Source: Phaeocystidibacter marisrubri
GTDB taxonomy: Bacteria; Bacteroidota; Bacteroidia; Flavobacteriales; Schleiferiaceae
DNA length: 64,000 nt
Direction: 5' to 3'
Assembly: GCF_008933165.1 (NCBI RefSeq)
Contig: NZ_WBVQ01000001.1
Span: 1,426,001-1,490,000 of the forward strand
The notes beneath the pieces were generated by a model that saw only the letters and a program-made list of their open reading frames with translations, made no database searches and was not told where the DNA came from. The position numbers and the translations under genes are program-made. Positions 1 through 64,000 of this stretch are shown here, piece after piece; within the stretch, counting starts at the first letter, position 1, and each line of letters begins with the position of its first letter.

Positions 1-1027
1 CTGTTAATGCAAAGTTGCCCAGGAAAAACTCTGGTCCGCCTTGGTCGGTTGCTTTAATATGAATATAATAAGTCTGACCTGCAGCAAGATTTACCGAACC
101 TGAATAGGATGAATTCCAATTGGTACCGGATGTCACTACCGTTCCTTGTACGTTGTCATCTGTAGAAATGTACCAAGTGAATTCATTGTCAACCGTCATT
201 GTACCGGTAAGTGTACCTGGAGTTGCAGCGCCCACATTACTGGCTAAGTCATTGCAATCAAAAACAGATTTTGAAAGCGAATAGGTAGGATTTGGATCAC
301 AATTGTCACCAAATGCAGCCATGACATCAGCAGGAACAATCACTGCTTGTCCATTTGCGCCAAGAGAAACCGTAATGTCTTGTGGGGTGATCGCTGGACC
401 ACTGCCGTCTACAACCGTTAAAGTTGTTGTACAAGAAGATGTCCCCCCTTCGTCATCCGTAACATTCAAGGTGATGTTGTGAGTTCCAACACCAAATGGA
501 CCTGAGGGAGAAATGCTAATAGAAACACTACCACCATCAGGATCGTATGAGCTATTGTTGAATGCTTGAGCACTCACATTCACTTGACAATTCTGATCTG
601 CTGATACGGTTGCCGACACACAGTTAGCCACAGGAAGCACATTATTGGTACATGCACTATTGGGATCTGTGATAGTAATAGAGGTAGTACGGGAGAAACG
701 AAAAGATGACGACGGCCTTGTTAGAACACCTCCTGCATCCACAACCGTGTATTGTAACGAATAGGTACCACCAACATCGGAGCAATCAAAAGTGGTTTGA
801 CCGGTAATAAGTGCACCGGAATAAAATGAAAAAGGCCCACAATTATTAGGGTCCGTTGTCATCAAGTCATCAATAGTAACAGTGACTGTACCATTGGCAT
901 CTAAGGGTAAGTTGATCGCCGTTTCATGAGGCGTTACGCATTGCGCGTACGAATGCGAGCTCATAAAGAAAAGCAAGCCGACAAACACCGTCAGTGCCTT
1001 TCGAATAATTCGGGTAGAATTGCGCAT
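1..1027 (-). CDS. Secreted HYR/cadherin-like repeat protein, N-terminal part
   Basis: The frame is open from an ATG at 1027 to the window edge (about 342 codons), so the gene is cut at its C-terminus. It starts with MRNSTRIIRKALTVFVGLL and a hydrophobic stretch ending in SYAQC, a typical Sec signal peptide. The mature part has two or three beta-sandwich-like repeats rich in Thr, Ser, Asn and Asp with paired Cys, including the phrase VVDGSGPAITPQDITVSLG that is characteristic of HYR-like repeats in Bacteroidota exoproteins. Such proteins are usually large adhesins or surface layers exported by the type IX system, but the C-terminal sorting domain is outside the window, so that part is inference. 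It follows a two-component pair on the same strand but is separated from it by a terminator. Confidence 0.85.
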   Translation of the reverse strand, partial: MRNSTRIIRKALTVFVGLLFFMSSHSYAQCVTPHETAINLPLDANGTVTVTIDDLMTTDPNNCGPFSFYSGALITGQTTFDCSDVGGTYSLQYTVVDAGGVLTRPSSSFRFSRTTSITITDPNSACTNNVLPVANCVSATVSADQNCQVNVSAQAFNNSSYDPDGGSVSISISPSGPFGVGTHNITLNVTDDEGGTSSCTTTLTVVDGSGPAITPQDITVSLGANGQAVIVPADVMAAFGDNCDPNPTYSLSKSVFDCNDLASNVGAATPGTLTGTMTVDNEFTWYISTDDNVQGTVVTSGTNWNSSYSGSVNLAAGQTYYIHIKATDQGGPEFFLGNFALT

Positions 1028-1082
1028 AATAAAATAGGTTAGAGTGGTTGCTACATCAATAGACATCGATGAGTCTTTTTCG

Positions 1083-1118
1083 AAAAATCCTTCAGATAGA
1101 AACTCTATCTGAAGGATT
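1083..1118 (-). terminator. Rho-independent terminator after the LytTR regulator gene
   Basis: There is a perfect 15-bp inverted repeat (arms 1086-1100 and 1104-1118, 3-nt loop) between the regulator stop codon and the next leftward gene. On the minus strand it is followed by five T. It should separate the response-regulator transcript from the HYR-protein gene. Confidence 0.75.
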
Positions 1119-1290
1119 ACTGAGACCGGTTAGGTTAGTTTAGACCATCCAACTCATCTCAAAGAATGAGACATTTGGTTTCATAAAAGTAGACAGAGAA
1201 TGCCCGCCCCCTACACAACTGTTGTGAGCGGTAACAAAAATGTTGTTAGCGGTAAAAGTGAATGAAAATCGAGCAGATTCCTACGTAAAA

Positions 1291-2004
1291 CTACTTAGGG
1301 AATCGATCTTCAAGAATGTGCTTTATATCATCCCAATGACGTCTGGACACGGGGATTTCAACCTCCCCTACACTCAAACTCTTGGAAGACCACCCCGTAA
1401 CATGATTCAAGTTGACGGCATAAGATCGATGAGTTTGCAGGAAATTAGAATCCTCTAATTCCTCCAATAAAACCTTGAGTGAACTGCGCTTCAGCCAAGT
1501 CTTATCGGCTGTGTGAAGTTCCGTGTAGATATTCTCAGCCTTCACAAAGCGAATCTCATCCACATTCACTCGGGAATAGGCATTGCCCTTTCTTACAACA
1601 ATAGAAGGCATAGATTCAGCGTGCAAATCCATGGTGGTCATCTCAATGGCCACAAACAGATCCTTTTCTGTAAATGGTTTCACCACATAAGCTCCGGGAC
1701 GTACTGCTTTTGCTTTTTGTAAGGTAGAAGAATCGGAATACGACGTTAAAAAGAAGAATGGAATCTGCTTCTCATACAGCAATTTAGCAATGTGAATTCC
1801 CTCTTCTCCACTCTTGAGATTGACATCAAGCATAGCCAAGTCAAAGCCTCCCGTGTAAATCCACTCTTCAGCCTTGGCAGTTGAATTGGCAATTCCCACC
1901 GGAAAATGCCCCAAGTCTAACAGCATCCCTTTTATGGATTCTGCAACAATGCGCTCATCTTCAACAATGAGTATTCTGAGACTCTTAGCGTACATCATTC
2001 CCAT
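1291..2004 (-). CDS. LytTR-family response regulator
   Basis: 237 aa. Residues 8-125 form a receiver domain: acidic pair E15/D16, phosphoacceptor D60 (LAMLDVNL), switch Thr in FFFLTS and conserved Lys in VVKPF. The C-terminal 100 residues (from about 135, RKGNAYSRVNVDEIRFV) match the LytTR DNA-binding domain, with FLQTHRSYAVNLNHV near the end. Such proteins bind direct repeats as dimers and activate target promoters. The first 20 bases overlap the end of the upstream histidine kinase gene, so the two are translationally coupled and surely form a two-component pair. ATGs at 1998 and 1995 are alternative starts. The target is unknown; the adjacent HYR exoprotein is a candidate by proximity only. 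Confidence 0.93.
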   Translation of the reverse strand: MGMMYAKSLRILIVEDERIVAESIKGMLLDLGHFPVGIANSTAKAEEWIYTGGFDLAMLDVNLKSGEEGIHIAKLLYEKQIPFFFLTSYSDSSTLQKAKAVRPGAYVVKPFTEKDLFVAIEMTTMDLHAESMPSIVVRKGNAYSRVNVDEIRFVKAENIYTELHTADKTWLKRSSLKVLLEELEDSNFLQTHRSYAVNLNHVTGWSSKSLSVGEVEIPVSRRHWDDIKHILEDRFPK

Positions 2005-3865
2005 TATATCTAACTATAGATCTAGAGAGCTGGTTCTCATAGACGTATTCAAAAGAGGCTCCTATGTCTTCTGAAAGAATTTGAACTAAGGACATGCCGA
2101 GAGTTTTATTCGCTGCCAAATCAAAGGTTGAAGGTATCCCTGGGCCATCATCGGTAACAGAAACCCACCAATTTCCAACTTCATCCATACTTCCCTCAAT
2201 TCGAAGCACACCCTTTCTGTTCTCTTTGAAGGCATACTTGAGAGAGTTGGTTAGAAGTTCATTGATGATCATGGCCAGAGGTAAGGCCGACTCAATACTA
2301 AGTGTCATTTCTTCACAATCAACCACCCAATCAATTCTGAGTTTCTCATCCTCATAAACTGACAATAATCGCATTAAGAGGTCTTCAAAGTAGGATTGAA
2401 GTTGAATCTGAACGATGTCATCCGTTTGATACAACCCTTCGTGAATCACAGACATAGCCTGAATACGGTTTCTCGTCTCCATGAGTGCGCTCTTCGCCTC
2501 TTCCGATGCAAGCGATCTTTCTTGGAGATAGATAAGACCACTCAAATTGGCCAAGTTGTTCTTCACGCGATGATGGAGTTCGCGATAGATCATATCCTTC
2601 TGCTCCAAGGTCTTGGTTAACCTGTTATTGGTTCGTTCAATCTGTACCCCTTGCTCCGTGAGTTTTTTGAGGTTCTTCTTTTGTTGAAGGAAGAGGTAAA
2701 TAATGATAGCAATCAAGGTGATCAAGAGAATATTCATTCCGATGAATATCTTCTTCATCCTGGATTCTTTCGTTAAGAGCTGTGACGTTTGGAAACGTTG
2801 GTTTTCTGATTCAAGTAAAGCGTTTCGAGCGGAAACTGCACCTAATTTAGCGGACATTTCCGCGATGAGATTACTGTTGTTATCTCGATACTCCAGCATC
2901 TTTAAGTCGTGATACTTTCGGATGGCAAACAGTGCCGAATCGTAATCTCCTTGAGCTTCAAAAACTACCCCTCGAGAATCCCAAACATTTGCTTGAACAC
3001 TCACCCAATTGTGTCTCACCGCTGGACGAAGCATCTTCAACAAGCAATAATCTGCGCTGTCGTATTTCTCATCCAACAAATAGTACCTCGCCATGTTGTG
3101 CAACGCACTGGTCCGATCTACCAAATGTCCAAGCTGATCATTGAGTCGATAAGACTTGCGGAAATACTGCATCGGATCCAAGTAATACTTTCCATTTACT
3201 CGGTTGTTGTAATGAACATATCCATAGTCTAAGTTCGCTGCCGCACTGTGCCAAGGGAGGTTCAAACTATCACTCCAGCGAATGGCCTTCTGAAGGAGCT
3301 CATCCGACTTCTCGTATTCATGATTGCCCATTTCTAGAAGCACCGCGGCATACCGATGCCAAAATCGAATGCGGGTTTCTGGATTCATTTCTGGCTCCAA
3401 TTCCTGCAAGAGCGGTACGTAATTGAGAGCTTCATCGTATTGATGCGTTGCACGGAGTTGCTCCATGTATTCTACATACACTTTGCTCAACAATTGAGGA
3501 TCGCCTTCTTCTGTGGCAATAGAGAGCGCTTCGGAAAGCATATCGAGGGAAAAGACATATTGTCCTTTCGATCGATAGATTTTACAAAGTAATAGGTATC
3601 GGTAAACTTGTAGGCTAGGTGTAACTGTTGAGTCGTTTACCGCTGCACGTTTTAATATCCGCTCTGATAAGTCGAAATCTCCGATGAGATAATTCGCCAA
3701 AGACTTCAAATATCCATCCTCAAAATTAGACATAGAGGTATCTGCCACCCACTGCTGTGGATGGAAATAAACATCTAATTGTCTCTGATCAAATGACTCT
3801 TGCGCGTGAGTACTAAAGGATAGACTGAGACTTAATAACAGTGTGAAGGTCAGGTCAATTTTCAC
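1985..3865 (-). CDS. TPR-containing membrane sensor histidine kinase (HisKA_2 type)
   Basis: I take a GTG start at 3865, giving 626 aa that begin with a signal peptide (VKIDLTFTLLLSLSLSFS, then HAQ). An ATG at 3979 would add 38 residues in front of the signal and almost abut the divergent gene. The periplasmic half contains several tetratricopeptide repeats (about residues 50-340). A single membrane helix lies near residues 365-390, followed by a short coiled coil. The phosphoacceptor is His432 in ELHHRVKNN, the HisKA_2 signature, followed by a HATPase domain with N-box INELLTNSLKYAF and G-box DDGPGI. This architecture normally pairs with LytTR regulators, as here. The ligand is unknown. Confidence 0.9.
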   Translation of the reverse strand: MKIDLTFTLLLSLSLSFSTHAQESFDQRQLDVYFHPQQWVADTSMSNFEDGYLKSLANYLIGDFDLSERILKRAAVNDSTVTPSLQVYRYLLLCKIYRSKGQYVFSLDMLSEALSIATEEGDPQLLSKVYVEYMEQLRATHQYDEALNYVPLLQELEPEMNPETRIRFWHRYAAVLLEMGNHEYEKSDELLQKAIRWSDSLNLPWHSAAANLDYGYVHYNNRVNGKYYLDPMQYFRKSYRLNDQLGHLVDRTSALHNMARYYLLDEKYDSADYCLLKMLRPAVRHNWVSVQANVWDSRGVVFEAQGDYDSALFAIRKYHDLKMLEYRDNNSNLIAEMSAKLGAVSARNALLESENQRFQTSQLLTKESRMKKIFIGMNILLITLIAIIIYLFLQQKKNLKKLTEQGVQIERTNNRLTKTLEQKDMIYRELHHRVKNNLANLSGLIYLQERSLASEEAKSALMETRNRIQAMSVIHEGLYQTDDIVQIQLQSYFEDLLMRLLSVYEDEKLRIDWVVDCEEMTLSIESALPLAMIINELLTNSLKYAFKENRKGVLRIEGSMDEVGNWWVSVTDDGPGIPSTFDLAANKTLGMSLVQILSEDIGASFEYVYENQLSRSIVRYNGNDVR

Positions 3866-3999
3866 AAGGGGGAAAATACAACGAAGTTTTATTCTACACT
3901 CATCGTTCGTAATATTACTATTAACAATCTTCCGTGGACTTCTCCCCGTCTCGCTTTTCCTGATTATATTCGACAGCACGCTACGCCATACTTTACTAC

Positions 4000-5235
4000 A
4001 TGAATCGACTATTCATCACCGTCCTTTTCCTTGTAATTTCACCTCTTGCCTGGGCGCAAGTGAATGCCGACAGCCTTTTCCTAGTAGCAAAGCATCATGT
4101 AGAAATTGGCGAGTTCGGCGAGGCTCGCGAGATCTTGAAACCCGCTCTGGAAGCCTACCCGGATTATCACGACATTCGGGTGTATATAGGTAGAACTCAT
4201 GCCTGGGAAGGAGATTATTCAACCGCCCGTGCCTACTACGAAGCTACCCTTCAACGCGATTCAACATTTGGAGCTGCATGGGTGGCTTTGGGAGATATTG
4301 ACCTCTGGCAAAAGAACTATGAAACGGCCCTTTCCGATATGGAAACGGGACTGACTAGCGTTTCGGATTCCACCTCGAGAAATGAGATGAAAATCAGAAA
4401 GGCCAATGCCTTGTTTCAACTGCGAGAGTATCGCCACACTTTGGACGCCCTAGACGGCGCGTATGGCCCTAGAGCAGATCGACTCCGTCAAAGTACACTC
4501 CTTCGATTAGTGAATAACAGTGTTGACCTAACCGGTACTGCAGAATTCTTCAGCGACGTGTACGACAACATGTACTACACCACACTTCAAGCAGGGCAAA
4601 GCACTAAATACGGAGTGGGAATCATTCGCATCAATAGCGCTACACGATTTGGAGAAACAGGCATTCAAGGAGAAATCGATCTCTACCCAAGAATCACCGA
4701 CAACGTGTACGGATATCTCAATTACGGATATTCATCCAACGAAAATGTATTCCCTGAACATCGCTTTGGTGCAGAAATCTATTCTGCTGTTGGGAACCGA
4801 TTTGAAGCCTCACTTGGTATTCGAAACCTCTATTTTGGTCCGGATGCCTCCGTTACCATGTACACCGCATCACTTAGCTACTACTACAGCAAGTACTTTT
4901 TCAGCATTCGCCCTTTCCTCACACCCCAAGACAATGGTACCGATGTCAGCGTAGCTTTTCTCGCCCGCCGGTACCTGAAGAATGACAGTAGAAGCTGGTT
5001 GACAGTGAAGGCGAACATAGGCTTCTCGCCTGATGCACGACGAATTCAAGTGGGTGCTGGAGAAAGTGTTTCCATTCTTCAAACCACACAAATTGGTGCT
5101 GAATGGCAGCAGGCGTTGTCTACCAATTGGGTTGTAATTCTCGGGTTTAACTTCACCCAACAAGAATTGCCATTTGATCCGGGATCATTTGTTTCCATCT
5201 ACGCTCCAACTCTGGGAATCAAAAGGTTACTCTAA
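4000..5235 (+). CDS. YaiO-like TPR plus outer-membrane beta-barrel protein
   Basis: 411 aa. The signal peptide is MNRLFITVLFLVISPLAWAQ. Residues 24-170 are tetratricopeptide repeats (for example GEFGEAREILKPALEAYPD and GDYSTARAYYEATLQRDS), and residues 185-411 are alternating aromatic beta-strands typical of a 12- to 14-stranded outer-membrane barrel. This order matches the YaiO family of outer-membrane proteins, whose role is poorly known. It is transcribed divergently from the TPR kinase, with a shared upstream region of about 134 bp. The next gene follows after 25 bp. Confidence 0.8.
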   Translation: MNRLFITVLFLVISPLAWAQVNADSLFLVAKHHVEIGEFGEAREILKPALEAYPDYHDIRVYIGRTHAWEGDYSTARAYYEATLQRDSTFGAAWVALGDIDLWQKNYETALSDMETGLTSVSDSTSRNEMKIRKANALFQLREYRHTLDALDGAYGPRADRLRQSTLLRLVNNSVDLTGTAEFFSDVYDNMYYTTLQAGQSTKYGVGIIRINSATRFGETGIQGEIDLYPRITDNVYGYLNYGYSSNENVFPEHRFGAEIYSAVGNRFEASLGIRNLYFGPDASVTMYTASLSYYYSKYFFSIRPFLTPQDNGTDVSVAFLARRYLKNDSRSWLTVKANIGFSPDARRIQVGAGESVSILQTTQIGAEWQQALSTNWVVILGFNFTQQELPFDPGSFVSIYAPTLGIKRLL

Positions 5236-5260
5236 GCATCTTTTTCGCACCTTTGTAGGC

Positions 5261-6133
5261 ATGAATAATAATGCCGACATAAGTTCGAACGCCACACCCA
5301 GCTTTCAAATCCCCAAAGCCTATTTGAGGTATGTTTCGATCTTAGAGTTTTTCAGCTTTAAACTTGCCGCTGCAGAGATCACCAACCGATTCTTCACGCC
5401 AATTCCGTTTAAAACTCCAAAGAGAGAAATTCCATTCATCGAGCAATCGAAAGTGGAAGTTATTCCTGTTGGAAAACGACAAGCCACACTTCACACTTAC
5501 GGCAGTGGAAGTAAAACAGCTGTATTCATACACGGATGGTCGGGACGCGGGTCTCAAGCGTATGCTCTTGCCCCTGTTTTGGTGGAAGCTGGTTACAAGG
5601 TCGTAGCTGTAACCGCCCCTGCCCACGGTGACAATCCTGGAAAGAGAACGCACATGTTACAATTTGCCGACGCTTTAAAAGCCACAGGAGAACACATTGG
5701 ACAAATTGATGCGCTCCTTGCTCACAGCATCGGTGGAGCTGCTGCCTTTAATGCAGTGGCAACAGGTCTCGATGTAAAAGATTTAGTCATTCTAGGAGCT
5801 CCCTCTTCTATCCTAGATGTTATTGATGATTTCTGCACCCGACTTCAATTGGATGATCGATACAAGAAGTACATTGAGCACCACTTGGAAACCCATTTCT
5901 ACGAAGATGTAGAGGCGCTATCTCCACGAAGAAGAGCTGCGGAAATATCAGGAATTCGAGGACTCATTGTTCACGACAAACAAGACATTGATGTGGGATA
6001 CGAACAGGCAGAAGCGCTGCATCAAACATGGAGCGGCTCTAAGCTCTTACTCACTGAAGGATTGGGCCACAGGAGAATTTTAAGTGATGAAACGGTACTG
6101 AATACGGTTGTGGAGTTCCTTACTTCAAATTAA
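5261..6133 (+). CDS. Alpha/beta-hydrolase family protein
   Basis: 290 aa from the ATG at 5261 (MNNNADISSN). A longer frame begins at 5174 but would overlap the YaiO-like gene by 62 bp. A CACCTTTG box lies about 10 bp before the chosen start. The hydrolase core begins near residue 70: oxyanion-hole motif HGWSGRG, nucleophile elbow AHSIGG (Ser), and a C-terminal GLGHRRIL that supplies the catalytic His. The acid residue is probably in the VHDKQDID segment. The substrate cannot be assigned; Bacteroidota homologs are usually listed simply as alpha/beta hydrolases. No signal peptide is seen, so it is probably cytoplasmic. Confidence 0.82.
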   Translation: MNNNADISSNATPSFQIPKAYLRYVSILEFFSFKLAAAEITNRFFTPIPFKTPKREIPFIEQSKVEVIPVGKRQATLHTYGSGSKTAVFIHGWSGRGSQAYALAPVLVEAGYKVVAVTAPAHGDNPGKRTHMLQFADALKATGEHIGQIDALLAHSIGGAAAFNAVATGLDVKDLVILGAPSSILDVIDDFCTRLQLDDRYKKYIEHHLETHFYEDVEALSPRRRAAEISGIRGLIVHDKQDIDVGYEQAEALHQTWSGSKLLLTEGLGHRRILSDETVLNTVVEFLTSN

Positions 6134-6174
6134 TACCAAGGGACAGATTCCGCACCTTTACTACGGTCTCCCCT

Positions 6175-6540
6175 CTACTCTTCCGTTCCAAAAACCGACT
6201 TTCGATATACACTCCCCCAATTTGCCAGTTCATCAATCAAGGGCGAAAGCGTCTTCCCGTACTCGGTGATGGAGTATTGAACCGTTATCGGCTTGGTATT
6301 CATCACCGTTCTACTTACCAGGTTATTCATCTCTAAATCCTGAAGTTCCTTGGAAAGCATTTTGGTTCCGATACCGTCTATTTCACGCATCAGATCCATA
6401 AAGCCCAACGTGTTGCCTTCTATCAAGGTTCCCAGAATATGGAATTTCCATTTTCCAGATAGAAGACTCATGGCATCACTAATGGCCTGCATCCTGACGC
6501 GGCAGATGGGGGTTGCGTTTATACTCGCTTTCTTTTTCAT
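6175..6540 (-). CDS. HxlR-family winged-helix transcriptional regulator
   Basis: 121 aa from the ATG at 6540 (MKKKASINATPICRVR); an in-frame ATG at 6564 would add eight residues. It matches the HxlR family: a conserved N-terminal Cys (C16 here), then LLSGKWKFHILGTL, a wing region RTVMNTKPITVQYSITEYG, and a C-terminal dimerisation helix. Several HxlR proteins (HypR, QorR, YodB) sense thiol stress through that N-terminal Cys. The divergent neighbour encodes a CxxC lipoprotein and then MsrB, so a role in controlling envelope thiol repair is a reasonable inference. The shared 230-bp intergenic region would hold the operator. Confidence 0.88.
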   Translation of the reverse strand: MKKKASINATPICRVRMQAISDAMSLLSGKWKFHILGTLIEGNTLGFMDLMREIDGIGTKMLSKELQDLEMNNLVSRTVMNTKPITVQYSITEYGKTLSPLIDELANWGSVYRKSVFGTEE

Positions 6541-6771
6541 AGAAGTCGATTCTTTCCTTCCCACAAACGTACAAATAAACAGGTTGTAGTTTCTAAGAGG
6601 AAACCACTTTCCAAAGGGAAACCCATAGCATATACACAGTATCGGAATGCTAGATTTGTACGATTCCTAATCTAAAGTCAAACAGAAATCACAGTTCAAA
6701 AAAGGAGTCAAATTTCAACCGAGGAGGCAGAATTTGATAAGGCTTCTTGTACTGAAATAAGTGTTCAAAAA

Positions 6772-7770
6772 ATGAGATTACTTCAACTCCTTTCGCTGTT
6801 CATCCTATTGATCAACTCCGGTTGTCAAGCTCAAACACAAAACACTATGAATGAAAACAATCCGTTAATCTGTGATCCAGAGAGTGGAATTTGTGAAATG
6901 CCAATCAGCAATGATAGCTCCGCCGAAAGCAGTTCACTACAAGCCCAAACCAAACCGATTAAAATCATTTATTACACGGATCCCATTTGCTCTTCTTGTT
7001 GGGGCATCGAACCCCAATTGAGGAAGTTAAAATTGGAGTATGGAGACTATATCGACATTGAATACAGAATGGGAGGGCTATTGCCCGACTGGAGTTACAA
7101 CAGTGGCGGAATTAGCAAACCTTCTGATGTGGCCCATCATTGGGATGAAGTAAGTGTTTATTACGATATGCCCATTGACGGTGATCTTTGGCTGGAAGAC
7201 CCTTTGTCCTCTTCATACCCACCTTCCATCGCGTTTAAAGCCGCAGAAATGCAAGACGGTGAAAAAGCCCTCTTATTTCTTCGAGAAATACGTGAGATGG
7301 TTTTCCTCCAAAAAAAGAACATAACCCGATGGGAATTTCTAGAGCAAGCTGCGACAAGTGTCGGTCTTGATATTGCTCGATTCAAGGCAGACTACAGTGG
7401 AAGAGCGAAAGAACTCTTTGAAGAATATCTGAGATTGGGCAGAGAGTTAGGCGTTAGAGGTTTTCCAACCATGTTCTTTTCGGACACTCTTGGAAGTGTA
7501 GAAATGGTATATGGATCAAAACCCTATTCCGTCTTTGAAAACGCAATCCTAAAGTTGCTTCCCAACGCTTCCAAAACCGAGTATGATCCAACTTGGAATG
7601 CTGTCTTTTCAAAATATGAATCCTTGACTGCAAATGAATTTTCAGTACTCACTGGCACACCCCGAAACGAAGCAGAAGCGGAGCTAGACGATTTAGTGGA
7701 GAGTGGAGCTTTGGACAAATGGACCACGAAGAATGGTGCAATCTGGACGTTGAAAAGCGATCGTCATTGA
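6772..7770 (+). CDS. Lipoprotein with DsbA/FrnE-like thioredoxin fold and a C-terminal winged-helix-like tail
   Basis: 332 aa. The N-terminus is a lipoprotein signal (LLINSGC, lipid Cys18). The redox domain spans about residues 62-265, with active site C73-S-S-C76 after TDPI, the following WGIEPQL helix, and a cis-Pro in RGFPTMFF. This pattern is that of the DsbA/FrnE/SpxH group. The last 65 residues (YDPTWNAVFSKYESLT to IWTLK) read like a small winged-helix module and are not part of the usual fold. Two further Cys (C34 and C41) lie in the linker after the lipobox. As a lipoprotein it should act in the periplasm on protein thiols. msrB follows on the same strand after 160 bp, and HxlR is divergent. 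Confidence 0.82.
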   Translation: MRLLQLLSLFILLINSGCQAQTQNTMNENNPLICDPESGICEMPISNDSSAESSSLQAQTKPIKIIYYTDPICSSCWGIEPQLRKLKLEYGDYIDIEYRMGGLLPDWSYNSGGISKPSDVAHHWDEVSVYYDMPIDGDLWLEDPLSSSYPPSIAFKAAEMQDGEKALLFLREIREMVFLQKKNITRWEFLEQAATSVGLDIARFKADYSGRAKELFEEYLRLGRELGVRGFPTMFFSDTLGSVEMVYGSKPYSVFENAILKLLPNASKTEYDPTWNAVFSKYESLTANEFSVLTGTPRNEAEAELDDLVESGALDKWTTKNGAIWTLKSDRH

Positions 7771-7932
7771 CCCTTTGTATTGCAGAAGCACTCTGGTCAT
7801 CCTAAACTTCCTTTCGAGATTTGTGTTCTGTTATAAAACCAATCGCGGAAGATTCTCGTATAAATTAGGAATGCTGTGAGATGAAAGGAATGAACAATCT
7901 CGCCGTCTTACACGTCAACTAATACGAATAAT

Positions 7933-8463
7933 ATGAAACTGACACAGATATTGACTTTGGGAATGATGACTTTCTTTGTTGCCTGCAATGCGCAAGAGCA
8001 GAAATCGAATGGAGGTCATGCTTCTGCCACAACTTCAAATGAAATGGGATATAACGTAGAGAAAAGCGATAGCGCCTGGAGAGCCAGTTTAACGGATGCT
8101 CAGTACAGAGTTCTAAGAGAGAAAGGCACAGAGCGACCACATACTGGAGAGTACAATCTTCATTTTGAAAACGGAATTTACACCTGCGCAGGATGTGGCG
8201 CCGAGTTGTTCTCAAGCGAAGCCAAATTCGATTCGCACTGTGGTTGGCCGAGCTTCGACAAGGCTTTGAGCTCGAATACAGTCGTTGAAATTCCCGACAG
8301 TAGTCATGGTATGGTTCGCACCGAAATTGTTTGTGCTAACTGTGGAGGTCACTTGGGTCATGTTTTTGATGACGGTCCAACAGAAACCGGAATGCGATAC
8401 TGCATAAACTCCGTTTCCTTAGGCTTTGAAGAAGAAAGTTCTTCATCCTCTGAAGAAAAATAG
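7933..8463 (+). CDS. msrB: Lipoprotein-type peptide methionine (R)-S-oxide reductase
   Basis: 176 aa. A lipoprotein signal (MMTFFVACNAQ, Cys18) precedes the MsrB domain from about residue 49 (WRASLTDAQYRVLREKGTE). Zinc ligands are C85/C88 (CAGC) and C134/C137 (CANC). The catalytic Cys is C157 in RYCINS, and C103 in SHCGWPSF is the likely resolving Cys. The enzyme reduces R-methionine sulfoxide in oxidised proteins. Its lipid anchor places it on the periplasmic side, so it needs an electron donor there, and the adjacent DsbA-like lipoprotein is an obvious candidate by inference. The tail EEESSSSSEEK is acidic and probably disordered. A terminator follows. Confidence 0.95.
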   Translation: MKLTQILTLGMMTFFVACNAQEQKSNGGHASATTSNEMGYNVEKSDSAWRASLTDAQYRVLREKGTERPHTGEYNLHFENGIYTCAGCGAELFSSEAKFDSHCGWPSFDKALSSNTVVEIPDSSHGMVRTEIVCANCGGHLGHVFDDGPTETGMRYCINSVSLGFEEESSSSSEEK

Positions 8464-8472
8464 GAATACAAG

Positions 8473-8500
8473 AACGGCCACTACATAGTGGCCGTTTTCA
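8473..8500. terminator. Bidirectional terminator between msrB and the convergent lipid operon
   Basis: The stem is AACGGCCACTA paired with TAGTGGCCGTT (8473-8483 and 8486-8496) with a tiny loop, followed by T-rich DNA rightward. It lies between two converging genes. Confidence 0.75.
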
Positions 8501-8501
8501 T

Positions 8502-9158
8502 TTATGATCCCATCCAAATCACCAACAGAACGGAGAGCGGAATAGACAAGTTGTCCCATCCCTTCCGCGACACCGCTTCTGTAAGTGCTGAAATCAATGC
8601 AATAGCCAATACTGTGAAAATGGATTGAACCGACAGAGGTTCACTTTCCATCATCCAAATGATTCCGGTAATAAAAAAGGCCGACAGGCTGAAGGCAACA
8701 CTACCCGCAACCGTCTTCGTTTCACCAGCCACTGAAAACGGAATTAAAGGCCACCTTCTTCCCACCAGTGCCGCCACAGGATCACAAATAGCGAGAATGA
8801 GAATCGGTGCATAAAAATGTCCAAGATTCCCAGTTTCTGCGTACACCAGATATACGAGGTAAACCGCTACGGGATAGAGAACACTTCCATACGTGGTCCT
8901 TTCAACATTGTTGATTCCCTTCAAGAATTCAAAGCGAATACTCAATACCAAGAGTATCAAAAATGAACTACATAAAATCAACACCTCCCAATGATTGGTC
9001 AATACGACTGGAAAGACGAGCGTTAGAATTCCCGTTCCGATATGGCTAATTTTCCTCGTGATTTCGACAGCCACTTTTCCCTTAACATATAGCCATTCAG
9101 AAATGGCAAATAAGCTTAAAAAGGCAACCGACATTCCCAATAATACGAGCACATTCAT
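8502..9158 (-). CDS. Phytol/dolichol-kinase-like membrane protein (CTP-dependent lipid kinase family)
   Basis: 218 aa with about six to seven membrane helices. The motifs RKISHIGTGI near residue 36, TYGSVLYP near 89 and ILAICDPVAALVGRR near 123 are the signature blocks of the dolichol kinase/phytol kinase/Dgk1 family, which phosphorylates prenols or diacylglycerol with CTP. It is the last gene of a four-gene leftward operon, and its start overlaps the stop of the HMG-CoA reductase gene by 4 bp (ATGA). The neighbours suggest a prenol or lipid alcohol substrate. That is inference; a cytidylyltransferase-like activity is the main alternative. Confidence 0.75.
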   Translation of the reverse strand: MNVLVLLGMSVAFLSLFAISEWLYVKGKVAVEITRKISHIGTGILTLVFPVVLTNHWEVLILCSSFLILLVLSIRFEFLKGINNVERTTYGSVLYPVAVYLVYLVYAETGNLGHFYAPILILAICDPVAALVGRRWPLIPFSVAGETKTVAGSVAFSLSAFFITGIIWMMESEPLSVQSIFTVLAIALISALTEAVSRKGWDNLSIPLSVLLVIWMGS

Positions 9159-10435
9159 TTTCGACCCAATTTTTGATGAGCACTGGTGAAATGCCCTTCA
9201 GCTAGTGCGGCCGCAATGGAAATTTCACCACATAGCACTACTGCTCCACAGATTTCAGCAAACTTTACCGCTTTACCAAGACCAAAGCACCCCATCATTT
9301 CCAGGCACTCCTTTTGAGTAGGAAGTGAAGTCCCCCCTCCTACTGTACCCACAATCAGGTTGGGTAAAGTGACAGAGACGTAAAGTCCACCCTCTTCATT
9401 TACGCTCATTCTCGTAATCCCTATGGAAGCCTCAGAAACACAAGCGACATCTTGTCCCGTAGCTAGAAAAATAGCGGCCAATCCATTGGCATAATGTCCC
9501 TGAGATCCAATGGCTCCAGATTGAATGACATTCATCGTGCTGTGATGCCAATATCGGGCAATGTTCTCGGGCGTAGATTTGAGAACGGATGACACAACTT
9601 CTTTCGGAATGTCTATTTCTGTAACGACCTTCTTCCCCCTCACTCCTTGCAACGCACGAGAAGTCGCCTTTTTATCTCCTGATAAATTCCCTTCCACGTA
9701 CCACCTTGTAGGTGTCAGTAGTGAATTTTGAATGATGAAGGTACAGATGGCATCCGTGCATATCGTCACCATATTTTGTCCAGCCGCATCTCCCGTATAG
9801 AAGTTCAGCAACAAAGTCACCGCATTCCCCTCCATATTCACAGAAACCCCTTTCAATTGGGCAAAGCGACTCTTCGTTTGGGTGATCTCAACAAAGTGAT
9901 TCTCATTTTCTGCTACCCACTGAACAAATTTGGAGGCCGAGATCACAGATTCAAACAGAAACATCGGACTTCGCTGAACACCTTGACTAACGCAGATGGA
10001 TCGTACTCCACCCGCTTCATAACAGGCTTTGGCACCTCTGTGGTAAGAGGCCACTAAAGCACCTTCACTTGTTGCAAGTGGGACAAAGAACTCGCCATTT
10101 GCGTGACTACCTCGTACTTTTACAGGTCCCATTACTCCTGTAGGCACTTGTGTCATTCCAATAAAATTCTCGATGTTTCCCTTCAGCAATGAATGGTCGA
10201 GGTTTTGCTCACTCCCCGTTGTAAATCCATCCGTGAATGCCGTATTGGACGTCAGAAACGCAATCCGTTCGCGAATCACATTCAAGTCGAGTGAATCTGA
10301 AACAGACAATCTTCCTTTCACCTTCTCTCTGGTAATAAAACTCAATTCCGAATCGAGCGAAGTGAACAGCGACAAATTCTCCCGTTCGATATTCTGAACG
10401 AACGGAACTCTATCTAGGTTTATCTTGGATTTCAT
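9155..10435 (-). CDS. Class I hydroxymethylglutaryl-CoA reductase
   Basis: 426 aa, full length for the catalytic region of class I enzymes. It converts HMG-CoA to mevalonate with NAD(P)H, the committed step of the mevalonate route to isoprenoids. Catalytic residues visible are E124 (ATSEGALVAS), K255 in SGDKKATS, D329 in ATGQDVAC and H420 in TSAHQKLG. The motifs DAAGQNMV and GTVGGGTSLPTQ are also present. The spacing and wording of these blocks resemble eukaryotic/archaeal class I rather than class II bacterial enzymes. There are no membrane helices, so it is cytosolic. It sits between CdsA-like and lipid-kinase-like genes in one operon, which is unusual. Confidence 0.95.
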   Translation of the reverse strand: MKSKINLDRVPFVQNIERENLSLFTSLDSELSFITREKVKGRLSVSDSLDLNVIRERIAFLTSNTAFTDGFTTGSEQNLDHSLLKGNIENFIGMTQVPTGVMGPVKVRGSHANGEFFVPLATSEGALVASYHRGAKACYEAGGVRSICVSQGVQRSPMFLFESVISASKFVQWVAENENHFVEITQTKSRFAQLKGVSVNMEGNAVTLLLNFYTGDAAGQNMVTICTDAICTFIIQNSLLTPTRWYVEGNLSGDKKATSRALQGVRGKKVVTEIDIPKEVVSSVLKSTPENIARYWHHSTMNVIQSGAIGSQGHYANGLAAIFLATGQDVACVSEASIGITRMSVNEEGGLYVSVTLPNLIVGTVGGGTSLPTQKECLEMMGCFGLGKAVKFAEICGAVVLCGEISIAAALAEGHFTSAHQKLGRK

Positions 10436-10445
10436 ATGGCAAAGA

Positions 10446-11168
10446 TTATTGGGTTAGTAAAGTGGCATAAGCCACAATTGCAAGGGTGAAGATCAAGCTG
10501 TCAAAGCGATCATTCACGCCACCATGTCCGGGTATCCAATGACTATAGTCTTTTAGGCCAAGCTTGCGCTTTATCACCGAGGCGAGGATATCTCCCACAA
10601 ATGCCAAGACTGCTAAAACACTTGACAATACAAGCTCTGTAGCCAATCCAGTGGCAATGCTCAAGTGGTTCATGTACTCGAAAATAGCCACGATCAATAC
10701 AGCTATCCACCCTCCTATAAACCCTTCCGTGGTTTTACCTGGACTAATACTAGGAATCAGCTTTGAACGTCCTACCAGTTGTCCTGTGAGTTGTGAAAAA
10801 CTGTCAAATACAATCACGGCCATAAGAACGGGACCTAGGATTTGATGAGAAAGACCAGCAGCCCTCACAAAACCTACTAGTAAGAAGATATAAGCTGCGA
10901 TGGGCCATAGGTATTCACGAACGCTAGCTTTTAGTCGAATGGCACGAACAAACTCAATCAGTCCGATGAGTGAAACACCCCCAAAGGCAATCATTCGAGA
11001 TGTTCTAGGCATATCCAGCCAGAAGAACAATCCAAAAACGAAGAGGAGATACACGGCATACTTCAACCACTTGTTCCATCGCTCAAGTGGATTTAACCGC
11101 ACAGCGAGAGCCGTCATGCCTCCGCCTACCGCGGAAAGCACGCCAAGAATCGTAAGAAATATTTGCAT
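10446..11168 (-). CDS. cdsA: Phosphatidate cytidylyltransferase (CdsA family)
   Basis: 240 aa with about seven to eight membrane helices. The C-terminus carries the CdsA signature: SVIKRKLGLKDYSHWIPGHG, then GVNDRFDS, with the conserved K, D, PGHGG and D residues. A second conserved block (KLIPSISPGKTTEG) precedes it. The enzyme makes CDP-diacylglycerol from phosphatidate and CTP for phospholipid synthesis. It follows the CDP-alcohol phosphatidyltransferase gene by 5 bp and precedes the HMG-CoA reductase gene by 10 bp, so all are probably one transcript. Because the neighbours are isoprenoid genes, activation of another lipid phosphate is possible, but the sequence reads as bacterial CdsA. 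Confidence 0.9.
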   Translation of the reverse strand: MQIFLTILGVLSAVGGGMTALAVRLNPLERWNKWLKYAVYLLFVFGLFFWLDMPRTSRMIAFGGVSLIGLIEFVRAIRLKASVREYLWPIAAYIFLLVGFVRAAGLSHQILGPVLMAVIVFDSFSQLTGQLVGRSKLIPSISPGKTTEGFIGGWIAVLIVAIFEYMNHLSIATGLATELVLSSVLAVLAFVGDILASVIKRKLGLKDYSHWIPGHGGVNDRFDSLIFTLAIVAYATLLTQ

Positions 11169-11173
11169 GACTC

Positions 11174-11743
11174 TTACTTTTTAAGAACCCAATATAGGCC
11201 CTTGGCATTGGATCTCATTTCCGGAAGAACCGCTTGCACTAAAAGGTGTTCAGTAAAAGCCATTAAACCCCATATCAGCATGAAATAGTAATAGCTTTCG
11301 TAGAAATCGAAGACGAAAGTCACGAAAAAAAATCCACCCTGAATGTAGCCTCCAATTTTCATGGAATACAAATGCAAACTTGGAAGTCGCTTAAACTTGA
11401 TAAGAGCGAACACCACTGTGGAAAGAAACATCCCGATGAACAAGAGAAAGCTCGCTAAATGAGGTTCTAAGGCCTCCCATTTAAAAGTGAAGAGTCCGAG
11501 AATAGCAGCGATATAAGTTCCATTATCTGCCATGGAGTCCAATCGAGCTCCTAGTTCTGTTTCGAGGTTGAATCGTCTCGCGATAAAACCATCTAAGATG
11601 TCACTGATCAGATTGGCAACAATGAGCCCAACGAACGGCGACTCTAACTTGGCATAGATGCAATACAGTAAGACGGGAAATGCCAGTATGCGATATACCG
11701 ACAACGCATTGGGCAGATTCGCCCACGTTTTGGAGAGGTTCAT
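11174..11743 (-). CDS. CDP-alcohol phosphatidyltransferase family protein
   Basis: 189 aa, first gene of the lipid operon. The family signature DG-x2-AR-x8-G-x3-D-x3-D is seen as DGFIAR, then GARLDSMAD near residues 50-72. About five membrane helices follow. Enzymes of this family swap the CMP of CDP-diacylglycerol for an alcohol such as glycerol-3-phosphate, serine or inositol phosphate. The length fits PgsA-type or small PssA-type proteins, but I cannot assign the alcohol. A CDP-diacylglycerol supply comes from the next gene. The promoter region is AT-rich DNA at 11744-11800 with a TATATTG-like box. Confidence 0.88.
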   Translation of the reverse strand: MNLSKTWANLPNALSVYRILAFPVLLYCIYAKLESPFVGLIVANLISDILDGFIARRFNLETELGARLDSMADNGTYIAAILGLFTFKWEALEPHLASFLLFIGMFLSTVVFALIKFKRLPSLHLYSMKIGGYIQGGFFFVTFVFDFYESYYYFMLIWGLMAFTEHLLVQAVLPEMRSNAKGLYWVLKK

Positions 11744-12061
11744 AATTTAGGTTTATTTGGTTTGGGTGGCAATATATAAATTTTTACATAAATGCATTAT
11801 TTTGATTTTCAACCTTATAAGCAACACATTAATTATGCACGTGCAGTATATCAGAATTAACTCCACCTCTTTGAAGATGAGATAGATATGGAGGTGAATG
11901 ATAGAGGTTGGATTTTATCTCAAGGGCTTCGAGAGTGGGATTCCGCTCGTACCTCGTGGTCTCCTAGTGCGGTGACCTTCACCACCATTCGAAAGCCTAC
12001 TCGCTCGACTTGATACGGCTCTGCCCTTGCTGCTTCATGCAACAAGCAAGGCTTTCATCTG

Positions 12062-12106
12062 CTATTCAACTGGAGATGGGATTCCGCTCGTGCCTCGCGG
12101 CATCCT
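12062..12106. repeat. Direct repeat A, copy 1
   Basis: The stretch CTATTCAACTGGAGA followed by GGGATTCCGCTCGTGCCTCG and CGGCATCCT is present here and again at 12869-12914 with a single visible change, so it is a direct repeat of about 45 bp. A more diverged copy starts near 11936. No coding frame is conserved. Confidence 0.8.
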
Positions 12107-12202
12107 TGCGAGTGATCTTCACCAATAGTAAGCCTCCTCTCTCCGTTCGGCCCGCTTTTTTTATTCCCTACACTTACAAGCAAGCTTGACGTGCGGGAAT
12201 AA

Positions 12203-12228
12203 AAAAAGCCTCGCTGTAGCGAGGCTTT
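12203..12228 (-). terminator. Terminator of tRNA-Val copy 1
   Basis: The stem GCCTCGCT/AGCGAGGC (loop GTA on the plus strand) is followed on the minus strand by seven T, just downstream of the tRNA. Confidence 0.85.
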
Positions 12229-12235
12229 CTCTTGG

Positions 12236-12310
12236 TGGGTGATGAGGGATTCGAACCCCCGACCCTCTGCTTGTAAGGCAGATGCTCTGAACCAACTGAG
12301 CTAATCACCC
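12236..12310 (-). tRNA. tRNA-Val (anticodon TAC), copy 1
   Basis: Read on the minus strand, the acceptor stem GGGTGAT pairs with ATCACCC and is followed by discriminator A. The D-arm is TAGCTCAGTTGGTTCAGAGCA, shown here only as its known pattern of conserved G and A bases. The anticodon loop CTTACAA carries TAC, and the T-loop is GGTTCGAATCC. CCA is not encoded. The sequence is identical to the copy at 13187-13261. A TATATTTG box lies at 12347-12354, an ideal -7 element for Bacteroidota. Confidence 0.97.
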
Positions 12311-12868
12311 GATAAAATCCGCGTTGCGTTTTGCGCTTGCGGGCTGCAAATATAGAACGCTATTCTTAATAATACCGCGGTTTGCAGGGAGTTTTTTAGA
12401 AAATATTTCCATCGTCAGAATCGCAAGGCAGCAATCTACAGGATATGAAGCAATTAGAATTGAGTTAAAGATCCTAGAATCTTAAGAAGCGGTCCGCCTT
12501 ATCTCTTTAGACGATTGTAAACGTTTATATAACGACTCCCCTCAGAGAAAATACAGAACTTGAAAGCGGGGCTAGCGGGAGCGGCCCCTGGGGAACCCGT
12601 CAGCCATAATTTCGATTCTAGCCTTTACCCTACTGTCACTGATGCAATGCCCCTCTAATCTTTTACTTCACCCAACTCTCCCCTTCGTTCACATAATGAT
12701 TCCAGCCCCGAGAAGTAGCTCAACCGAACCTGTAAGATGATCTGCTGACATTCTTACTCCCAATCCTTCTACCGTGTAGTGATTTTAAAATAGTGCGTGA
12801 ATGGGATGATGCATAGTACGGCTCTTCCTATGCTCATCCTGTATCGTGCAATGAGCAATGCATTCATC

Positions 12869-12914
12869 AACTATTCAACTGGAGAAGGGATTCCGCTCGT
12901 GCCTCGCGGCATCC
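12869..12914. repeat. Direct repeat A, copy 2
   Basis: Second copy of the 45-bp sequence described at 12062-12106. A second shared block (TTATTCCCTA, CACTTACAAG, AAGCTTGACGTGCGGG) follows at 12970-13008, matching 12160-12197. Copies are 807-810 bp apart while the tRNA genes are 951 bp apart, so this is not a simple tandem duplication. Confidence 0.8.
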
Positions 12915-13152
12915 TATGAGAGGGCGCCACAACAATAATAGCCACCTCGCTCCGCTCGGTAAGGCTTTTTTTATTCCCTAACACTTACAAGTAAGCTTGA
13001 CGTGCGGGCAAAGATTCTTTCGGGAGGGATTCACCTCCCTGCGGTCGGTGATCCCGTGTGGAGACCTCCACCATTCGAAAGCCTGTTCGCTCCGCTCACT
13101 ACGGCTTTTTTCATGCTTGTTACGCTGCGAGCAAGCTCGGCGTAACCGCATA

Positions 13153-13179
13153 AAAAAAGCCTCGCTGTAGCGAGGCTTT
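13153..13179 (-). terminator. Terminator of tRNA-Val copy 2
   Basis: Same GCCTCGCT/AGCGAGGC stem and T-run as at copy 1, directly downstream of the tRNA on the minus strand. Confidence 0.85.
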
Positions 13180-13186
13180 CTCTTGG

Positions 13187-13261
13187 TGGGTGATGAGGGA
13201 TTCGAACCCCCGACCCTCTGCTTGTAAGGCAGATGCTCTGAACCAACTGAGCTAATCACCC
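13187..13261 (-). tRNA. tRNA-Val (anticodon TAC), copy 2
   Basis: Identical to copy 1: acceptor GGGTGAT/ATCACCC with discriminator A, anticodon loop CTTACAA, T-loop GGTTCGAATCC, no encoded CCA. Its promoter is clear: TTG at 13323-13325, a 19-nt spacer, and TATATTTG at 13296-13303. Confidence 0.97.
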
Positions 13262-13295
13262 GAGATGTAACAACGCTTTCGCGTTATTGCGGGTG

Positions 13296-13325
13296 CAAAT
13301 ATAGAGTTCCTTTTTATTCCTGCAA
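13296..13325 (-). promoter_or_regulatory. Promoter of tRNA-Val copy 2
   Basis: TTG at 13323-13325 and TATATTTG at 13296-13303 on the minus strand, 19 nt apart. This fits the Bacteroidota primary-sigma consensus (TTTG, about 19 nt, TAnnTTTG). The box ends 34 bp before the mature tRNA 5' end. Confidence 0.75.
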
Positions 13326-13334
13326 CAAGAGACC

Positions 13335-13368
13335 AAAAAAAATGTCCCGCTGTAGAGCGGGACATTTT
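13335..13368 (-). terminator. Terminator after the 77-aa protein gene
   Basis: The stem ATGTCCCGCT/AGCGGGACAT (13342-13351 and 13356-13365) with a 4-nt loop is followed on the minus strand by a run of eight T. Confidence 0.88.
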
Positions 13369-13386
13369 CTCACCTAGAAAATAATA

Positions 13387-13620
13387 CTATTTCGAAACTT
13401 TATAGCCGAGGCTCTTAAGATATTCAATATGAGTATCTACCTCTTGCTGTTTCTGTTTATCCATGATCTTATCGATGCTCTTTTTAAGACCATTCAATTC
13501 GTCAGGGCTCATTTTCCCTAGAAATTGTGAAGCAAAAAGTGACTTTAACGATTTGTTGTTGTTCTGATTCTCTCGAATCTTGTTCACTAATTGCAGCGGA
13601 GTGATATCCTTTTTTGCCAT
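13387..13620 (-). CDS. Small conserved-looking protein of unknown function
   Basis: 77 aa from the ATG at 13620 (MAKKDITPLQLVNKIREN). An in-frame ATG at 13665 would add 15 residues that do not look like coding sequence. The protein is helical and Lys-rich, with a Gln/Asn-rich segment (RENQNNNKSLKSLF) and a C-terminal HIEYLKSLGYKVSK. No membrane segment or signal peptide is visible. A strong terminator follows it, which supports a real transcript. I do not recognise the family. The next gene on this strand, E1 dehydrogenase, is 80 bp upstream. Confidence 0.65.
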   Translation of the reverse strand: MAKKDITPLQLVNKIRENQNNNKSLKSLFASQFLGKMSPDELNGLKKSIDKIMDKQKQQEVDTHIEYLKSLGYKVSK

Positions 13621-13699
13621 ACTTTCTCTCTTAAATAATACTTGTCTCTCGCTGCAAATATACAAACCAATTGTACATCACTGGTTTACGTAAATTGGC

Positions 13700-15694
13700 C
13701 TAGTATTCAAGTAACATTTCCAACTTCTCCTTTAATCGATTCCATGGAAGGAATCCACCTTCCAATGGAGAGGCAAATGGAATTGGAGTATCTAAAGAGG
13801 TTACATGTACGATAGGAGCATCCAGATGAGTAAATAACTCCTCTCCCACTCGAGCAGAGATATCATTGATGAATCCTCCACTGCGCACGTCTTCTGAAAC
13901 GAGTATCAATCGACCTGTTTTACGCACACTGGTGGCAATGGTTTCATAATCCCATGGCACAAGGGTTCGAAGGTCGATAACTTCTACATCAGCGTCGAGT
14001 TCACGTACAATGTCCATGGACTTATGCACTCCCATTCCATAGGTCACCAATGTGGCTGCTGATCCAGCTTTAACAATGGATGCACGTCCAAATGGAACCG
14101 TGTAGTATTCGGTTGGAACTTCTCCTGTTTCACTTCTGTACAACCCTTTGTGTTCAAAGAACATGACAGGATTAGGATCGCGGAAAGCTTGGAGCAACAA
14201 GCCCTTAGCATCCGCTGGATTCGATGGATAGACGACTTTCAAGCCAGGCGTATGGGTGAACCACGCTTCATTGCTCTGCGAATGGAAAGGTCCGGCAGCA
14301 ACGCCTGCTCCGGTAGGCATGCGAACCACTACGTCAGCGTTTTGCCCCCATCTCCAATGAATCTTAGCGAGGTTATTCACGATCTGCGTAAAACCTTCGG
14401 TGACGAAATCGGCGAACTGCATTTCTACCATGGATTTCTTACCGACGATAGAAAGCCCCAATCCCGTTCCTAAGATCGCTGCCTCACACAGAGGAGTATT
14501 TCGAACTCGAGCTTTTCCAAATTTCTGCATCAATCCATCGGTAGCCTTAAATACACCACCATAATCAGCAATGTCTTGGCCCATCAAAACCAATTCTGGA
14601 TGTGCTTCCATCGCTTGGGTTAACCCGCTGTGAATAGCATCAATCATTCGCAATTCTTCCACCTTATCTGAAGATGGATGAACCTCTTCATTGTCAAATG
14701 GCGCAAATAAGTCACGGAACTCCCGTTCTTCATCAAACTGAATAACCGGATAAGAATCAGCTACGTCCAATTCATCGGCGATGTGTTTCTTCACTTCCGC
14801 TTGCATGGACTGCATTTCCTTTTCATTCGTGATATTGTTCTCGATCAAAAAGGCTTCAAAGCGCTTCAGTGGATCTTTAGTGGTCCACTCTTCTATCAAT
14901 CCCTCTGGATAATATTTGGTTCCTGAAGCTTCTTCGTGACCGCGAATACGGAAGGTCTTGCATTCAAGAATTACTGGACGAGGATTGGAACGCATACTAT
15001 CGGTAAGAGCTCTGGTGGTGCGGTACACCTCAATAATGTCGTTTCCATCCACAGAATAGGCTTCCATGCCATAGGCAGGACCTTTCACAGTGAATGAATC
15101 GAAATTGAATTGCTCTCTACTTGGTGTACTCAAGCCCCACTGATTGTTCTCAATAACAAAAATGACAGGTAAGCCCCAAACGGAAGCCACATTCAAAGCC
15201 TCGTGGAAGTCACCTTCAGATGCTCCACCGTCGCCGGTATACACCATGGCCACTTTCTGATCTCCATCGATCAAGTGACCCAATGCCAAACCATCTGCAA
15301 GGCCTAATTGAGGACCTAGGTGGCTGATCATGCCCACTATTTTGTGTTCTTTGGAACCGAAGTGGAACGAACGGTCTCTTCCCTTTGTGAATCCCTCTAA
15401 CTTTCCTTGGAATTGGGCAAAGAGCTTGTTCAAAGGAACCTTTCTAGATGTAAATACACCTAGATTTCTGTGCATGGTACAGATGAACTCATCCTCATTC
15501 ATGGCGAGGGATGTGCCTACGGAAACGGCCTCTTGTCCGTACCCTGAGAACCACTTTGAGATTCGTCCTTGTCGTAGTAAAATTAACATCTTGTCCTCGA
15601 TCAATCGAGGGATGATCATCGCTTTATAGAGATCTATATATTGCTCGTTCGTTAGCGATGGCTGCTCTGGTAAGCCTGCTGCTTCACTTTTCAT
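13700..15694 (-). CDS. Fused alpha/beta E1 component of a 2-oxoacid (branched-chain type) dehydrogenase
   Basis: 664 aa. Residues 15-325 are the E1-alpha half, with the thiamine-diphosphate motif GDGGASEGDF ending in VIENNQ and a FSGYGQEA entry motif. Residues 350-664 are the E1-beta half (RMIDAIHSGL, GQDIADYGGVF, MPTGAGVAAGPFHSQS). Many bacteria keep these as two genes; the fused form is common in Bacteroidota. The enzyme decarboxylates 2-oxo acids such as 2-oxoisovalerate and passes the acyl group to a lipoyl E2, feeding branched fatty acid primers. E2 and E3 genes are not in the window. The gene is divergent from the 2OG oxygenase. Confidence 0.93.
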   Translation of the reverse strand: MKSEAAGLPEQPSLTNEQYIDLYKAMIIPRLIEDKMLILLRQGRISKWFSGYGQEAVSVGTSLAMNEDEFICTMHRNLGVFTSRKVPLNKLFAQFQGKLEGFTKGRDRSFHFGSKEHKIVGMISHLGPQLGLADGLALGHLIDGDQKVAMVYTGDGGASEGDFHEALNVASVWGLPVIFVIENNQWGLSTPSREQFNFDSFTVKGPAYGMEAYSVDGNDIIEVYRTTRALTDSMRSNPRPVILECKTFRIRGHEEASGTKYYPEGLIEEWTTKDPLKRFEAFLIENNITNEKEMQSMQAEVKKHIADELDVADSYPVIQFDEEREFRDLFAPFDNEEVHPSSDKVEELRMIDAIHSGLTQAMEAHPELVLMGQDIADYGGVFKATDGLMQKFGKARVRNTPLCEAAILGTGLGLSIVGKKSMVEMQFADFVTEGFTQIVNNLAKIHWRWGQNADVVVRMPTGAGVAAGPFHSQSNEAWFTHTPGLKVVYPSNPADAKGLLLQAFRDPNPVMFFEHKGLYRSETGEVPTEYYTVPFGRASIVKAGSAATLVTYGMGVHKSMDIVRELDADVEVIDLRTLVPWDYETIATSVRKTGRLILVSEDVRSGGFINDISARVGEELFTHLDAPIVHVTSLDTPIPFASPLEGGFLPWNRLKEKLEMLLEY

Positions 15695-15843
15695 GGGTCA
15701 TCGTAAGATTGAAACACCAAATGTAATGAGGAGACGTTCACATCTACACAAATTCCCAAATCAATTGTGAAGATTATCAACAATTCCCATCTTCGCATAA
15801 GAACAACTACTTTGCAGGTGGCCCACACCACCTATAACCTTTG

Positions 15844-15851
15844 TACCTTTG
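15844..15851 (+). promoter_or_regulatory. -7 box of the oxygenase-trmD transcript
   Basis: TACCTTTG, a TAnnTTTG match, ends 19 bp before the ATG at 15871. A TTTG at 15811 lies farther upstream than ideal. Confidence 0.6.
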
Positions 15852-15870
15852 CCTCTAAACCGCATCGAAT

Positions 15871-16821
15871 ATGCCACTGACAAGTATTCCAACTGTAGAT
15901 CTATCTGAATTCACTTCCGGTGATTCCGTTCGTAAAAATCGCTTCATTCGCGAGTTGGGAACGGCCTATGAAGAAATTGGATTTGTGACTGTTACCAATC
16001 ACGGTTTGACCCAAGAACTCCGTGAAAATCTATACGAGCAAGTGGAGCAATTCTTCGCGCTCGACGAAAATATCAAATTGAAGTATCACGTAGACGGATT
16101 GGCGGGTCAGCGTGGCTACACTCCTTTCGGAAAAGAACACGCCAAAGGCCACAATGCGGGTGACCTAAAAGAATTCTTCCAATTCGGACAGAACATGAAG
16201 AGTGATCCACATGAAGGGGATGATTATCCTCTAAATGTGAATGTATCTGAACTTCCACAGTTCAATCCAACGGCAATGACGGCGTACAAAACTTTGGAAG
16301 CAGCAGGTTCAAAACTCTTGCAGGCCATTGCCTTGTACTTGAAGTTAGACGAACACTACTTCGACGCCAAGATTCACGATGGAAACAGCATCCTACGCGC
16401 AATTCACTACCCTCCTATTACTGAAGAACCGAAAGATGCTGTTCGCGCCGCCGAACATGAAGACATCAACCTCATCACACTATTGATGGGTGCTTCTGCG
16501 GAAGGATTGGAAGTGAAGACCAAAGAGGGAAAATGGCTCGCTGTAAATGTAGCCGAAGATGCCATTGTGGTGAATGTTGGCGATATGCTTCAGCGATTGA
16601 CCAATAACGTTCTTCGTTCTACGACCCATAGAGTTGTGAATCCACCTAAAGAAAAGTGGGGAAAATCGCGTTTTAGCATTCCTTTCTTCCTTCACCCAGT
16701 AGCAGAAATGGATCTTACTTGTCTCGATTCTTGTATCACAGAAGAAAATCCAAAAGGTTTTGAGGATACTACAGCAGGTGAATACTTGGATGAACGCCTA
16801 CGCGAAATCGGATTGAAATAA
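15871..16821 (+). CDS. 2-oxoglutarate/Fe(II) oxygenase, isopenicillin-N-synthase-like family
   Basis: 316 aa. The N-terminal DIOX_N block (TVDLSEFTSGD, EEIGFVTVTNHG) is followed by the catalytic jelly roll. The iron triad is His and Asp in AEHEDINLITLL and His in STTHRVVNPP, and the co-substrate Arg is in SRFSIPFF. The family hydroxylates or desaturates small molecules; the substrate here is unknown. The stop codon is followed at once by the trmD start (TAAATG), so the two are cotranscribed. In many bacteria the place before trmD is held by rpsP and rimM, which are absent here. Confidence 0.9.
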   Translation: MPLTSIPTVDLSEFTSGDSVRKNRFIRELGTAYEEIGFVTVTNHGLTQELRENLYEQVEQFFALDENIKLKYHVDGLAGQRGYTPFGKEHAKGHNAGDLKEFFQFGQNMKSDPHEGDDYPLNVNVSELPQFNPTAMTAYKTLEAAGSKLLQAIALYLKLDEHYFDAKIHDGNSILRAIHYPPITEEPKDAVRAAEHEDINLITLLMGASAEGLEVKTKEGKWLAVNVAEDAIVVNVGDMLQRLTNNVLRSTTHRVVNPPKEKWGKSRFSIPFFLHPVAEMDLTCLDSCITEENPKGFEDTTAGEYLDERLREIGLK

Positions 16822-17505
16822 ATGAGAATAGATATTATCACGGTTCTACCCGAGTTACTGAGAAGTCCGTTTGAAGCTTCTATTCTAAAGCGAGCCCAAG
16901 ACAAGGGTCTCGTGGAGGTTCATTTACACAACCTAAAGGAATACGGCCAGGGTAAGCACAATCAGATAGACGATTACCAATTCGGCGGTGGAGCTGGAAT
17001 GGTAATGATGGTTGAGCCCATCTTTGAATGCATCGAAAAATTGCAATCAGAGCGCAAATATGACCAGGTTATTTACATGACTCCTGATGGAGAAACGTTT
17101 AACCAAAGTCATGCAAACCAACTCTCTCTGCAAGAGAACCTCATCATTCTCGCCGGACACTACAAAGGAGTTGATCAACGCGTTCGTGATCATTTAATCA
17201 CAATGGAATTGTCGATTGGAGATTTCGTGCTGAGTGGTGGCGAACTAGCCGCGGCTGTTGTCTCCGATGCGATCATCCGACTCCTTCCGGGCGTTCTAAA
17301 CGATGAGACTTCCGCATTGACGGATTCCTTCCAAGACAATTTGCTAGCCCCACCCGTTTATACTCGTCCAGCTGAGTTTCGAGGCTGGAAAGTTCCAGAT
17401 GTTTTGTTAAGCGGTCATTTTCAAAAGATTGACGACTGGCGTCATGAGCAAGCTTATCAGCGTACACTCAACCGTAGACCTGACTTGCTGGACGACAAAA
17501 AATGA
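16822..17505 (+). CDS. trmD: tRNA (guanine-N1)-methyltransferase TrmD
   Basis: 227 aa. It methylates G37 of tRNAs with SAM and prevents +1 frameshifting. The trefoil-knot SPOUT fold is visible through [13 protein letters not shown] at the start, [11 protein letters not shown] near 56, [12 protein letters not shown] near 112 and the knot segment [14 protein letters not shown] near 133. The linker and C-terminal helical domain include [12 protein letters not shown] and end with RRPDLL. The length is normal. It starts directly after the oxygenase stop and is followed by rplS after a leader of about 145 bp. Confidence 0.97.
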
Positions 17506-17538
17506 GGCAGTTAGCGTAGATTTTTATAAAAAACCTCG

Positions 17539-17601
17539 TAAGTTTGCACCCCGTTTCAGAGGTATATTTCCAAAGGAACGTTTACGGAGAGTTAACCTCT
17601 G
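17539..17601 (+). promoter_or_regulatory. rplS promoter and structured leader
   Basis: TAAGTTTG (17539-17546) is a good -7 box. The transcript would start near 17553 and begin with CAGAGGT (17557-17563), which pairs with ACCTCTG (17595-17601) and encloses a small hairpin TTCC-AAA-GGAA (17568-17578). This resembles a ribosomal-protein leader that could bind L19. A flavobacterial L19 leader motif has, as I recall, been described, but I cannot check a match here. Confidence 0.5.
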
Positions 17602-17651
17602 GCAAGAGCTGTGTATGTTAACTCACGATGAAACCATTAACAATCAGTAAG

Positions 17652-17999
17652 ATGGATCTAATTTCTTACGTTCAGGAGAAGTTCATCGAAAGAAATGACC
17701 TTCCCGATTTTAACGCCGGTGATACAATCACGGTTTATTATCAAATTAAGGAGGGCGAGAAAACTCGTACTCAGTTCTTCCGTGGTGTTGTATTGCAACG
17801 TCGTGGTGAAGGAGCAACTGAGACTTTCACAATCCGTAAGATGTCGGGTAGCATTGGTGTAGAGCGTATCTTCCCAATCAACAACCCAAGCATCGAGAAG
17901 ATCGAAATCAACAAGCGTGGTAAAGTACGTCGTGCACGTATCTTCTATCAGCGTGAGCGTACAGGTAAGGCTGCACGTATTAAGGAAAAGAGAATGTAG
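17652..17999 (+). CDS. rplS: Large ribosomal subunit protein bL19
   Basis: 115 aa from the ATG at 17652 ([16 protein letters not shown]), the normal L19 N-terminus. An ATG at 17628 would add eight residues (MKPLTISK). Conserved blocks are [44 protein letters not shown] and [14 protein letters not shown]. The protein sits at the subunit interface of the ribosome. It has its own promoter and structured leader after trmD and a strong terminator behind it, so its level can differ from that of TrmD. Confidence 0.97.
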
Positions 18000-18023
18000 T
18001 ATTTACATCCTCCTAATAAAAAG

Positions 18024-18048
18024 GCCGCTACTTTGTAGCGGCTTTTTT
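18024..18048 (+). terminator. rplS terminator
   Basis: The stem GCCGCTAC/GTAGCGGC (18024-18031 and 18035-18042) with a TTT loop is followed by six T. Confidence 0.92.
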
Positions 18049-18052
18049 ATTT

Positions 18053-18274
18053 ATGGCACATACATCTTCACGTGGTTACCGAATCCTAGACAAACGCCTC
18101 AATGGCAAACTAGGGATTCTATTGGCATCTGTCAATGGACAGCGCTATATCGTATCAATACATTTCTACTTCTGGGGAATACAAGTCTCCAAGAAGAACT
18201 ATGAATTTGTAGACGAAACGGAAGCGAAGTTTTTCTTTAATCGATCAGTTGTCAAGCTCTTAGGTGAGATTTAA
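18053..18274 (+). CDS. Possible small protein of unknown function
   Basis: 73 aa (MAHTSSRGYRILDKRLNGK...). Its ATG lies just behind the T-run of the rplS terminator, so expression would need read-through or an unseen promoter. It ends 4 bp before the convergent OmpA-family stop. The composition is balanced, with beta-like segments (LGILLASVNGQRYIVSIHFYFW) that could be a small barrel; the last part is quoted only to show this. I recognise no family. It fills the gap fully and reads like protein, so I keep it at low confidence. Confidence 0.35.
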   Translation: MAHTSSRGYRILDKRLNGKLGILLASVNGQRYIVSIHFYFWGIQVSKKNYEFVDETEAKFFFNRSVVKLLGEI

Positions 18275-18278
18275 CCGC

Positions 18279-20261
18279 TTACAATCCAGTAATCACAAAG
18301 ATTGTTCTACGGTTCTTGGCTCTTCCTTCAGGAGTTGCATTGGATTCCACCGGCCTGGTTTCACCAAATCCATGGTTGGTCATTCTACTTGGTGAAATAC
18401 CCCAATCAATCAAATATTCATACACCACTCGAGCGCGATCTTTGGAAAGCTGAAGGTTGTCTCCCCCCTCTCCTACGTTGTCAGTATGTCCCTGAATATC
18501 CACTTTTACACCAGGGTTCTCTTCCAAGAAAAGACCGAATTCTTCTATAATTAACATTGCATCATTGTCGAGCTCATACGAGTTCGTAGCAAAATTGATG
18601 TTATTCAATCGGTATTCACGGCCAATACGAAGCTCAGAAGCTTCTAAATCAGCTTCTACTACGCCAGATTCATTAGGTGTTTCGCTGTTGATGACTCTCG
18701 CACTGAAGGCCGCTCCCTGCATTTCAACTTTTACGATGGTCGGTTCATCGGCCTTTACTACAGCAGCATATTCTCCGGTCAAGTTGTCGACGTCAATTCT
18801 CTGCTCTTCTTGGGTGGCCAAGTTTTTAACCGTGATATCCGCATCGGTAACGGGCTCATCGTATTCATTCTTCAAAGTTCCTCGAACCAAGACCACTTCT
18901 TCGGGTCTTGCTGCTTGATGCAATTCAAAACTGTACAAGTCCCATCCCCCTGGACCTCGTAACTCATTGCTGTTGAAGTAGGCCGTTGTACCCGCTAAGT
19001 TCACAAAGAGTCCTAGTTGATCAGATTCCTTATTGATGGGATAACCGATATTCACAGGCTCGTGGTACTCCAAGTCATCGCCTTGATGGGCGTAGAAAAT
19101 ATCATAGCCCCCCATACCCGGATGACCATCACTCGCAAAGTATAGCGTTCGAGAATCGGAATGAATGAAAGGTGATTTCTCGTTTCCAGCAGTATTGATG
19201 GTTGGTCCAAGGTTCTTTGGATCGGTCCATGTGCCATCAGGACGTCGTCTGGTGACATAGATATCCAAACCACCTTGTCCTCCTTCCCGATTGGAAGCGA
19301 AATACAGACGGTCACCGTTGGCGGATAAACTAGGCTGACTCTCCCAAGACGTTGGTGAATTCACGTTATCGCCCAAACTGCGTATGGGGCTCCAAGAATC
19401 GCCCGACTTCACGGTGTAGTACAAGTCGCAATTCTGATAATCGCCTTCCATTTTGCAAGATGCGAATACGAGCAAGCGGTTGTTGGCCGTAATGGTTGGT
19501 GCTCCTTCATTGACGTTGGAGTTGAAAGGCTCTGGAAGAACTTCTCCTGCATCAAATCCATTCCCCGTATTGGTGGATAGGGTGAATTCTTCAACCAGCT
19601 GAGCACGATCGCCTGGCCCTCCCAAACGAGGCTTCTTCATTTGTCTACGGGTGTAAAAGCACAATTCTCCATCGGGAGAAATGATCGCCAAATACTCATC
19701 GGCTCGAGTGCTCACTCCCCGCACTACATGTGGGTCAAATGGAACGGGGTTGGCAATCAGTCGCTCTACAATTCGCGATTTCTCCAACAAGTCCTCCGCT
19801 TCATCATCGTAGCCACCATGTCGCATAGGATTCTCGAGATATAGCTCTAACCATTCCTGACCTTTACGCTTTCTTTCGGCTTGGTCAGAATTGATCAAAA
19901 ACAAACCAATGATATATTGGAGCTCGGCTTTGTAATCTGGACAAACATCCAGACACTGTATAAAGAAGGCCTCGGTGGCACGTGGATTTCGCTTGCGTAG
20001 TGCGATCTCCCCCATCAAGTAAAGTCCGTGTGGATTCTTTGCATCGGCCTCCAGAATATTCTTGGCGTAAATCTCAGCCAACGCAAGATCCTCATTGCGA
20101 ATGGCACGCAGTGTTTTCTGAATCTGTTGGTCCCCATCAATGCCATACCCCTCACACTCTCCTAACTCTACTGGAGGTAATTGTTGGGCTTGAACACTTG
20201 CAGTGGAAATTCCAATACTAAAGAAGAGTGCTACAAAGCACTTATACAAAGTGGGCATCAA
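18279..20261 (-). CDS. PorE-like OmpA-family protein: TPR, beta-propeller (PD40), regulatory-like domain, OmpA
   Basis: 660 aa. The signal peptide ends at VQAQQ. Residues 35-150 contain TPR-like helices, and residues 165-445 contain PD40/WD40 blades (SQPSLSANGDRLYFASNREGG, split as SANGDRLYFASNREGG, and KSPFIHSDSRTLYFASD). Residues 455-545 look like a carboxypeptidase-regulatory domain (RGTLKNEYDEPVTDADITV). Residues 555-660 are OmpA, with the peptidoglycan contacts in DIQGHTDNVG and LSKDRARVVYEYL. This four-part order is that of PorE, which anchors the type IX secretion machinery to peptidoglycan. Other OmpA/PD40 paralogs exist, so the T9SS role is inference. It overlaps the upstream AsmA gene by 4 bp. 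Confidence 0.85.
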   Translation of the reverse strand: MMPTLYKCFVALFFSIGISTASVQAQQLPPVELGECEGYGIDGDQQIQKTLRAIRNEDLALAEIYAKNILEADAKNPHGLYLMGEIALRKRNPRATEAFFIQCLDVCPDYKAELQYIIGLFLINSDQAERKRKGQEWLELYLENPMRHGGYDDEAEDLLEKSRIVERLIANPVPFDPHVVRGVSTRADEYLAIISPDGELCFYTRRQMKKPRLGGPGDRAQLVEEFTLSTNTGNGFDAGEVLPEPFNSNVNEGAPTITANNRLLVFASCKMEGDYQNCDLYYTVKSGDSWSPIRSLGDNVNSPTSWESQPSLSANGDRLYFASNREGGQGGLDIYVTRRRPDGTWTDPKNLGPTINTAGNEKSPFIHSDSRTLYFASDGHPGMGGYDIFYAHQGDDLEYHEPVNIGYPINKESDQLGLFVNLAGTTAYFNSNELRGPGGWDLYSFELHQAARPEEVVLVRGTLKNEYDEPVTDADITVKNLATQEEQRIDVDNLTGEYAAVVKADEPTIVKVEMQGAAFSARVINSETPNESGVVEADLEASELRIGREYRLNNINFATNSYELDNDAMLIIEEFGLFLEENPGVKVDIQGHTDNVGEGGDNLQLSKDRARVVYEYLIDWGISPSRMTNHGFGETRPVESNATPEGRAKNRRTIFVITGL

Positions 20262-23065
20262 TTGTCAATTTTCGCTCTGGCTTCAGCTTCCGCAATAATG
20301 CGATCTGCGCGCTGTTGAGCTTCATCTTCTAATTTCTTCGCACGAGCATCAGCCTCTTGAATCAATTGATTCGCTCGAGTCTCTGCTTCGCTATTTAATC
20401 TCCTAGCAGCCGTTTCAGCCGCAGCTTTCTTGAGTGGGTTTCCGCCTGCTTCTTCAATGAGTTTATCTCCCTGACGCTTGGCTTCATCCTTTATCTGTTG
20501 TGCTGTATTTCGCGCTTCTGAACGAATTCTATCGGCTTGACGCTTAGCTTCATCTTTTACTTTCTGAGCTTGCTCTCTTGCTGCAGCCATGATCTTTTCA
20601 GCTTCTTCATTCACTCGGTCGATGGCCGCACCTTTTGCGGAATCAATGGAGCTCTGAATGATTTGCTGAACCTGATTCTGAATGCCTTGTGTGATGCTGC
20701 CAAAATTGGTGGAGATGGTCGGACTTGTAACGGTTCCTCCAATTTCCAACTGCACGTCTATATCTCCCGTAATTCCCAAAGCCGCTACTTCTTGAGGAAC
20801 TTTGATAGAATTGATCGGCAACTTCGTGTCAATGGTGTAATTCAATGATTGGTCTAATCCGTTTGAACCCGAGATGGTAGCCGATTGACCTCCAATCTTG
20901 ACATCAAATGGCTGTACGCTCAACCGACCGTTCTCCACTTGGAAAGAGATATTGCTGTTGCCTAGTAAAATTCTTCCATACTCGTCATTGTTGAGTTTAG
21001 ATGCGATTTTTTGCATCACATCCGGCTCAACCTTTAAGCCAATGGTCTTGAGAATACCAGACGCGCTAACCGTGGAAAGATCCGGTGTCATGTCCGATCC
21101 CAAGAACGCATTCATATCAAATGAAGTAGATAAGTTACCCGTGGCTTTCTCGAGAATTGGAGCATAGGTTTTCAGCATGCTGATGGTGCTTGCTGCTTCA
21201 GCTACGTTCAGTTCCTTCAAATTCATTCCGAAGAGAACTTCAGGTTGAAGAGGACGAGAATCGTAGGTACCATCCATGGCAATTTCGCCTCCCAGTGTTT
21301 CCATCTTGAAACCAATCAAGGAAGCAACACCCTCAACCACGGTCAATTGACCCCGTGTTTCGTGTAACACCATATCGTCGTATAGAATCTCTGCAACCTC
21401 AGCGCGAATATCCATATCTATATTGGTCGGAATTCGAACCACTTCCATCGGTTCCGAGGAGGCTGAATCCGCCACCGGAGCCTCTGAAGCTGGCGCTGCG
21501 GCGGCAAGTTCGTTCAAATCCAACAACGTGCTATTCACTCTAAAGCGTCCACGCAAAGTGGTATCGGTGAGAACATAGCTCATAATGTTATCCAAAGTAC
21601 CCGAACCGTTGAAGTCGCTCTTACCCATCTTACCAGACATTACAGGAATGCGAACCAATTCAGGCTCCCATGCCATGGAAACCGTATCGATTTCAACCGG
21701 TAGGCCGAATGAAGAAGTGGTAGCTGAAAACTTCGAAAGCGCCACATTTCCACCGACTTCAACCGCCGATAAATTCTGTTTTTCGAAATCCGACATCTTG
21801 CCTTTAACAGCCAGATCGGTTACTACTCGGCCACGGTAGGTCAAATCTTCTTGCGGAACCATTTGCTCCACTTTCACCAAATCCAAATCGGCCAAAACAT
21901 ACATGTCAATTTCAGGATCGGATATCGGGTGTTCCAAGTGTAAACGGGCATCCACAGGCTGATTCGCCAATAGGCCGCTCATCTTTGGAATGTCAATCAC
22001 GGTGGCATCGGCCGTGCCTACAGGCTTAGAGATGTGGACTTCCACATTCAGTTTTTCTGCACCCGCTGGTAAGTCGGGATACTTAAAGCTAGCATTGGCT
22101 ACGGATAAGTTTAAACCAAGTGCAGGAAGGACGTCACTTTCGTCGAGTGTACCTTTCACAAAGCCATTAAGCGCAAAAGTCCCGCTGGTCTGAATGTCTT
22201 CAAAATCGCGGTAGAAGATTTCTGGAATCAGTGAGAGAACCTCGGCGAACGAAGTACTTGGGGCATTGAACTTCAAATCGAGATCCATTTGATCTCCCAT
22301 CTTTACACTGCCCTCTGCATTAAGCGTAAGTCCATTTAATACAACAGAATTGTCTTCCAATGTTAGCACGCCCGACTCAGTGACGAAGTTCATGTTCACA
22401 TTGGCTTCAACTTTTGTCTGACGCAAGTAAGATGCACTACCCATGGCAACATCCAAACTTTCAATGGTTGTGCGTGTGGTCATGTCCACCACATCTTCAG
22501 AGAAGTCGCCTGACAAGCGGTGATTCAAATCGTCAATTTTTGCATACATATCGCCCTGGCGATCATCGTAAACCAAGTTCACATGGTCAAGGCGGAATTC
22601 TTTAAGGGAAAGAGAATAGGCGGCCGAAGCTTCTCCTGACTCTTCTTCAACAGCAGTTGAATCAGTAGATTCTCTTGCGATATCATAGTTCGCCGTTCCA
22701 TCTGGTAGAATCAGCACGTACAAATCAGCATCAGAAATCACGATGCTTTCTATTTCCAATTGTGTTCCTGAAATGGCTGAAAACAGATCGATTTCAACCG
22801 AAATATTCCCGGCCTTCACCAATGACATGTCCGCAAAATCTCCCTCTCCGATCACATCTAAACCATCTAGGCCTAGCGTTAAATTCGGGAAATCGCTAAA
22901 AAGACTGAGACTCATATCTTCAATAACCACTTCACCCTTGATGTGATTATTACTCTCCTCATTCACCATATCAAAAATTTGATCCTTAAAGATGATAGGA
23001 AGCAAGAAAACTGCCGCTAGGAGGAGGAGGATTAAGATGAAGAAGAATCTCAATATCTTTTTCAT
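20258..23065 (-). CDS. AsmA-family protein with a long C-terminal coiled coil
   Basis: 935 aa. One N-terminal membrane helix (LRFFFILILLLLAAVFLLP) is followed by the AsmA N-terminal domain (EVVIEDMSLSLFSDFPNLTL). Long beta-rich repeats follow, with a typical AsmA C-terminal block around VENGRLSVQPFDVKIGGQ. Residues from about 800 to 935 are a highly charged Ala/Glu/Arg/Lys helix with repeating REQAQKVKDEAKRQADRI-like heptads, a coiled coil of over 100 residues. AsmA proteins span the periplasm and are thought to carry lipids to the outer membrane. The coiled-coil tail is not standard. The gene is translationally coupled to the PorE-like gene. Confidence 0.87.
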   Translation of the reverse strand: MKKILRFFFILILLLLAAVFLLPIIFKDQIFDMVNEESNNHIKGEVVIEDMSLSLFSDFPNLTLGLDGLDVIGEGDFADMSLVKAGNISVEIDLFSAISGTQLEIESIVISDADLYVLILPDGTANYDIARESTDSTAVEEESGEASAAYSLSLKEFRLDHVNLVYDDRQGDMYAKIDDLNHRLSGDFSEDVVDMTTRTTIESLDVAMGSASYLRQTKVEANVNMNFVTESGVLTLEDNSVVLNGLTLNAEGSVKMGDQMDLDLKFNAPSTSFAEVLSLIPEIFYRDFEDIQTSGTFALNGFVKGTLDESDVLPALGLNLSVANASFKYPDLPAGAEKLNVEVHISKPVGTADATVIDIPKMSGLLANQPVDARLHLEHPISDPEIDMYVLADLDLVKVEQMVPQEDLTYRGRVVTDLAVKGKMSDFEKQNLSAVEVGGNVALSKFSATTSSFGLPVEIDTVSMAWEPELVRIPVMSGKMGKSDFNGSGTLDNIMSYVLTDTTLRGRFRVNSTLLDLNELAAAAPASEAPVADSASSEPMEVVRIPTNIDMDIRAEVAEILYDDMVLHETRGQLTVVEGVASLIGFKMETLGGEIAMDGTYDSRPLQPEVLFGMNLKELNVAEAASTISMLKTYAPILEKATGNLSTSFDMNAFLGSDMTPDLSTVSASGILKTIGLKVEPDVMQKIASKLNNDEYGRILLGNSNISFQVENGRLSVQPFDVKIGGQSATISGSNGLDQSLNYTIDTKLPINSIKVPQEVAALGITGDIDVQLEIGGTVTSPTISTNFGSITQGIQNQVQQIIQSSIDSAKGAAIDRVNEEAEKIMAAAREQAQKVKDEAKRQADRIRSEARNTAQQIKDEAKRQGDKLIEEAGGNPLKKAAAETAARRLNSEAETRANQLIQEADARAKKLEDEAQQRADRIIAEAEARAKIDN

Positions 23066-23083
23066 ACAATGGGTATTTTGAAG

Positions 23084-24535
23084 TTATTCCTCTCTATCAA
23101 CGATAGAAAGTTTGTTTTCTGTTTGAGCCACTAAAGTTGAAACGGTTGCATCACCTGTCACATTCACCACCGTCCTACACATATCTAAAATACGGTCGAT
23201 TGGGAAGATGATAGCAATCCAAGCTGGATTTAATCCAACAGAGGTGAGAACGAGAATCAGCATAATCAATCCAGCGCTGGGAACCGCTGCACTACCAATG
23301 GAAGCGAGCGTGGCTGTTAATACAATAGTCATCTGCTGGGCAAAATCCAAATCTATCATGTGGAACTGCGCGAGGAAAACCACTGCTACGGCTTGATACA
23401 AGCTGGTTCCATCCATATTTACGGTCGCGCCAATAGGCAGAACGAAACTTGATATTTCCTCCTCAACTCCAATATTGTCGTTCACACATTCAATGGTAAC
23501 CGGTAATGTAGCAGCAGATGAACTGGTTGAAAAGGCAAGCAATTGTGCTGGTCGAATTCCCTTCATGAAGTAGGTGTACGACTTGCCAAAACTCATATTA
23601 CTCACCTTCTGGATTCGATACGCAATGACACATGGATAAATCACAAATGCCATGAAAATCAAACCGACAACCACGGTAAGGCTATAAATACCAAGCGCTT
23701 TGAAAGTATTGAGCATGGCTCCTAGGTCATCTCCAGCCAGCTTTGCCATGGCTCCCGCCATCAAGCAGAAAACGAAGAACGGTGCGAACTTCATGACCAA
23801 ATCCACCATTTTGATAAAGATCTCATTCGCGCTATCTACAAAGCCATACATGGTGGTTGTCTTATCCTTTGGCAGTGAAATCATCACCAATCCAAACAAT
23901 ATGGCAAAGAAAATAACCTGCAGCATTTCTGGTTCAACTAAGGCTCCGAAGAGATTGTCGGGAACCATACTCGTCAGAAAATCCAATGGGCCTTTGTCCT
24001 TTTGCTGTTGAGCCGCTTCAAATGCACTTTGAAGTTTCTCATCCGTAGAAATAGTCGACACTTCCGATTGCAAAGCTACTTGAGCGCTGTCTAAGTAATC
24101 GCCATAGGATGGATCGGTTAGAAAGTGTTGATCGTCCTTAATCACCACATGGTTCTCTTCCGCCCAAAGTTCATACTTCATGCGGTTGACAATCTGGTTG
24201 TCCTTTCCCACCCAATCTCCTGGGCGAATGGTGTTCACGAGAAACAATCCCACGGTAATGGCAAACACTGTGGTTACCAAATAAAAGCCCAGCGTTTTCG
24301 CTCCCAAACGACCCAGAGCAGCACCGCCACCAAGGCTGTTTATTCCGGTAATCACACTGAATAAAACCAGTGGAACCGCGATCATTTTAAGCACCTTTAT
24401 AAAGATATCTCCAAAGGGCTTAATCCAATCCATAGTGAAGGAAGTCCAACCGAACAAGCTGGACGCGACAGCCCAAGCAATCCCTAGAATAAGGGCAATA
24501 ACAATCTGAATATGAAGGGGTAATTTTTTCATCAA
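23084..24535 (-). CDS. Dicarboxylate/amino acid:cation (Na+ or H+) symporter
   Basis: 483 aa, about eight membrane helices plus two re-entrant loops, as in the DAACS family (GltP, GltT, DctA). Signature pieces are the Ser-rich loop FSTSSSAATLPVT and the substrate-binding PIGATVNMDGTSLYQ. Unusually long extracytoplasmic sequence lies at residues 110-190 (RPGDWVGKDNQIVNRMKYEL...), which fits the Bacteroidota branch. Likely substrates are glutamate, aspartate or C4-dicarboxylates. It is 6 bp from the aroC gene upstream and 18 bp from the AsmA gene downstream, so one long leftward transcript is possible, though functional links are not obvious. Confidence 0.93.
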   Translation of the reverse strand: MMKKLPLHIQIVIALILGIAWAVASSLFGWTSFTMDWIKPFGDIFIKVLKMIAVPLVLFSVITGINSLGGGAALGRLGAKTLGFYLVTTVFAITVGLFLVNTIRPGDWVGKDNQIVNRMKYELWAEENHVVIKDDQHFLTDPSYGDYLDSAQVALQSEVSTISTDEKLQSAFEAAQQQKDKGPLDFLTSMVPDNLFGALVEPEMLQVIFFAILFGLVMISLPKDKTTTMYGFVDSANEIFIKMVDLVMKFAPFFVFCLMAGAMAKLAGDDLGAMLNTFKALGIYSLTVVVGLIFMAFVIYPCVIAYRIQKVSNMSFGKSYTYFMKGIRPAQLLAFSTSSSAATLPVTIECVNDNIGVEEEISSFVLPIGATVNMDGTSLYQAVAVVFLAQFHMIDLDFAQQMTIVLTATLASIGSAAVPSAGLIMLILVLTSVGLNPAWIAIIFPIDRILDMCRTVVNVTGDATVSTLVAQTENKLSIVDREE

Positions 24536-24541
24536 TCGAGA

Positions 24542-25606
24542 TTAGATTTGATTCACTTTAGCGCGTAGCATAAAGTCGGCCAAAGTCAGTTGAGCCATAG
24601 CTTCAACAATGGGAATGGCACGGGGTAGTACAGTGGGATCGTGTCGTCCTTCAATTTGAAGCTCAACCTTCTCCCCTTTCTTATCTACTGTTTGTTGCTT
24701 TGATTTTATGGAAGCGATGGGCTTGAATGCCACACGGAAATAGATATCTTCTCCATTGGAGATTCCACCTTGAATTCCACCGGAGTGATTGGTGGCCGTT
24801 TTTCCAACCGATATAAAGGAATCGTTGTGTTCAGAGCCCTTCAGCTCTGTTCCGGCAAAGCCCGATCCATATTCAAATCCCTTAACGGCATTTATGGACA
24901 ACATGGCCGAACCCAAGGCTGCGTGCAACTTGTCGAACACCGGTTCACCCCACCCCGCAGGAACACCAGTAATCACACATTCAATGATTCCTCCAGCGGA
25001 ATCCCCATCCTCCTTCAACTTTAAGACATACTCTTCCATGGCCGCCGCTGCTTTGGGATCGGGACAACGAATGGGATTGGAATCAATCTGTGTTAAATCC
25101 AATTCGGAATAAGGAGTATGGAAAGTGATGGGACCAACGCTGCGTACAAATGCGGTCACGCGAATGTCGGGTATCAAATGGGCAGCCATTGCACCACCCG
25201 CCACTCTTGATGCAGTCTCGCGTGCACTGCTCCGCCCACCTCCTCGGTGATCGCGCATGCCGTACTTGGTTTCCCATGTATAATCGGCATGGGAGGGACG
25301 ATAAACATCCTTCAATGCAGAATAGTCTTTGCTGTTCTGATTGGTGTTGGGAATGATAAACCCAATGGGAGTTCCGAGGGTCACACCTTCAAACACACCG
25401 GAAAGAATTTGAAGAGTGTCACTCTCCTTCCTTTCTGTCGTTAAGGCTGATTGTCCGGGCTTTCTTCTATCCAAGGCCCTTTGAACCGCCTCTGTATCTA
25501 TGGAAACGCCAGCTGGGAATCCTTCAAGGATACCGCCAATTGCAGTTCCGTGCGATTCACCAAAGGTGGTGAGTCGAAGTAATTTTCCAAAAGTATTTCC
25601 TGACAT
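24542..25606 (-). CDS. aroC: Chorismate synthase
   Basis: 354 aa, full length. It converts 5-enolpyruvylshikimate-3-phosphate to chorismate with reduced FMN, the last shared step to aromatic amino acids, folate and menaquinone. Signatures are the N-terminal [18 protein letters not shown], the central [17 protein letters not shown] and the C-terminal [18 protein letters not shown]. The start at 25606 fits the family. It is the first gene of the leftward set and is divergent from hutI, with about 160 bp of shared promoter region. Confidence 0.97.
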
Positions 25607-25754
25607 CCCTCAAAAATAGGCGATAAATGCACGCATACAAGGGCGAAACTCGGGAAATGCAAATCGTTCACCTGTACTCATCTCCGTTTGTAAGAGATGA
25701 CGCACAGGCTTGTTTTGGACGCCTTCAGATTGCCCATTCCATCTCGCTTTTCCG

Positions 25755-25762
25755 TACCTTCG
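25755..25762 (+). promoter_or_regulatory. -7-like box before hutI
   Basis: TACCTTCG, close to TAnnTTTG, lies 7 bp before the ATG at 25770. If used, the leader would be very short, or the ATG would be nearly leaderless. Confidence 0.4.
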
Positions 25763-25769
25763 TTGTACC

Positions 25770-27029
25770 ATGAAACGACTCCTAACAAACATCAAAAAGC
25801 TCGTCCACGTTGAGAATCAACCTGTTCCCTACCTCAAGGGAAAGGCAATGAACGACTTGACGAGCATAGACGACGCCTTTCTTGAAATTGAAGACGGCAA
25901 AATTGTTCGATTTGGGCCGATGACGGATCTACACGGATCTGACATTTCTGGAACCACAGAGTACCTCGATTGCACAGGACAATGGGTAATGCCTGGTCTT
26001 GTGGACTCACACACCCACCTGATCTTTGCAGAGCCGAGAGCACGTGAATTTGAAGATAGAATTCACGGTTTGACCTACGAGGAAATTGCAGCGAGAGGTG
26101 GAGGAATATTAAACAGTGCTGCGAAATTGGCAGAAATGCCAGAGGAGCAATTGTACGATGACGCCATGGCTCGCTTGCATGAAATGATTCAAACCGGAAC
26201 CACTGCCATTGAAATCAAGAGTGGCTATGGACTTTCAACGGAAGCTGAATTGAAGATGCTTCGAGTGGCTAAACGTATCAAGCGAAGAGCTCCAATTCCC
26301 GTTAAAATCACCTTTTTGGGTGCACATGCTATTCCACCAGAGTACAAAGAAAACCCCGATGGATATGTAGACTTGGTTATTGATGAAATGCTTCCAAAAG
26401 TAGTGGAAGAACGCTTGGCCGACTACATTGATGTATTCTGTGAAAAGGGATATTTCACCGTTGAACAAACCGATCGAATTCTCAAAGCTGGAATGGCCGC
26501 TGGACTACGTCCCAAAGTTCACGTCAACCAGTTTAACGCCATTGGAGGTATCCAAACCTGTGTAGAAAACAAGGCCATTTCTGTGGATCACTTGGAAGTG
26601 ATGGATGAAGGTGATTTTAAAGCATTGGCAAACTCCGATTGCATGCCAGTTGCGCTTCCTTCCTGCAGCTTCTTCCTCGGAATACCATACACTCCTGCTA
26701 GAAAAATCATAGATTCGAACCTCCCTCTTGCTTTGGCTACAGATTACAACCCTGGCAGCACCCCTTCAGGTAACCTCCTCTTTGTTTGGAGTTTAGCCTG
26801 TATTCAAATGAAACTCACACCTACAGAAGCACTGGCAGCACTCACTCACAATGCAGCCTACGCCTTGGAGTTGAACGACGAATTGGGTAGTATAGCGGTG
26901 GGGAAAACTGCGAACTTGCTCGTTTCAGAACCCATGGATAGTTTGGGGCATATTCCATATCACTTCGGAAGGAACAGCTTGAGCAGAGTTCTAATTAATG
27001 GAAATAAATACACACATCTCGAACCTTGA
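25770..27029 (+). CDS. hutI: Imidazolonepropionase
   Basis: 419 aa from the ATG at 25770 (MKRLLTNIKKLVHVEN), the expected N-terminus; an upstream frame start at 25710 is not supported by the family length. HutI hydrolyses imidazolone propionate to formiminoglutamate, step 3 of histidine degradation. It is an amidohydrolase: metal ligands in VDSHTHLIFAEPR, then EIKSGYGLS, LGAHAIPPEY, the VHVNQFNAIGG region and ATDYNPGSTP. It heads an operon with a stress protein, a HutG-like enzyme and FtcD. The hutH and hutU genes for the first two steps are not in the window. Confidence 0.95.
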   Translation: MKRLLTNIKKLVHVENQPVPYLKGKAMNDLTSIDDAFLEIEDGKIVRFGPMTDLHGSDISGTTEYLDCTGQWVMPGLVDSHTHLIFAEPRAREFEDRIHGLTYEEIAARGGGILNSAAKLAEMPEEQLYDDAMARLHEMIQTGTTAIEIKSGYGLSTEAELKMLRVAKRIKRRAPIPVKITFLGAHAIPPEYKENPDGYVDLVIDEMLPKVVEERLADYIDVFCEKGYFTVEQTDRILKAGMAAGLRPKVHVNQFNAIGGIQTCVENKAISVDHLEVMDEGDFKALANSDCMPVALPSCSFFLGIPYTPARKIIDSNLPLALATDYNPGSTPSGNLLFVWSLACIQMKLTPTEALAALTHNAAYALELNDELGSIAVGKTANLLVSEPMDSLGHIPYHFGRNSLSRVLINGNKYTHLEP

Positions 27030-27034
27030 AAAAA

Positions 27035-27859
27035 ATGGATCATCGCTTATTAGTCCCGGTTGACTTCTCTCAAATCTCCGTGAATGCCGTTAATTATGCA
27101 CTGGGTTTAGCACCAGCATTTAACTGTGGCGTTGTACTTCTTCATGTAGTAGACGACGAAGAATACAAGCAGAAAGGAGAGCGTGAAATGGAAAAGTTCC
27201 TCGCTCAGTTCGAAACGGATATTTCCATCAAAACCTTTGTTATTCCTGGGAATCTCTTTGAAGATATCGCAAAAGCTGCCGAACTCCTTGAAGTGTATAT
27301 GGTGGTGATGGGTACCTCTGGATTGAAAGGACTTCAATACCTCTTCGGATCGCATGCCCTTCGCATTGTGACCTCAGCAAGCGCTCCTTTCCTCATTACG
27401 CAAGAGCAACCACCGCGACCAAAAATCGAAACCATTGTTGTTCCTGTCGACTTGGCCAGCGAAGACAAACACATCTTGAGTTTAGCGCTTCAATCGGCAC
27501 GACTTTTTGATGCGAAGATTCACCTATTTGTGGCACACCACACCGATGAATTTAGCCGAAATAACACCTATCGCAACGAGAAATTCGCACATCGTTACTT
27601 AGACGATCACAACATTCATTACACCACTATTCACGCGGAAGGAAAGAACAGCTTCGACAAAGAAATTTTGGAGTATGCCGATCTCGTTTCAGCAGATATG
27701 ATCGCCGTAGTGAATCACAAAGAGACCGGATTCCTTAACGTCTTCGGAAAGAACTTTGATCAAAACTTAATTACGAACGACAACGGTATTCCTGTGTTGG
27801 TGATGAACGCTAACGAACACAAGAAGATTACCGACATCTTTGATGTATTCCAGGTATAA
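27035..27859 (+). CDS. Universal stress protein with two UspA domains
   Basis: 274 aa from the ATG at 27035 (MDHRLLVPVDFS). A TTG at 27026 overlapping the hutI stop is possible and adds three residues. Two UspA folds are in tandem: residues 3-125, ending in a GTSGLKGLQYLFGSHA nucleotide-loop-like segment, and residues 135-274, starting IETIVVPVDLAS. The second domain lacks a clear G-x2-G-x9-G loop (HKETGFLNVFGKNFDQNL). Tandem Usp proteins are usual in Bacteroidota. The 1-bp overlap with the next hut gene (TAATG) embeds it inside the histidine-degradation operon, which is odd. Confidence 0.9.
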   Translation: MDHRLLVPVDFSQISVNAVNYALGLAPAFNCGVVLLHVVDDEEYKQKGEREMEKFLAQFETDISIKTFVIPGNLFEDIAKAAELLEVYMVVMGTSGLKGLQYLFGSHALRIVTSASAPFLITQEQPPRPKIETIVVPVDLASEDKHILSLALQSARLFDAKIHLFVAHHTDEFSRNNTYRNEKFAHRYLDDHNIHYTTIHAEGKNSFDKEILEYADLVSADMIAVVNHKETGFLNVFGKNFDQNLITNDNGIPVLVMNANEHKKITDIFDVFQV

Positions 27860-28896
27860 TGCAAAACTTGCTTCACATATTTGATCGTCCATTTGTTGAA
27901 TCCCACACCTCTATTCGAGAAGGAGAGCACAAGATCGGACAAACCATTGCACTACTCGACCACGAAGGAGATCTTGTAGACGCGCTTCGCGATTGCAATG
28001 TGAAATTTGCCTTGATCTTTGTTCCTGAGGATATTGGCGTGCGCGCCAATCTTGGTCGGCCAGGCGCTTCCAAAACCTGGGAGCCCGCCCTGCGAGGAAT
28101 TTGCAACCTGCAAGACAACTATTACTTATCGGGTGCAGAAATGCTTCTGCTCGGTGCATTGGATGTGGACGACCTAATGAATGAAGCGGATAAAGCTGAT
28201 GCCTCCACACCAGAAGGGATTGCAAAACTTCGCGAGCTTACCTCGCAAGTAGACGATCGTCTCCGAACCATTCTTGCCCAGATTTACAAGGCTGATATCT
28301 TCCCCATCATCATTGGCGGTGGACACAATAACAGTTATCCAAACTTGGTGTCTTGGTGCGATGTGCACGACTCCGTGTTGAGTTGCATCAACCTAGACCC
28401 GCATGCGGACTACCGCAATATGGAAGGTAGACATAGCGGCAATGGTTTCCGCTATGCACACGAAGAAGGTGGATTGGATCGCTATGCCGTTGTTGGACTT
28501 CATGAAGGATACAACTCTCGCTCTATGGTCGACGAACTTCGTCACGATCCCGATTTGAGATACAGCACTTTTGAAGACATTGCCGTACGACGAATTCAAA
28601 CCTTTGAACAAGCCGTTGTAGACTCCCTTGACTTCGTTTCAGAAGGTCCTTTTGGTATTGAACTCGACCTTGACGCCATTCCGAGAATTCCGGTAAGTGC
28701 ATCTACCCCTACTGGGTTCTCGTTGGAACAAGCCAGACATTATGTGCACCTCGCAGCGAGCAGGCCCGAATCGGTTTACCTGCACATTTGCGAAGGCTCA
28801 GCTGGACTTGCAGAAGACCGACTTCTTCCTGAACTCAGTAAAACCATTGCGTCGCTAGTGGCAGATGGTATTAAAGCAAAGCGAAACATAGATTAA
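27859..28896 (+). CDS. hutG: Formimidoylglutamase-like enzyme (arginase/ureohydrolase family)
   Basis: 345 aa. The two-manganese site is complete: H156 in GGGHNNS, D180/H182/D184 in LDPHADYR, and D270/D272 in ELDLDAIPRI. This defines the arginase/agmatinase/formiminoglutamase superfamily. Substrate specificity is read from context: it lies between hutI-usp and ftcD, so hydrolysis of formiminoglutamate to glutamate and formamide is the best call. The N-terminal 100 residues (HIFDRPFVESHTSIREGEHK) are longer than in agmatinases. A guanidino substrate is the alternative. Confidence 0.87.
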   Translation: MQNLLHIFDRPFVESHTSIREGEHKIGQTIALLDHEGDLVDALRDCNVKFALIFVPEDIGVRANLGRPGASKTWEPALRGICNLQDNYYLSGAEMLLLGALDVDDLMNEADKADASTPEGIAKLRELTSQVDDRLRTILAQIYKADIFPIIIGGGHNNSYPNLVSWCDVHDSVLSCINLDPHADYRNMEGRHSGNGFRYAHEEGGLDRYAVVGLHEGYNSRSMVDELRHDPDLRYSTFEDIAVRRIQTFEQAVVDSLDFVSEGPFGIELDLDAIPRIPVSASTPTGFSLEQARHYVHLAASRPESVYLHICEGSAGLAEDRLLPELSKTIASLVADGIKAKRNID

Positions 28897-28900
28897 CACG

Positions 28901-29917
28901 ATGAAAACTCCACTTATTGAATGTGTGCCTAACATAAGCGAAGGCAGAAACCCGATGGTAATTGAACAGATCGCATCGGCAATTCGATCGGTGGAGGACG
29001 TGCATCTTCTTCACACCGATCCAGGAGAGGGAGCGAATCGCACGGTGTTTACCTTTGTGGGACCTCCTCTAGCCGTCATTGAAGCGGCTTTCAGGATGTA
29101 TGAAATCTGTGCGCGAACCATCGACATGCAGACCCAAAGCGGTACGCATCCTCGACAAGCTGCTGTGGATGTTTGTCCCCTTGTTCCATTGAGCAATATT
29201 TCTCTTGAAGAAACCTCTGAATATGCCCATCAGTTGGGCTATCGTATAGGTGAAGAATTGGGGATTCCAGGCTGGTTCTACGAAGCTAGCGCCACACGCG
29301 AGAGTAGAAAGAACCTAGCCACCCTAAGAGCAGGTGAATACGAAGCCCTGAGCAAAAAAGTGATTGATCCCGATTGGGCTCCTGATTTCGGCACCTTCTC
29401 AACCTCGATGTGGAAACGAAGCGGTGTAACCGTTATTGGAGCGCGCTATTTCCTCGTGGCTTATAACATCGATTTGGACACCGACGACACCGATGTTGCA
29501 CAACGCATCGCTGAAACCATTCGTGAAAGGGGCAAAACGATCTTCCACAACGATGGGAGTCGTGAACGCGTTCCTGGATTGCTCACGGGGGTAAAAGCAA
29601 TTGGTTGGCTCATTCCTGAATACGGAAACGCACAAGTGAGCTGTAACATCGTGAATACCCGTAAAACGAGTCCAGGCCGAGTATTTGCAGCCGTTAAAAA
29701 AGAGGCCAAAGATCTCGGAATCAAAGTTCTGGGCTCTGAACTCATCGGATTGATTCCGCAGGAAGTTCTGGTTCAAAGCGCTCGTGATCTAGGAGTGCCC
29801 GAACCCGGCGATAAGCCTTCCATGATGAATGCCGTTCACGTTCTTGGCTTAAATCACCGTAGACCTTTTGAAATTGAAGAAAGGGTCATTGAGCAAGTCA
29901 TGCAACGTAAGAGATAA
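28901..29917 (+). CDS. ftcD: Glutamate formimidoyltransferase
   Basis: 338 aa, transferase part only, without the cyclodeaminase domain of the bifunctional mammalian protein. It moves the formimino group of formiminoglutamate to tetrahydrofolate, yielding glutamate. Visible marks are IECVPNISEGRNP at the N-terminus, LLHTDPGEGANRTVFTF, SGTHPRQAAVDVCPLVP (with the active-site His) and YNIDLDTDD. It starts 4 bp after the HutG-like gene. The operon thus encodes two different ways to consume formiminoglutamate. Confidence 0.95.
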   Translation: MKTPLIECVPNISEGRNPMVIEQIASAIRSVEDVHLLHTDPGEGANRTVFTFVGPPLAVIEAAFRMYEICARTIDMQTQSGTHPRQAAVDVCPLVPLSNISLEETSEYAHQLGYRIGEELGIPGWFYEASATRESRKNLATLRAGEYEALSKKVIDPDWAPDFGTFSTSMWKRSGVTVIGARYFLVAYNIDLDTDDTDVAQRIAETIRERGKTIFHNDGSRERVPGLLTGVKAIGWLIPEYGNAQVSCNIVNTRKTSPGRVFAAVKKEAKDLGIKVLGSELIGLIPQEVLVQSARDLGVPEPGDKPSMMNAVHVLGLNHRRPFEIEERVIEQVMQRKR

Positions 29918-29959
29918 CTCGAACTCATTACCAAAATTAGAGAGGTGTTTAGGAATTTC

Positions 29960-29967
29960 TATATTTG
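29960..29967 (+). promoter_or_regulatory. -7 box upstream of the 178-aa envelope protein
   Basis: TATATTTG, a perfect TAnnTTTG match, 21 bp before the ATG at 29989. Confidence 0.65.
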
Positions 29968-29988
29968 AAATACCAAACACAATAAACC

Positions 29989-30525
29989 ATGCTAAAAAGA
30001 ATCACCATTCTCCTAGCGTGGATTCTGTCTATTGGGCTATCTGCCCAAACGGAATCTACATCGAATCAACTTCCCTATTACTGGGCAACCAAGCACGGAT
30101 TAGTAACCGGACTCAACATCTTCCCACAAGAAGAGGATTTCTCCAACACCCATATTGGAGCCCGCATTGGATACTACTATCGTTACAGCTTCAATCAGAG
30201 TCGCTGGAATATTTTGGGCGTGACCCTTTCAGGGAATCTCGACTATCTTTCTAATGACGTGGCACATTCTCTCATTCCCAATGTAAGAGGTTATCTACAC
30301 CTTGCGTTCCTCGATGTGGGAGTTGGATATTATCAATATGTCCCTTTTGTAGCCCATGCAATGGAGCGCTATGGAAGTACTTCGTATGGAGATATTAGAT
30401 TTAATGTTGGCGTAAGTTTTAACAAAATGCAATTGGTCTTCTCCATCCCCAAAGGATTTCTACATCCCAATGGTCCCGATTACGTCATCGATTCCTTCCT
30501 TCAATTCAACTACCACTTCGAATAG
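29989..30525 (+). CDS. Predicted outer-membrane beta-barrel protein of unknown function
   Basis: 178 aa. The signal peptide is MLKRITILLAWILSIGLSAQ. The rest has alternating hydrophobic/aromatic strands (ARIGYYYRYSFNQSR, LDVGVGYYQYVPFV, MQLVFSIPKGF) and ends with an aromatic residue two from the end (FLQFNYHFE), which fits an eight-stranded outer-membrane barrel recognised by the BAM machine. I recognise no family. It has its own good promoter box and stops 1 bp from the convergent AlkB-like gene, so no terminator fits between them. Confidence 0.7.
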   Translation: MLKRITILLAWILSIGLSAQTESTSNQLPYYWATKHGLVTGLNIFPQEEDFSNTHIGARIGYYYRYSFNQSRWNILGVTLSGNLDYLSNDVAHSLIPNVRGYLHLAFLDVGVGYYQYVPFVAHAMERYGSTSYGDIRFNVGVSFNKMQLVFSIPKGFLHPNGPDYVIDSFLQFNYHFE

Positions 30526-30526
30526 C

Positions 30527-31639
30527 TCAATTCAACTCTATACCTGTGGTTTTATTCAAGTCGGATTGCAATCGATAATGCGCAACACGCTTGTTCATCA
30601 CCGCAAACCACAGTGGAGAAATCAAGGCGAGAATCATCATACCGGGATATCCTGTTGGCATTTGCGGAGCCCCATCCCAGTGGTTTAAGGTGGGATACTT
30701 TTTTGCAGGTTGATAATGATGATCACTGTGACGGCTCAATTCGAACAACATCACTCTACCCAATGGGTGACTGGAATTCCAGCTGTGTTCAGGGCCAGCA
30801 TTCTCGTATCTAAATTCAGAAACCTTCTCTCTTACCAAGCCGTAATGCTCAATGTAATTCACCGTTTCTAACAAAAGGAAACCAATCACGGCAGAAAGGA
30901 TGTAGTAGAGCGTTGCTGACCCACCAAAAATAGAGTAGATCAAGCCGACAAACCCCAGTTGAAGGAGTGTGAAGCGAACCATTTCGTTGTGAAGTGACCA
31001 AGGCGCCCGCTTCTTGCGTTTCATGCGATTAAATTCCAATTTCCACGCCCCTACCCACGATTGAAAACTCGACCGAAACCAAAAGAAATACACAGGTTCA
31101 TTTAAGCGCGCCGTACTTGGATCGTTGTGTGTAGCCACATTCCTATGATGTCCACGATTATGCTCAATGTAGAAATGTGTGTACAGTGATGTGAGCAAGA
31201 GTGCCTTGCTCAAAAACTGATGAAACCGATTGGGATGGTGTCCCAATTCATGTGCGACGTTAATCCCAAACACTCCACACATCAAGCCATAAGCAGAAAT
31301 TCTTCCAATGAGCGTAGTCGTTTCTAAAGCGGGTTCACGCATCACGAAGAGAAACCAGAGACCAAATCCGTATTGAACGGGAACAGCCAACACTAACAAG
31401 AAGTCATACCAAGCATCTTTGGCCTTAATCGCAGCAACTTCCTTCGAATCGTTACGTGTATTTGGCTTGAGAAAGAGCTCCAAAATGGGTAACATCAAGA
31501 AGATGTACAAAACGGGAACGAGAGTGAGAACGCCTTCCGAAGTAAAAGACAAAGCCGTAAGTGCTGGCAATGAGTACACCGCGATATACCTCAATTTGTC
31601 TGTCATTCTTTCTACGTTCCTTTTGGGTGAATCACTCAA
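30527..31639 (-). CDS. AlkB-type alkane 1-monooxygenase-like membrane di-iron enzyme
   Basis: 370 aa with about six membrane helices. All histidine boxes of the AlkB family are present: HELGHH, EHNRGHHRNVAT followed by NDPSTAR, NYIEHYGL and LSRHSDHHY. The family puts oxygen on the terminal carbon of alkanes or related chains using rubredoxin-supplied electrons. No rubredoxin gene is adjacent, so in this organism it may act on lipids instead. An internal ATG at 31606 (MTDKLRYIAVYSLP) is an alternative start. The gene lies behind fabH on the same strand with a terminator between. Confidence 0.92.
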   Translation of the reverse strand: MSDSPKRNVERMTDKLRYIAVYSLPALTALSFTSEGVLTLVPVLYIFLMLPILELFLKPNTRNDSKEVAAIKAKDAWYDFLLVLAVPVQYGFGLWFLFVMREPALETTTLIGRISAYGLMCGVFGINVAHELGHHPNRFHQFLSKALLLTSLYTHFYIEHNRGHHRNVATHNDPSTARLNEPVYFFWFRSSFQSWVGAWKLEFNRMKRKKRAPWSLHNEMVRFTLLQLGFVGLIYSIFGGSATLYYILSAVIGFLLLETVNYIEHYGLVREKVSEFRYENAGPEHSWNSSHPLGRVMLFELSRHSDHHYQPAKKYPTLNHWDGAPQMPTGYPGMMILALISPLWFAVMNKRVAHYRLQSDLNKTTGIELN

Positions 31640-31687
31640 AGTTAAGCGATTAGATTTGAGACTTTATTCTGCTCATTCACTTCTAAC

Positions 31688-31719
31688 AAAAAATCCCCAA
31701 CTCGTTAATAGCTGGGGAT
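31688..31719 (-). terminator. fabH terminator
   Basis: The stem ATCCCCA with its complement TGGGGAT (plus three outer bases with one mismatch) at 31693-31719 is followed on the minus strand by six T. Confidence 0.82.
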
Positions 31720-31742
31720 GAATGTTCTATAGTTATTTATAC

Positions 31743-32753
31743 TTACCAACGCATCAAAGCAGAGGCCCAAGTAAATCCAGACCCAAAGGCTGCCAAACAA
31801 ACGAGGTCACCCTCTTTTACCTTTCCTTCGTTGATGGCCTCCGTAAAGGCTATTGGAATAGAAGCCGCCGTTGTATTTCCATAACGCATAATGTTGTTAT
31901 ACACTCGCGATGGATCCAGTTGCATCTTCTTCATAATAAACTGACTAATGCGAAGATTCGCCTGGTGAGGAACCAATAGATCGATATTTTCCGGTTTAAG
32001 TGAATTGGCCTCAAGCGCTTCCATAATCACTTCTTCAAAGCGCGTTACCGCGTGCTTGAACACAAAATTGCCATTCATGTATGGATAGTACGAGGTATTT
32101 TCAGGATCGTTTTCCTCAATCAACTTGTCTACCCAATGTGTGGTAGCAGGACCAATTAAGGCCAGTTCCTCGGCGTGTTCACCTTGACTATGGAGATGGG
32201 TACTGAGAATCCCTCTCTTCTCATCATTCGATCGGCTTACAATAGCAGCACCTGCTCCATCACCAAAAATCACCGTAACACCTCGTCCACGTGTGGTCTT
32301 ATCTAAACCACCACTATGTAGTTCAGATCCAATAACCAATACGTTCTTATACATGCCCGACTTTACATACTGATCCGCTACACTGAGAGCATATACAAAA
32401 CCCGAACACTGATTTCTCACATCAAGCGCGCCTACTTCTTTAATACCTAGGTCACGCTGAACTTGCACCCCCGGTCCAGGGAAATAGTAATCTGGACTCA
32501 AAGTTGCGAATACGATGAAGTCAATATCATCTTTTGTAATTCCCGCATTTTCGATAGCCATTTTAGCGGCCTTTACTCCCATGGTGGAAGTTGTATTTCC
32601 GTCACCTGGAACCACCCATCGGCGTTCCACAATACCGGTTCTTTCCTGTATCCATTCGTCACTTGTGTCCATCATTTTTGACAGATCATTATTAGTGACC
32701 ACATTCTCAGGAACGTAATATCCCATTCCTGTGATTCGAGATGTATAACTCAT
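31743..32753 (-). CDS. fabH: 3-oxoacyl-[acyl-carrier-protein] synthase III
   Basis: 336 aa. It condenses an acyl-CoA primer with malonyl-ACP to start fatty acid synthesis. The catalytic triad is visible: C116 (RNQCSGF), H263 (VPHQANLRI) and N293 (YGNTTAAS). The start MSYTSRITGMGYYVPENVV is typical. Bacteroidota FabH enzymes often take branched primers, which would fit the fused E1 dehydrogenase at 13.7 kb, although the link is inference. It is divergent from htpG, and the 180-bp region between them carries a symmetrical TGTCA cluster. Confidence 0.95.
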   Translation of the reverse strand: MSYTSRITGMGYYVPENVVTNNDLSKMMDTSDEWIQERTGIVERRWVVPGDGNTTSTMGVKAAKMAIENAGITKDDIDFIVFATLSPDYYFPGPGVQVQRDLGIKEVGALDVRNQCSGFVYALSVADQYVKSGMYKNVLVIGSELHSGGLDKTTRGRGVTVIFGDGAGAAIVSRSNDEKRGILSTHLHSQGEHAEELALIGPATTHWVDKLIEENDPENTSYYPYMNGNFVFKHAVTRFEEVIMEALEANSLKPENIDLLVPHQANLRISQFIMKKMQLDPSRVYNNIMRYGNTTAASIPIAFTEAINEGKVKEGDLVCLAAFGSGFTWASALMRW

Positions 32754-32799
32754 GGTATTTATTGTCTGGGTTTAAGGACAAAGAAAACATTTTCCTATT

Positions 32800-32836
32800 T
32801 GTCAGACACTGTCAGGCCTCTGACGACATTCTGACA
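32800..32836. promoter_or_regulatory. Four-half-site TGTCA/TGACA dyad cluster between fabH and htpG
   Basis: TGTCAG occurs at 32800 and 32810, then CTGACG at 32820 and CTGACA at 32831. The two left sites are inverted copies of the two right sites, with 10- to 11-bp steps, so all would face one side of the helix. It lies about 100 bp upstream of the htpG start. This is an operator candidate for an unknown regulator. Confidence 0.5.
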
Positions 32837-32935
32837 GCATTCCGAGGGTATTAGGGTAGTGGCACATCGATTGTTCATCGACGAACAGCCGATTCAAGGT
32901 CGGAAAAATATTGTTTACAATTAAATACACATACC

Positions 32936-34813
32936 ATGAGCACCGGCAAGATCAACGTCACCGCGGACAATATCTTCCCGATTATCAAGAAGTTCCTCTA
33001 CAGCGATCACGAGATATTTCTTCGTGAACTCATTTCAAACGCTGTAGATGCAACTACGAAATTGAAGCAACTCAGCCGGATGGGAGAAGCCCAAGGAGAA
33101 TTGGGTGACCTTACCATTCAGATTGAGATTGACGAAGAGAACAAGCAGTTGCGCATCATTGATAAAGGTGTGGGTATGACTGCTGAAGAAGTAGACCAGT
33201 ACATCAACCAACTCGCCTTTTCAGGAGCAGAAGACTTCCTAAAGAAATATGAGGGAAAACTAGATGGAGCCGACATCATCGGTCACTTCGGTTTAGGATT
33301 CTATTCGGCATTCATGGTTTCTTCCAAAGTAGAAATCATCACTCGCAGCTACAAAGCGGAAGCCAACGAAGCCGTTCACTGGACCTGTGAAGGAAATCCT
33401 GAATTCACCCTTGACACCGTTGAAAAGGCGGAGAGAGGAACAGAAATCATCCTCAATATTGCTGAAGACAGCGAAGAATTCTTGAAGGAATCTCGCATTG
33501 GCGAATTGCTCGACAAGTACGCGAAGTTCATGCAAGTTCCGGTTCAATTTGGAACACGTGAGGAAACGGTAAAAGAAGGTGAAGGCGATGACGCTGTAGA
33601 AACCAAGGTTACCGTTCCACACATTGTAAACAATACGGAGCCCGCTTGGACCAAATCACCAGCCGATTTAAAAGACGAAGACTACGCACAGTTCTACCGC
33701 GAACTCTATCCGATGTCTTTTGAGCAGCCGCTCTTCCACATCCACTTGAATGTGGACTATCCATTCGACCTTACTGGGGTGCTCTTCTTCCCTAGTATCA
33801 AGCCGAACATGGAAATTCAAAAGAACAAGATCCAATTGTACCAAAGTCAGGTTTTCGTAACCGACCATGTGGAGGGAATTGTTCCAGATTTCTTGACTTT
33901 GTTACATGGGGTTATTGACAGCAAAGACATTCCATTGAATGTGAGCCGCTCTTACCTCCAGAATGATCATAACGTTCGCAAGATCAGTTCACACATCACC
34001 AAAAAAGTAGCAGATAAACTCGAGGAGCTCTTTAAAGCCGACCGAGAAGATTTTGCTCAGAAGTGGAACGACATCAAGGTGATTATCGAATACGGTATGC
34101 TCAGCGAAGAAAAATTCTTCGACCGTGCTAAGAAATTCGCTTTGATGGTGAACACCAAAGAAGAGAAATTCACCATTGATGAGTACATCGAAAAAGTGGG
34201 TGAAAACCAAGTGAACAAGAATGGAGAAACTGTCATTCTTTACACAGCTAACCCAGAAGCTCAACACGGCTTCATCGCCAAAGCGCAAGCGAAAGGGTAT
34301 GATGTAGTGGTATTGGATAGCCCGCTCACTTCGCACTACATTCAAAAACTTGAATCTTCATACGAAAAATTGAAGTTTGCTCGTGTGGATGCGGATACCA
34401 TCGACAAGTTGATCGAAAAGGAAGAGAACAATGTTTCTGTTCTTAGCGAGAAGCAGTTGGAAGATTTGAAATCAGCCATGGAAGAGAACGTGAACAAAGC
34501 GAAGTTCAATGTTCGTCTAGAAAACATGGACAGTTCCGAGCTTCCGCTTACGATCACCGTTCCTGAATTCATGCGAAGAATGAAGGAAATGCAAGCCACA
34601 GGTGGAGGCGGAATGTTTATGGGCGATTTGCCGGAAACCTACGAGTTGATTGTCAACACCAATCACCCGCTTGCCAGCCGCATTCTAGATACGGAAGGAG
34701 ACGAAAGAGGTACTTTGATTCGCAATGCTACAGACCTTGCGATGCTTCAACAAAACCTTCTTCATGGTGAAGCACTAACTAACTTCATCCAAAGAAGCGT
34801 AGACAATCTCTAA
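32936..34813 (+). CDS. htpG: Molecular chaperone HtpG (Hsp90 family)
   Basis: 625 aa. The N-terminal GHKL ATPase domain has FLRELISNAVDAT with the catalytic Glu, DKGVGMT and GHFGLGFYSAFMV. The middle domain has LYVRR-type replaced segments ending in LNVSRSYLQND, in which the conserved Arg contacts ATP. The C-terminal dimerisation domain is complete (residues 500-625). It folds or remodels client proteins under stress with DnaK. The upstream region carries a TGTCA/TGACA dyad cluster and is shared with divergent fabH. A terminator follows. Confidence 0.97.
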   Translation: MSTGKINVTADNIFPIIKKFLYSDHEIFLRELISNAVDATTKLKQLSRMGEAQGELGDLTIQIEIDEENKQLRIIDKGVGMTAEEVDQYINQLAFSGAEDFLKKYEGKLDGADIIGHFGLGFYSAFMVSSKVEIITRSYKAEANEAVHWTCEGNPEFTLDTVEKAERGTEIILNIAEDSEEFLKESRIGELLDKYAKFMQVPVQFGTREETVKEGEGDDAVETKVTVPHIVNNTEPAWTKSPADLKDEDYAQFYRELYPMSFEQPLFHIHLNVDYPFDLTGVLFFPSIKPNMEIQKNKIQLYQSQVFVTDHVEGIVPDFLTLLHGVIDSKDIPLNVSRSYLQNDHNVRKISSHITKKVADKLEELFKADREDFAQKWNDIKVIIEYGMLSEEKFFDRAKKFALMVNTKEEKFTIDEYIEKVGENQVNKNGETVILYTANPEAQHGFIAKAQAKGYDVVVLDSPLTSHYIQKLESSYEKLKFARVDADTIDKLIEKEENNVSVLSEKQLEDLKSAMEENVNKAKFNVRLENMDSSELPLTITVPEFMRRMKEMQATGGGGMFMGDLPETYELIVNTNHPLASRILDTEGDERGTLIRNATDLAMLQQNLLHGEALTNFIQRSVDNL

Positions 34814-34835
34814 TTGTCACATTCCATATAACTGC

Positions 34836-34865
34836 AAAGGCCGACGATTTGTCGGCCTTTTTCTT
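34836..34865 (+). terminator. htpG terminator
   Basis: The stem AAAGGCCGAC/GTCGGCCTTT with a 5-nt loop is followed by a T-rich tail. Confidence 0.9.
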
Positions 34866-34883
34866 TTCCCCTCAAATTCACTC

Positions 34884-34914
34884 TTGTAGCCCATCCACTT
34901 TCCCCGTATTTTTG
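34884..34914 (+). promoter_or_regulatory. Promoter of the 334-aa lipoprotein gene
   Basis: TTG at 34884-34886, a 20-nt spacer, then TATTTTTG at 34907-34914. The box ends 4 bp before the ATG at 34919, so the mRNA would be nearly leaderless if this promoter is used. Confidence 0.45.
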
Positions 34915-34918
34915 GAGC

Positions 34919-35923
34919 ATGAAGCACATCGCATCCTTTTTCCTTGCTCTCACCCTAGTGGCGTGTTCCTCTTCTCCAGAAGAACCCGCCACCACTTCGT
35001 CGGCTCCTGCTAAAAGCAGTACAACAGAAGCTTCTACCGACCCCAAAACGAAAGTCAAAACCCAGGGCGATGTCACTTCCGAAGAAAGAGAAGTAGACAG
35101 TACTGCATTGGATTTCTTGATTACACTTTCCGATAATGAAGGTAAACTCCCGCAATTCTGGAAAGAGCGCATCTTATCTAAAAACAGTGAACTAGCATAC
35201 TTCCTTACAGGGGATTTCAATGTCAATAGAGCATGGTACTGCCGCGATGAAGTTTTCACCACCGTACTGGATTACCACACCAATGTATCGATGGACCAAT
35301 TGCTTGTCACCTTTTACAAGGGAGATATTGTAGATATGATGACCATTACCCAATCGTCTGATTGTGATGGTGAGCTTTGCCATTCTGAAACACACAATTG
35401 GTTAGATGACAACTTGGTAGAAGTGACTGAAACCGACGATTTTCCCGGTGGCCGACACACGGAATCTAAGCGGCAATTTGAGATTATGAAAAATGGGGAT
35501 ATCATCGTTCCCATTAGACATATAGACGTATCCACTGGCTCTGAGGTAAGCTTCCTTGAAGGTTTTGAAGTGGGAAAATCCATTCGTTACAAAGACGAAG
35601 GTGGCATAGCAACCACGCGTTTGATGCGTACTGGAGCAACCGACATTGCCTTTGAGATCAATACCAAAGAAGAATACTCTTCTGGTCATGCTGAACTCGA
35701 AGCAGGTTCCCAGCCTAGAGAAATGGAAACACCTCTAGGTCCGGTTCAGATGTACGTGTTCAAAGTAATGGCAGAAGAATATACTTTGCCGTGCTTCCAT
35801 TACATCTACATACCCAGTGAATCGAATGAAGGACTTCCCGATCAAGAGTGGATGTTATGGAAACTGGAAGCAGAATGCACCAACTTTCAACTCATTGACA
35901 ATCAAACGAGCTGGAAGTATTAA
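34919..35923 (+). CDS. Lipoprotein of unknown function
   Basis: 334 aa. The lipoprotein signal is MKHIASFFLALTLVAC with lipid Cys16, followed by a Ser/Thr/Pro/Lys linker of about 45 residues that probably spans the periplasm or tethers the domain. The globular part (60-334) has a conserved-looking pair of Cys (CDGELC) and a C-terminal PLCFHYIYIP-like strand region (LPCFHYIYIPSES). I recognise no family. It sits alone between htpG and the DUF2911 gene, both on the same strand but each with its own signals. Confidence 0.75.
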   Translation: MKHIASFFLALTLVACSSSPEEPATTSSAPAKSSTTEASTDPKTKVKTQGDVTSEEREVDSTALDFLITLSDNEGKLPQFWKERILSKNSELAYFLTGDFNVNRAWYCRDEVFTTVLDYHTNVSMDQLLVTFYKGDIVDMMTITQSSDCDGELCHSETHNWLDDNLVEVTETDDFPGGRHTESKRQFEIMKNGDIIVPIRHIDVSTGSEVSFLEGFEVGKSIRYKDEGGIATTRLMRTGATDIAFEINTKEEYSSGHAELEAGSQPREMETPLGPVQMYVFKVMAEEYTLPCFHYIYIPSESNEGLPDQEWMLWKLEAECTNFQLIDNQTSWKY

Positions 35924-36000
35924 CCATAAAGTTGTTTCAACATCAATTTAGATTGGTGCCTTCTTTATACCTTACAGCTCAAATTCGAAAATACACACAC

Positions 36001-36852
36001 ATGAAAAAAGTACTCACTTTAGCCCTTTCGCTATTCATTGGAGTAGGTGCATTGGCTCAAGATCTTCCTCAGCGCTCACCAGCGGCAACCACCCAACAGC
36101 GCGTTGGTCTTACTGATGTAAAAGTTGAATACTCACGTCCAGCTGTAAGAGGTAGAGAGATTTTTGGAGAACTCGTTCCATTCGGAAAACTATGGAGAAC
36201 GGGGGCGAACAAAGCCACAAGCATCTCATTCAGCACAGATGTTATCATTGGTGATAACAGCATTGAGAAGGGAACATATTCCATTTTCACTATTCCAAAT
36301 GAAGGTGAATGGGTGGTTATCCTCAACAGCGAAACTGAACTTTGGGGAATTGACGGATACGATGAAGCAAATGACGTAGCTCGTATTACCGTTGAAACGC
36401 AAAAGACAGATGCCAAAGAGAATTTCAGCATCACGGTAGAGAACATCACAGACAACTCAGCCGACATCGTTTTTGCATGGGCTCATACTTCTGCGAGCTT
36501 GCCAATTCGCGTAAAAACAAGTGAGCAAGCCATGGCGAACATTACCAAAGCTCTAGAGGAAAACCCTCAAGACTGGAGAGTATACCGCAACGCAGCAAAC
36601 TATTACTTGACCAACAAAATCGACCTTCCACAAGCACAGAAGTACATGGAGAAATCGTTGGAACTCAACGAAGACAACTGGTATTCACACTTCCTTTATG
36701 CAACCATCCTCGCTGAGAATGGCGAAAAAGATGATGCTAAAGACGAGGCAGAAGAAGCTTTGGAAATGGGTCTGGAAGAAGCAGAGAAAGAAGAATCTGA
36801 ATTCAACTACGCAGGTATGATTCAAGCTTTTATCGAAGGTTTGGAAGACTAA
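36001..36852 (+). CDS. DUF2911 protein with C-terminal TPR-like helices
   Basis: 283 aa from the ATG at 36001 (MKKVLTLALSLFIGVGALAQ, signal peptide). A frame start at 35932 would put 23 non-signal residues in front. Residues 25-170 are DUF2911: TDVKVEYSRPAVRGREIFG, PFGKLWRTGANKAT, KGTYSIFTIP and WVVILN. Residues 185-283 are TPR-like (NPQDWRVYRNAANYYLTN, MEKSLELNEDNWYSHFLYA) with an acidic end. DUF2911 proteins are common exported Bacteroidota proteins with no proven role. A terminator shared with the convergent MarR gene follows. Confidence 0.9.
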   Translation: MKKVLTLALSLFIGVGALAQDLPQRSPAATTQQRVGLTDVKVEYSRPAVRGREIFGELVPFGKLWRTGANKATSISFSTDVIIGDNSIEKGTYSIFTIPNEGEWVVILNSETELWGIDGYDEANDVARITVETQKTDAKENFSITVENITDNSADIVFAWAHTSASLPIRVKTSEQAMANITKALEENPQDWRVYRNAANYYLTNKIDLPQAQKYMEKSLELNEDNWYSHFLYATILAENGEKDDAKDEAEEALEMGLEEAEKEESEFNYAGMIQAFIEGLED

Positions 36853-36872
36853 GCACAGAATTCAATCTCCCA

Positions 36873-36907
36873 AAAATCCCTTTCGAATTCATCGGAAGGG
36901 ATTTTTT
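36873..36907. terminator. Terminator between convergent DUF2911 and MarR-type genes
   Basis: The stem AATCCCTT/AAGGGATT (36875-36882 and 36896-36903) is followed by a T-run rightward and preceded by an A-run, so it can act in both directions. Confidence 0.75.
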
Positions 36908-37571
36908 ATTTCAAGTATTCCCGTTCTATCACATCGAGGTTGTATTCCTTTTCACAATCATAGATGTTCTTGTGGAAGGAATCCAAAGCACTTAAGACTT
37001 CAACGAGCTTGGCCACATCTTCATCTCCCAAATGAGCGCGAACGATCTCTCCCACTCTAGCTAAGTTGGGAAGAACGGAAAAGAAGATTCCCTGACCACC
37101 AGGAGTGAGTCGAACGTGTTTGGATCGCTTATCGCTCTCCGCCTGGAAACTCTCAATCATACCGTCCTTTTCAAGACGCTTGATGATATCCATCCCCCCA
37201 CTTGTCTCACCCACGTTCATTCGAATTAAATCCGACTTCGACAATTCCTTCGCATAGGCCAATGAGGCTACATAGGCAAAGTCATCAGCTGATTTGATCG
37301 GTGTTCCGGCAAAAGCCTCCTTCAAATAATACTTGGCGTATTTGTTTAGTCGAGTCAGATAGAAACTGAATGCGGCTTTGGGTTGTGTCTTCTTCATAAA
37401 ACTCGCTGGATCAAATACGGAGGACTCCTCACTTTTGGGAATGTCCACGTCGAGCTCATCGCCTTTTACCCAGTTCGCAAAGCGAATCGGATCGGCCTCA
37501 CCTCCACTCTCCACATACTTTTCGATGTGAGGAAGTAATTTTTCAAGAAGCTTGAACTTTTTATCGACCAT
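36906..37571 (-). CDS. MarR-like winged-helix regulator
   Basis: 221 aa, longer than the usual 140-170 because of an N-terminal extension of about 75 residues (LLEKLLPHIEKYVESGGEAD...). The winged helix spans about residues 115-160 (KELSKSDLIRMNVGETSGGM, DIIKRLEKDGMIES, RSKHVRLTPGGQ). The DKRSKHV wing is typical of MarR. It is divergent from the TonB receptor, and repeated CGAATTCAT and TCGCGAAT sequences lie in the gap, so it probably controls itself and the receptor. No ligand can be inferred. Confidence 0.85.
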   Translation of the reverse strand: MVDKKFKLLEKLLPHIEKYVESGGEADPIRFANWVKGDELDVDIPKSEESSVFDPASFMKKTQPKAAFSFYLTRLNKYAKYYLKEAFAGTPIKSADDFAYVASLAYAKELSKSDLIRMNVGETSGGMDIIKRLEKDGMIESFQAESDKRSKHVRLTPGGQGIFFSVLPNLARVGEIVRAHLGDEDVAKLVEVLSALDSFHKNIYDCEKEYNLDVIEREYLK

Positions 37572-37578
37572 GTAGTTA

Positions 37579-37643
37579 TTACGAATTCATTGCAAATTTA
37601 TAAATATTATCGCGAATCTATAATATATTTGTCGCGAATTCAT
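37579..37643. promoter_or_regulatory. Promoter and repeated operator between MarR gene and TonB receptor
   Basis: TATATTTG (37624-37631) is a perfect -7 box for the receptor gene. TCGCGAAT occurs at 37610-37617 and 37632-37639, 22 bp apart and flanking that box; a related TTACGAAT is at 37579-37586. CGAATTCAT occurs at 37582-37590 and 37635-37643. The layout fits repression by the adjacent regulator. Confidence 0.6.
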
Positions 37644-37661
37644 GCCCGAATACTACCAAAG

Positions 37662-40022
37662 ATGAAACAAGCAACAACACTTATTGCCTTTTTAATCACC
37701 ACGTTATCCTTCGCTCAAGGTGTTATTACCGGTAGGGTTTACGATGCGGGAAACAACGATCCCTTGCCTTCGGCCGCCATTAAAGTGGAAGGCAGTGACG
37801 TGGCTACCATTACGGATTTTGACGGGCTGTACACACTGAATGGACTACAACCTGGATTGTACAACATCACAGTGAGCATTTTGGGATACCGAACGCAAAC
37901 CGAGTACGAAGTTCAAGTAACCAATGCGAAACCCGCAGAAATCAACTTCGCGATGTCGCCTTCTAACGAAGAGCTTGAAGAAGTGACCGTCAGTGCGCAA
38001 AACGTCTTCGCAAAGGATGCAGAAGCCCCGGTTTCTCTACAAAAACTAGGAATTAATGAAATTCAACGAAATCCGGGTGGCAATCAGGATATTTCGAGAG
38101 TCATTCAAAGTTTACCAGGTGTAGCTTCTAGCGTAGCCTTCCGAAACGACCTCATTATCCGAGGGGGTGGTCCAAATGAAAACCGCTTCTATTTGGATGG
38201 AATTGAAATTCCGGCCATCAATCACTTCGCCACACAAGGATCCAGTGGAGGTCCAGTGGGCATGATCAATGTGAACTTCATTCGAGATGTGGATTTTTAC
38301 ACCAGTGCCTTTCCTTCAGACAGAGGAAATGCCTTGAGTTCCGTGATGGAAATCAACCTAAAAGACGGACGACGTGACCGTGTGGGTGGTATTTTCCAAG
38401 TAGGAGCAAGTGAAGTAGGTCTAACGCTAGAAGGACCGATTTCAGAAAAAACCACCTTCTTGGTGAGTGCGCGTCAATCGTACTTACAGTTCCTGTTTAG
38501 TGTATTGGAATTGCCATTCTTGCCTACGTACAATGACTTCCAGTTCAAAATCAAGTCACAGTTGGCCGACAATCAACAGTTGACCATCTTGGGTCTAGGT
38601 GCCATCGACCGATTCAAACTAAACTTGGATGCGAATGAAACAGAGGAGCAGCGATACTTACTCAACTCACTTCCAGTAAACGAACAGTGGAATTACTCCA
38701 TCGGCGCCAAGTATACTTACTTTCAAGAAAATGGTTTTACCAATGTGGTTTTGAGTCGATTTATGCTCAACAACACAGCATACAAGTACGAAGACAACGA
38801 TGAAGCAAAGCGACAACTGCTCGATTATCAGAGTCAGGAGATTGAAAACAAACTCCGCATTGAGCAGATTTACAAGAAGGCAACCTGGCAAGGAACTTTT
38901 GGTGTCGGCTTTGAAGAGGCGAAGTACAACACTTCTACCCTAGACCGACAAATTCCAAACTTCGAACTTCAGTACGATTCGGACATCCGACTATACAAGT
39001 ATTCCATCTTTGCCAACTACGCAAAGCGTCTTCTCAACGAACGCTTATCGCTTAGCTTCGGATTGAGAACAGATGCGAATACCTTCTCTTCGAGCATGAA
39101 CAACCCACTCGATCAACTTTCTCCTCGAATTGCGGTGAGTTATGCGATCAACGACGAATGGTCCATTGATGCCAACTGGGGTATTTACTATCAACTACCT
39201 CCCTACACGACCATCGGCTACCGAGACACCACAGGCAACTTGGTCAATACGGATATCAAGTACATTCGCGCAACACACTATGTCCTCGGCGTGAGCAGAA
39301 CCTTCACTTTCAACGCAAAATTGAGCGTAGAAGGTTTCTACAAACAATACAGTCAATATCCTTTCTTGTATCCTGATTCCATTTCCTTGGCCAACCTTGG
39401 TGGAGATTTCGGTGTAGTAGGCAACCGTCCAGCTACCAGTACAAACGACGGTAGAGCCTATGGTATGGAAATCACATGGCAACAAAAACTCTACAAAGGA
39501 TGGTTTGGTATTGCTGCCTTCACCTTTGTTCGCTCTGAATTTGAAGATCGAAATGAGATTTTGGTACCTGCGAGCTGGGACAATAGGTTCTTAGCTTCCA
39601 TCACTGCTGGGAAGAAATTCGCAAACAACTGGGAATTGGGTATTCAATATCAATTCTTAGGAGGAACCCCATATACACCTTACGACATCGCAACATCTGC
39701 CAATCGTCAGAACTGGGACAACTTAGGTAGAGCCGTTCCAGATTATAGTCGATTGAACACTCTACGTCTCAGCAGCTTTAATCGCTTGAACATTCGCGTG
39801 GACAAGAAGTGGTATTTACAACGATTCAACTTGGACGTTTACATCGATATTCAAAATGCTCTAGGCAGTTCTATAGATGGTCAGCCGTACCTAACTCCTG
39901 AGGTAGATGCCAATGGAGATCCAGTGATCGATCCAAATGACAACAGTAAATATTTACTCAAAGCACTTCCAAATGCACAAGGAACGGTGGTTCCAAGCAT
40001 TGGACTCATATTCGAGTTCTAA
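37662..40022 (+). CDS. TonB-dependent outer-membrane receptor with carboxypeptidase-regulatory-like N-domain
   Basis: 786 aa from the ATG at 37662 (MKQATTLIAFLITTLSFAQ, signal peptide). A frame start at 37590 lies upstream of the likely promoter box and is rejected. Residues 22-105 are the regulatory-like beta domain (GRVYDAGNNDPLPSAAIKV). The plug starts near 130 (QDISRVIQSLPGVASS, DLIIRGGGPNENRFYLDGIE). The rest is the 22-stranded barrel, ending in VVPSIGLIFEF with a terminal Phe. It imports a large or scarce ligand using TonB energy; the ligand is not readable. No SusD partner follows, so it is not a SusCD glycan system. Confidence 0.93.
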   Translation: MKQATTLIAFLITTLSFAQGVITGRVYDAGNNDPLPSAAIKVEGSDVATITDFDGLYTLNGLQPGLYNITVSILGYRTQTEYEVQVTNAKPAEINFAMSPSNEELEEVTVSAQNVFAKDAEAPVSLQKLGINEIQRNPGGNQDISRVIQSLPGVASSVAFRNDLIIRGGGPNENRFYLDGIEIPAINHFATQGSSGGPVGMINVNFIRDVDFYTSAFPSDRGNALSSVMEINLKDGRRDRVGGIFQVGASEVGLTLEGPISEKTTFLVSARQSYLQFLFSVLELPFLPTYNDFQFKIKSQLADNQQLTILGLGAIDRFKLNLDANETEEQRYLLNSLPVNEQWNYSIGAKYTYFQENGFTNVVLSRFMLNNTAYKYEDNDEAKRQLLDYQSQEIENKLRIEQIYKKATWQGTFGVGFEEAKYNTSTLDRQIPNFELQYDSDIRLYKYSIFANYAKRLLNERLSLSFGLRTDANTFSSSMNNPLDQLSPRIAVSYAINDEWSIDANWGIYYQLPPYTTIGYRDTTGNLVNTDIKYIRATHYVLGVSRTFTFNAKLSVEGFYKQYSQYPFLYPDSISLANLGGDFGVVGNRPATSTNDGRAYGMEITWQQKLYKGWFGIAAFTFVRSEFEDRNEILVPASWDNRFLASITAGKKFANNWELGIQYQFLGGTPYTPYDIATSANRQNWDNLGRAVPDYSRLNTLRLSSFNRLNIRVDKKWYLQRFNLDVYIDIQNALGSSIDGQPYLTPEVDANGDPVIDPNDNSKYLLKALPNAQGTVVPSIGLIFEF

Positions 40023-40038
40023 GTCGAATACAATCCTA

Positions 40039-40067
40039 AAGGTGGGCCATGGCTCACCTTTTTTTTT
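40039..40067 (+). terminator. TonB receptor terminator
   Basis: The stem AAGGTGGGCC/GGCTCACCTT (one wobble pair, 2-nt loop) is followed by a T-run to 40067. Confidence 0.82.
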
Positions 40068-40081
40068 GGCCTTGGAAATCC

Positions 40082-40089
40082 TATATTCA
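40082..40089 (+). promoter_or_regulatory. -7-like box before the redox/ergothioneine operon
   Basis: TATATTCA, six of eight matches to TAnnTTTG, ends 19 bp before the ATG at 40109, just behind the TonB receptor terminator. No clear -33 partner is seen. Confidence 0.4.
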
Positions 40090-40108
40090 AGGGTTCAACC
40101 CACATTGA

Positions 40109-41503
40109 ATGAGCGACTCTGATTTCCTCTTTATCCAAAACCTCTCTCCTTTTATCGACGTCCCTGAATCATCCCTTACATGGATGTATGAAGCAGGCGA
40201 AGTATACGAGCTTTCTAAAGGCGAGCACCTTTTTGAAAAGGACGCTCCGGCCAACTACATGCATATCATTATTGAAGGAACCGTTGATGTTTTCCGCGCT
40301 CTAGAGAGAGGCAAACAGTTTCTCACGGAAATGGGACCTACCACGCTCACAAGCCAATTGCCCTACTCCCGAATGAAAGTAGGTGGTGCCACGGGAGAAG
40401 TAGTGAGCGATAAAGCGCGATTTTTCCGTTTACACATCGACCATTTCCCAACGATGATCCAAGAGCATTACGAACTCACACGAGCCCTTGTGCAACACAT
40501 GACTTCTCGGGTCCGAAACTACACGCAGCTCCAAACGCAAAACGAAAAGTTGCTGGCATTGGGAAAGCTCAGTGCAGGATTGGCGCACGAATTGAACAAT
40601 CCCGCATCTGCGATGACACGCAGCGCCTCTGAATTATCGAAACACCTGCTCAAGTCGCCACAAGTTTTCAAGAAGCTCATGCGGGTTGAACTATCCGATG
40701 ATAAAATTGACGCCATTCAGGATATCCTGCAATCCAAGCTCGCTCAACCCAGTCCATCACTAGCCATGATGCAGCGCAACGAGTTGGAAGAAGACATGGC
40801 AGACTGGCTGGAGGCGCACGGTGAAGAAAACGGTTTCGAATACGCTGAACACCTTGTAGAATTTGGGTTCACTACTTCAGAAATGGAGGAACTCTATAAC
40901 TTGACTGGAGCAAATAACATTCGTTACACGCTGCACTGGTTAAACGACCAGCTTCAAGTGGTAAGAATGGTCTCTGAAATCGAAAACGCTTCCAAGCGAA
41001 TCGGTGATCTTGTGGGAAGTATCAAGCGGTATTCTCACATGGATAGAGATCTTGATCGACAGCCCGTAGATATCAATGCGGGTATTCAATCTACCCTGAC
41101 ACTGATGGCTCATAAATGCAGAAAGAACCGAGTAACAGTAGATGCCAAGCTCGATGAAAACCTCCCTCCCATCCAAGGCCTACCAGGGGAACTCAATCAA
41201 GTATGGACCAATTTGATTGACAATGCACTGGATGCCATGGAGATAAATGGAGGTTATTTACGCATTCAAACCCAGCAGGATGACCATCTCATCAAAGTGT
41301 CCGTAAGCGACACAGGACCGGGAATTCCCGAAGATGTGATGAAGCATATTTACGAACCCTTCTACACCACAAAACCTCAGGGAAAAGGAACCGGACTAGG
41401 ACTGGACATCACGCGTAAAATCATCGAACGTCACCACGCCCAAATCCGTGTAGAATCTCAGCCGGGAAACACAACATTTCGTATCACCTTCACTAAAGAA
41501 TGA
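40109..41503 (+). CDS. Soluble sensor histidine kinase with N-terminal cyclic-nucleotide-binding-like domain
   Basis: 464 aa without any membrane helix. Residues 15-125 form a cNMP/Crp-type beta-roll (GEHLFEKDAPANYMHIIIEG, TVDVFR). The phosphoacceptor H160 lies in GLAHELNNPASAM, the HisKA motif, and the ATPase domain (340-464) has NLIDNALDAM, DTGPGIP, FYTTKPQGKGTGLGLDI. The usual PRxA-phosphate cassette of cAMP-binding domains is not seen (LTSQLPYSR instead), so the ligand may not be cAMP. It overlaps the next gene by 4 bp; that gene encodes a receiver domain, its likely phosphorylation partner. Confidence 0.92.
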   Translation: MSDSDFLFIQNLSPFIDVPESSLTWMYEAGEVYELSKGEHLFEKDAPANYMHIIIEGTVDVFRALERGKQFLTEMGPTTLTSQLPYSRMKVGGATGEVVSDKARFFRLHIDHFPTMIQEHYELTRALVQHMTSRVRNYTQLQTQNEKLLALGKLSAGLAHELNNPASAMTRSASELSKHLLKSPQVFKKLMRVELSDDKIDAIQDILQSKLAQPSPSLAMMQRNELEEDMADWLEAHGEENGFEYAEHLVEFGFTTSEMEELYNLTGANNIRYTLHWLNDQLQVVRMVSEIENASKRIGDLVGSIKRYSHMDRDLDRQPVDINAGIQSTLTLMAHKCRKNRVTVDAKLDENLPPIQGLPGELNQVWTNLIDNALDAMEINGGYLRIQTQQDDHLIKVSVSDTGPGIPEDVMKHIYEPFYTTKPQGKGTGLGLDITRKIIERHHAQIRVESQPGNTTFRITFTKE

Positions 41504-43161
41504 ACACCAAACTACCTTATATATTTGCCGTTGACGATGACCCACAGGTGAGTCGAGCTATTCATCGAGACTTGAGAAATCGGTATAAATCCGATTACAA
41601 AGTATTGAGTTCAACGTCCATTTCCGAATCGATGGAAGCCCTTCAGGAACTGAAGAACAGCGGTGTTGAAATTGCACTCTTCCTCAGTGACCAACGCATG
41701 CCTGAAATGTTGGGCGTCGATTTTCTCGCAAAAGCCAGAAAGTTCTTCCCAAAAGCAAGGAGAGTATTACTCACCGCCTATTCCGATACGGAAGCAGCCA
41801 TTCGATCCATCAATGAAGCAGAGATCGATTACTACTTGCTAAAACCGTGGGACCCACCTGAAGAGCGACTGTATCCCATTTTAGATGACTTGCTCGACGA
41901 CTGGCAATCGGCCCGGGTTGAACGTCACCAAGGTCTGCGGGTTATCGGGTCCAATCATCACCCTAAATCCCACACAATTAAAGACTTCTTGAGTTCCAAC
42001 CTCTTTCCGTATTCGTGGATGGATATTCGAAGTGATGCGGCCATTGAATTGTTGGAAATCAACAAACTCGACCCACAAGGGCCACATGTATTCTTTGAGG
42101 ATGGTAGTTACATCACCAATCCTGAAGTACAGCACATTGCCGACAAAATCGGTCTACATTCCAGTGCCTCGAGTGAGATTTACGACTTGGCCATTATTGG
42201 AGCTGGTCCAGCGGGTTTGGCCGCAGGTGTTTACGGTGGATCCGAAGGATTGGAAACCTTGTTAATTGAACGACATGCACCTGGTGGACAAGCCGGAACG
42301 AGCTCCAGAATAGAAAACTATCTCGGCTTTCCCAAGGGCCTTTCCGGTCAAGATTTGTCCAGAAGAGCCATCACTCAGGCCACGCGATTTGGGGTTGAAT
42401 TCCTATCACCTGCTGAAGTTGAACACATCATTCCAGGTACTCCATTGAAAACGCTGAAATTGGCCAATGGAAATGACATTTACGCCAGATCCATCATTAT
42501 AACTACCGGTGTTTCCTATCGTCAGTTGGATACCCCAGGCGTGGTGAAATTAACAGGTGCAGGAGTATACTACGGCGCAGCTACCACAGAGGCAGCCACT
42601 TGTGCGGATGCTGATGTCTTTGTAATTGGTGGAGGAAATTCAGCGGGGCAGGGAGCCGTATACCTCAGTCGATTTGCCAAGAAAGTCCACATTGTTGTCC
42701 GTAAAAACGACTTGAGCTCTAGCATGAGTAGCTATCTCATCGATCAAATTAACTCCATAGAAAACATCGAATTAATTGGATCTCATCAACTCGTGGAGGC
42801 AAAAGGAGACCAACAACTCCGCTCCCTTATTTTTGAGAATATTCATACAGGTGAACAAAGAGAATACAACGCGAAGGCACTATTCATTTTCATTGGAGCC
42901 AAACCTTACACCGAGTGGATTACAGCCCCCATACTGCGTGATGAGAAGGGATTCATCTGTACTGGAGTGGATTTACTCAATGCCCCAGAATTTATTCAGA
43001 ATTGGGACTTAAGGCGCGATCCTTATCCCCTAGAAACCAGTATTCCTGGCATCTTTGCCGCTGGTGATGTGAGAAGTGGTGCCATGAATCGAGTCGCTTC
43101 TGCCGTTGGCGAAGGAGCCATGGCTGTAAGTTTTGTTCACCGATATTTAAGTGAAATATGA
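41500..43161 (+). CDS. Receiver domain fused to a thioredoxin-reductase-like FAD/NAD(P)H oxidoreductase
   Basis: 553 aa. Residues 5-130 are a receiver domain: acidic DDD at 12-14, phosphoacceptor D64 (LSDQRMPEM), Thr in LLTAYSD and Lys in LLKPWD. Residues 150-222 form a small linking domain. Residues 228-553 are a thioredoxin-reductase-like flavoprotein: GAGPAG (234-239), ENYLGFP, the second dinucleotide site GGGNSAGQ (377-384) and FAAGDVRSG near the end. The redox CxxC of true thioredoxin reductase (CATCDG) is replaced by TTEAATCAD with a lone C368. It therefore probably transfers electrons to something other than thioredoxin, or works as a redox sensor. Such fusions are known in several phyla; their role is not established. 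Confidence 0.9.
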   Translation: MNTKLPYIFAVDDDPQVSRAIHRDLRNRYKSDYKVLSSTSISESMEALQELKNSGVEIALFLSDQRMPEMLGVDFLAKARKFFPKARRVLLTAYSDTEAAIRSINEAEIDYYLLKPWDPPEERLYPILDDLLDDWQSARVERHQGLRVIGSNHHPKSHTIKDFLSSNLFPYSWMDIRSDAAIELLEINKLDPQGPHVFFEDGSYITNPEVQHIADKIGLHSSASSEIYDLAIIGAGPAGLAAGVYGGSEGLETLLIERHAPGGQAGTSSRIENYLGFPKGLSGQDLSRRAITQATRFGVEFLSPAEVEHIIPGTPLKTLKLANGNDIYARSIIITTGVSYRQLDTPGVVKLTGAGVYYGAATTEAATCADADVFVIGGGNSAGQGAVYLSRFAKKVHIVVRKNDLSSSMSSYLIDQINSIENIELIGSHQLVEAKGDQQLRSLIFENIHTGEQREYNAKALFIFIGAKPYTEWITAPILRDEKGFICTGVDLLNAPEFIQNWDLRRDPYPLETSIPGIFAAGDVRSGAMNRVASAVGEGAMAVSFVHRYLSEI

Positions 43162-44084
43162 TTATTTATAAAACCAACAAGCACTGGTTTAAAGACATAG
43201 GGCATCTAGCGAAGAGTTGGACCATGATCAAAGTGATGCGAGCCGTCTTGATGATTGGAGCATTCACCACTGTTGTAGTCCTCGTACATACCTATGTGCA
43301 CGAACTCAATTTGCGCGATGTTGGCGGGGTGTTTTCCCTACTCGGGATTGTCCTTTCCATCCTCCTGGTATTCCGAACCAATTCAGCCTACGACCGATGG
43401 TGGGAAGGACGTAAACAATGGGGGGCTTTGGTGAACAATTGCAGAAACCTTGCCCTCTACTGTTATGTGCATCTTCCTTCAGATGATCGTCCGACGAAAA
43501 TGCGCCTTGCCCGCGACATCGGGAATTTCTGTTTGGCCTTTGTTGAACACTTGCGAGAAGGAACCAAAACTGAGGATTTGAAAGGACTCAACGACGTTGA
43601 AATAGCTCGTTATCAATCTGTTCAACACATTCCCAACGAGATCTCAAAAGAGATTTATGCCACCATTCATGAATCGTATAAAGACGGTCGAATTACAGGA
43701 GAAGACCTCCTGAACATTCATCAAATGCACAAAGCCTTACTCGATATTCTCGGTGCATGTGAAAGAATCAAGAAAACGCCTATTCCTTTTAGCTACAACG
43801 TTTACCTTAAAGTATTCATCACCGCATACGGCTTGCTTCTCCCCTTTGCCCTACTCAGTACTTTGGGCTTTTGGACCATTCCCGCAGTGATGTTCGTCTT
43901 CTTTGCTTTTATCGGAGTAGAGATGATGGGTGAAGAGATTGAAGATCCCTTCGGATTGGATTGCAATGACCTTCCAACCGGAACCATCGCAAACACCATT
44001 CGAGAAAATGTGTTTAACTTGATGGAAGTACCTCATGAACATTGGGAAAAACATCCTGAAGTTCTATACGAGAAAGTTTTTTAA
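43158..44084 (+). CDS. Bestrophin-family (UPF0187) ion channel-like membrane protein
   Basis: 308 aa with about four membrane helices. The bestrophin core is clear: LVFRTNSAYDRWWEGRKQWG near 78-97, followed by NNCRNLA and, near the end, the GEEIEDPFGLDCNDLP Ca-clasp-like acidic segment. Bacterial homologs form pentameric channels for cations or anions. It overlaps the REC-oxidoreductase gene by 4 bp (ATGA), so synthesis is coupled. Why a channel sits in a redox-signalling and thiol-histidine operon is unknown; it may pass bicarbonate, anions or a thiol compound. Confidence 0.92.
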   Translation: MIIYKTNKHWFKDIGHLAKSWTMIKVMRAVLMIGAFTTVVVLVHTYVHELNLRDVGGVFSLLGIVLSILLVFRTNSAYDRWWEGRKQWGALVNNCRNLALYCYVHLPSDDRPTKMRLARDIGNFCLAFVEHLREGTKTEDLKGLNDVEIARYQSVQHIPNEISKEIYATIHESYKDGRITGEDLLNIHQMHKALLDILGACERIKKTPIPFSYNVYLKVFITAYGLLLPFALLSTLGFWTIPAVMFVFFAFIGVEMMGEEIEDPFGLDCNDLPTGTIANTIRENVFNLMEVPHEHWEKHPEVLYEKVF

Positions 44085-44105
44085 CCCTCATACGTCTGAG
44101 AGTTT

Positions 44106-45278
44106 ATGAGTTTACGCGAGCGCTATTTTTCTATTCGCGATAGGACACTTGCTATTTGCAAACCCCTAAGCATTGAAGACCACCTCATGCAACCCATAAT
44201 GGATGTGAGTCCGCCTAAATGGCACCTGGCACACACCACCTGGTTCTTCGAAAGCTTCATCCTGAACAAGTATGTGGAAGGATATGTAGTGTTTGACGAG
44301 CGGTTCCCCTTCTATTTCAACAGCTACTACCAGAGCATGGGGGAACGACAAGAGCGGGACAAACGAGGTTTACTCACTCGCCCTACCACCGAAAAAATCT
44401 ACGCATACCGCGAGTACGTAGATGAACATATGTCGGAGTTATTAAAAACACCTTCAGATGTCATCTCTGGACTTGTGGAAATCGGTCTTAATCACGAACA
44501 ACAGCACCAAGAGTTGTTGTTAACCGATATCAAATACAGCCTCTATTCACAACCGTTTCACCCCGTGTATAGCGCAGAGCCACTCATCCAAGATGCTCGA
44601 GCTCTGCCCAGTGAATCGAAAGAGTGGATTTCCATCCCCGAAGGAACCTATCAGATTGGACATGACGAAGATGGATTTGCCTTTGACAATGAATGTAAGA
44701 GACACACCGTCTACCTTCACAAATACTCCATTTCTAGCTCACCCATCACTAATGGTGAATTCATCGAATTCATTGAATCGGGCGGTTATTCCCAGTTCCA
44801 ACATTGGCACGATGAAGGTTGGGCATGGGTGAATAGAGAGAACGCACAACTACCTCTCTACTGGGAGAAGCAAGGCGATGCGTATATGCACTTCACCTTG
44901 CGCGGACTTGAGCCGGTAGATCCCAATGCTATACTCCAACACGTCAACTACTACGAAGCTGCGGCTTATGCAGCTTGGCGCGGAGGCCGACTACCTACCG
45001 AAGCGGAATGGGAAGTGGCAAGCGAACATTTCAGTTGGGGAGACGTTTGGGAATGGACCAATAGTGCTTATCTACCCTATCCCGGATATCAAAAACCAGA
45101 GGGCGCCATTGGAGAATACAACGGGAAGTTCATGATCAATCAAATGGTATTGAGAGGAGCTTCCATAGCAACATCACCTAATCACAGCCGACACACCTAC
45201 AGAAACTTCTTTCACCCCCATCTTCAATGGCAATTTAGCGGGATGAGATTGGTGAAAGATGAAACGCAAAAATTATGA
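44106..45278 (+). CDS. egtB: EgtB-like sulfoxide synthase (ergothioneine pathway)
   Basis: 390 aa. The N-terminal DinB-like part has the iron ligands H43 (WHLAHTTWFFES) and H130/H134 (GLNHEQQHQELL). The C-terminal formylglycine-generating-enzyme-like fold (from about 175, SIPEGTYQIGHDEDGFAF) ends with WEWTNSAYLPYPGY, GGRLPTEAEWE and FFHPHLQWQFSGMRL. EgtB enzymes join hercynine to a thiol (cysteine or gamma-glutamyl-cysteine) with oxygen, forming the C-S bond. No EgtA, EgtC or EgtE is in the operon, so a direct cysteine-using type is possible. The stop overlaps egtD by 4 bp. Confidence 0.92.
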   Translation: MSLRERYFSIRDRTLAICKPLSIEDHLMQPIMDVSPPKWHLAHTTWFFESFILNKYVEGYVVFDERFPFYFNSYYQSMGERQERDKRGLLTRPTTEKIYAYREYVDEHMSELLKTPSDVISGLVEIGLNHEQQHQELLLTDIKYSLYSQPFHPVYSAEPLIQDARALPSESKEWISIPEGTYQIGHDEDGFAFDNECKRHTVYLHKYSISSSPITNGEFIEFIESGGYSQFQHWHDEGWAWVNRENAQLPLYWEKQGDAYMHFTLRGLEPVDPNAILQHVNYYEAAAYAAWRGGRLPTEAEWEVASEHFSWGDVWEWTNSAYLPYPGYQKPEGAIGEYNGKFMINQMVLRGASIATSPNHSRHTYRNFFHPHLQWQFSGMRLVKDETQKL

Positions 45279-46246
45279 ATAAGACCACAGCTCTGAACGG
45301 ATTTGCGAAAGATATCCATCAGGGACTTACTTCTACTCCAAAGACACTTCCGTCTAAGTACTTCTATGATTCCGACGGCGATAAGCTGTTCCAGTCTATT
45401 ATGTCCATGCCCGAATACTACTTAACGGATTGTGAATTTGAAATTTTCAACCATCAAGCGAGTGCAATTTTAGATGCCATTGCTCCCCACAAAAGGCCCT
45501 TCAATTTGATTGAACTTGGAGCGGGAGATGGCAGTAAAACCAGGGTGTTGCTCGACCACTTTCAGAAAGCTGGAGTAGATTTCACCTATTGTCCGGTAGA
45601 CATCTCTCCAGACATCCTCAATGAACTCGAAGAGAAGCTAAGAGAAGAACTGCCCAACATCCAAGTTGAGTTACTTGCTGGCGATTATTTCGAACTCCTC
45701 AACAACAAAATTGGCAAGTTTGAAGGCAGAAATGTCTTCTTGTTTCTTGGAAGCACCATTGGAAATTACTCCTATAAAAAGTCCATAGAATTCCTTCAGA
45801 AGTTGCGAGCGGGAATGCGCGGAGAAGATCAACTTTTAATGGGGGCTGATTTAAAGAAAGATCCCTCAATTATTCTAAGTGCATATAATGACGCACACGG
45901 CATCACCAAAGAGTTTAACTTCAATCTACTCCGCAGAATTAATCGTGAACTAGACGCTGATTTCAACGAAGCGAACTGGATGCATTGGCCTACATACAAT
46001 CCCGAAACAGGTGAAGCTCGAAGCTATCTGGTCTCCCGTGTGAAGCAAACCGTTCACATGAAGGCCATAGATGAAGTGTATCACTTTAAGGCTTGGGAAG
46101 AAGTACACACGGAAATTTCCAGAAAGTTCGGATTAGACGACTTACAACAACTGGCCAATGAGACCGGATTTGAAGTGGTCGATCATTTCTTTGACTGTAA
46201 ACACTACTTTGTAGATACGCTCTGGAAGCCTACTAATCACTCCTAA
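45275..46246 (+). CDS. egtD: L-histidine N-alpha-methyltransferase
   Basis: 323 aa. It trimethylates histidine to hercynine with SAM, the first step of ergothioneine synthesis. The N-terminus TPKTLPSKYFYDSDGDKLFQ with ITxxPEYYLT-like MSMPEYYLTDCE is the family mark. The SAM site reads NLIELGAGDGSKTRVLLDHF, and FLGSTIGNY and MGADLKKDPSIILSAYND follow. The length is normal. It is translationally coupled to egtB. Confidence 0.95.
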   Translation: MNKTTALNGFAKDIHQGLTSTPKTLPSKYFYDSDGDKLFQSIMSMPEYYLTDCEFEIFNHQASAILDAIAPHKRPFNLIELGAGDGSKTRVLLDHFQKAGVDFTYCPVDISPDILNELEEKLREELPNIQVELLAGDYFELLNNKIGKFEGRNVFLFLGSTIGNYSYKKSIEFLQKLRAGMRGEDQLLMGADLKKDPSIILSAYNDAHGITKEFNFNLLRRINRELDADFNEANWMHWPTYNPETGEARSYLVSRVKQTVHMKAIDEVYHFKAWEEVHTEISRKFGLDDLQQLANETGFEVVDHFFDCKHYFVDTLWKPTNHS

Positions 46247-46256
46247 AACAAGAGTT

Positions 46257-46538
46257 ATGAAAGCAATTTGGAAGGGTACGGTACTCGCTGAAAGCGATGA
46301 TACCATCATCATTGAGAACAACCATTACTTCCCGCCTAATTCGATTAAGTCCGAACACTTCAAGTCGTCCGACACCCATTCTACTTGTCCGTGGAAAGGC
46401 ACAGCCAGCTACTACGATGTAGTGGTTGAAGGTGAAACCAACGCCGATGCTGCGTGGTATTACGATTCACCTAAAGACGCCGCCAAAGAGATCAAGGACT
46501 ATGTGGCCTTTTGGAAAGGCGTAGACGTTGTGGAATAA
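46257..46538 (+). CDS. DUF427 domain protein
   Basis: 93 aa, a single DUF427 domain: AIWKGTVLAESDDTIIIENN, HYFPPNSI, STCPWKGTASYYDVV and AAWYYDSPKDAA. It forms a small beta-tent-like fold of unknown function with one Cys in the conserved CPWKG motif. The gene starts 10 bp after egtD and closes the operon. DUF427 genes are often near redox enzymes, but no activity has been assigned that I know of. It ends 2 bp from the convergent TIGR01777 gene. Confidence 0.92.
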   Translation: MKAIWKGTVLAESDDTIIIENNHYFPPNSIKSEHFKSSDTHSTCPWKGTASYYDVVVEGETNADAAWYYDSPKDAAKEIKDYVAFWKGVDVVE

Positions 46539-46540
46539 GG

Positions 46541-47488
46541 CTACAATTGCCAATCGTACTTGGTTCGCATCTCTCCTGATTTATCTGGACGTTCTTCCAG
46601 TTCCTTCAACGCCGCTTCATACACGGGGTACCGGAACTCAAACTTTTCGTCGGCGAGTCGGCTGGAGCGTACATTTCTGCTCTTAAGCAATAACTCAGAT
46701 TCCGTTCGAAGGAAGAACGCACCGATTTCAATCATCCACTCGGGGAGATTGACAAGTGGATACGACGCTTGACGAGAAGCAGAATTCGACAAGAATTCAC
46801 GAATTGTGCAAGGTTCGGCTGCCAGATTGTACACCCCTTTACAGTCTTCTGTTTTAGCGAGATATACAAGCACACGCTTCAAGTCATATTCGTGAATCCA
46901 TGAAAACTTCACATTCCTGCTTCCAAATCCACGAATGCCGAAGCGAGCCAAGGTTCTAAATTGAGGATAAGCCCCTCCATCTCTTCCCAGTACTATGGAT
47001 GTTCGGAGGAGAACGCCTCTTGTTTCAGCTGGCAAGTGATCGACAAAGGTTCGTTCCCATTTGGCAGCGAGGTCTACAGAAAACCCACTGCCCAAGTCGC
47101 CATACTCATCCCAAGGCTCTCCCATGGAATCTGCGTAAATAGTAGCTGTGCTCATCTGAAGCCAGGTACGAGGAGGTTGAACACAATGCGTCATCGCTTT
47201 TCCAAGTGTTTGTGTGGGAATAAGGCGCGAATCGTACAGGCGCTCCTTTACACTTGGGGTATATCGAGCATCCACCGACTCACCCGCAAGGTTCAGCACA
47301 ACATCTGCTCCCTCTAGCACGGAGATAATCTCCTGGTGATCTGCACCTGACCATTTGTGGTAGGAAACGTTCTCGTAATCCTCGCTATTTGAACGTGAAA
47401 GAATAACCACTTGAAAGCCCAAGTGCGATAAGTAAGTGGACACCGCTTTACCTATGTATCCCGATCCACCGGCTATAATCCATTTCAT
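46541..47488 (-). CDS. TIGR01777-family NAD-dependent epimerase/dehydratase-like protein
   Basis: 315 aa from the ATG at 47488 (MKWIIAGGSGYIGKAV). A frame start at 47638 would overlap the neighbour by 139 bp and is rejected. The Rossmann motif is GGSGYIG. VLNLAGESVDARYT, MSTATIYADS, LLRTSIVLGRDGGAYP and FSWIHEYDLKRVLVYL are family marks, and a DUF1731-like C-terminal part (LPEWMIEIGAFFLRTESELL) follows. The substrate is unknown; YfcH is an E. coli relative. It lies 11 bp behind a small membrane protein gene and probably belongs to the GbsR-like regulator's transcript. Confidence 0.92.
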   Translation of the reverse strand: MKWIIAGGSGYIGKAVSTYLSHLGFQVVILSRSNSEDYENVSYHKWSGADHQEIISVLEGADVVLNLAGESVDARYTPSVKERLYDSRLIPTQTLGKAMTHCVQPPRTWLQMSTATIYADSMGEPWDEYGDLGSGFSVDLAAKWERTFVDHLPAETRGVLLRTSIVLGRDGGAYPQFRTLARFGIRGFGSRNVKFSWIHEYDLKRVLVYLAKTEDCKGVYNLAAEPCTIREFLSNSASRQASYPLVNLPEWMIEIGAFFLRTESELLLKSRNVRSSRLADEKFEFRYPVYEAALKELEERPDKSGEMRTKYDWQL

Positions 47489-47499
47489 ACGAGTAGGTT

Positions 47500-48108
47500 T
47501 TAAATTAGAGGAGAGTGATTCTTCATTCTTCGAAAAATGGATAGTTCCGAATTCTGTAAAATCAAGCTGAACATTCCTGCAAAAAATCCGATGAACGGTA
47601 AAATAAAGAAGGGATAAAAGAGCAAGTCTATCAACCAACGTTCATTGACCAACAAAGTAGTGACGAAGAGTGCCAACAGCGTGGAAGTATAGACGACCCA
47701 TGGGAGCCATTCCCCCCTATTTTGAATCAAACGAATCGCCAAAGGAAGCACCATTGTGATGATGTAGACCCAGAAGACGAAATTCATGACATCCATATCC
47801 ATTCGTCGGTTCATCCCATCAGATACAAAGAGATCCACAATTCTCCCAACTACATAATACATCCCTATGATTCCCAGAACATTTTCATAACGATCTCGCG
47901 TTTGTCCTATATCAACCTGATATACTACTCTTACCCACAAAGCATCGAGAACCTGCACATAGCCAAAGACCAATAAACAGGTGACAAAAACGTAGAAAGA
48001 AATGTAGCCAATACTGCTTCCAACTGCACTCACAATCATTCCTGCAATCAGTAGGTACTGAAAGAGAATGAGGGCACTTTTACGTTTGACTGAACTCACA
48101 GGATTCAT
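47500..48108 (-). CDS. Multi-pass membrane protein of unknown function
   Basis: 202 aa from the ATG at 48108 (MNPVSSVKRKSALILFQYLLIAG); an in-frame ATG at 48159 would precede the operator-like palindrome and is less likely. Six hydrophobic segments are visible (ALILFQYLLIAGMIVSAVG, YISFYVFVTCLLVFGYVQV, the IIGMYYVVGRIVDLFV region, MNFVFWVYIITMVLPLAI, WVVYTSTLLALFVTTLL and LLFYPFFILPFIGFFAGMF). I know no family for it. It lies between the GbsR-like regulator and TIGR01777 genes, with an 18-bp palindrome directly upstream of its start. Confidence 0.75.
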   Translation of the reverse strand: MNPVSSVKRKSALILFQYLLIAGMIVSAVGSSIGYISFYVFVTCLLVFGYVQVLDALWVRVVYQVDIGQTRDRYENVLGIIGMYYVVGRIVDLFVSDGMNRRMDMDVMNFVFWVYIITMVLPLAIRLIQNRGEWLPWVVYTSTLLALFVTTLLVNERWLIDLLFYPFFILPFIGFFAGMFSLILQNSELSIFRRMKNHSPLI

Positions 48109-48111
48109 AAC

Positions 48112-48129
48112 TTTCAATATTTTTTGAAA
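48112..48129. promoter_or_regulatory. Operator palindrome upstream of the membrane protein gene
   Basis: TTTCAATATTTTTTGAAA, a dyad with TTTCA and TGAAA arms. It differs by one base from the site at 48692-48709 and lies 3 bp upstream of the membrane-protein ATG. Confidence 0.65.
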
Positions 48130-48162
48130 CTTTGAACTCAAAAAAGAGGAGTGAAGCACTCC

Positions 48163-48663
48163 TTAAACTCTCAACTTGCGAATGGCCTTGACTAGGAAAT
48201 TATCGGCTGCGGAGGTTAGCATTCCCAGAACTTGAACCGCTTCACTCGTCACTTTGTCGATATCCGTAATGACCTTTTTAAACTCCGTCACTTCTGGCGT
48301 ATCACCTTCCACTCCTTTCAGCAACATCAACTGGTCTTTCACCGTATCCAATTCTCTTCGTTTGCGTTCATCGGCGATGCGCTTCGCCACAATCCACAAA
48401 TCTTTCTCTGCTCGGAAATAGTCCTTTCTATCTCCTTTCAAGATATCTCTGTACACGAGGCCCCAGTCCACCAATCCCCGAAGGTTCATATTGGCATTCC
48501 CTCTTGAAATTCCTAGCTCTTCCATTACCTCATCGGTAGAGAGCGGACTTGGACTGATCAACAAAAGCGCATGAACTTGCGCCATAGTGCGGTTAATGCC
48601 CCACTGCGACCCTAAAGTTCCCCAGGTCTGAATAAATCTTTCTTTGGCTTGCTGAAATTCCAT
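48163..48663 (-). CDS. GbsR/MarR-family transcriptional regulator
   Basis: 166 aa. The winged helix covers residues 25-80: HALLLISPSPLSTDEVMEEL, GISRGNANMNLRGLVDWGLV, with the GDRKDYF wing. The C-terminal helical region (VKDQLMLLKGVEG to LVKAIRKLRV) is the dimer interface. GbsR proteins repress choline/glycine-betaine genes in some Firmicutes; in Bacteroidota their role is wider and mostly unknown. Its own promoter region and the next gene carry the same TTTCA-N8-TGAAA palindrome, so autoregulation and control of the membrane-protein/TIGR01777 genes are likely. Confidence 0.9.
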   Translation of the reverse strand: MEFQQAKERFIQTWGTLGSQWGINRTMAQVHALLLISPSPLSTDEVMEELGISRGNANMNLRGLVDWGLVYRDILKGDRKDYFRAEKDLWIVAKRIADERKRRELDTVKDQLMLLKGVEGDTPEVTEFKKVITDIDKVTSEAVQVLGMLTSAADNFLVKAIRKLRV

Positions 48664-48691
48664 GACACAAAGATAAAAGTGTTTTTCTAAT

Positions 48692-48709
48692 TTTCAATAT
48701 TTTCTGAAA
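48692..48709. promoter_or_regulatory. Operator palindrome upstream of the GbsR-like gene
   Basis: TTTCAATATTTTCTGAAA, 28 bp upstream of the regulator's ATG. It is the twin of the site at 48112-48129 (17 of 18 bases shared). Confidence 0.65.
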
Positions 48710-48757
48710 ATAAAATCATTAAGAATCTAAATACTATGTCATGCGCATCGGTTTTTG

Positions 48758-48765
48758 TACCTTCA
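48758..48765 (+). promoter_or_regulatory. -7-like box before the 67-aa gene
   Basis: TACCTTCA, close to TAnnTTTG, 10 bp before the ATG at 48776. Confidence 0.45.
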
Positions 48766-48775
48766 AAAGAAAACC

Positions 48776-48979
48776 ATGAAGCGCATTACACAGATACTCC
48801 AAGAGATCAACTCCATCACACTAGAAATCGAAGAAAAGTATCCGGAGCTTTATCAATTCTTAGACGAAAACCCCATCACCCTGAGCAATGATAAGGCAGT
48901 AGACATAGAGATGTTTACAGATTATCGCAATACGCTAAAAGAGCAGTTGGAGATGTACAAGGCTTCGCACAAAGAATAA
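48776..48979 (+). CDS. Small protein of unknown function
   Basis: 67 aa from the ATG at 48776 (MKRITQILQEINSITLEIEE). A frame start at 48755 lies before the likely promoter box. The sequence is acidic and helical (YPELYQFLDENPITLSND, FTDYRNTLKEQLEMYKAS). No signal peptide. Similar short proteins occur widely in Flavobacteriales, as far as I recall, without a known role. It is divergent from the GbsR-like gene with 110 bp between. Confidence 0.65.
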   Translation: MKRITQILQEINSITLEIEEKYPELYQFLDENPITLSNDKAVDIEMFTDYRNTLKEQLEMYKASHKE

Positions 48980-49193
48980 ACCTTAGACTAGAATCATCTT
49001 AATGAATTCACTATTTGTTCAAGATATTAAATTGCTAAAGAGCAGTTCTTGACTAACTTTTTCAACGAATCTCGTAGTAGAAGCTGAACAACTTGTGCTG
49101 TAAGACTACTCGACCTCATGGAGCACTTTTGAGGACGATCTGATGTCGAAACTTTATCAATTTGGAAGATCCGAGAATGGAATAGGTGGAAAC

Positions 49194-49219
49194 AAAAAAA
49201 GGGAAGCATTTTGCTTCCC
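49194..49219 (-). terminator. Terminator of tRNA-Asp copy 2 (left copy)
   Basis: The stem GGGAAGCA/TGCTTCCC is followed on the minus strand by seven T. The same stem stands behind the other tRNA-Asp gene. Confidence 0.88.
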
Positions 49220-49225
49220 TTTTTG

Positions 49226-49299
49226 CGGTGCGGACGGGACTCGAACCCGCGACCCCCGGCGTGACAGGCCGATATTCTAACCAACTGAACTACCGCACC
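49226..49299 (-). tRNA. tRNA-Asp (anticodon GTC), left copy
   Basis: On the minus strand the acceptor stem GGTGCGG pairs with CCGCACC, with discriminator G. The anticodon loop CTGTCAC carries GTC, and the T-loop is GGTTCGAGTCC. CCA is not encoded. A promoter box TATATTTG is at 49339-49346. Confidence 0.97.
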
Positions 49300-49441
49300 A
49301 GTGTTGTAATTCACTCGCTACTTGCGCAACGAGGGGGGCAAATATACGATTGCATTTGAACTCTCCAAGTGATTTGTGAAAAAAGAGAGCGTTTCTACTT
49401 CCCTTTCCATTCTCTAGTCCAGATTCTCTCTTTTGAAAAAG

Positions 49442-49467
49442 AAAAAAGGGAAGCAAAATGCTTCCCT
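49442..49467 (-). terminator. Terminator of tRNA-Asp, right copy
   Basis: The stem GGGAAGCA/TGCTTCCC with an AAA loop is followed on the minus strand by six T. Confidence 0.88.
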
Positions 49468-49472
49468 TTTAG

Positions 49473-49546
49473 CGGTGCGGACGGGACTCGAACCCGCGAC
49501 CCCCGGCGTGACAGGCCGATATTCTAACCAACTGAACTACCGCACC
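49473..49546 (-). tRNA. tRNA-Asp (anticodon GTC), right copy
   Basis: Identical in sequence to the left copy: GGTGCGG/CCGCACC acceptor, discriminator G, anticodon loop CTGTCAC, T-loop GGTTCGAGTCC. Promoter box TATATTTG at 49583-49590. Each copy has its own promoter and terminator, so the duplication included the control signals (spacing 247 bp). Confidence 0.97.
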
Positions 49547-49673
49547 AATTAGGATCTGTGATTACATTGCTGTAATGCGGGGCAAATATACAACGGTTTT
49601 CATTCGTGTCAAGTGTCAGACAATAAAAAATTGAAATTTCTTTAAGCCGCGCCAATAGGGGCTTCCAGCGATT

Positions 49674-50606
49674 TCAATACAACTTTCTGCGCTTCAATAA
49701 GTAAGGAAGCAAAACCGCATTGTATCCTTCTCGAATATTTGCCTCTACCCAATCGATTTTAAAGAGCCCACATTGGGTCTTTATTTCCTGTATAAGGGCA
49801 CTTCGCTTTTCCACATAGGTTTCTCGAATGGACTCAGGATGTAGCTTGACTTCCTCCCCTGTTTCCAAATCGACGAACTTGTACGGCTTGTTTCCGAAGC
49901 TAAATTCACGTTCTAACACGCCGTCTTCTACGTGAAGTAGTATCACTTCGTGCTTGTTGTATCTCAAATGTTGTAGGGCTTCCATTAGCTCGTCGCCTTC
50001 ACTGCTTGCGCGCTCTAAAAAGTCAGAGAAGATAATCACTAACGATCTTCGATGAAGTCGCTCTGCCAATAAATGGAGCTGCGGTGCCAATGCTGTACTC
50101 TTCTTCTCGTTTCCACCTCGCAGCACTCCCGCCAATTGTGTGAGCAGCATGTGGTGATGCGCTCTATTGGTCTTGGCTTGTGTATGAATCTCTATCTCGT
50201 CATTTATGGTGGTGAGACCAACGGCATCTCTCTGCCGTCTTAATAAATTCATCAGTGCGGCAGCACCGTATACCGAAAAGGCCATCTTGTTGGGATCTTT
50301 GAACCCCATTGCGCCCTCTTCTGGAAAGAACATAGATCCGGAAGTATCCAGTACAATCTGACAACGCAAATTGGTTTCTTCCTCGTAGCGCTTCACGAAC
50401 ATTTTATCCGTTCGTGCAAAGAGTTTCCAATCGATGTGACGGGTAGATTCGCCGGTATTGTAAAGGCGATGCTCGGCAAATTCAACAGAGAAACCATGAT
50501 AGGGACTCTGATGAAGTCCTGTGATAAACCCCTCCACCACTTGTCGAGCCAAGAAGTCGAGTCGTTCAAAGTCGCGTATACTATGTAAGTCTACATGTTC
50601 AGCCAT
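49674..50606 (-). CDS. DUF58 domain protein (VWA-like fold)
   Basis: 310 aa. The DUF58 block is GESTRHIDWKLFARTDKMFV near residues 53-72, followed by a von Willebrand A-like fold with the metal-site motif LDTSGSMFF and, later, IIFSDFLER. DUF58 proteins normally sit in moxR operons (MoxR ATPase, DUF58, VWA/TPR proteins) that assist folding or metal insertion of envelope enzymes. Here the neighbour is an FtsX-type permease 26 bp upstream on the same strand, and no moxR gene is in view, which is unusual. Confidence 0.9.
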   Translation of the reverse strand: MAEHVDLHSIRDFERLDFLARQVVEGFITGLHQSPYHGFSVEFAEHRLYNTGESTRHIDWKLFARTDKMFVKRYEEETNLRCQIVLDTSGSMFFPEEGAMGFKDPNKMAFSVYGAAALMNLLRRQRDAVGLTTINDEIEIHTQAKTNRAHHHMLLTQLAGVLRGGNEKKSTALAPQLHLLAERLHRRSLVIIFSDFLERASSEGDELMEALQHLRYNKHEVILLHVEDGVLEREFSFGNKPYKFVDLETGEEVKLHPESIRETYVEKRSALIQEIKTQCGLFKIDWVEANIREGYNAVLLPYLLKRRKLY

Positions 50607-50632
50607 TCCTGAAATGTCGCAATTCTATTTTC

Positions 50633-51865
50633 TTAATCAAACCGAAGGGCCTTGGCCGGACGAATTCTCATTACCATGTAACTCGGTGCCAACATGGCTA
50701 AAAGGCAAACGACAAACGTTCCTAAATTCAACAGAAGTATGTATCCCCAATCCAAGAGTACAGGAGCTACATTGACGTAGTATGTCGCCGGATCAAGTTC
50801 TACAAACCCCCAATATTGTTGAGCTAGGCAGATGCCGATGCCTATCACATTTCCCAAAAAGAGTCCGCGTAAAATCAAGTACATGCTCTGAAACAAGAAA
50901 ATTCTGCGGATGTCTCTATCGTTTCCACCAATCGATTTGAGAATTCCAATGGTGCGAACTCGCTCTAGAATGAGAATGAGTAAAGCACTAATCATATTGA
51001 TGCTGGCCACCACGAGCATAATTCCGATAATCAAGTATATGTTGATATCGAACAATGCCAACCACTGGAACATCTGTGAATTTTCACGCCTTACCGAGGT
51101 TGCATCCATATTGAATGGAATGCTTTGATGCAGCTGTGCCGTTCGTTCATCCAGTTGGTCGAAGTCATCTATAAAAACTTCAAACCTTCCCGCTTCATCG
51201 TCTTTCCAATCATTCAAACCCCGAATTAAATCCAGATCTGAAATAACATAGAGTCGATCGAATTCTTCCAACCCAGTATTGTAAATACCTGAGACAATAA
51301 GATATCGAGTAAGTGGAGGTTTAGGAGCTTCGCGAATGAAGTAAACTTCAACCTCGTCTCCAGTTTGAATTTTTAGACGATTCGCTGTAGATCTTGAAAT
51401 CAAAATAGAATCACTTTCGTGGAAGTCGCGATAAGACGGAATGACGCCCTCTTCAAGAGCATCCCGAAAGAAATCCCAGTTGTATTCAGGCCCTACTCCT
51501 TTCAGAGCTACCCCCTCAAAATCATCATCAGCTACTAAAATTCCCGCTTTCTGGGCGGTTCGTTGAATATGAGTAAATCCAGATAATTCCGTGATATCGG
51601 GATAAAATTCGATGTGAGTGTTGATGGGCTTGTCTTCGTAAGATAAATTCGCATCATAGGGTTGTATCTGAATATGTCCAGAGAAGCCTATAATTTTATC
51701 TTTGATTCGTTCTTGAAGACCGATACCCGTTGCAACGGCCAAAATCATCAATACCATTCCCAAGGCAATTGCCGTTATGGATACCGTGATCACCGGCCCA
51801 GTAACAGCTTTACCGGCTTTTTCTGAACGAACCAATCTTTTGGCAACAAACCACTCCCAGCGCAT
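50633..51865 (-). CDS. FtsX/LolE-type ABC transporter permease
   Basis: 410 aa from the ATG at 51865 (MRWEWFVAKRLVRSEKAGKA). A frame start at 52060 lies inside the divergent NamZ gene and is rejected. The first membrane helix (ITAIALGMVLMILAVATGIG) is followed by a large periplasmic MacB/LolE-like domain (45-265), then three helices ending with the FtsX block (LERVRTIGILKSIGGNDRDI). This is the layout of LolC/LolE, the lipoprotein-sorting permease. No ATPase gene is adjacent. It is divergent from namZ with only 31 bp between starts. Confidence 0.9.
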   Translation of the reverse strand: MRWEWFVAKRLVRSEKAGKAVTGPVITVSITAIALGMVLMILAVATGIGLQERIKDKIIGFSGHIQIQPYDANLSYEDKPINTHIEFYPDITELSGFTHIQRTAQKAGILVADDDFEGVALKGVGPEYNWDFFRDALEEGVIPSYRDFHESDSILISRSTANRLKIQTGDEVEVYFIREAPKPPLTRYLIVSGIYNTGLEEFDRLYVISDLDLIRGLNDWKDDEAGRFEVFIDDFDQLDERTAQLHQSIPFNMDATSVRRENSQMFQWLALFDINIYLIIGIMLVVASINMISALLILILERVRTIGILKSIGGNDRDIRRIFLFQSMYLILRGLFLGNVIGIGICLAQQYWGFVELDPATYYVNVAPVLLDWGYILLLNLGTFVVCLLAMLAPSYMVMRIRPAKALRFD

Positions 51866-51896
51866 GAATCTAAATTTCGACGCTAAAGATATACAA

Positions 51897-53060
51897 ATGC
51901 GAACCCTAGCTACCATCGTTTTTACTACGATCTTCTGTTTTCTTGGATTTGCACAGCAAGAACCTACACCGGCGGCCGACATCCCCGGGGCTTGGTTGGG
52001 ACAAGTGCGGAATAAAACGGTAGCGGTTGTTGCTAACCCTACTTCTATGTCTAAGGACATGCATTTGGTAGACCGATTGGTGGCTAATGGCGTTACCGTA
52101 AAACGCGTCTTTGCGCCAGAGCACGGGTTTCGTGGCGATCATGCTGCGGGTGAACACGTGAGTAGTGATGTGGATAGCAAAACAGGGATTCCCATCGTAA
52201 GTCTATATGGAAATCACAAGAAACCTACTCTGGAAGAGGTGGTAGATGTAGACCTTGTCATTTTTGACATTCAAGATGTGGGCGTTCGTTTCTATACCTA
52301 CATTTCTACCATGACTTACGTGATGGAAGCCTGTGCCGAAGCAGGGGTCACCTTTTTGGTTCTCGACCGCCCCAATCCCAATGGAAACTTCGTTGACGGC
52401 CCTGTGCTAAAAAGTGAATTTTCCAGTTTTGTAGGTCTACACCCTGTTCCCATTGCTCATGGAATGACTGTTGGCGAGTACGCTAAAATGGTGAAAGGAG
52501 AAGGCTGGATTGAAAATGCGGAGAAGCTTTCCCTGCTCGTTTCCCCTTGTTTGTTTTACGAGCACGACGACACCTATTCTCTACCCATTACCCCTTCTCC
52601 AAACTTGCCAAACGATGCAAGCATTGCACTTTACCCAAGCCTCTGTTTGTTTGAAGGGACACCCGTAAGCATTGGAAGAGGAACCGACGAGCCATTCCAA
52701 TGGATTGGAGCACCTTGGTTTCCTGATCAAAGTGAATCATTCACCCCTAAATCTGTTCCTGCGGCACCTCATCCCAAATTTGAGAATGAAGTCTGCTACG
52801 GTGTGAACGTACAATCTTTCGGTTCCAATTACCTGCGCAGTCATGGTGGCATCTATCTTTTTTGGTTGATTGAAGCCTATAACAACTACGATCAAAGTGA
52901 AGGGCCCTTCTTTACGCCATTCTTCAGTAAATTAGCAGGAACGGATGAACTCCAAAAGCAAATTGAAGCGGGAATGACAGAAGAACAAATACGCGCCTCT
53001 TGGCAACCTGATCTCGATGCCTTCAGAGCGATTCGTTCCAAGTATCTTTTATACAATTAA
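51897..53060 (+). CDS. namZ: DUF1343 exo-beta-N-acetylmuramidase (NamZ family)
   Basis: 387 aa from the ATG at 51897 (MRTLATIVFTTIFCFLGFAQ, signal peptide). A frame start at 51777 would overlap the divergent permease gene. DUF1343 marks are VAVVANPTSMSKD, RVFAPEHGFRGDHAAGE, IVSLYGNHKKPT, DIQDVGVRFYTYISTM, VLDRPNPNG and SLCLFEGTPVSIGRGTD. NamZ from Tannerella and Bacillus releases N-acetylmuramic acid from the ends of peptidoglycan fragments, so a cell-wall recycling role in the periplasm is likely. The gene probably has a promoter inside the 31-bp gap and the 5' end of the permease gene. Confidence 0.92.
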   Translation: MRTLATIVFTTIFCFLGFAQQEPTPAADIPGAWLGQVRNKTVAVVANPTSMSKDMHLVDRLVANGVTVKRVFAPEHGFRGDHAAGEHVSSDVDSKTGIPIVSLYGNHKKPTLEEVVDVDLVIFDIQDVGVRFYTYISTMTYVMEACAEAGVTFLVLDRPNPNGNFVDGPVLKSEFSSFVGLHPVPIAHGMTVGEYAKMVKGEGWIENAEKLSLLVSPCLFYEHDDTYSLPITPSPNLPNDASIALYPSLCLFEGTPVSIGRGTDEPFQWIGAPWFPDQSESFTPKSVPAAPHPKFENEVCYGVNVQSFGSNYLRSHGGIYLFWLIEAYNNYDQSEGPFFTPFFSKLAGTDELQKQIEAGMTEEQIRASWQPDLDAFRAIRSKYLLYN

Positions 53061-53126
53061 ACCCGCCGCTCTTTTGGTATTGAGCACTCTCACTCAATGA
53101 GGCAACCGCAGGGGTATGCATGTGCG

Positions 53127-53134
53127 TACTTTTG
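53127..53134 (+). promoter_or_regulatory. -7 box of the first T9SS-type paralog
   Basis: TACTTTTG, a full TAnnTTTG match. It lies downstream of an in-frame ATG at 53120 and so supports the GTG start at 53156. Confidence 0.6.
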
Positions 53135-53155
53135 AATAGAACAAGAACTCAAATC

Positions 53156-61970: not shown

Positions 61971-62612
61971 ATGAAAAGACTCCTCCAAGTACTATTTCTA
62001 CTTACTTTGACCCATTGCGGACAGCAACAAAAACCCGACAAGGAAACTTCGGACAAATTGGATGATGTAATACGGGAAGGAGATCCATCAATGGAACAAC
62101 CACCTCCTTCTATTGAGTACTCAATTGATGACCTGAAATTCATTTTTTCTAACTTGACAGACCCATATGACCTTGGACTCTATCAACGTTTTGAAGCAAA
62201 GCTAGCAGATAGTAGCCAAGTGACGATTCAATCAAGAACTCTTGAGCTAGAAGGACAAAACTTTGAACTCACCCCAGATTATGTCTTCATAACAGATTCG
62301 GCATCATTCTATTTGATTACCGCTAACAACCGACCAGAACCGAACTACTTCTACATTCTAAAACGAACCGGACAGAAGGTTGAACTCGTTGGACAAACCG
62401 AGCCATTGACAAAAGAGATTTTCGGTGATGTAGATAATGACGGATACCTCGAAATTGGCGGATTCAACACACACTGTCAAATAGCAACTAAAGAGGACCT
62501 TAAAGACCCCGATTTCTGTTTAGACCACTTCAGAGTGTTTGAGATAAATAATGGAATTAACCGAGACGAAGAAACAGAAGAAAAAGAAAGAAATAACGTA
62601 CGCCAACAATGA
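61971..62612 (+). CDS. Lipoprotein of unknown function
   Basis: 213 aa from the ATG at 61971 (MKRLLQVLFLLTLTHCGQQ, lipid Cys16); another ATG at 61956 adds five residues. A Glu/Asp/Pro linker (35 residues) leads to a beta-rich domain (residues 55-190) containing a GDVDNDGYLEIGGF segment that looks like an FG-GAP/Ca-binding loop. The last 30 residues are highly charged. I recognise no family. It precedes the DUF3144 gene by 32 bp; the spacer begins with AACGTACGCCAACAATG, which resembles cassette borders I have seen in other Bacteroidota. Confidence 0.7.
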   Translation: MKRLLQVLFLLTLTHCGQQQKPDKETSDKLDDVIREGDPSMEQPPPSIEYSIDDLKFIFSNLTDPYDLGLYQRFEAKLADSSQVTIQSRTLELEGQNFELTPDYVFITDSASFYLITANNRPEPNYFYILKRTGQKVELVGQTEPLTKEIFGDVDNDGYLEIGGFNTHCQIATKEDLKDPDFCLDHFRVFEINNGINRDEETEEKERNNVRQQ

Positions 62613-62644
62613 CCGACTTATAGATATTTTAAAACATCATTAAA

Positions 62645-62944
62645 ATGAGTCAGAAATTACGAAACGGAGAACTTGACGATAACTTCTTTAACCGCGTGGA
62701 TGACCACATCAATCTATCAAACGAGCAGTTAAAATATGAAACACGAGGCAGGGTCAGTGCTTCAATGATGTATAGCGTTGCTAGATATAATGCTTGGGTT
62801 AGCGCTTGCGGATGGAGTAATGCGGAGGAAATGAAGTCAGCGAAAGAAGAGACGTTGCAGTACTTTGTAGACGAATACAGAAAAATGCTCAACGAAAACT
62901 TGGATGATTATATTGAGAATTTCGAATCTTACATGAAGTATTAG
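62645..62944 (+). CDS. DUF3144 family protein
   Basis: 99 aa. The DUF3144 pattern is FFNRVDDHINLSNEQ, RVSASMMYSVARYNAWV and YFVDEYRKMLNENLDDYIE. It is a small, helical, cytosolic protein common in Proteobacteria and Bacteroidota; the function is unknown. The last third is strongly acidic. The gene stands in the accessory end of the window with loosely packed neighbours. Confidence 0.87.
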   Translation: MSQKLRNGELDDNFFNRVDDHINLSNEQLKYETRGRVSASMMYSVARYNAWVSACGWSNAEEMKSAKEETLQYFVDEYRKMLNENLDDYIENFESYMKY

Positions 62945-62982
62945 ACTACAATGCGCGAGAAGAGCTTGGAGCGAAGTACTAT

Positions 62983-63222
62983 GTGAGCGATGTCGATGAA
63001 AACAGAAACTTCCAACAGATAAATGAAAGCCTAGACTCGATCAAACCGCCAAATCCAAAACTATCCTTTCTCAGTTCTCATCTCACACCTCTCACCTCTT
63101 CCTTCAATGCAGACTCACGAGAGCACAAAAAGATGGCGTTCGAACGTGGTGATCAGGGCAGCATTAATGTAGCTCATGAGCTATATGATATGGCAATGAA
63201 AGGATCTCAACTTAAAATTTGA
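62983..63222 (+). pseudogene. Probable C-terminal remnant of an unknown protein
   Basis: A 79-codon frame (MSDVDENRNFQQINESLDSI...). The same frame is open upstream to about 62940 and reads EVLDYNAREELGAKYYV, so the ATG at 62983 may not be a true start. The C-terminal HELYDMAMKG looks protein-like. There is no complete domain. It overlaps the end of the convergent XRE gene by 11 bp. It may be the tail of a gene broken by recombination; a short real protein is the alternative. Confidence 0.35.
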
Positions 63223-63427
63223 CAAGGCTTGGCAATGAGACCTCCAAAGCCTCAGAAACCTCCAAAAGAGAATAAAGAGTAGGATTTACCTTTCCATTCT
63301 CTAATTTCTCCACGGCTTGCCTGTCTTTATTGCAAGCCCTAGCAAGGTCAGATTGACTCCACCCCTTCTTGGTTCTTAGCTCGACAATACGCTGACCGAT
63401 TTTCTTTTTAAGCTCTTCTTTAGTCAC
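63212..63427 (-). CDS. XRE-family helix-turn-helix regulator
   Basis: 71 aa, one HTH_3 domain: KIGQRIVELRTKKGWSQSDL, ARACNKDRQAVEKLENGKVN and PTLYSLLEVSEALEVSL. Single-domain XRE proteins often repress their own promoter and a divergent toxin gene. Here the divergent gene 95 bp away is SymE-like. In the gap GACAA-TC-TTGTC forms a small dyad and GTCAT occurs three times (63438, 63460, 63502). Confidence 0.9.
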   Translation of the reverse strand: MTKEELKKKIGQRIVELRTKKGWSQSDLARACNKDRQAVEKLENGKVNPTLYSLLEVSEALEVSLPSLVKF

Positions 63428-63429
63428 AA

Positions 63430-63522
63430 CATAAATGTCATCTTATTATACGACAATCTTGTCATACTAAAGTTTGACAGATCGATTTCTTTTTATAGAT
63501 TCGTCATGTAACTATATAACAA
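63430..63522. promoter_or_regulatory. Shared XRE/SymE-like control region
   Basis: The dyad GACAA/TTGTC lies at 63452-63464, and GTCAT repeats occur at 63438, 63460 and 63502, with TTTGACAG at 63473. The spacing suggests an operator for the XRE protein. Positions are read by eye. Confidence 0.4.
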
Positions 63523-63708
63523 ATGAACCGATACAGAAAATTGAAAATACACAGTAAATATCGCCCCAGAAGATTGCACAATTCAACTGTGCCTCAAATT
63601 AGACTTGAAGGAAGATGGTTGGAAGAGTTGGGATTCATAGAAGGGCAACAAGTCCAAATCGAACAGCAGTACAATAAGCTGACGATAACACTTCTTAAAA
63701 ACAAATGA
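63523..63708 (+). CDS. SymE-like small protein (toxin of type I system family)
   Basis: 61 aa. The pattern RKLKIHSKYRPRR, PQIRLEGRWLEELGF, EGQQVQIEQQYNKLTITLL matches the SymE family: an AbrB-like swapped-hairpin fold with a basic N-terminus. E. coli SymE is an SOS-induced toxin that condenses the nucleoid and is controlled by the antisense RNA SymR. I see no clear antisense promoter here, and the neighbouring XRE gene may take that role. Confidence 0.82.
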   Translation: MNRYRKLKIHSKYRPRRLHNSTVPQIRLEGRWLEELGFIEGQQVQIEQQYNKLTITLLKNK

Positions 63709-63901
63709 CTTCGCCTTACAAGAAGTACACGTAAAAAAGGGATTCAGCGAACAAATGACTTGAAGCACCAAATAGCCCGTCATATCAATACTTTATCCTA
63801 CATTTCACTATTAGAGCACTAGGCTATGGCTACAGTCCGCGTGAGATAAATCGCTACTGATTAGAACTTTAGCACCAAGCATAACTAAACTGCAAGCGGG
63901 A
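63709..63901. other. Spacer without recognised features
   Basis: About 190 bp. No coding frame, RNA or terminator is visible. It ends with CTGCAAGCGGGA just before the last gene. Confidence 0.5.
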
Positions 63902-64000
63902 ATGAAAATGATCAATCCATTACTGACTCTTTGTTTACTAACAATTTCGTTAAGTTGTAATTCTGGTAAAACGGATAATGACTCTTCAAATCTTGAAATG
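63902..64000 (+). CDS. Lipoprotein, N-terminal part only
   Basis: 33 codons to the window edge: MKMINPLLTLCLLTISLSCN, then SGKTDNDSSNLEM. The lipobox ISLSC puts the lipid Cys at residue 19, and a Ser/Asn/Asp-rich linker follows. The function cannot be read. Confidence 0.65.
   Translation, partial: MKMINPLLTLCLLTISLSCNSGKTDNDSSNLEM

Follow-up and report, generated by a model that had tools for sequence, protein, structure and literature searches.

Several described systems resemble parts of the flavoprotein examined here. In 2018 Galperin and co-workers (PMC5847659) mentioned the joining of a receiver domain to a thioredoxin reductase (TrxR) as Mycobacterium-like, and those regulators share with the flavoprotein both the receiver and the TrxR-family part; the portion of that paper available to us gives for them no function, lost CxxC, glutaredoxin-like domain or partner genes. 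The fusion is widespread and, as that portion documents, receiver-TrxR regulators are already in print, whilst a search of open-access papers turned up no description of the loss of both cysteine motifs or the partner genes described below. Low-Mr TrxRs have the same fold and the same FAD and NAD(P)H motifs, but the flavoprotein is without their CxxC, carries preceding receiver and glutaredoxin-like domains, and differs at 48 family-specific positions. AhpF likewise has a thioredoxin-fold domain preceding its TrxR part; in contrast, the flavoprotein has no CxxC in either part, a leading receiver and one small redox-fold domain, and it scored 141.7 bits against the AhpF model TIGR03140, for which the cut-off is 502.9. 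A CxxC-less TrxR fold like that of the flavoprotein is found in the TrxR-like ferredoxin/flavodoxin NADP+ reductases, as described in the available part of PMC10294844, but these have no receiver or glutaredoxin domain and their structural match is weaker. In both fold and profile comparisons the middle domain comes nearest to mycoredoxin Mrx1 and the glutaredoxins, but in the flavoprotein family their cysteines are replaced, mostly by serine.

A further point of comparison is KefF, a flavoprotein whose gene adjoins and overlaps that of KefC; according to the accessible part of PMC10224563, full KefC activation needs KefF, but the enzyme activity of KefF is not directly needed for this. In both cases the gene of an NAD(P)H flavoprotein overlaps that of a transporter, and in some relatives a Kef-type antiporter adjoins the gene. 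KefF however has a different fold and is an FMN quinone reductase, whereas the flavoprotein falls in Pfam Pyr_redox_2 with a TrxR fold, outside the FMN quinone-reductase family; its control of a transporter is putative.

The flavoprotein gene lies in a window of 64,000 nucleotides from the genome of Phaeocystidibacter marisrubri (contig NZ_WBVQ01000001.1, positions 1,426,001 to 1,490,000), within a gene run ordered kinase, flavoprotein, bestrophin, EgtB and EgtD (Table 1). Overlaps of 4 nt join the kinase and flavoprotein, the flavoprotein and bestrophin, and the EgtB and EgtD genes, with one gap of 21 nt, and the EgtB of this run is the single EgtB match of the genome. A terminator-like stem likely marks the upstream edge of the run; such sites are no more numerous than in shuffled sequence.

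Table 1. Features of the flavoprotein gene and its neighbours, in positions of the window
Feature	Position	Strand	Evidence
Terminator-like stem 5' of kinase gene	40038..40061	+	10-pair stem and T run
Histidine kinase, cNMP-binding-like N-terminal domain	40109..41503	+	PF00027 31.3 bits, PF02518 88.7 bits
Receiver - glutaredoxin-like - TrxR-like flavoprotein	41500..43161	+	553 aa ORF
Receiver domain, residues 8-120 (Asp12, Asp13, Asp64, Thr92, Lys115)	41521..41859	+	Pfam PF00072 Response_reg 49.8 bits
Middle domain, glutaredoxin/mycoredoxin-like, about residues 145-222; HPKS (154-157) in place of CPYC	41932..42165	+	homolog PF00462, 2lqo, Foldseek
TrxR-like FAD/NAD(P)H part, residues 228-552	42181..43155	+	PF07992 and structure match 5mh4
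TrxR CxxC slot, residues 360-363, A-A-T-T	42577..42588	+	alignment with canonical TrxRs
Bestrophin-family channel gene	43158..44084	+	PF25539 265 bits
EgtB, ergothioneine biosynthesis	44106..45278	+	TIGR03440 522 bits, cut-off 360
EgtD, histidine methyltransferase	45275..46246	+	TIGR03438 303.5 bits, cut-off 290.9

A first-pass annotation had described the gene as a receiver-thioredoxin reductase fusion, and this held: the open reading frame was exact, and Pfam searches found both Response_reg and Pyr_redox_2 (PF07992, residues 228-539, 116.4 bits). The two dinucleotide motifs and the FAD end motif that it listed as kept were located, starting at residues 234 (GAGPAG), 377 (GGGNSAGQ) and 522 (GDVR), and are conserved throughout the family, with GxGPxG present in 139/139 homologs and GDxR in 138/139. 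The glutaredoxin-like third domain had been overlooked, as had the gene run and the partner genes. Only two cysteines occur in the entire protein, at residues 368 and 487.

Homologs scoring more than 300 bits were gathered from three sources: a search of 40 relatives, which gave a full-length match in eight genomes including the source genome; at least 80 named loci; and 296 genomes of the phylum, of which 44 were matched at E ≤1e-100. The set was extended by 15 more stretches taken from the 296 genomes and by 13 loci on plasmids of cyanobacteria, Deinococcus, Actinomycetota and Pseudomonadota; removing identical rows left 139 unique sequences out of 145. In a tree of 56 rows, comprising 42 hand-picked family members and 14 canonical TrxRs, a fully supported branch separated the family from the canonical TrxRs, though many inner branches were weak. 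Forms with a receiver, forms with a cNMP-binding domain and forms with neither were all placed inside the family.

Alignment with the canonical TrxRs, taken from the same and related genomes (14 sequences, 13 unique, all with a CxxC, as CAVC in 6, CATC in 4 and CAIC in 3), put the CxxC columns at residues 360 and 363, within YYGAATTEA. Cysteine was found at either slot in none of the 139 unique homologs, the most common fillings being AAMT (52) and AATT (38), so that the absence of CxxC reported at first pass was borne out, although the string then given as the place of the active site, TTEAATCAD, begins two residues too late. The associated claim that electrons are not passed to thioredoxin in the usual way agrees with the sequence, from which the required dithiol is missing. 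Another cysteine pair at the flavin, which had been named as one observation that would speak against this claim, was likewise not apparent at the sequence level; the best-kept cysteine column, that of Cys368 five residues past the second CxxC slot, is cysteine in at most 73% of homologs.

At 48 positions of the TrxR-like part a single residue is shared by 93% or more of family members yet occurs in no more than two of the 14 canonical rows, which argues that the family is constrained rather than decaying. Decay of a single gene was rejected, the loss being family-wide while about 60% identity is retained. The protein scored 233.1 bits against the thioredoxin reductase model TIGR01292, below its curated cut-off of 343.45. 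That it is an ordinary thioredoxin reductase was also rejected; a TrxR that does bear the CxxC is encoded elsewhere in this genome, at G000:C1:1589313, in a frame that contains one stop.

Glutaredoxins carry a CPYC redox motif. Assignment of the middle domain to this fold drew on several comparisons: PF00462 (Glutaredoxin) matched five of the eight homologs scanned, at best with 8.9e-4, the window segment itself not being matched; a profile of the eight homologs matched the M. tuberculosis mycoredoxin 2lqo with an E of 1.7e-7; and a model of the isolated domain (29 rows, pLDDT 83, pTM 0.69) was predicted by Foldseek to resemble 2lqo best (1.4e-4), with glutaredoxins and NrdH at lower ranks. 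The family has S-P-K-S at the CPYC position, Ser being present at residue 154 in 132/139 and at residue 157 in 113/139 homologs, whilst the catalytic cysteine was found at 154 in 0/139 and at 157 in 3/139; the flavoprotein of the window has HPKS, with His154 and Ser157. Judged from these alignments, the glutaredoxin and TrxR redox motifs are lost together across the family, and we therefore take the family to be an old one that lacks a thiol relay, not a one-off defect.

The remaining functional residues are largely retained. The window receiver has the Asp pair, the phospho-Asp, the Thr and the Lys, and in the 134 aligned receiver rows, which include a few cNMP forms that are not receivers, Asp64 was kept in 131, Thr92 in 131 and Lys115 in 129. 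Of the basic residues that lie next to the NADP 2'-phosphate in canonical TrxRs, Arg401 is kept in 137/139 homologs and Lys/Arg402 in 108/139, whilst the third is lost.

In its flavin-reducing form, TrxR brings NADPH to the flavin and the CxxC is unused. A model of the whole protein (50 rows, pLDDT 82, pTM 0.65) was predicted to be most similar to AhpF by Foldseek and to TrxR by VIA-align, and its TrxR part, which with its FAD and NAD(P)H motifs has the TrxR fold, superposed on the flavin-reducing L. lactis TrxR (5mh4) at 2.1 A over 297 residues (Z 33.4), as against 7.8 A for the flavin-oxidising form (5mjk). The prediction method may simply favour this pose, and pLDDT fell below 50 at residues 262-269, which lie close to the flavin motif. 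An FNR fold, 8c16, was matched less well by the model, at Z 27.1 and 3.4 A; families missing from the list of structure matches were not counted as excluded.

The genes beside the flavoprotein gene were counted at the 94 of 144 loci where each flank reached 4 kb, from which the cluster profiles were also built. A kinase gene was found near the flavoprotein gene at 82 of these 94 loci (78 within 1 kb) and a zf-UBP protein gene at 37 (33 within 1 kb), whilst within the fetched flanks bestrophin was present at eight loci, and EgtB and EgtD at ten each. The first gene downstream within 350 nt was also recorded, kinase and small zf-UBP genes being skipped, which gave 56 genes from 56 loci; 31 loci, mostly short, had been omitted beforehand, and the other omitted loci had no such gene. 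Bestrophin led this set with 13/56, followed by topoisomerase with four. In three loci zf-UBP is fused to the C-terminal end of a Kef-type antiporter that also has a TrkA_N domain, and LtrA was located near the flavoprotein gene in Nostoc and Deinococcus. On two actinobacterial plasmids, a dnaK-grpE-dnaJ-cbpM-clpB-trxA-zf-UBP run ends with a cNMP form. AraC regulator, topoisomerase and short-chain-dehydrogenase-like neighbours were put down to lineage effect or chance.

In the kinase, His160 and Asn372 are invariant among 117 unique homologs, and G82-x-L-P-x-S-R88 is nearly fixed in its cNMP-like domain. This motif is unlike the usual cyclic-nucleotide cassette, so the ligand of the domain may be something else.

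Both redox parts lack their functional cysteines and the same type of kinase recurs beside the gene in many bacteria, hence the flavoprotein probably processes redox signals by some means other than ordinary thiol chemistry. We hold with considerable confidence that it is a thiol-free, kinase-linked flavoprotein; having no conserved cysteine, it cannot carry out dithiol exchange of the TrxR, AhpF or glutaredoxin type. Retention of NAD(P)H-to-FAD chemistry also appears likely, to judge from the kept cofactor motifs and the modelled pose, both of which accord with FAD being reduced directly by NAD(P)H. Our estimate is evenly divided on the fuller reading, the best of those considered, in which the flavoprotein would be the thiol-free output arm, based on NAD(P)H and flavin, of a dedicated two-component system. 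The paired kinase would phosphorylate Asp64 of the receiver, with which the kept receiver residues and constant kinase are consistent; FAD would be reduced directly by NAD(P)H in the flavin-reducing pose; and the electrons, or else the flavin's redox state, would act without a dithiol, through a non-thiol acceptor or altered partner binding. Within the operon, the bestrophin channel would be our preferred partner, and the glutaredoxin-like domain a putative docking module. A KefF-like role was our first choice because membrane transport genes recur beside the flavoprotein gene.

The missing cysteines, the 48 fixed positions, the kept cofactor motifs and Asp64, the kinase neighbour and the modelled pose were counted in favour of the output-arm reading, as were the bestrophin, Kef-zf-UBP and LtrA neighbours and the presence of another TrxR, with CxxC, in this genome; against it, zf-UBP, the commonest small partner, is missing from this genome. 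Control of the bestrophin channel by the flavoprotein is itself doubtful, given that bestrophin is present in a minority of loci and a transporter is absent beside most, and a common operon position is no proof of interaction.

The cofactor motifs, the missing CxxC and the flavin-reducing pose would also suit a soluble CxxC-less reductase in which NAD(P)H reduces FAD and FADH2 passes electrons to ferredoxin, flavodoxin, a haem protein, quinone or oxygen, its rate tuned by the receiver; the available part of PMC10294844 describes TrxR-like reductases that lack the CxxC and use acceptors of this kind. The oxidase proposed at first pass falls under this alternative. We consider it rather unlikely, in that FNR folds fit the model worse than TrxR, no ferredoxin or flavodoxin gene occurred among the listed neighbour families, and the conserved glutaredoxin-like domain is left unexplained. 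Joint loss of the two redox motifs, the constant kinase partner and the lost third basic residue of the NADP site could instead indicate a pseudoenzyme, which would bind FAD and NAD(P)H only as ligands, without turnover, and report the nucleotide pool to the kinase or zf-UBP partners; however, constraint is among the strongest at the glycine motifs and the residues surrounding the flavin, and this too seems unlikely.

The presence of EgtB and EgtD in the gene run raised the possibility of a role in ergothioneine metabolism, either in the reduction of oxidised ergothioneine species or in the control of synthesis together with EgtB and EgtD. Amongst the 296 genomes of the phylum, 44 had the flavoprotein gene, 30 zf-UBP and 81 EgtB, two zf-UBP genomes and one EgtB genome being omitted as below curated cut-offs. 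EgtB was present in 39 of the 44 gene-bearing genomes (expected 12) and, at genus level, in 24/29 (expected 11), and the gene orders flavoprotein-EgtB (locus L014) and flavoprotein-zf-UBP-EgtB (genome G286) were observed. However, these tests treat genomes and genera as independent, an assumption that does not hold, and lineage and genome size are possible confounders. EgtB was moreover absent from five of the 44 genomes and, as counted above, from the flanks of most loci, and we know of no precedent for disulfide reduction without cysteine; we regard an ergothioneine role as improbable. Aerobic respiration was rejected as the cause of the EgtB co-occurrence, COX1 being found in 281/296 genomes and hence having no discriminating power.

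A thiol enzyme after all, acting through Cys368 alone or a partner's cysteine, is very improbable: Cys368 is cysteine in 101/139 homologs, but the other 38 have Phe (26) or residues including Thr, Val, Tyr, Ser and Ile, some of them beside the same kinase, which led us to reject a single-cysteine mechanism, and the bacillithiol disulfide reductase model YpdA (TIGR04018) gave 57.9 bits against a cut-off of 339.9.

Under the same limit of non-independence, zf-UBP and the flavoprotein gene were found together in 27 genomes (expected 4.5) and, at genus level, in 16/19 (expected 3.9), with 21 of 31 zf-UBP genes located within 5 kb of the flavoprotein gene. The zf-UBP domain is best known as a binder of ubiquitin tails. 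Extending the output-arm reading to relatives, one might propose a widespread two-component class in which a thiol-free glutaredoxin-TrxR flavoprotein, tied to ergothioneine, would gate membrane transport by the NAD(P)H redox state and the kinase signal, with bestrophin as the target here and Kef-zf-UBP or LtrA in relatives, and zf-UBP as a docking adaptor. We offer this as a speculation with only a small chance of being right in full, yet the adaptor reading, if true, would give the zf-UBP domain a bacterial role.

If the output-arm reading is true, a common two-component system ends in a flavin redox output and not in DNA binding, and many annotations are wrong. The public names of relatives are FAD-dependent oxidoreductase and thioredoxin-disulfide reductase, some with 'cyclic nucleotide-binding domain-containing', and these common names mislead, as neither redox part retains the residues by which the thiol reaction is defined. 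Through its recurring partners (the kinase, zf-UBP, the Kef-type antiporter, bestrophin and the ergothioneine genes) the function is testable in culturable genera, and among the matches listed the gene is carried by Mucilaginibacter, Chitinophaga and Dyadobacter.

Genes for homologs of the Cys-less flavoprotein were found beside a zf-UBP zinc finger in two arrangements, listed below with the canonical thioredoxin reductase (TrxR) of the window's own genome. At three loci (L155, L157 and L160), the flavoprotein gene adjoins that of an antiporter-zf-UBP fusion, whilst the other two (L144 and L146) are plasmid loci, from Rhodococcus and Streptomyces. The search match for the canonical TrxR counts one internal TAG, though reading of this region gave a 326-aa ORF without interruption.

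Coordinates of zf-UBP-containing loci and of the canonical TrxR
Feature	Locus	Coordinates
dnaK-grpE-dnaJ-cbpM-clpB-trxA-zf-UBP run, then cNMP-domain flavoprotein form as last gene	L144	1-7305
Same run and last gene	L146	1-7302
Kef-type antiporter (Na_H_Exchanger + TrkA_N), C-terminal zf-UBP	L155	6668-8698
Same fusion	L157	3078-5102
Same fusion	L160	1767-3812
CxxC-type TrxR	L002	G000:C1:1589313-1590266

The window kinase (40109-41503) carries a cNMP-binding-like domain, and its conserved stretch amongst 117 homologs is G-x-L-P-x-S-R. Elsewhere in the window, reading by eye suggested, at 1291-3979, a response regulator with an apparent terminal LytTR domain adjoining a kinase that has repeats ahead of it, and a run resembling histidine degradation (25710-29917; imidazolonepropionase-like, formiminoglutamase-like and formiminotransferase-like genes), within which sits a universal-stress-type gene.
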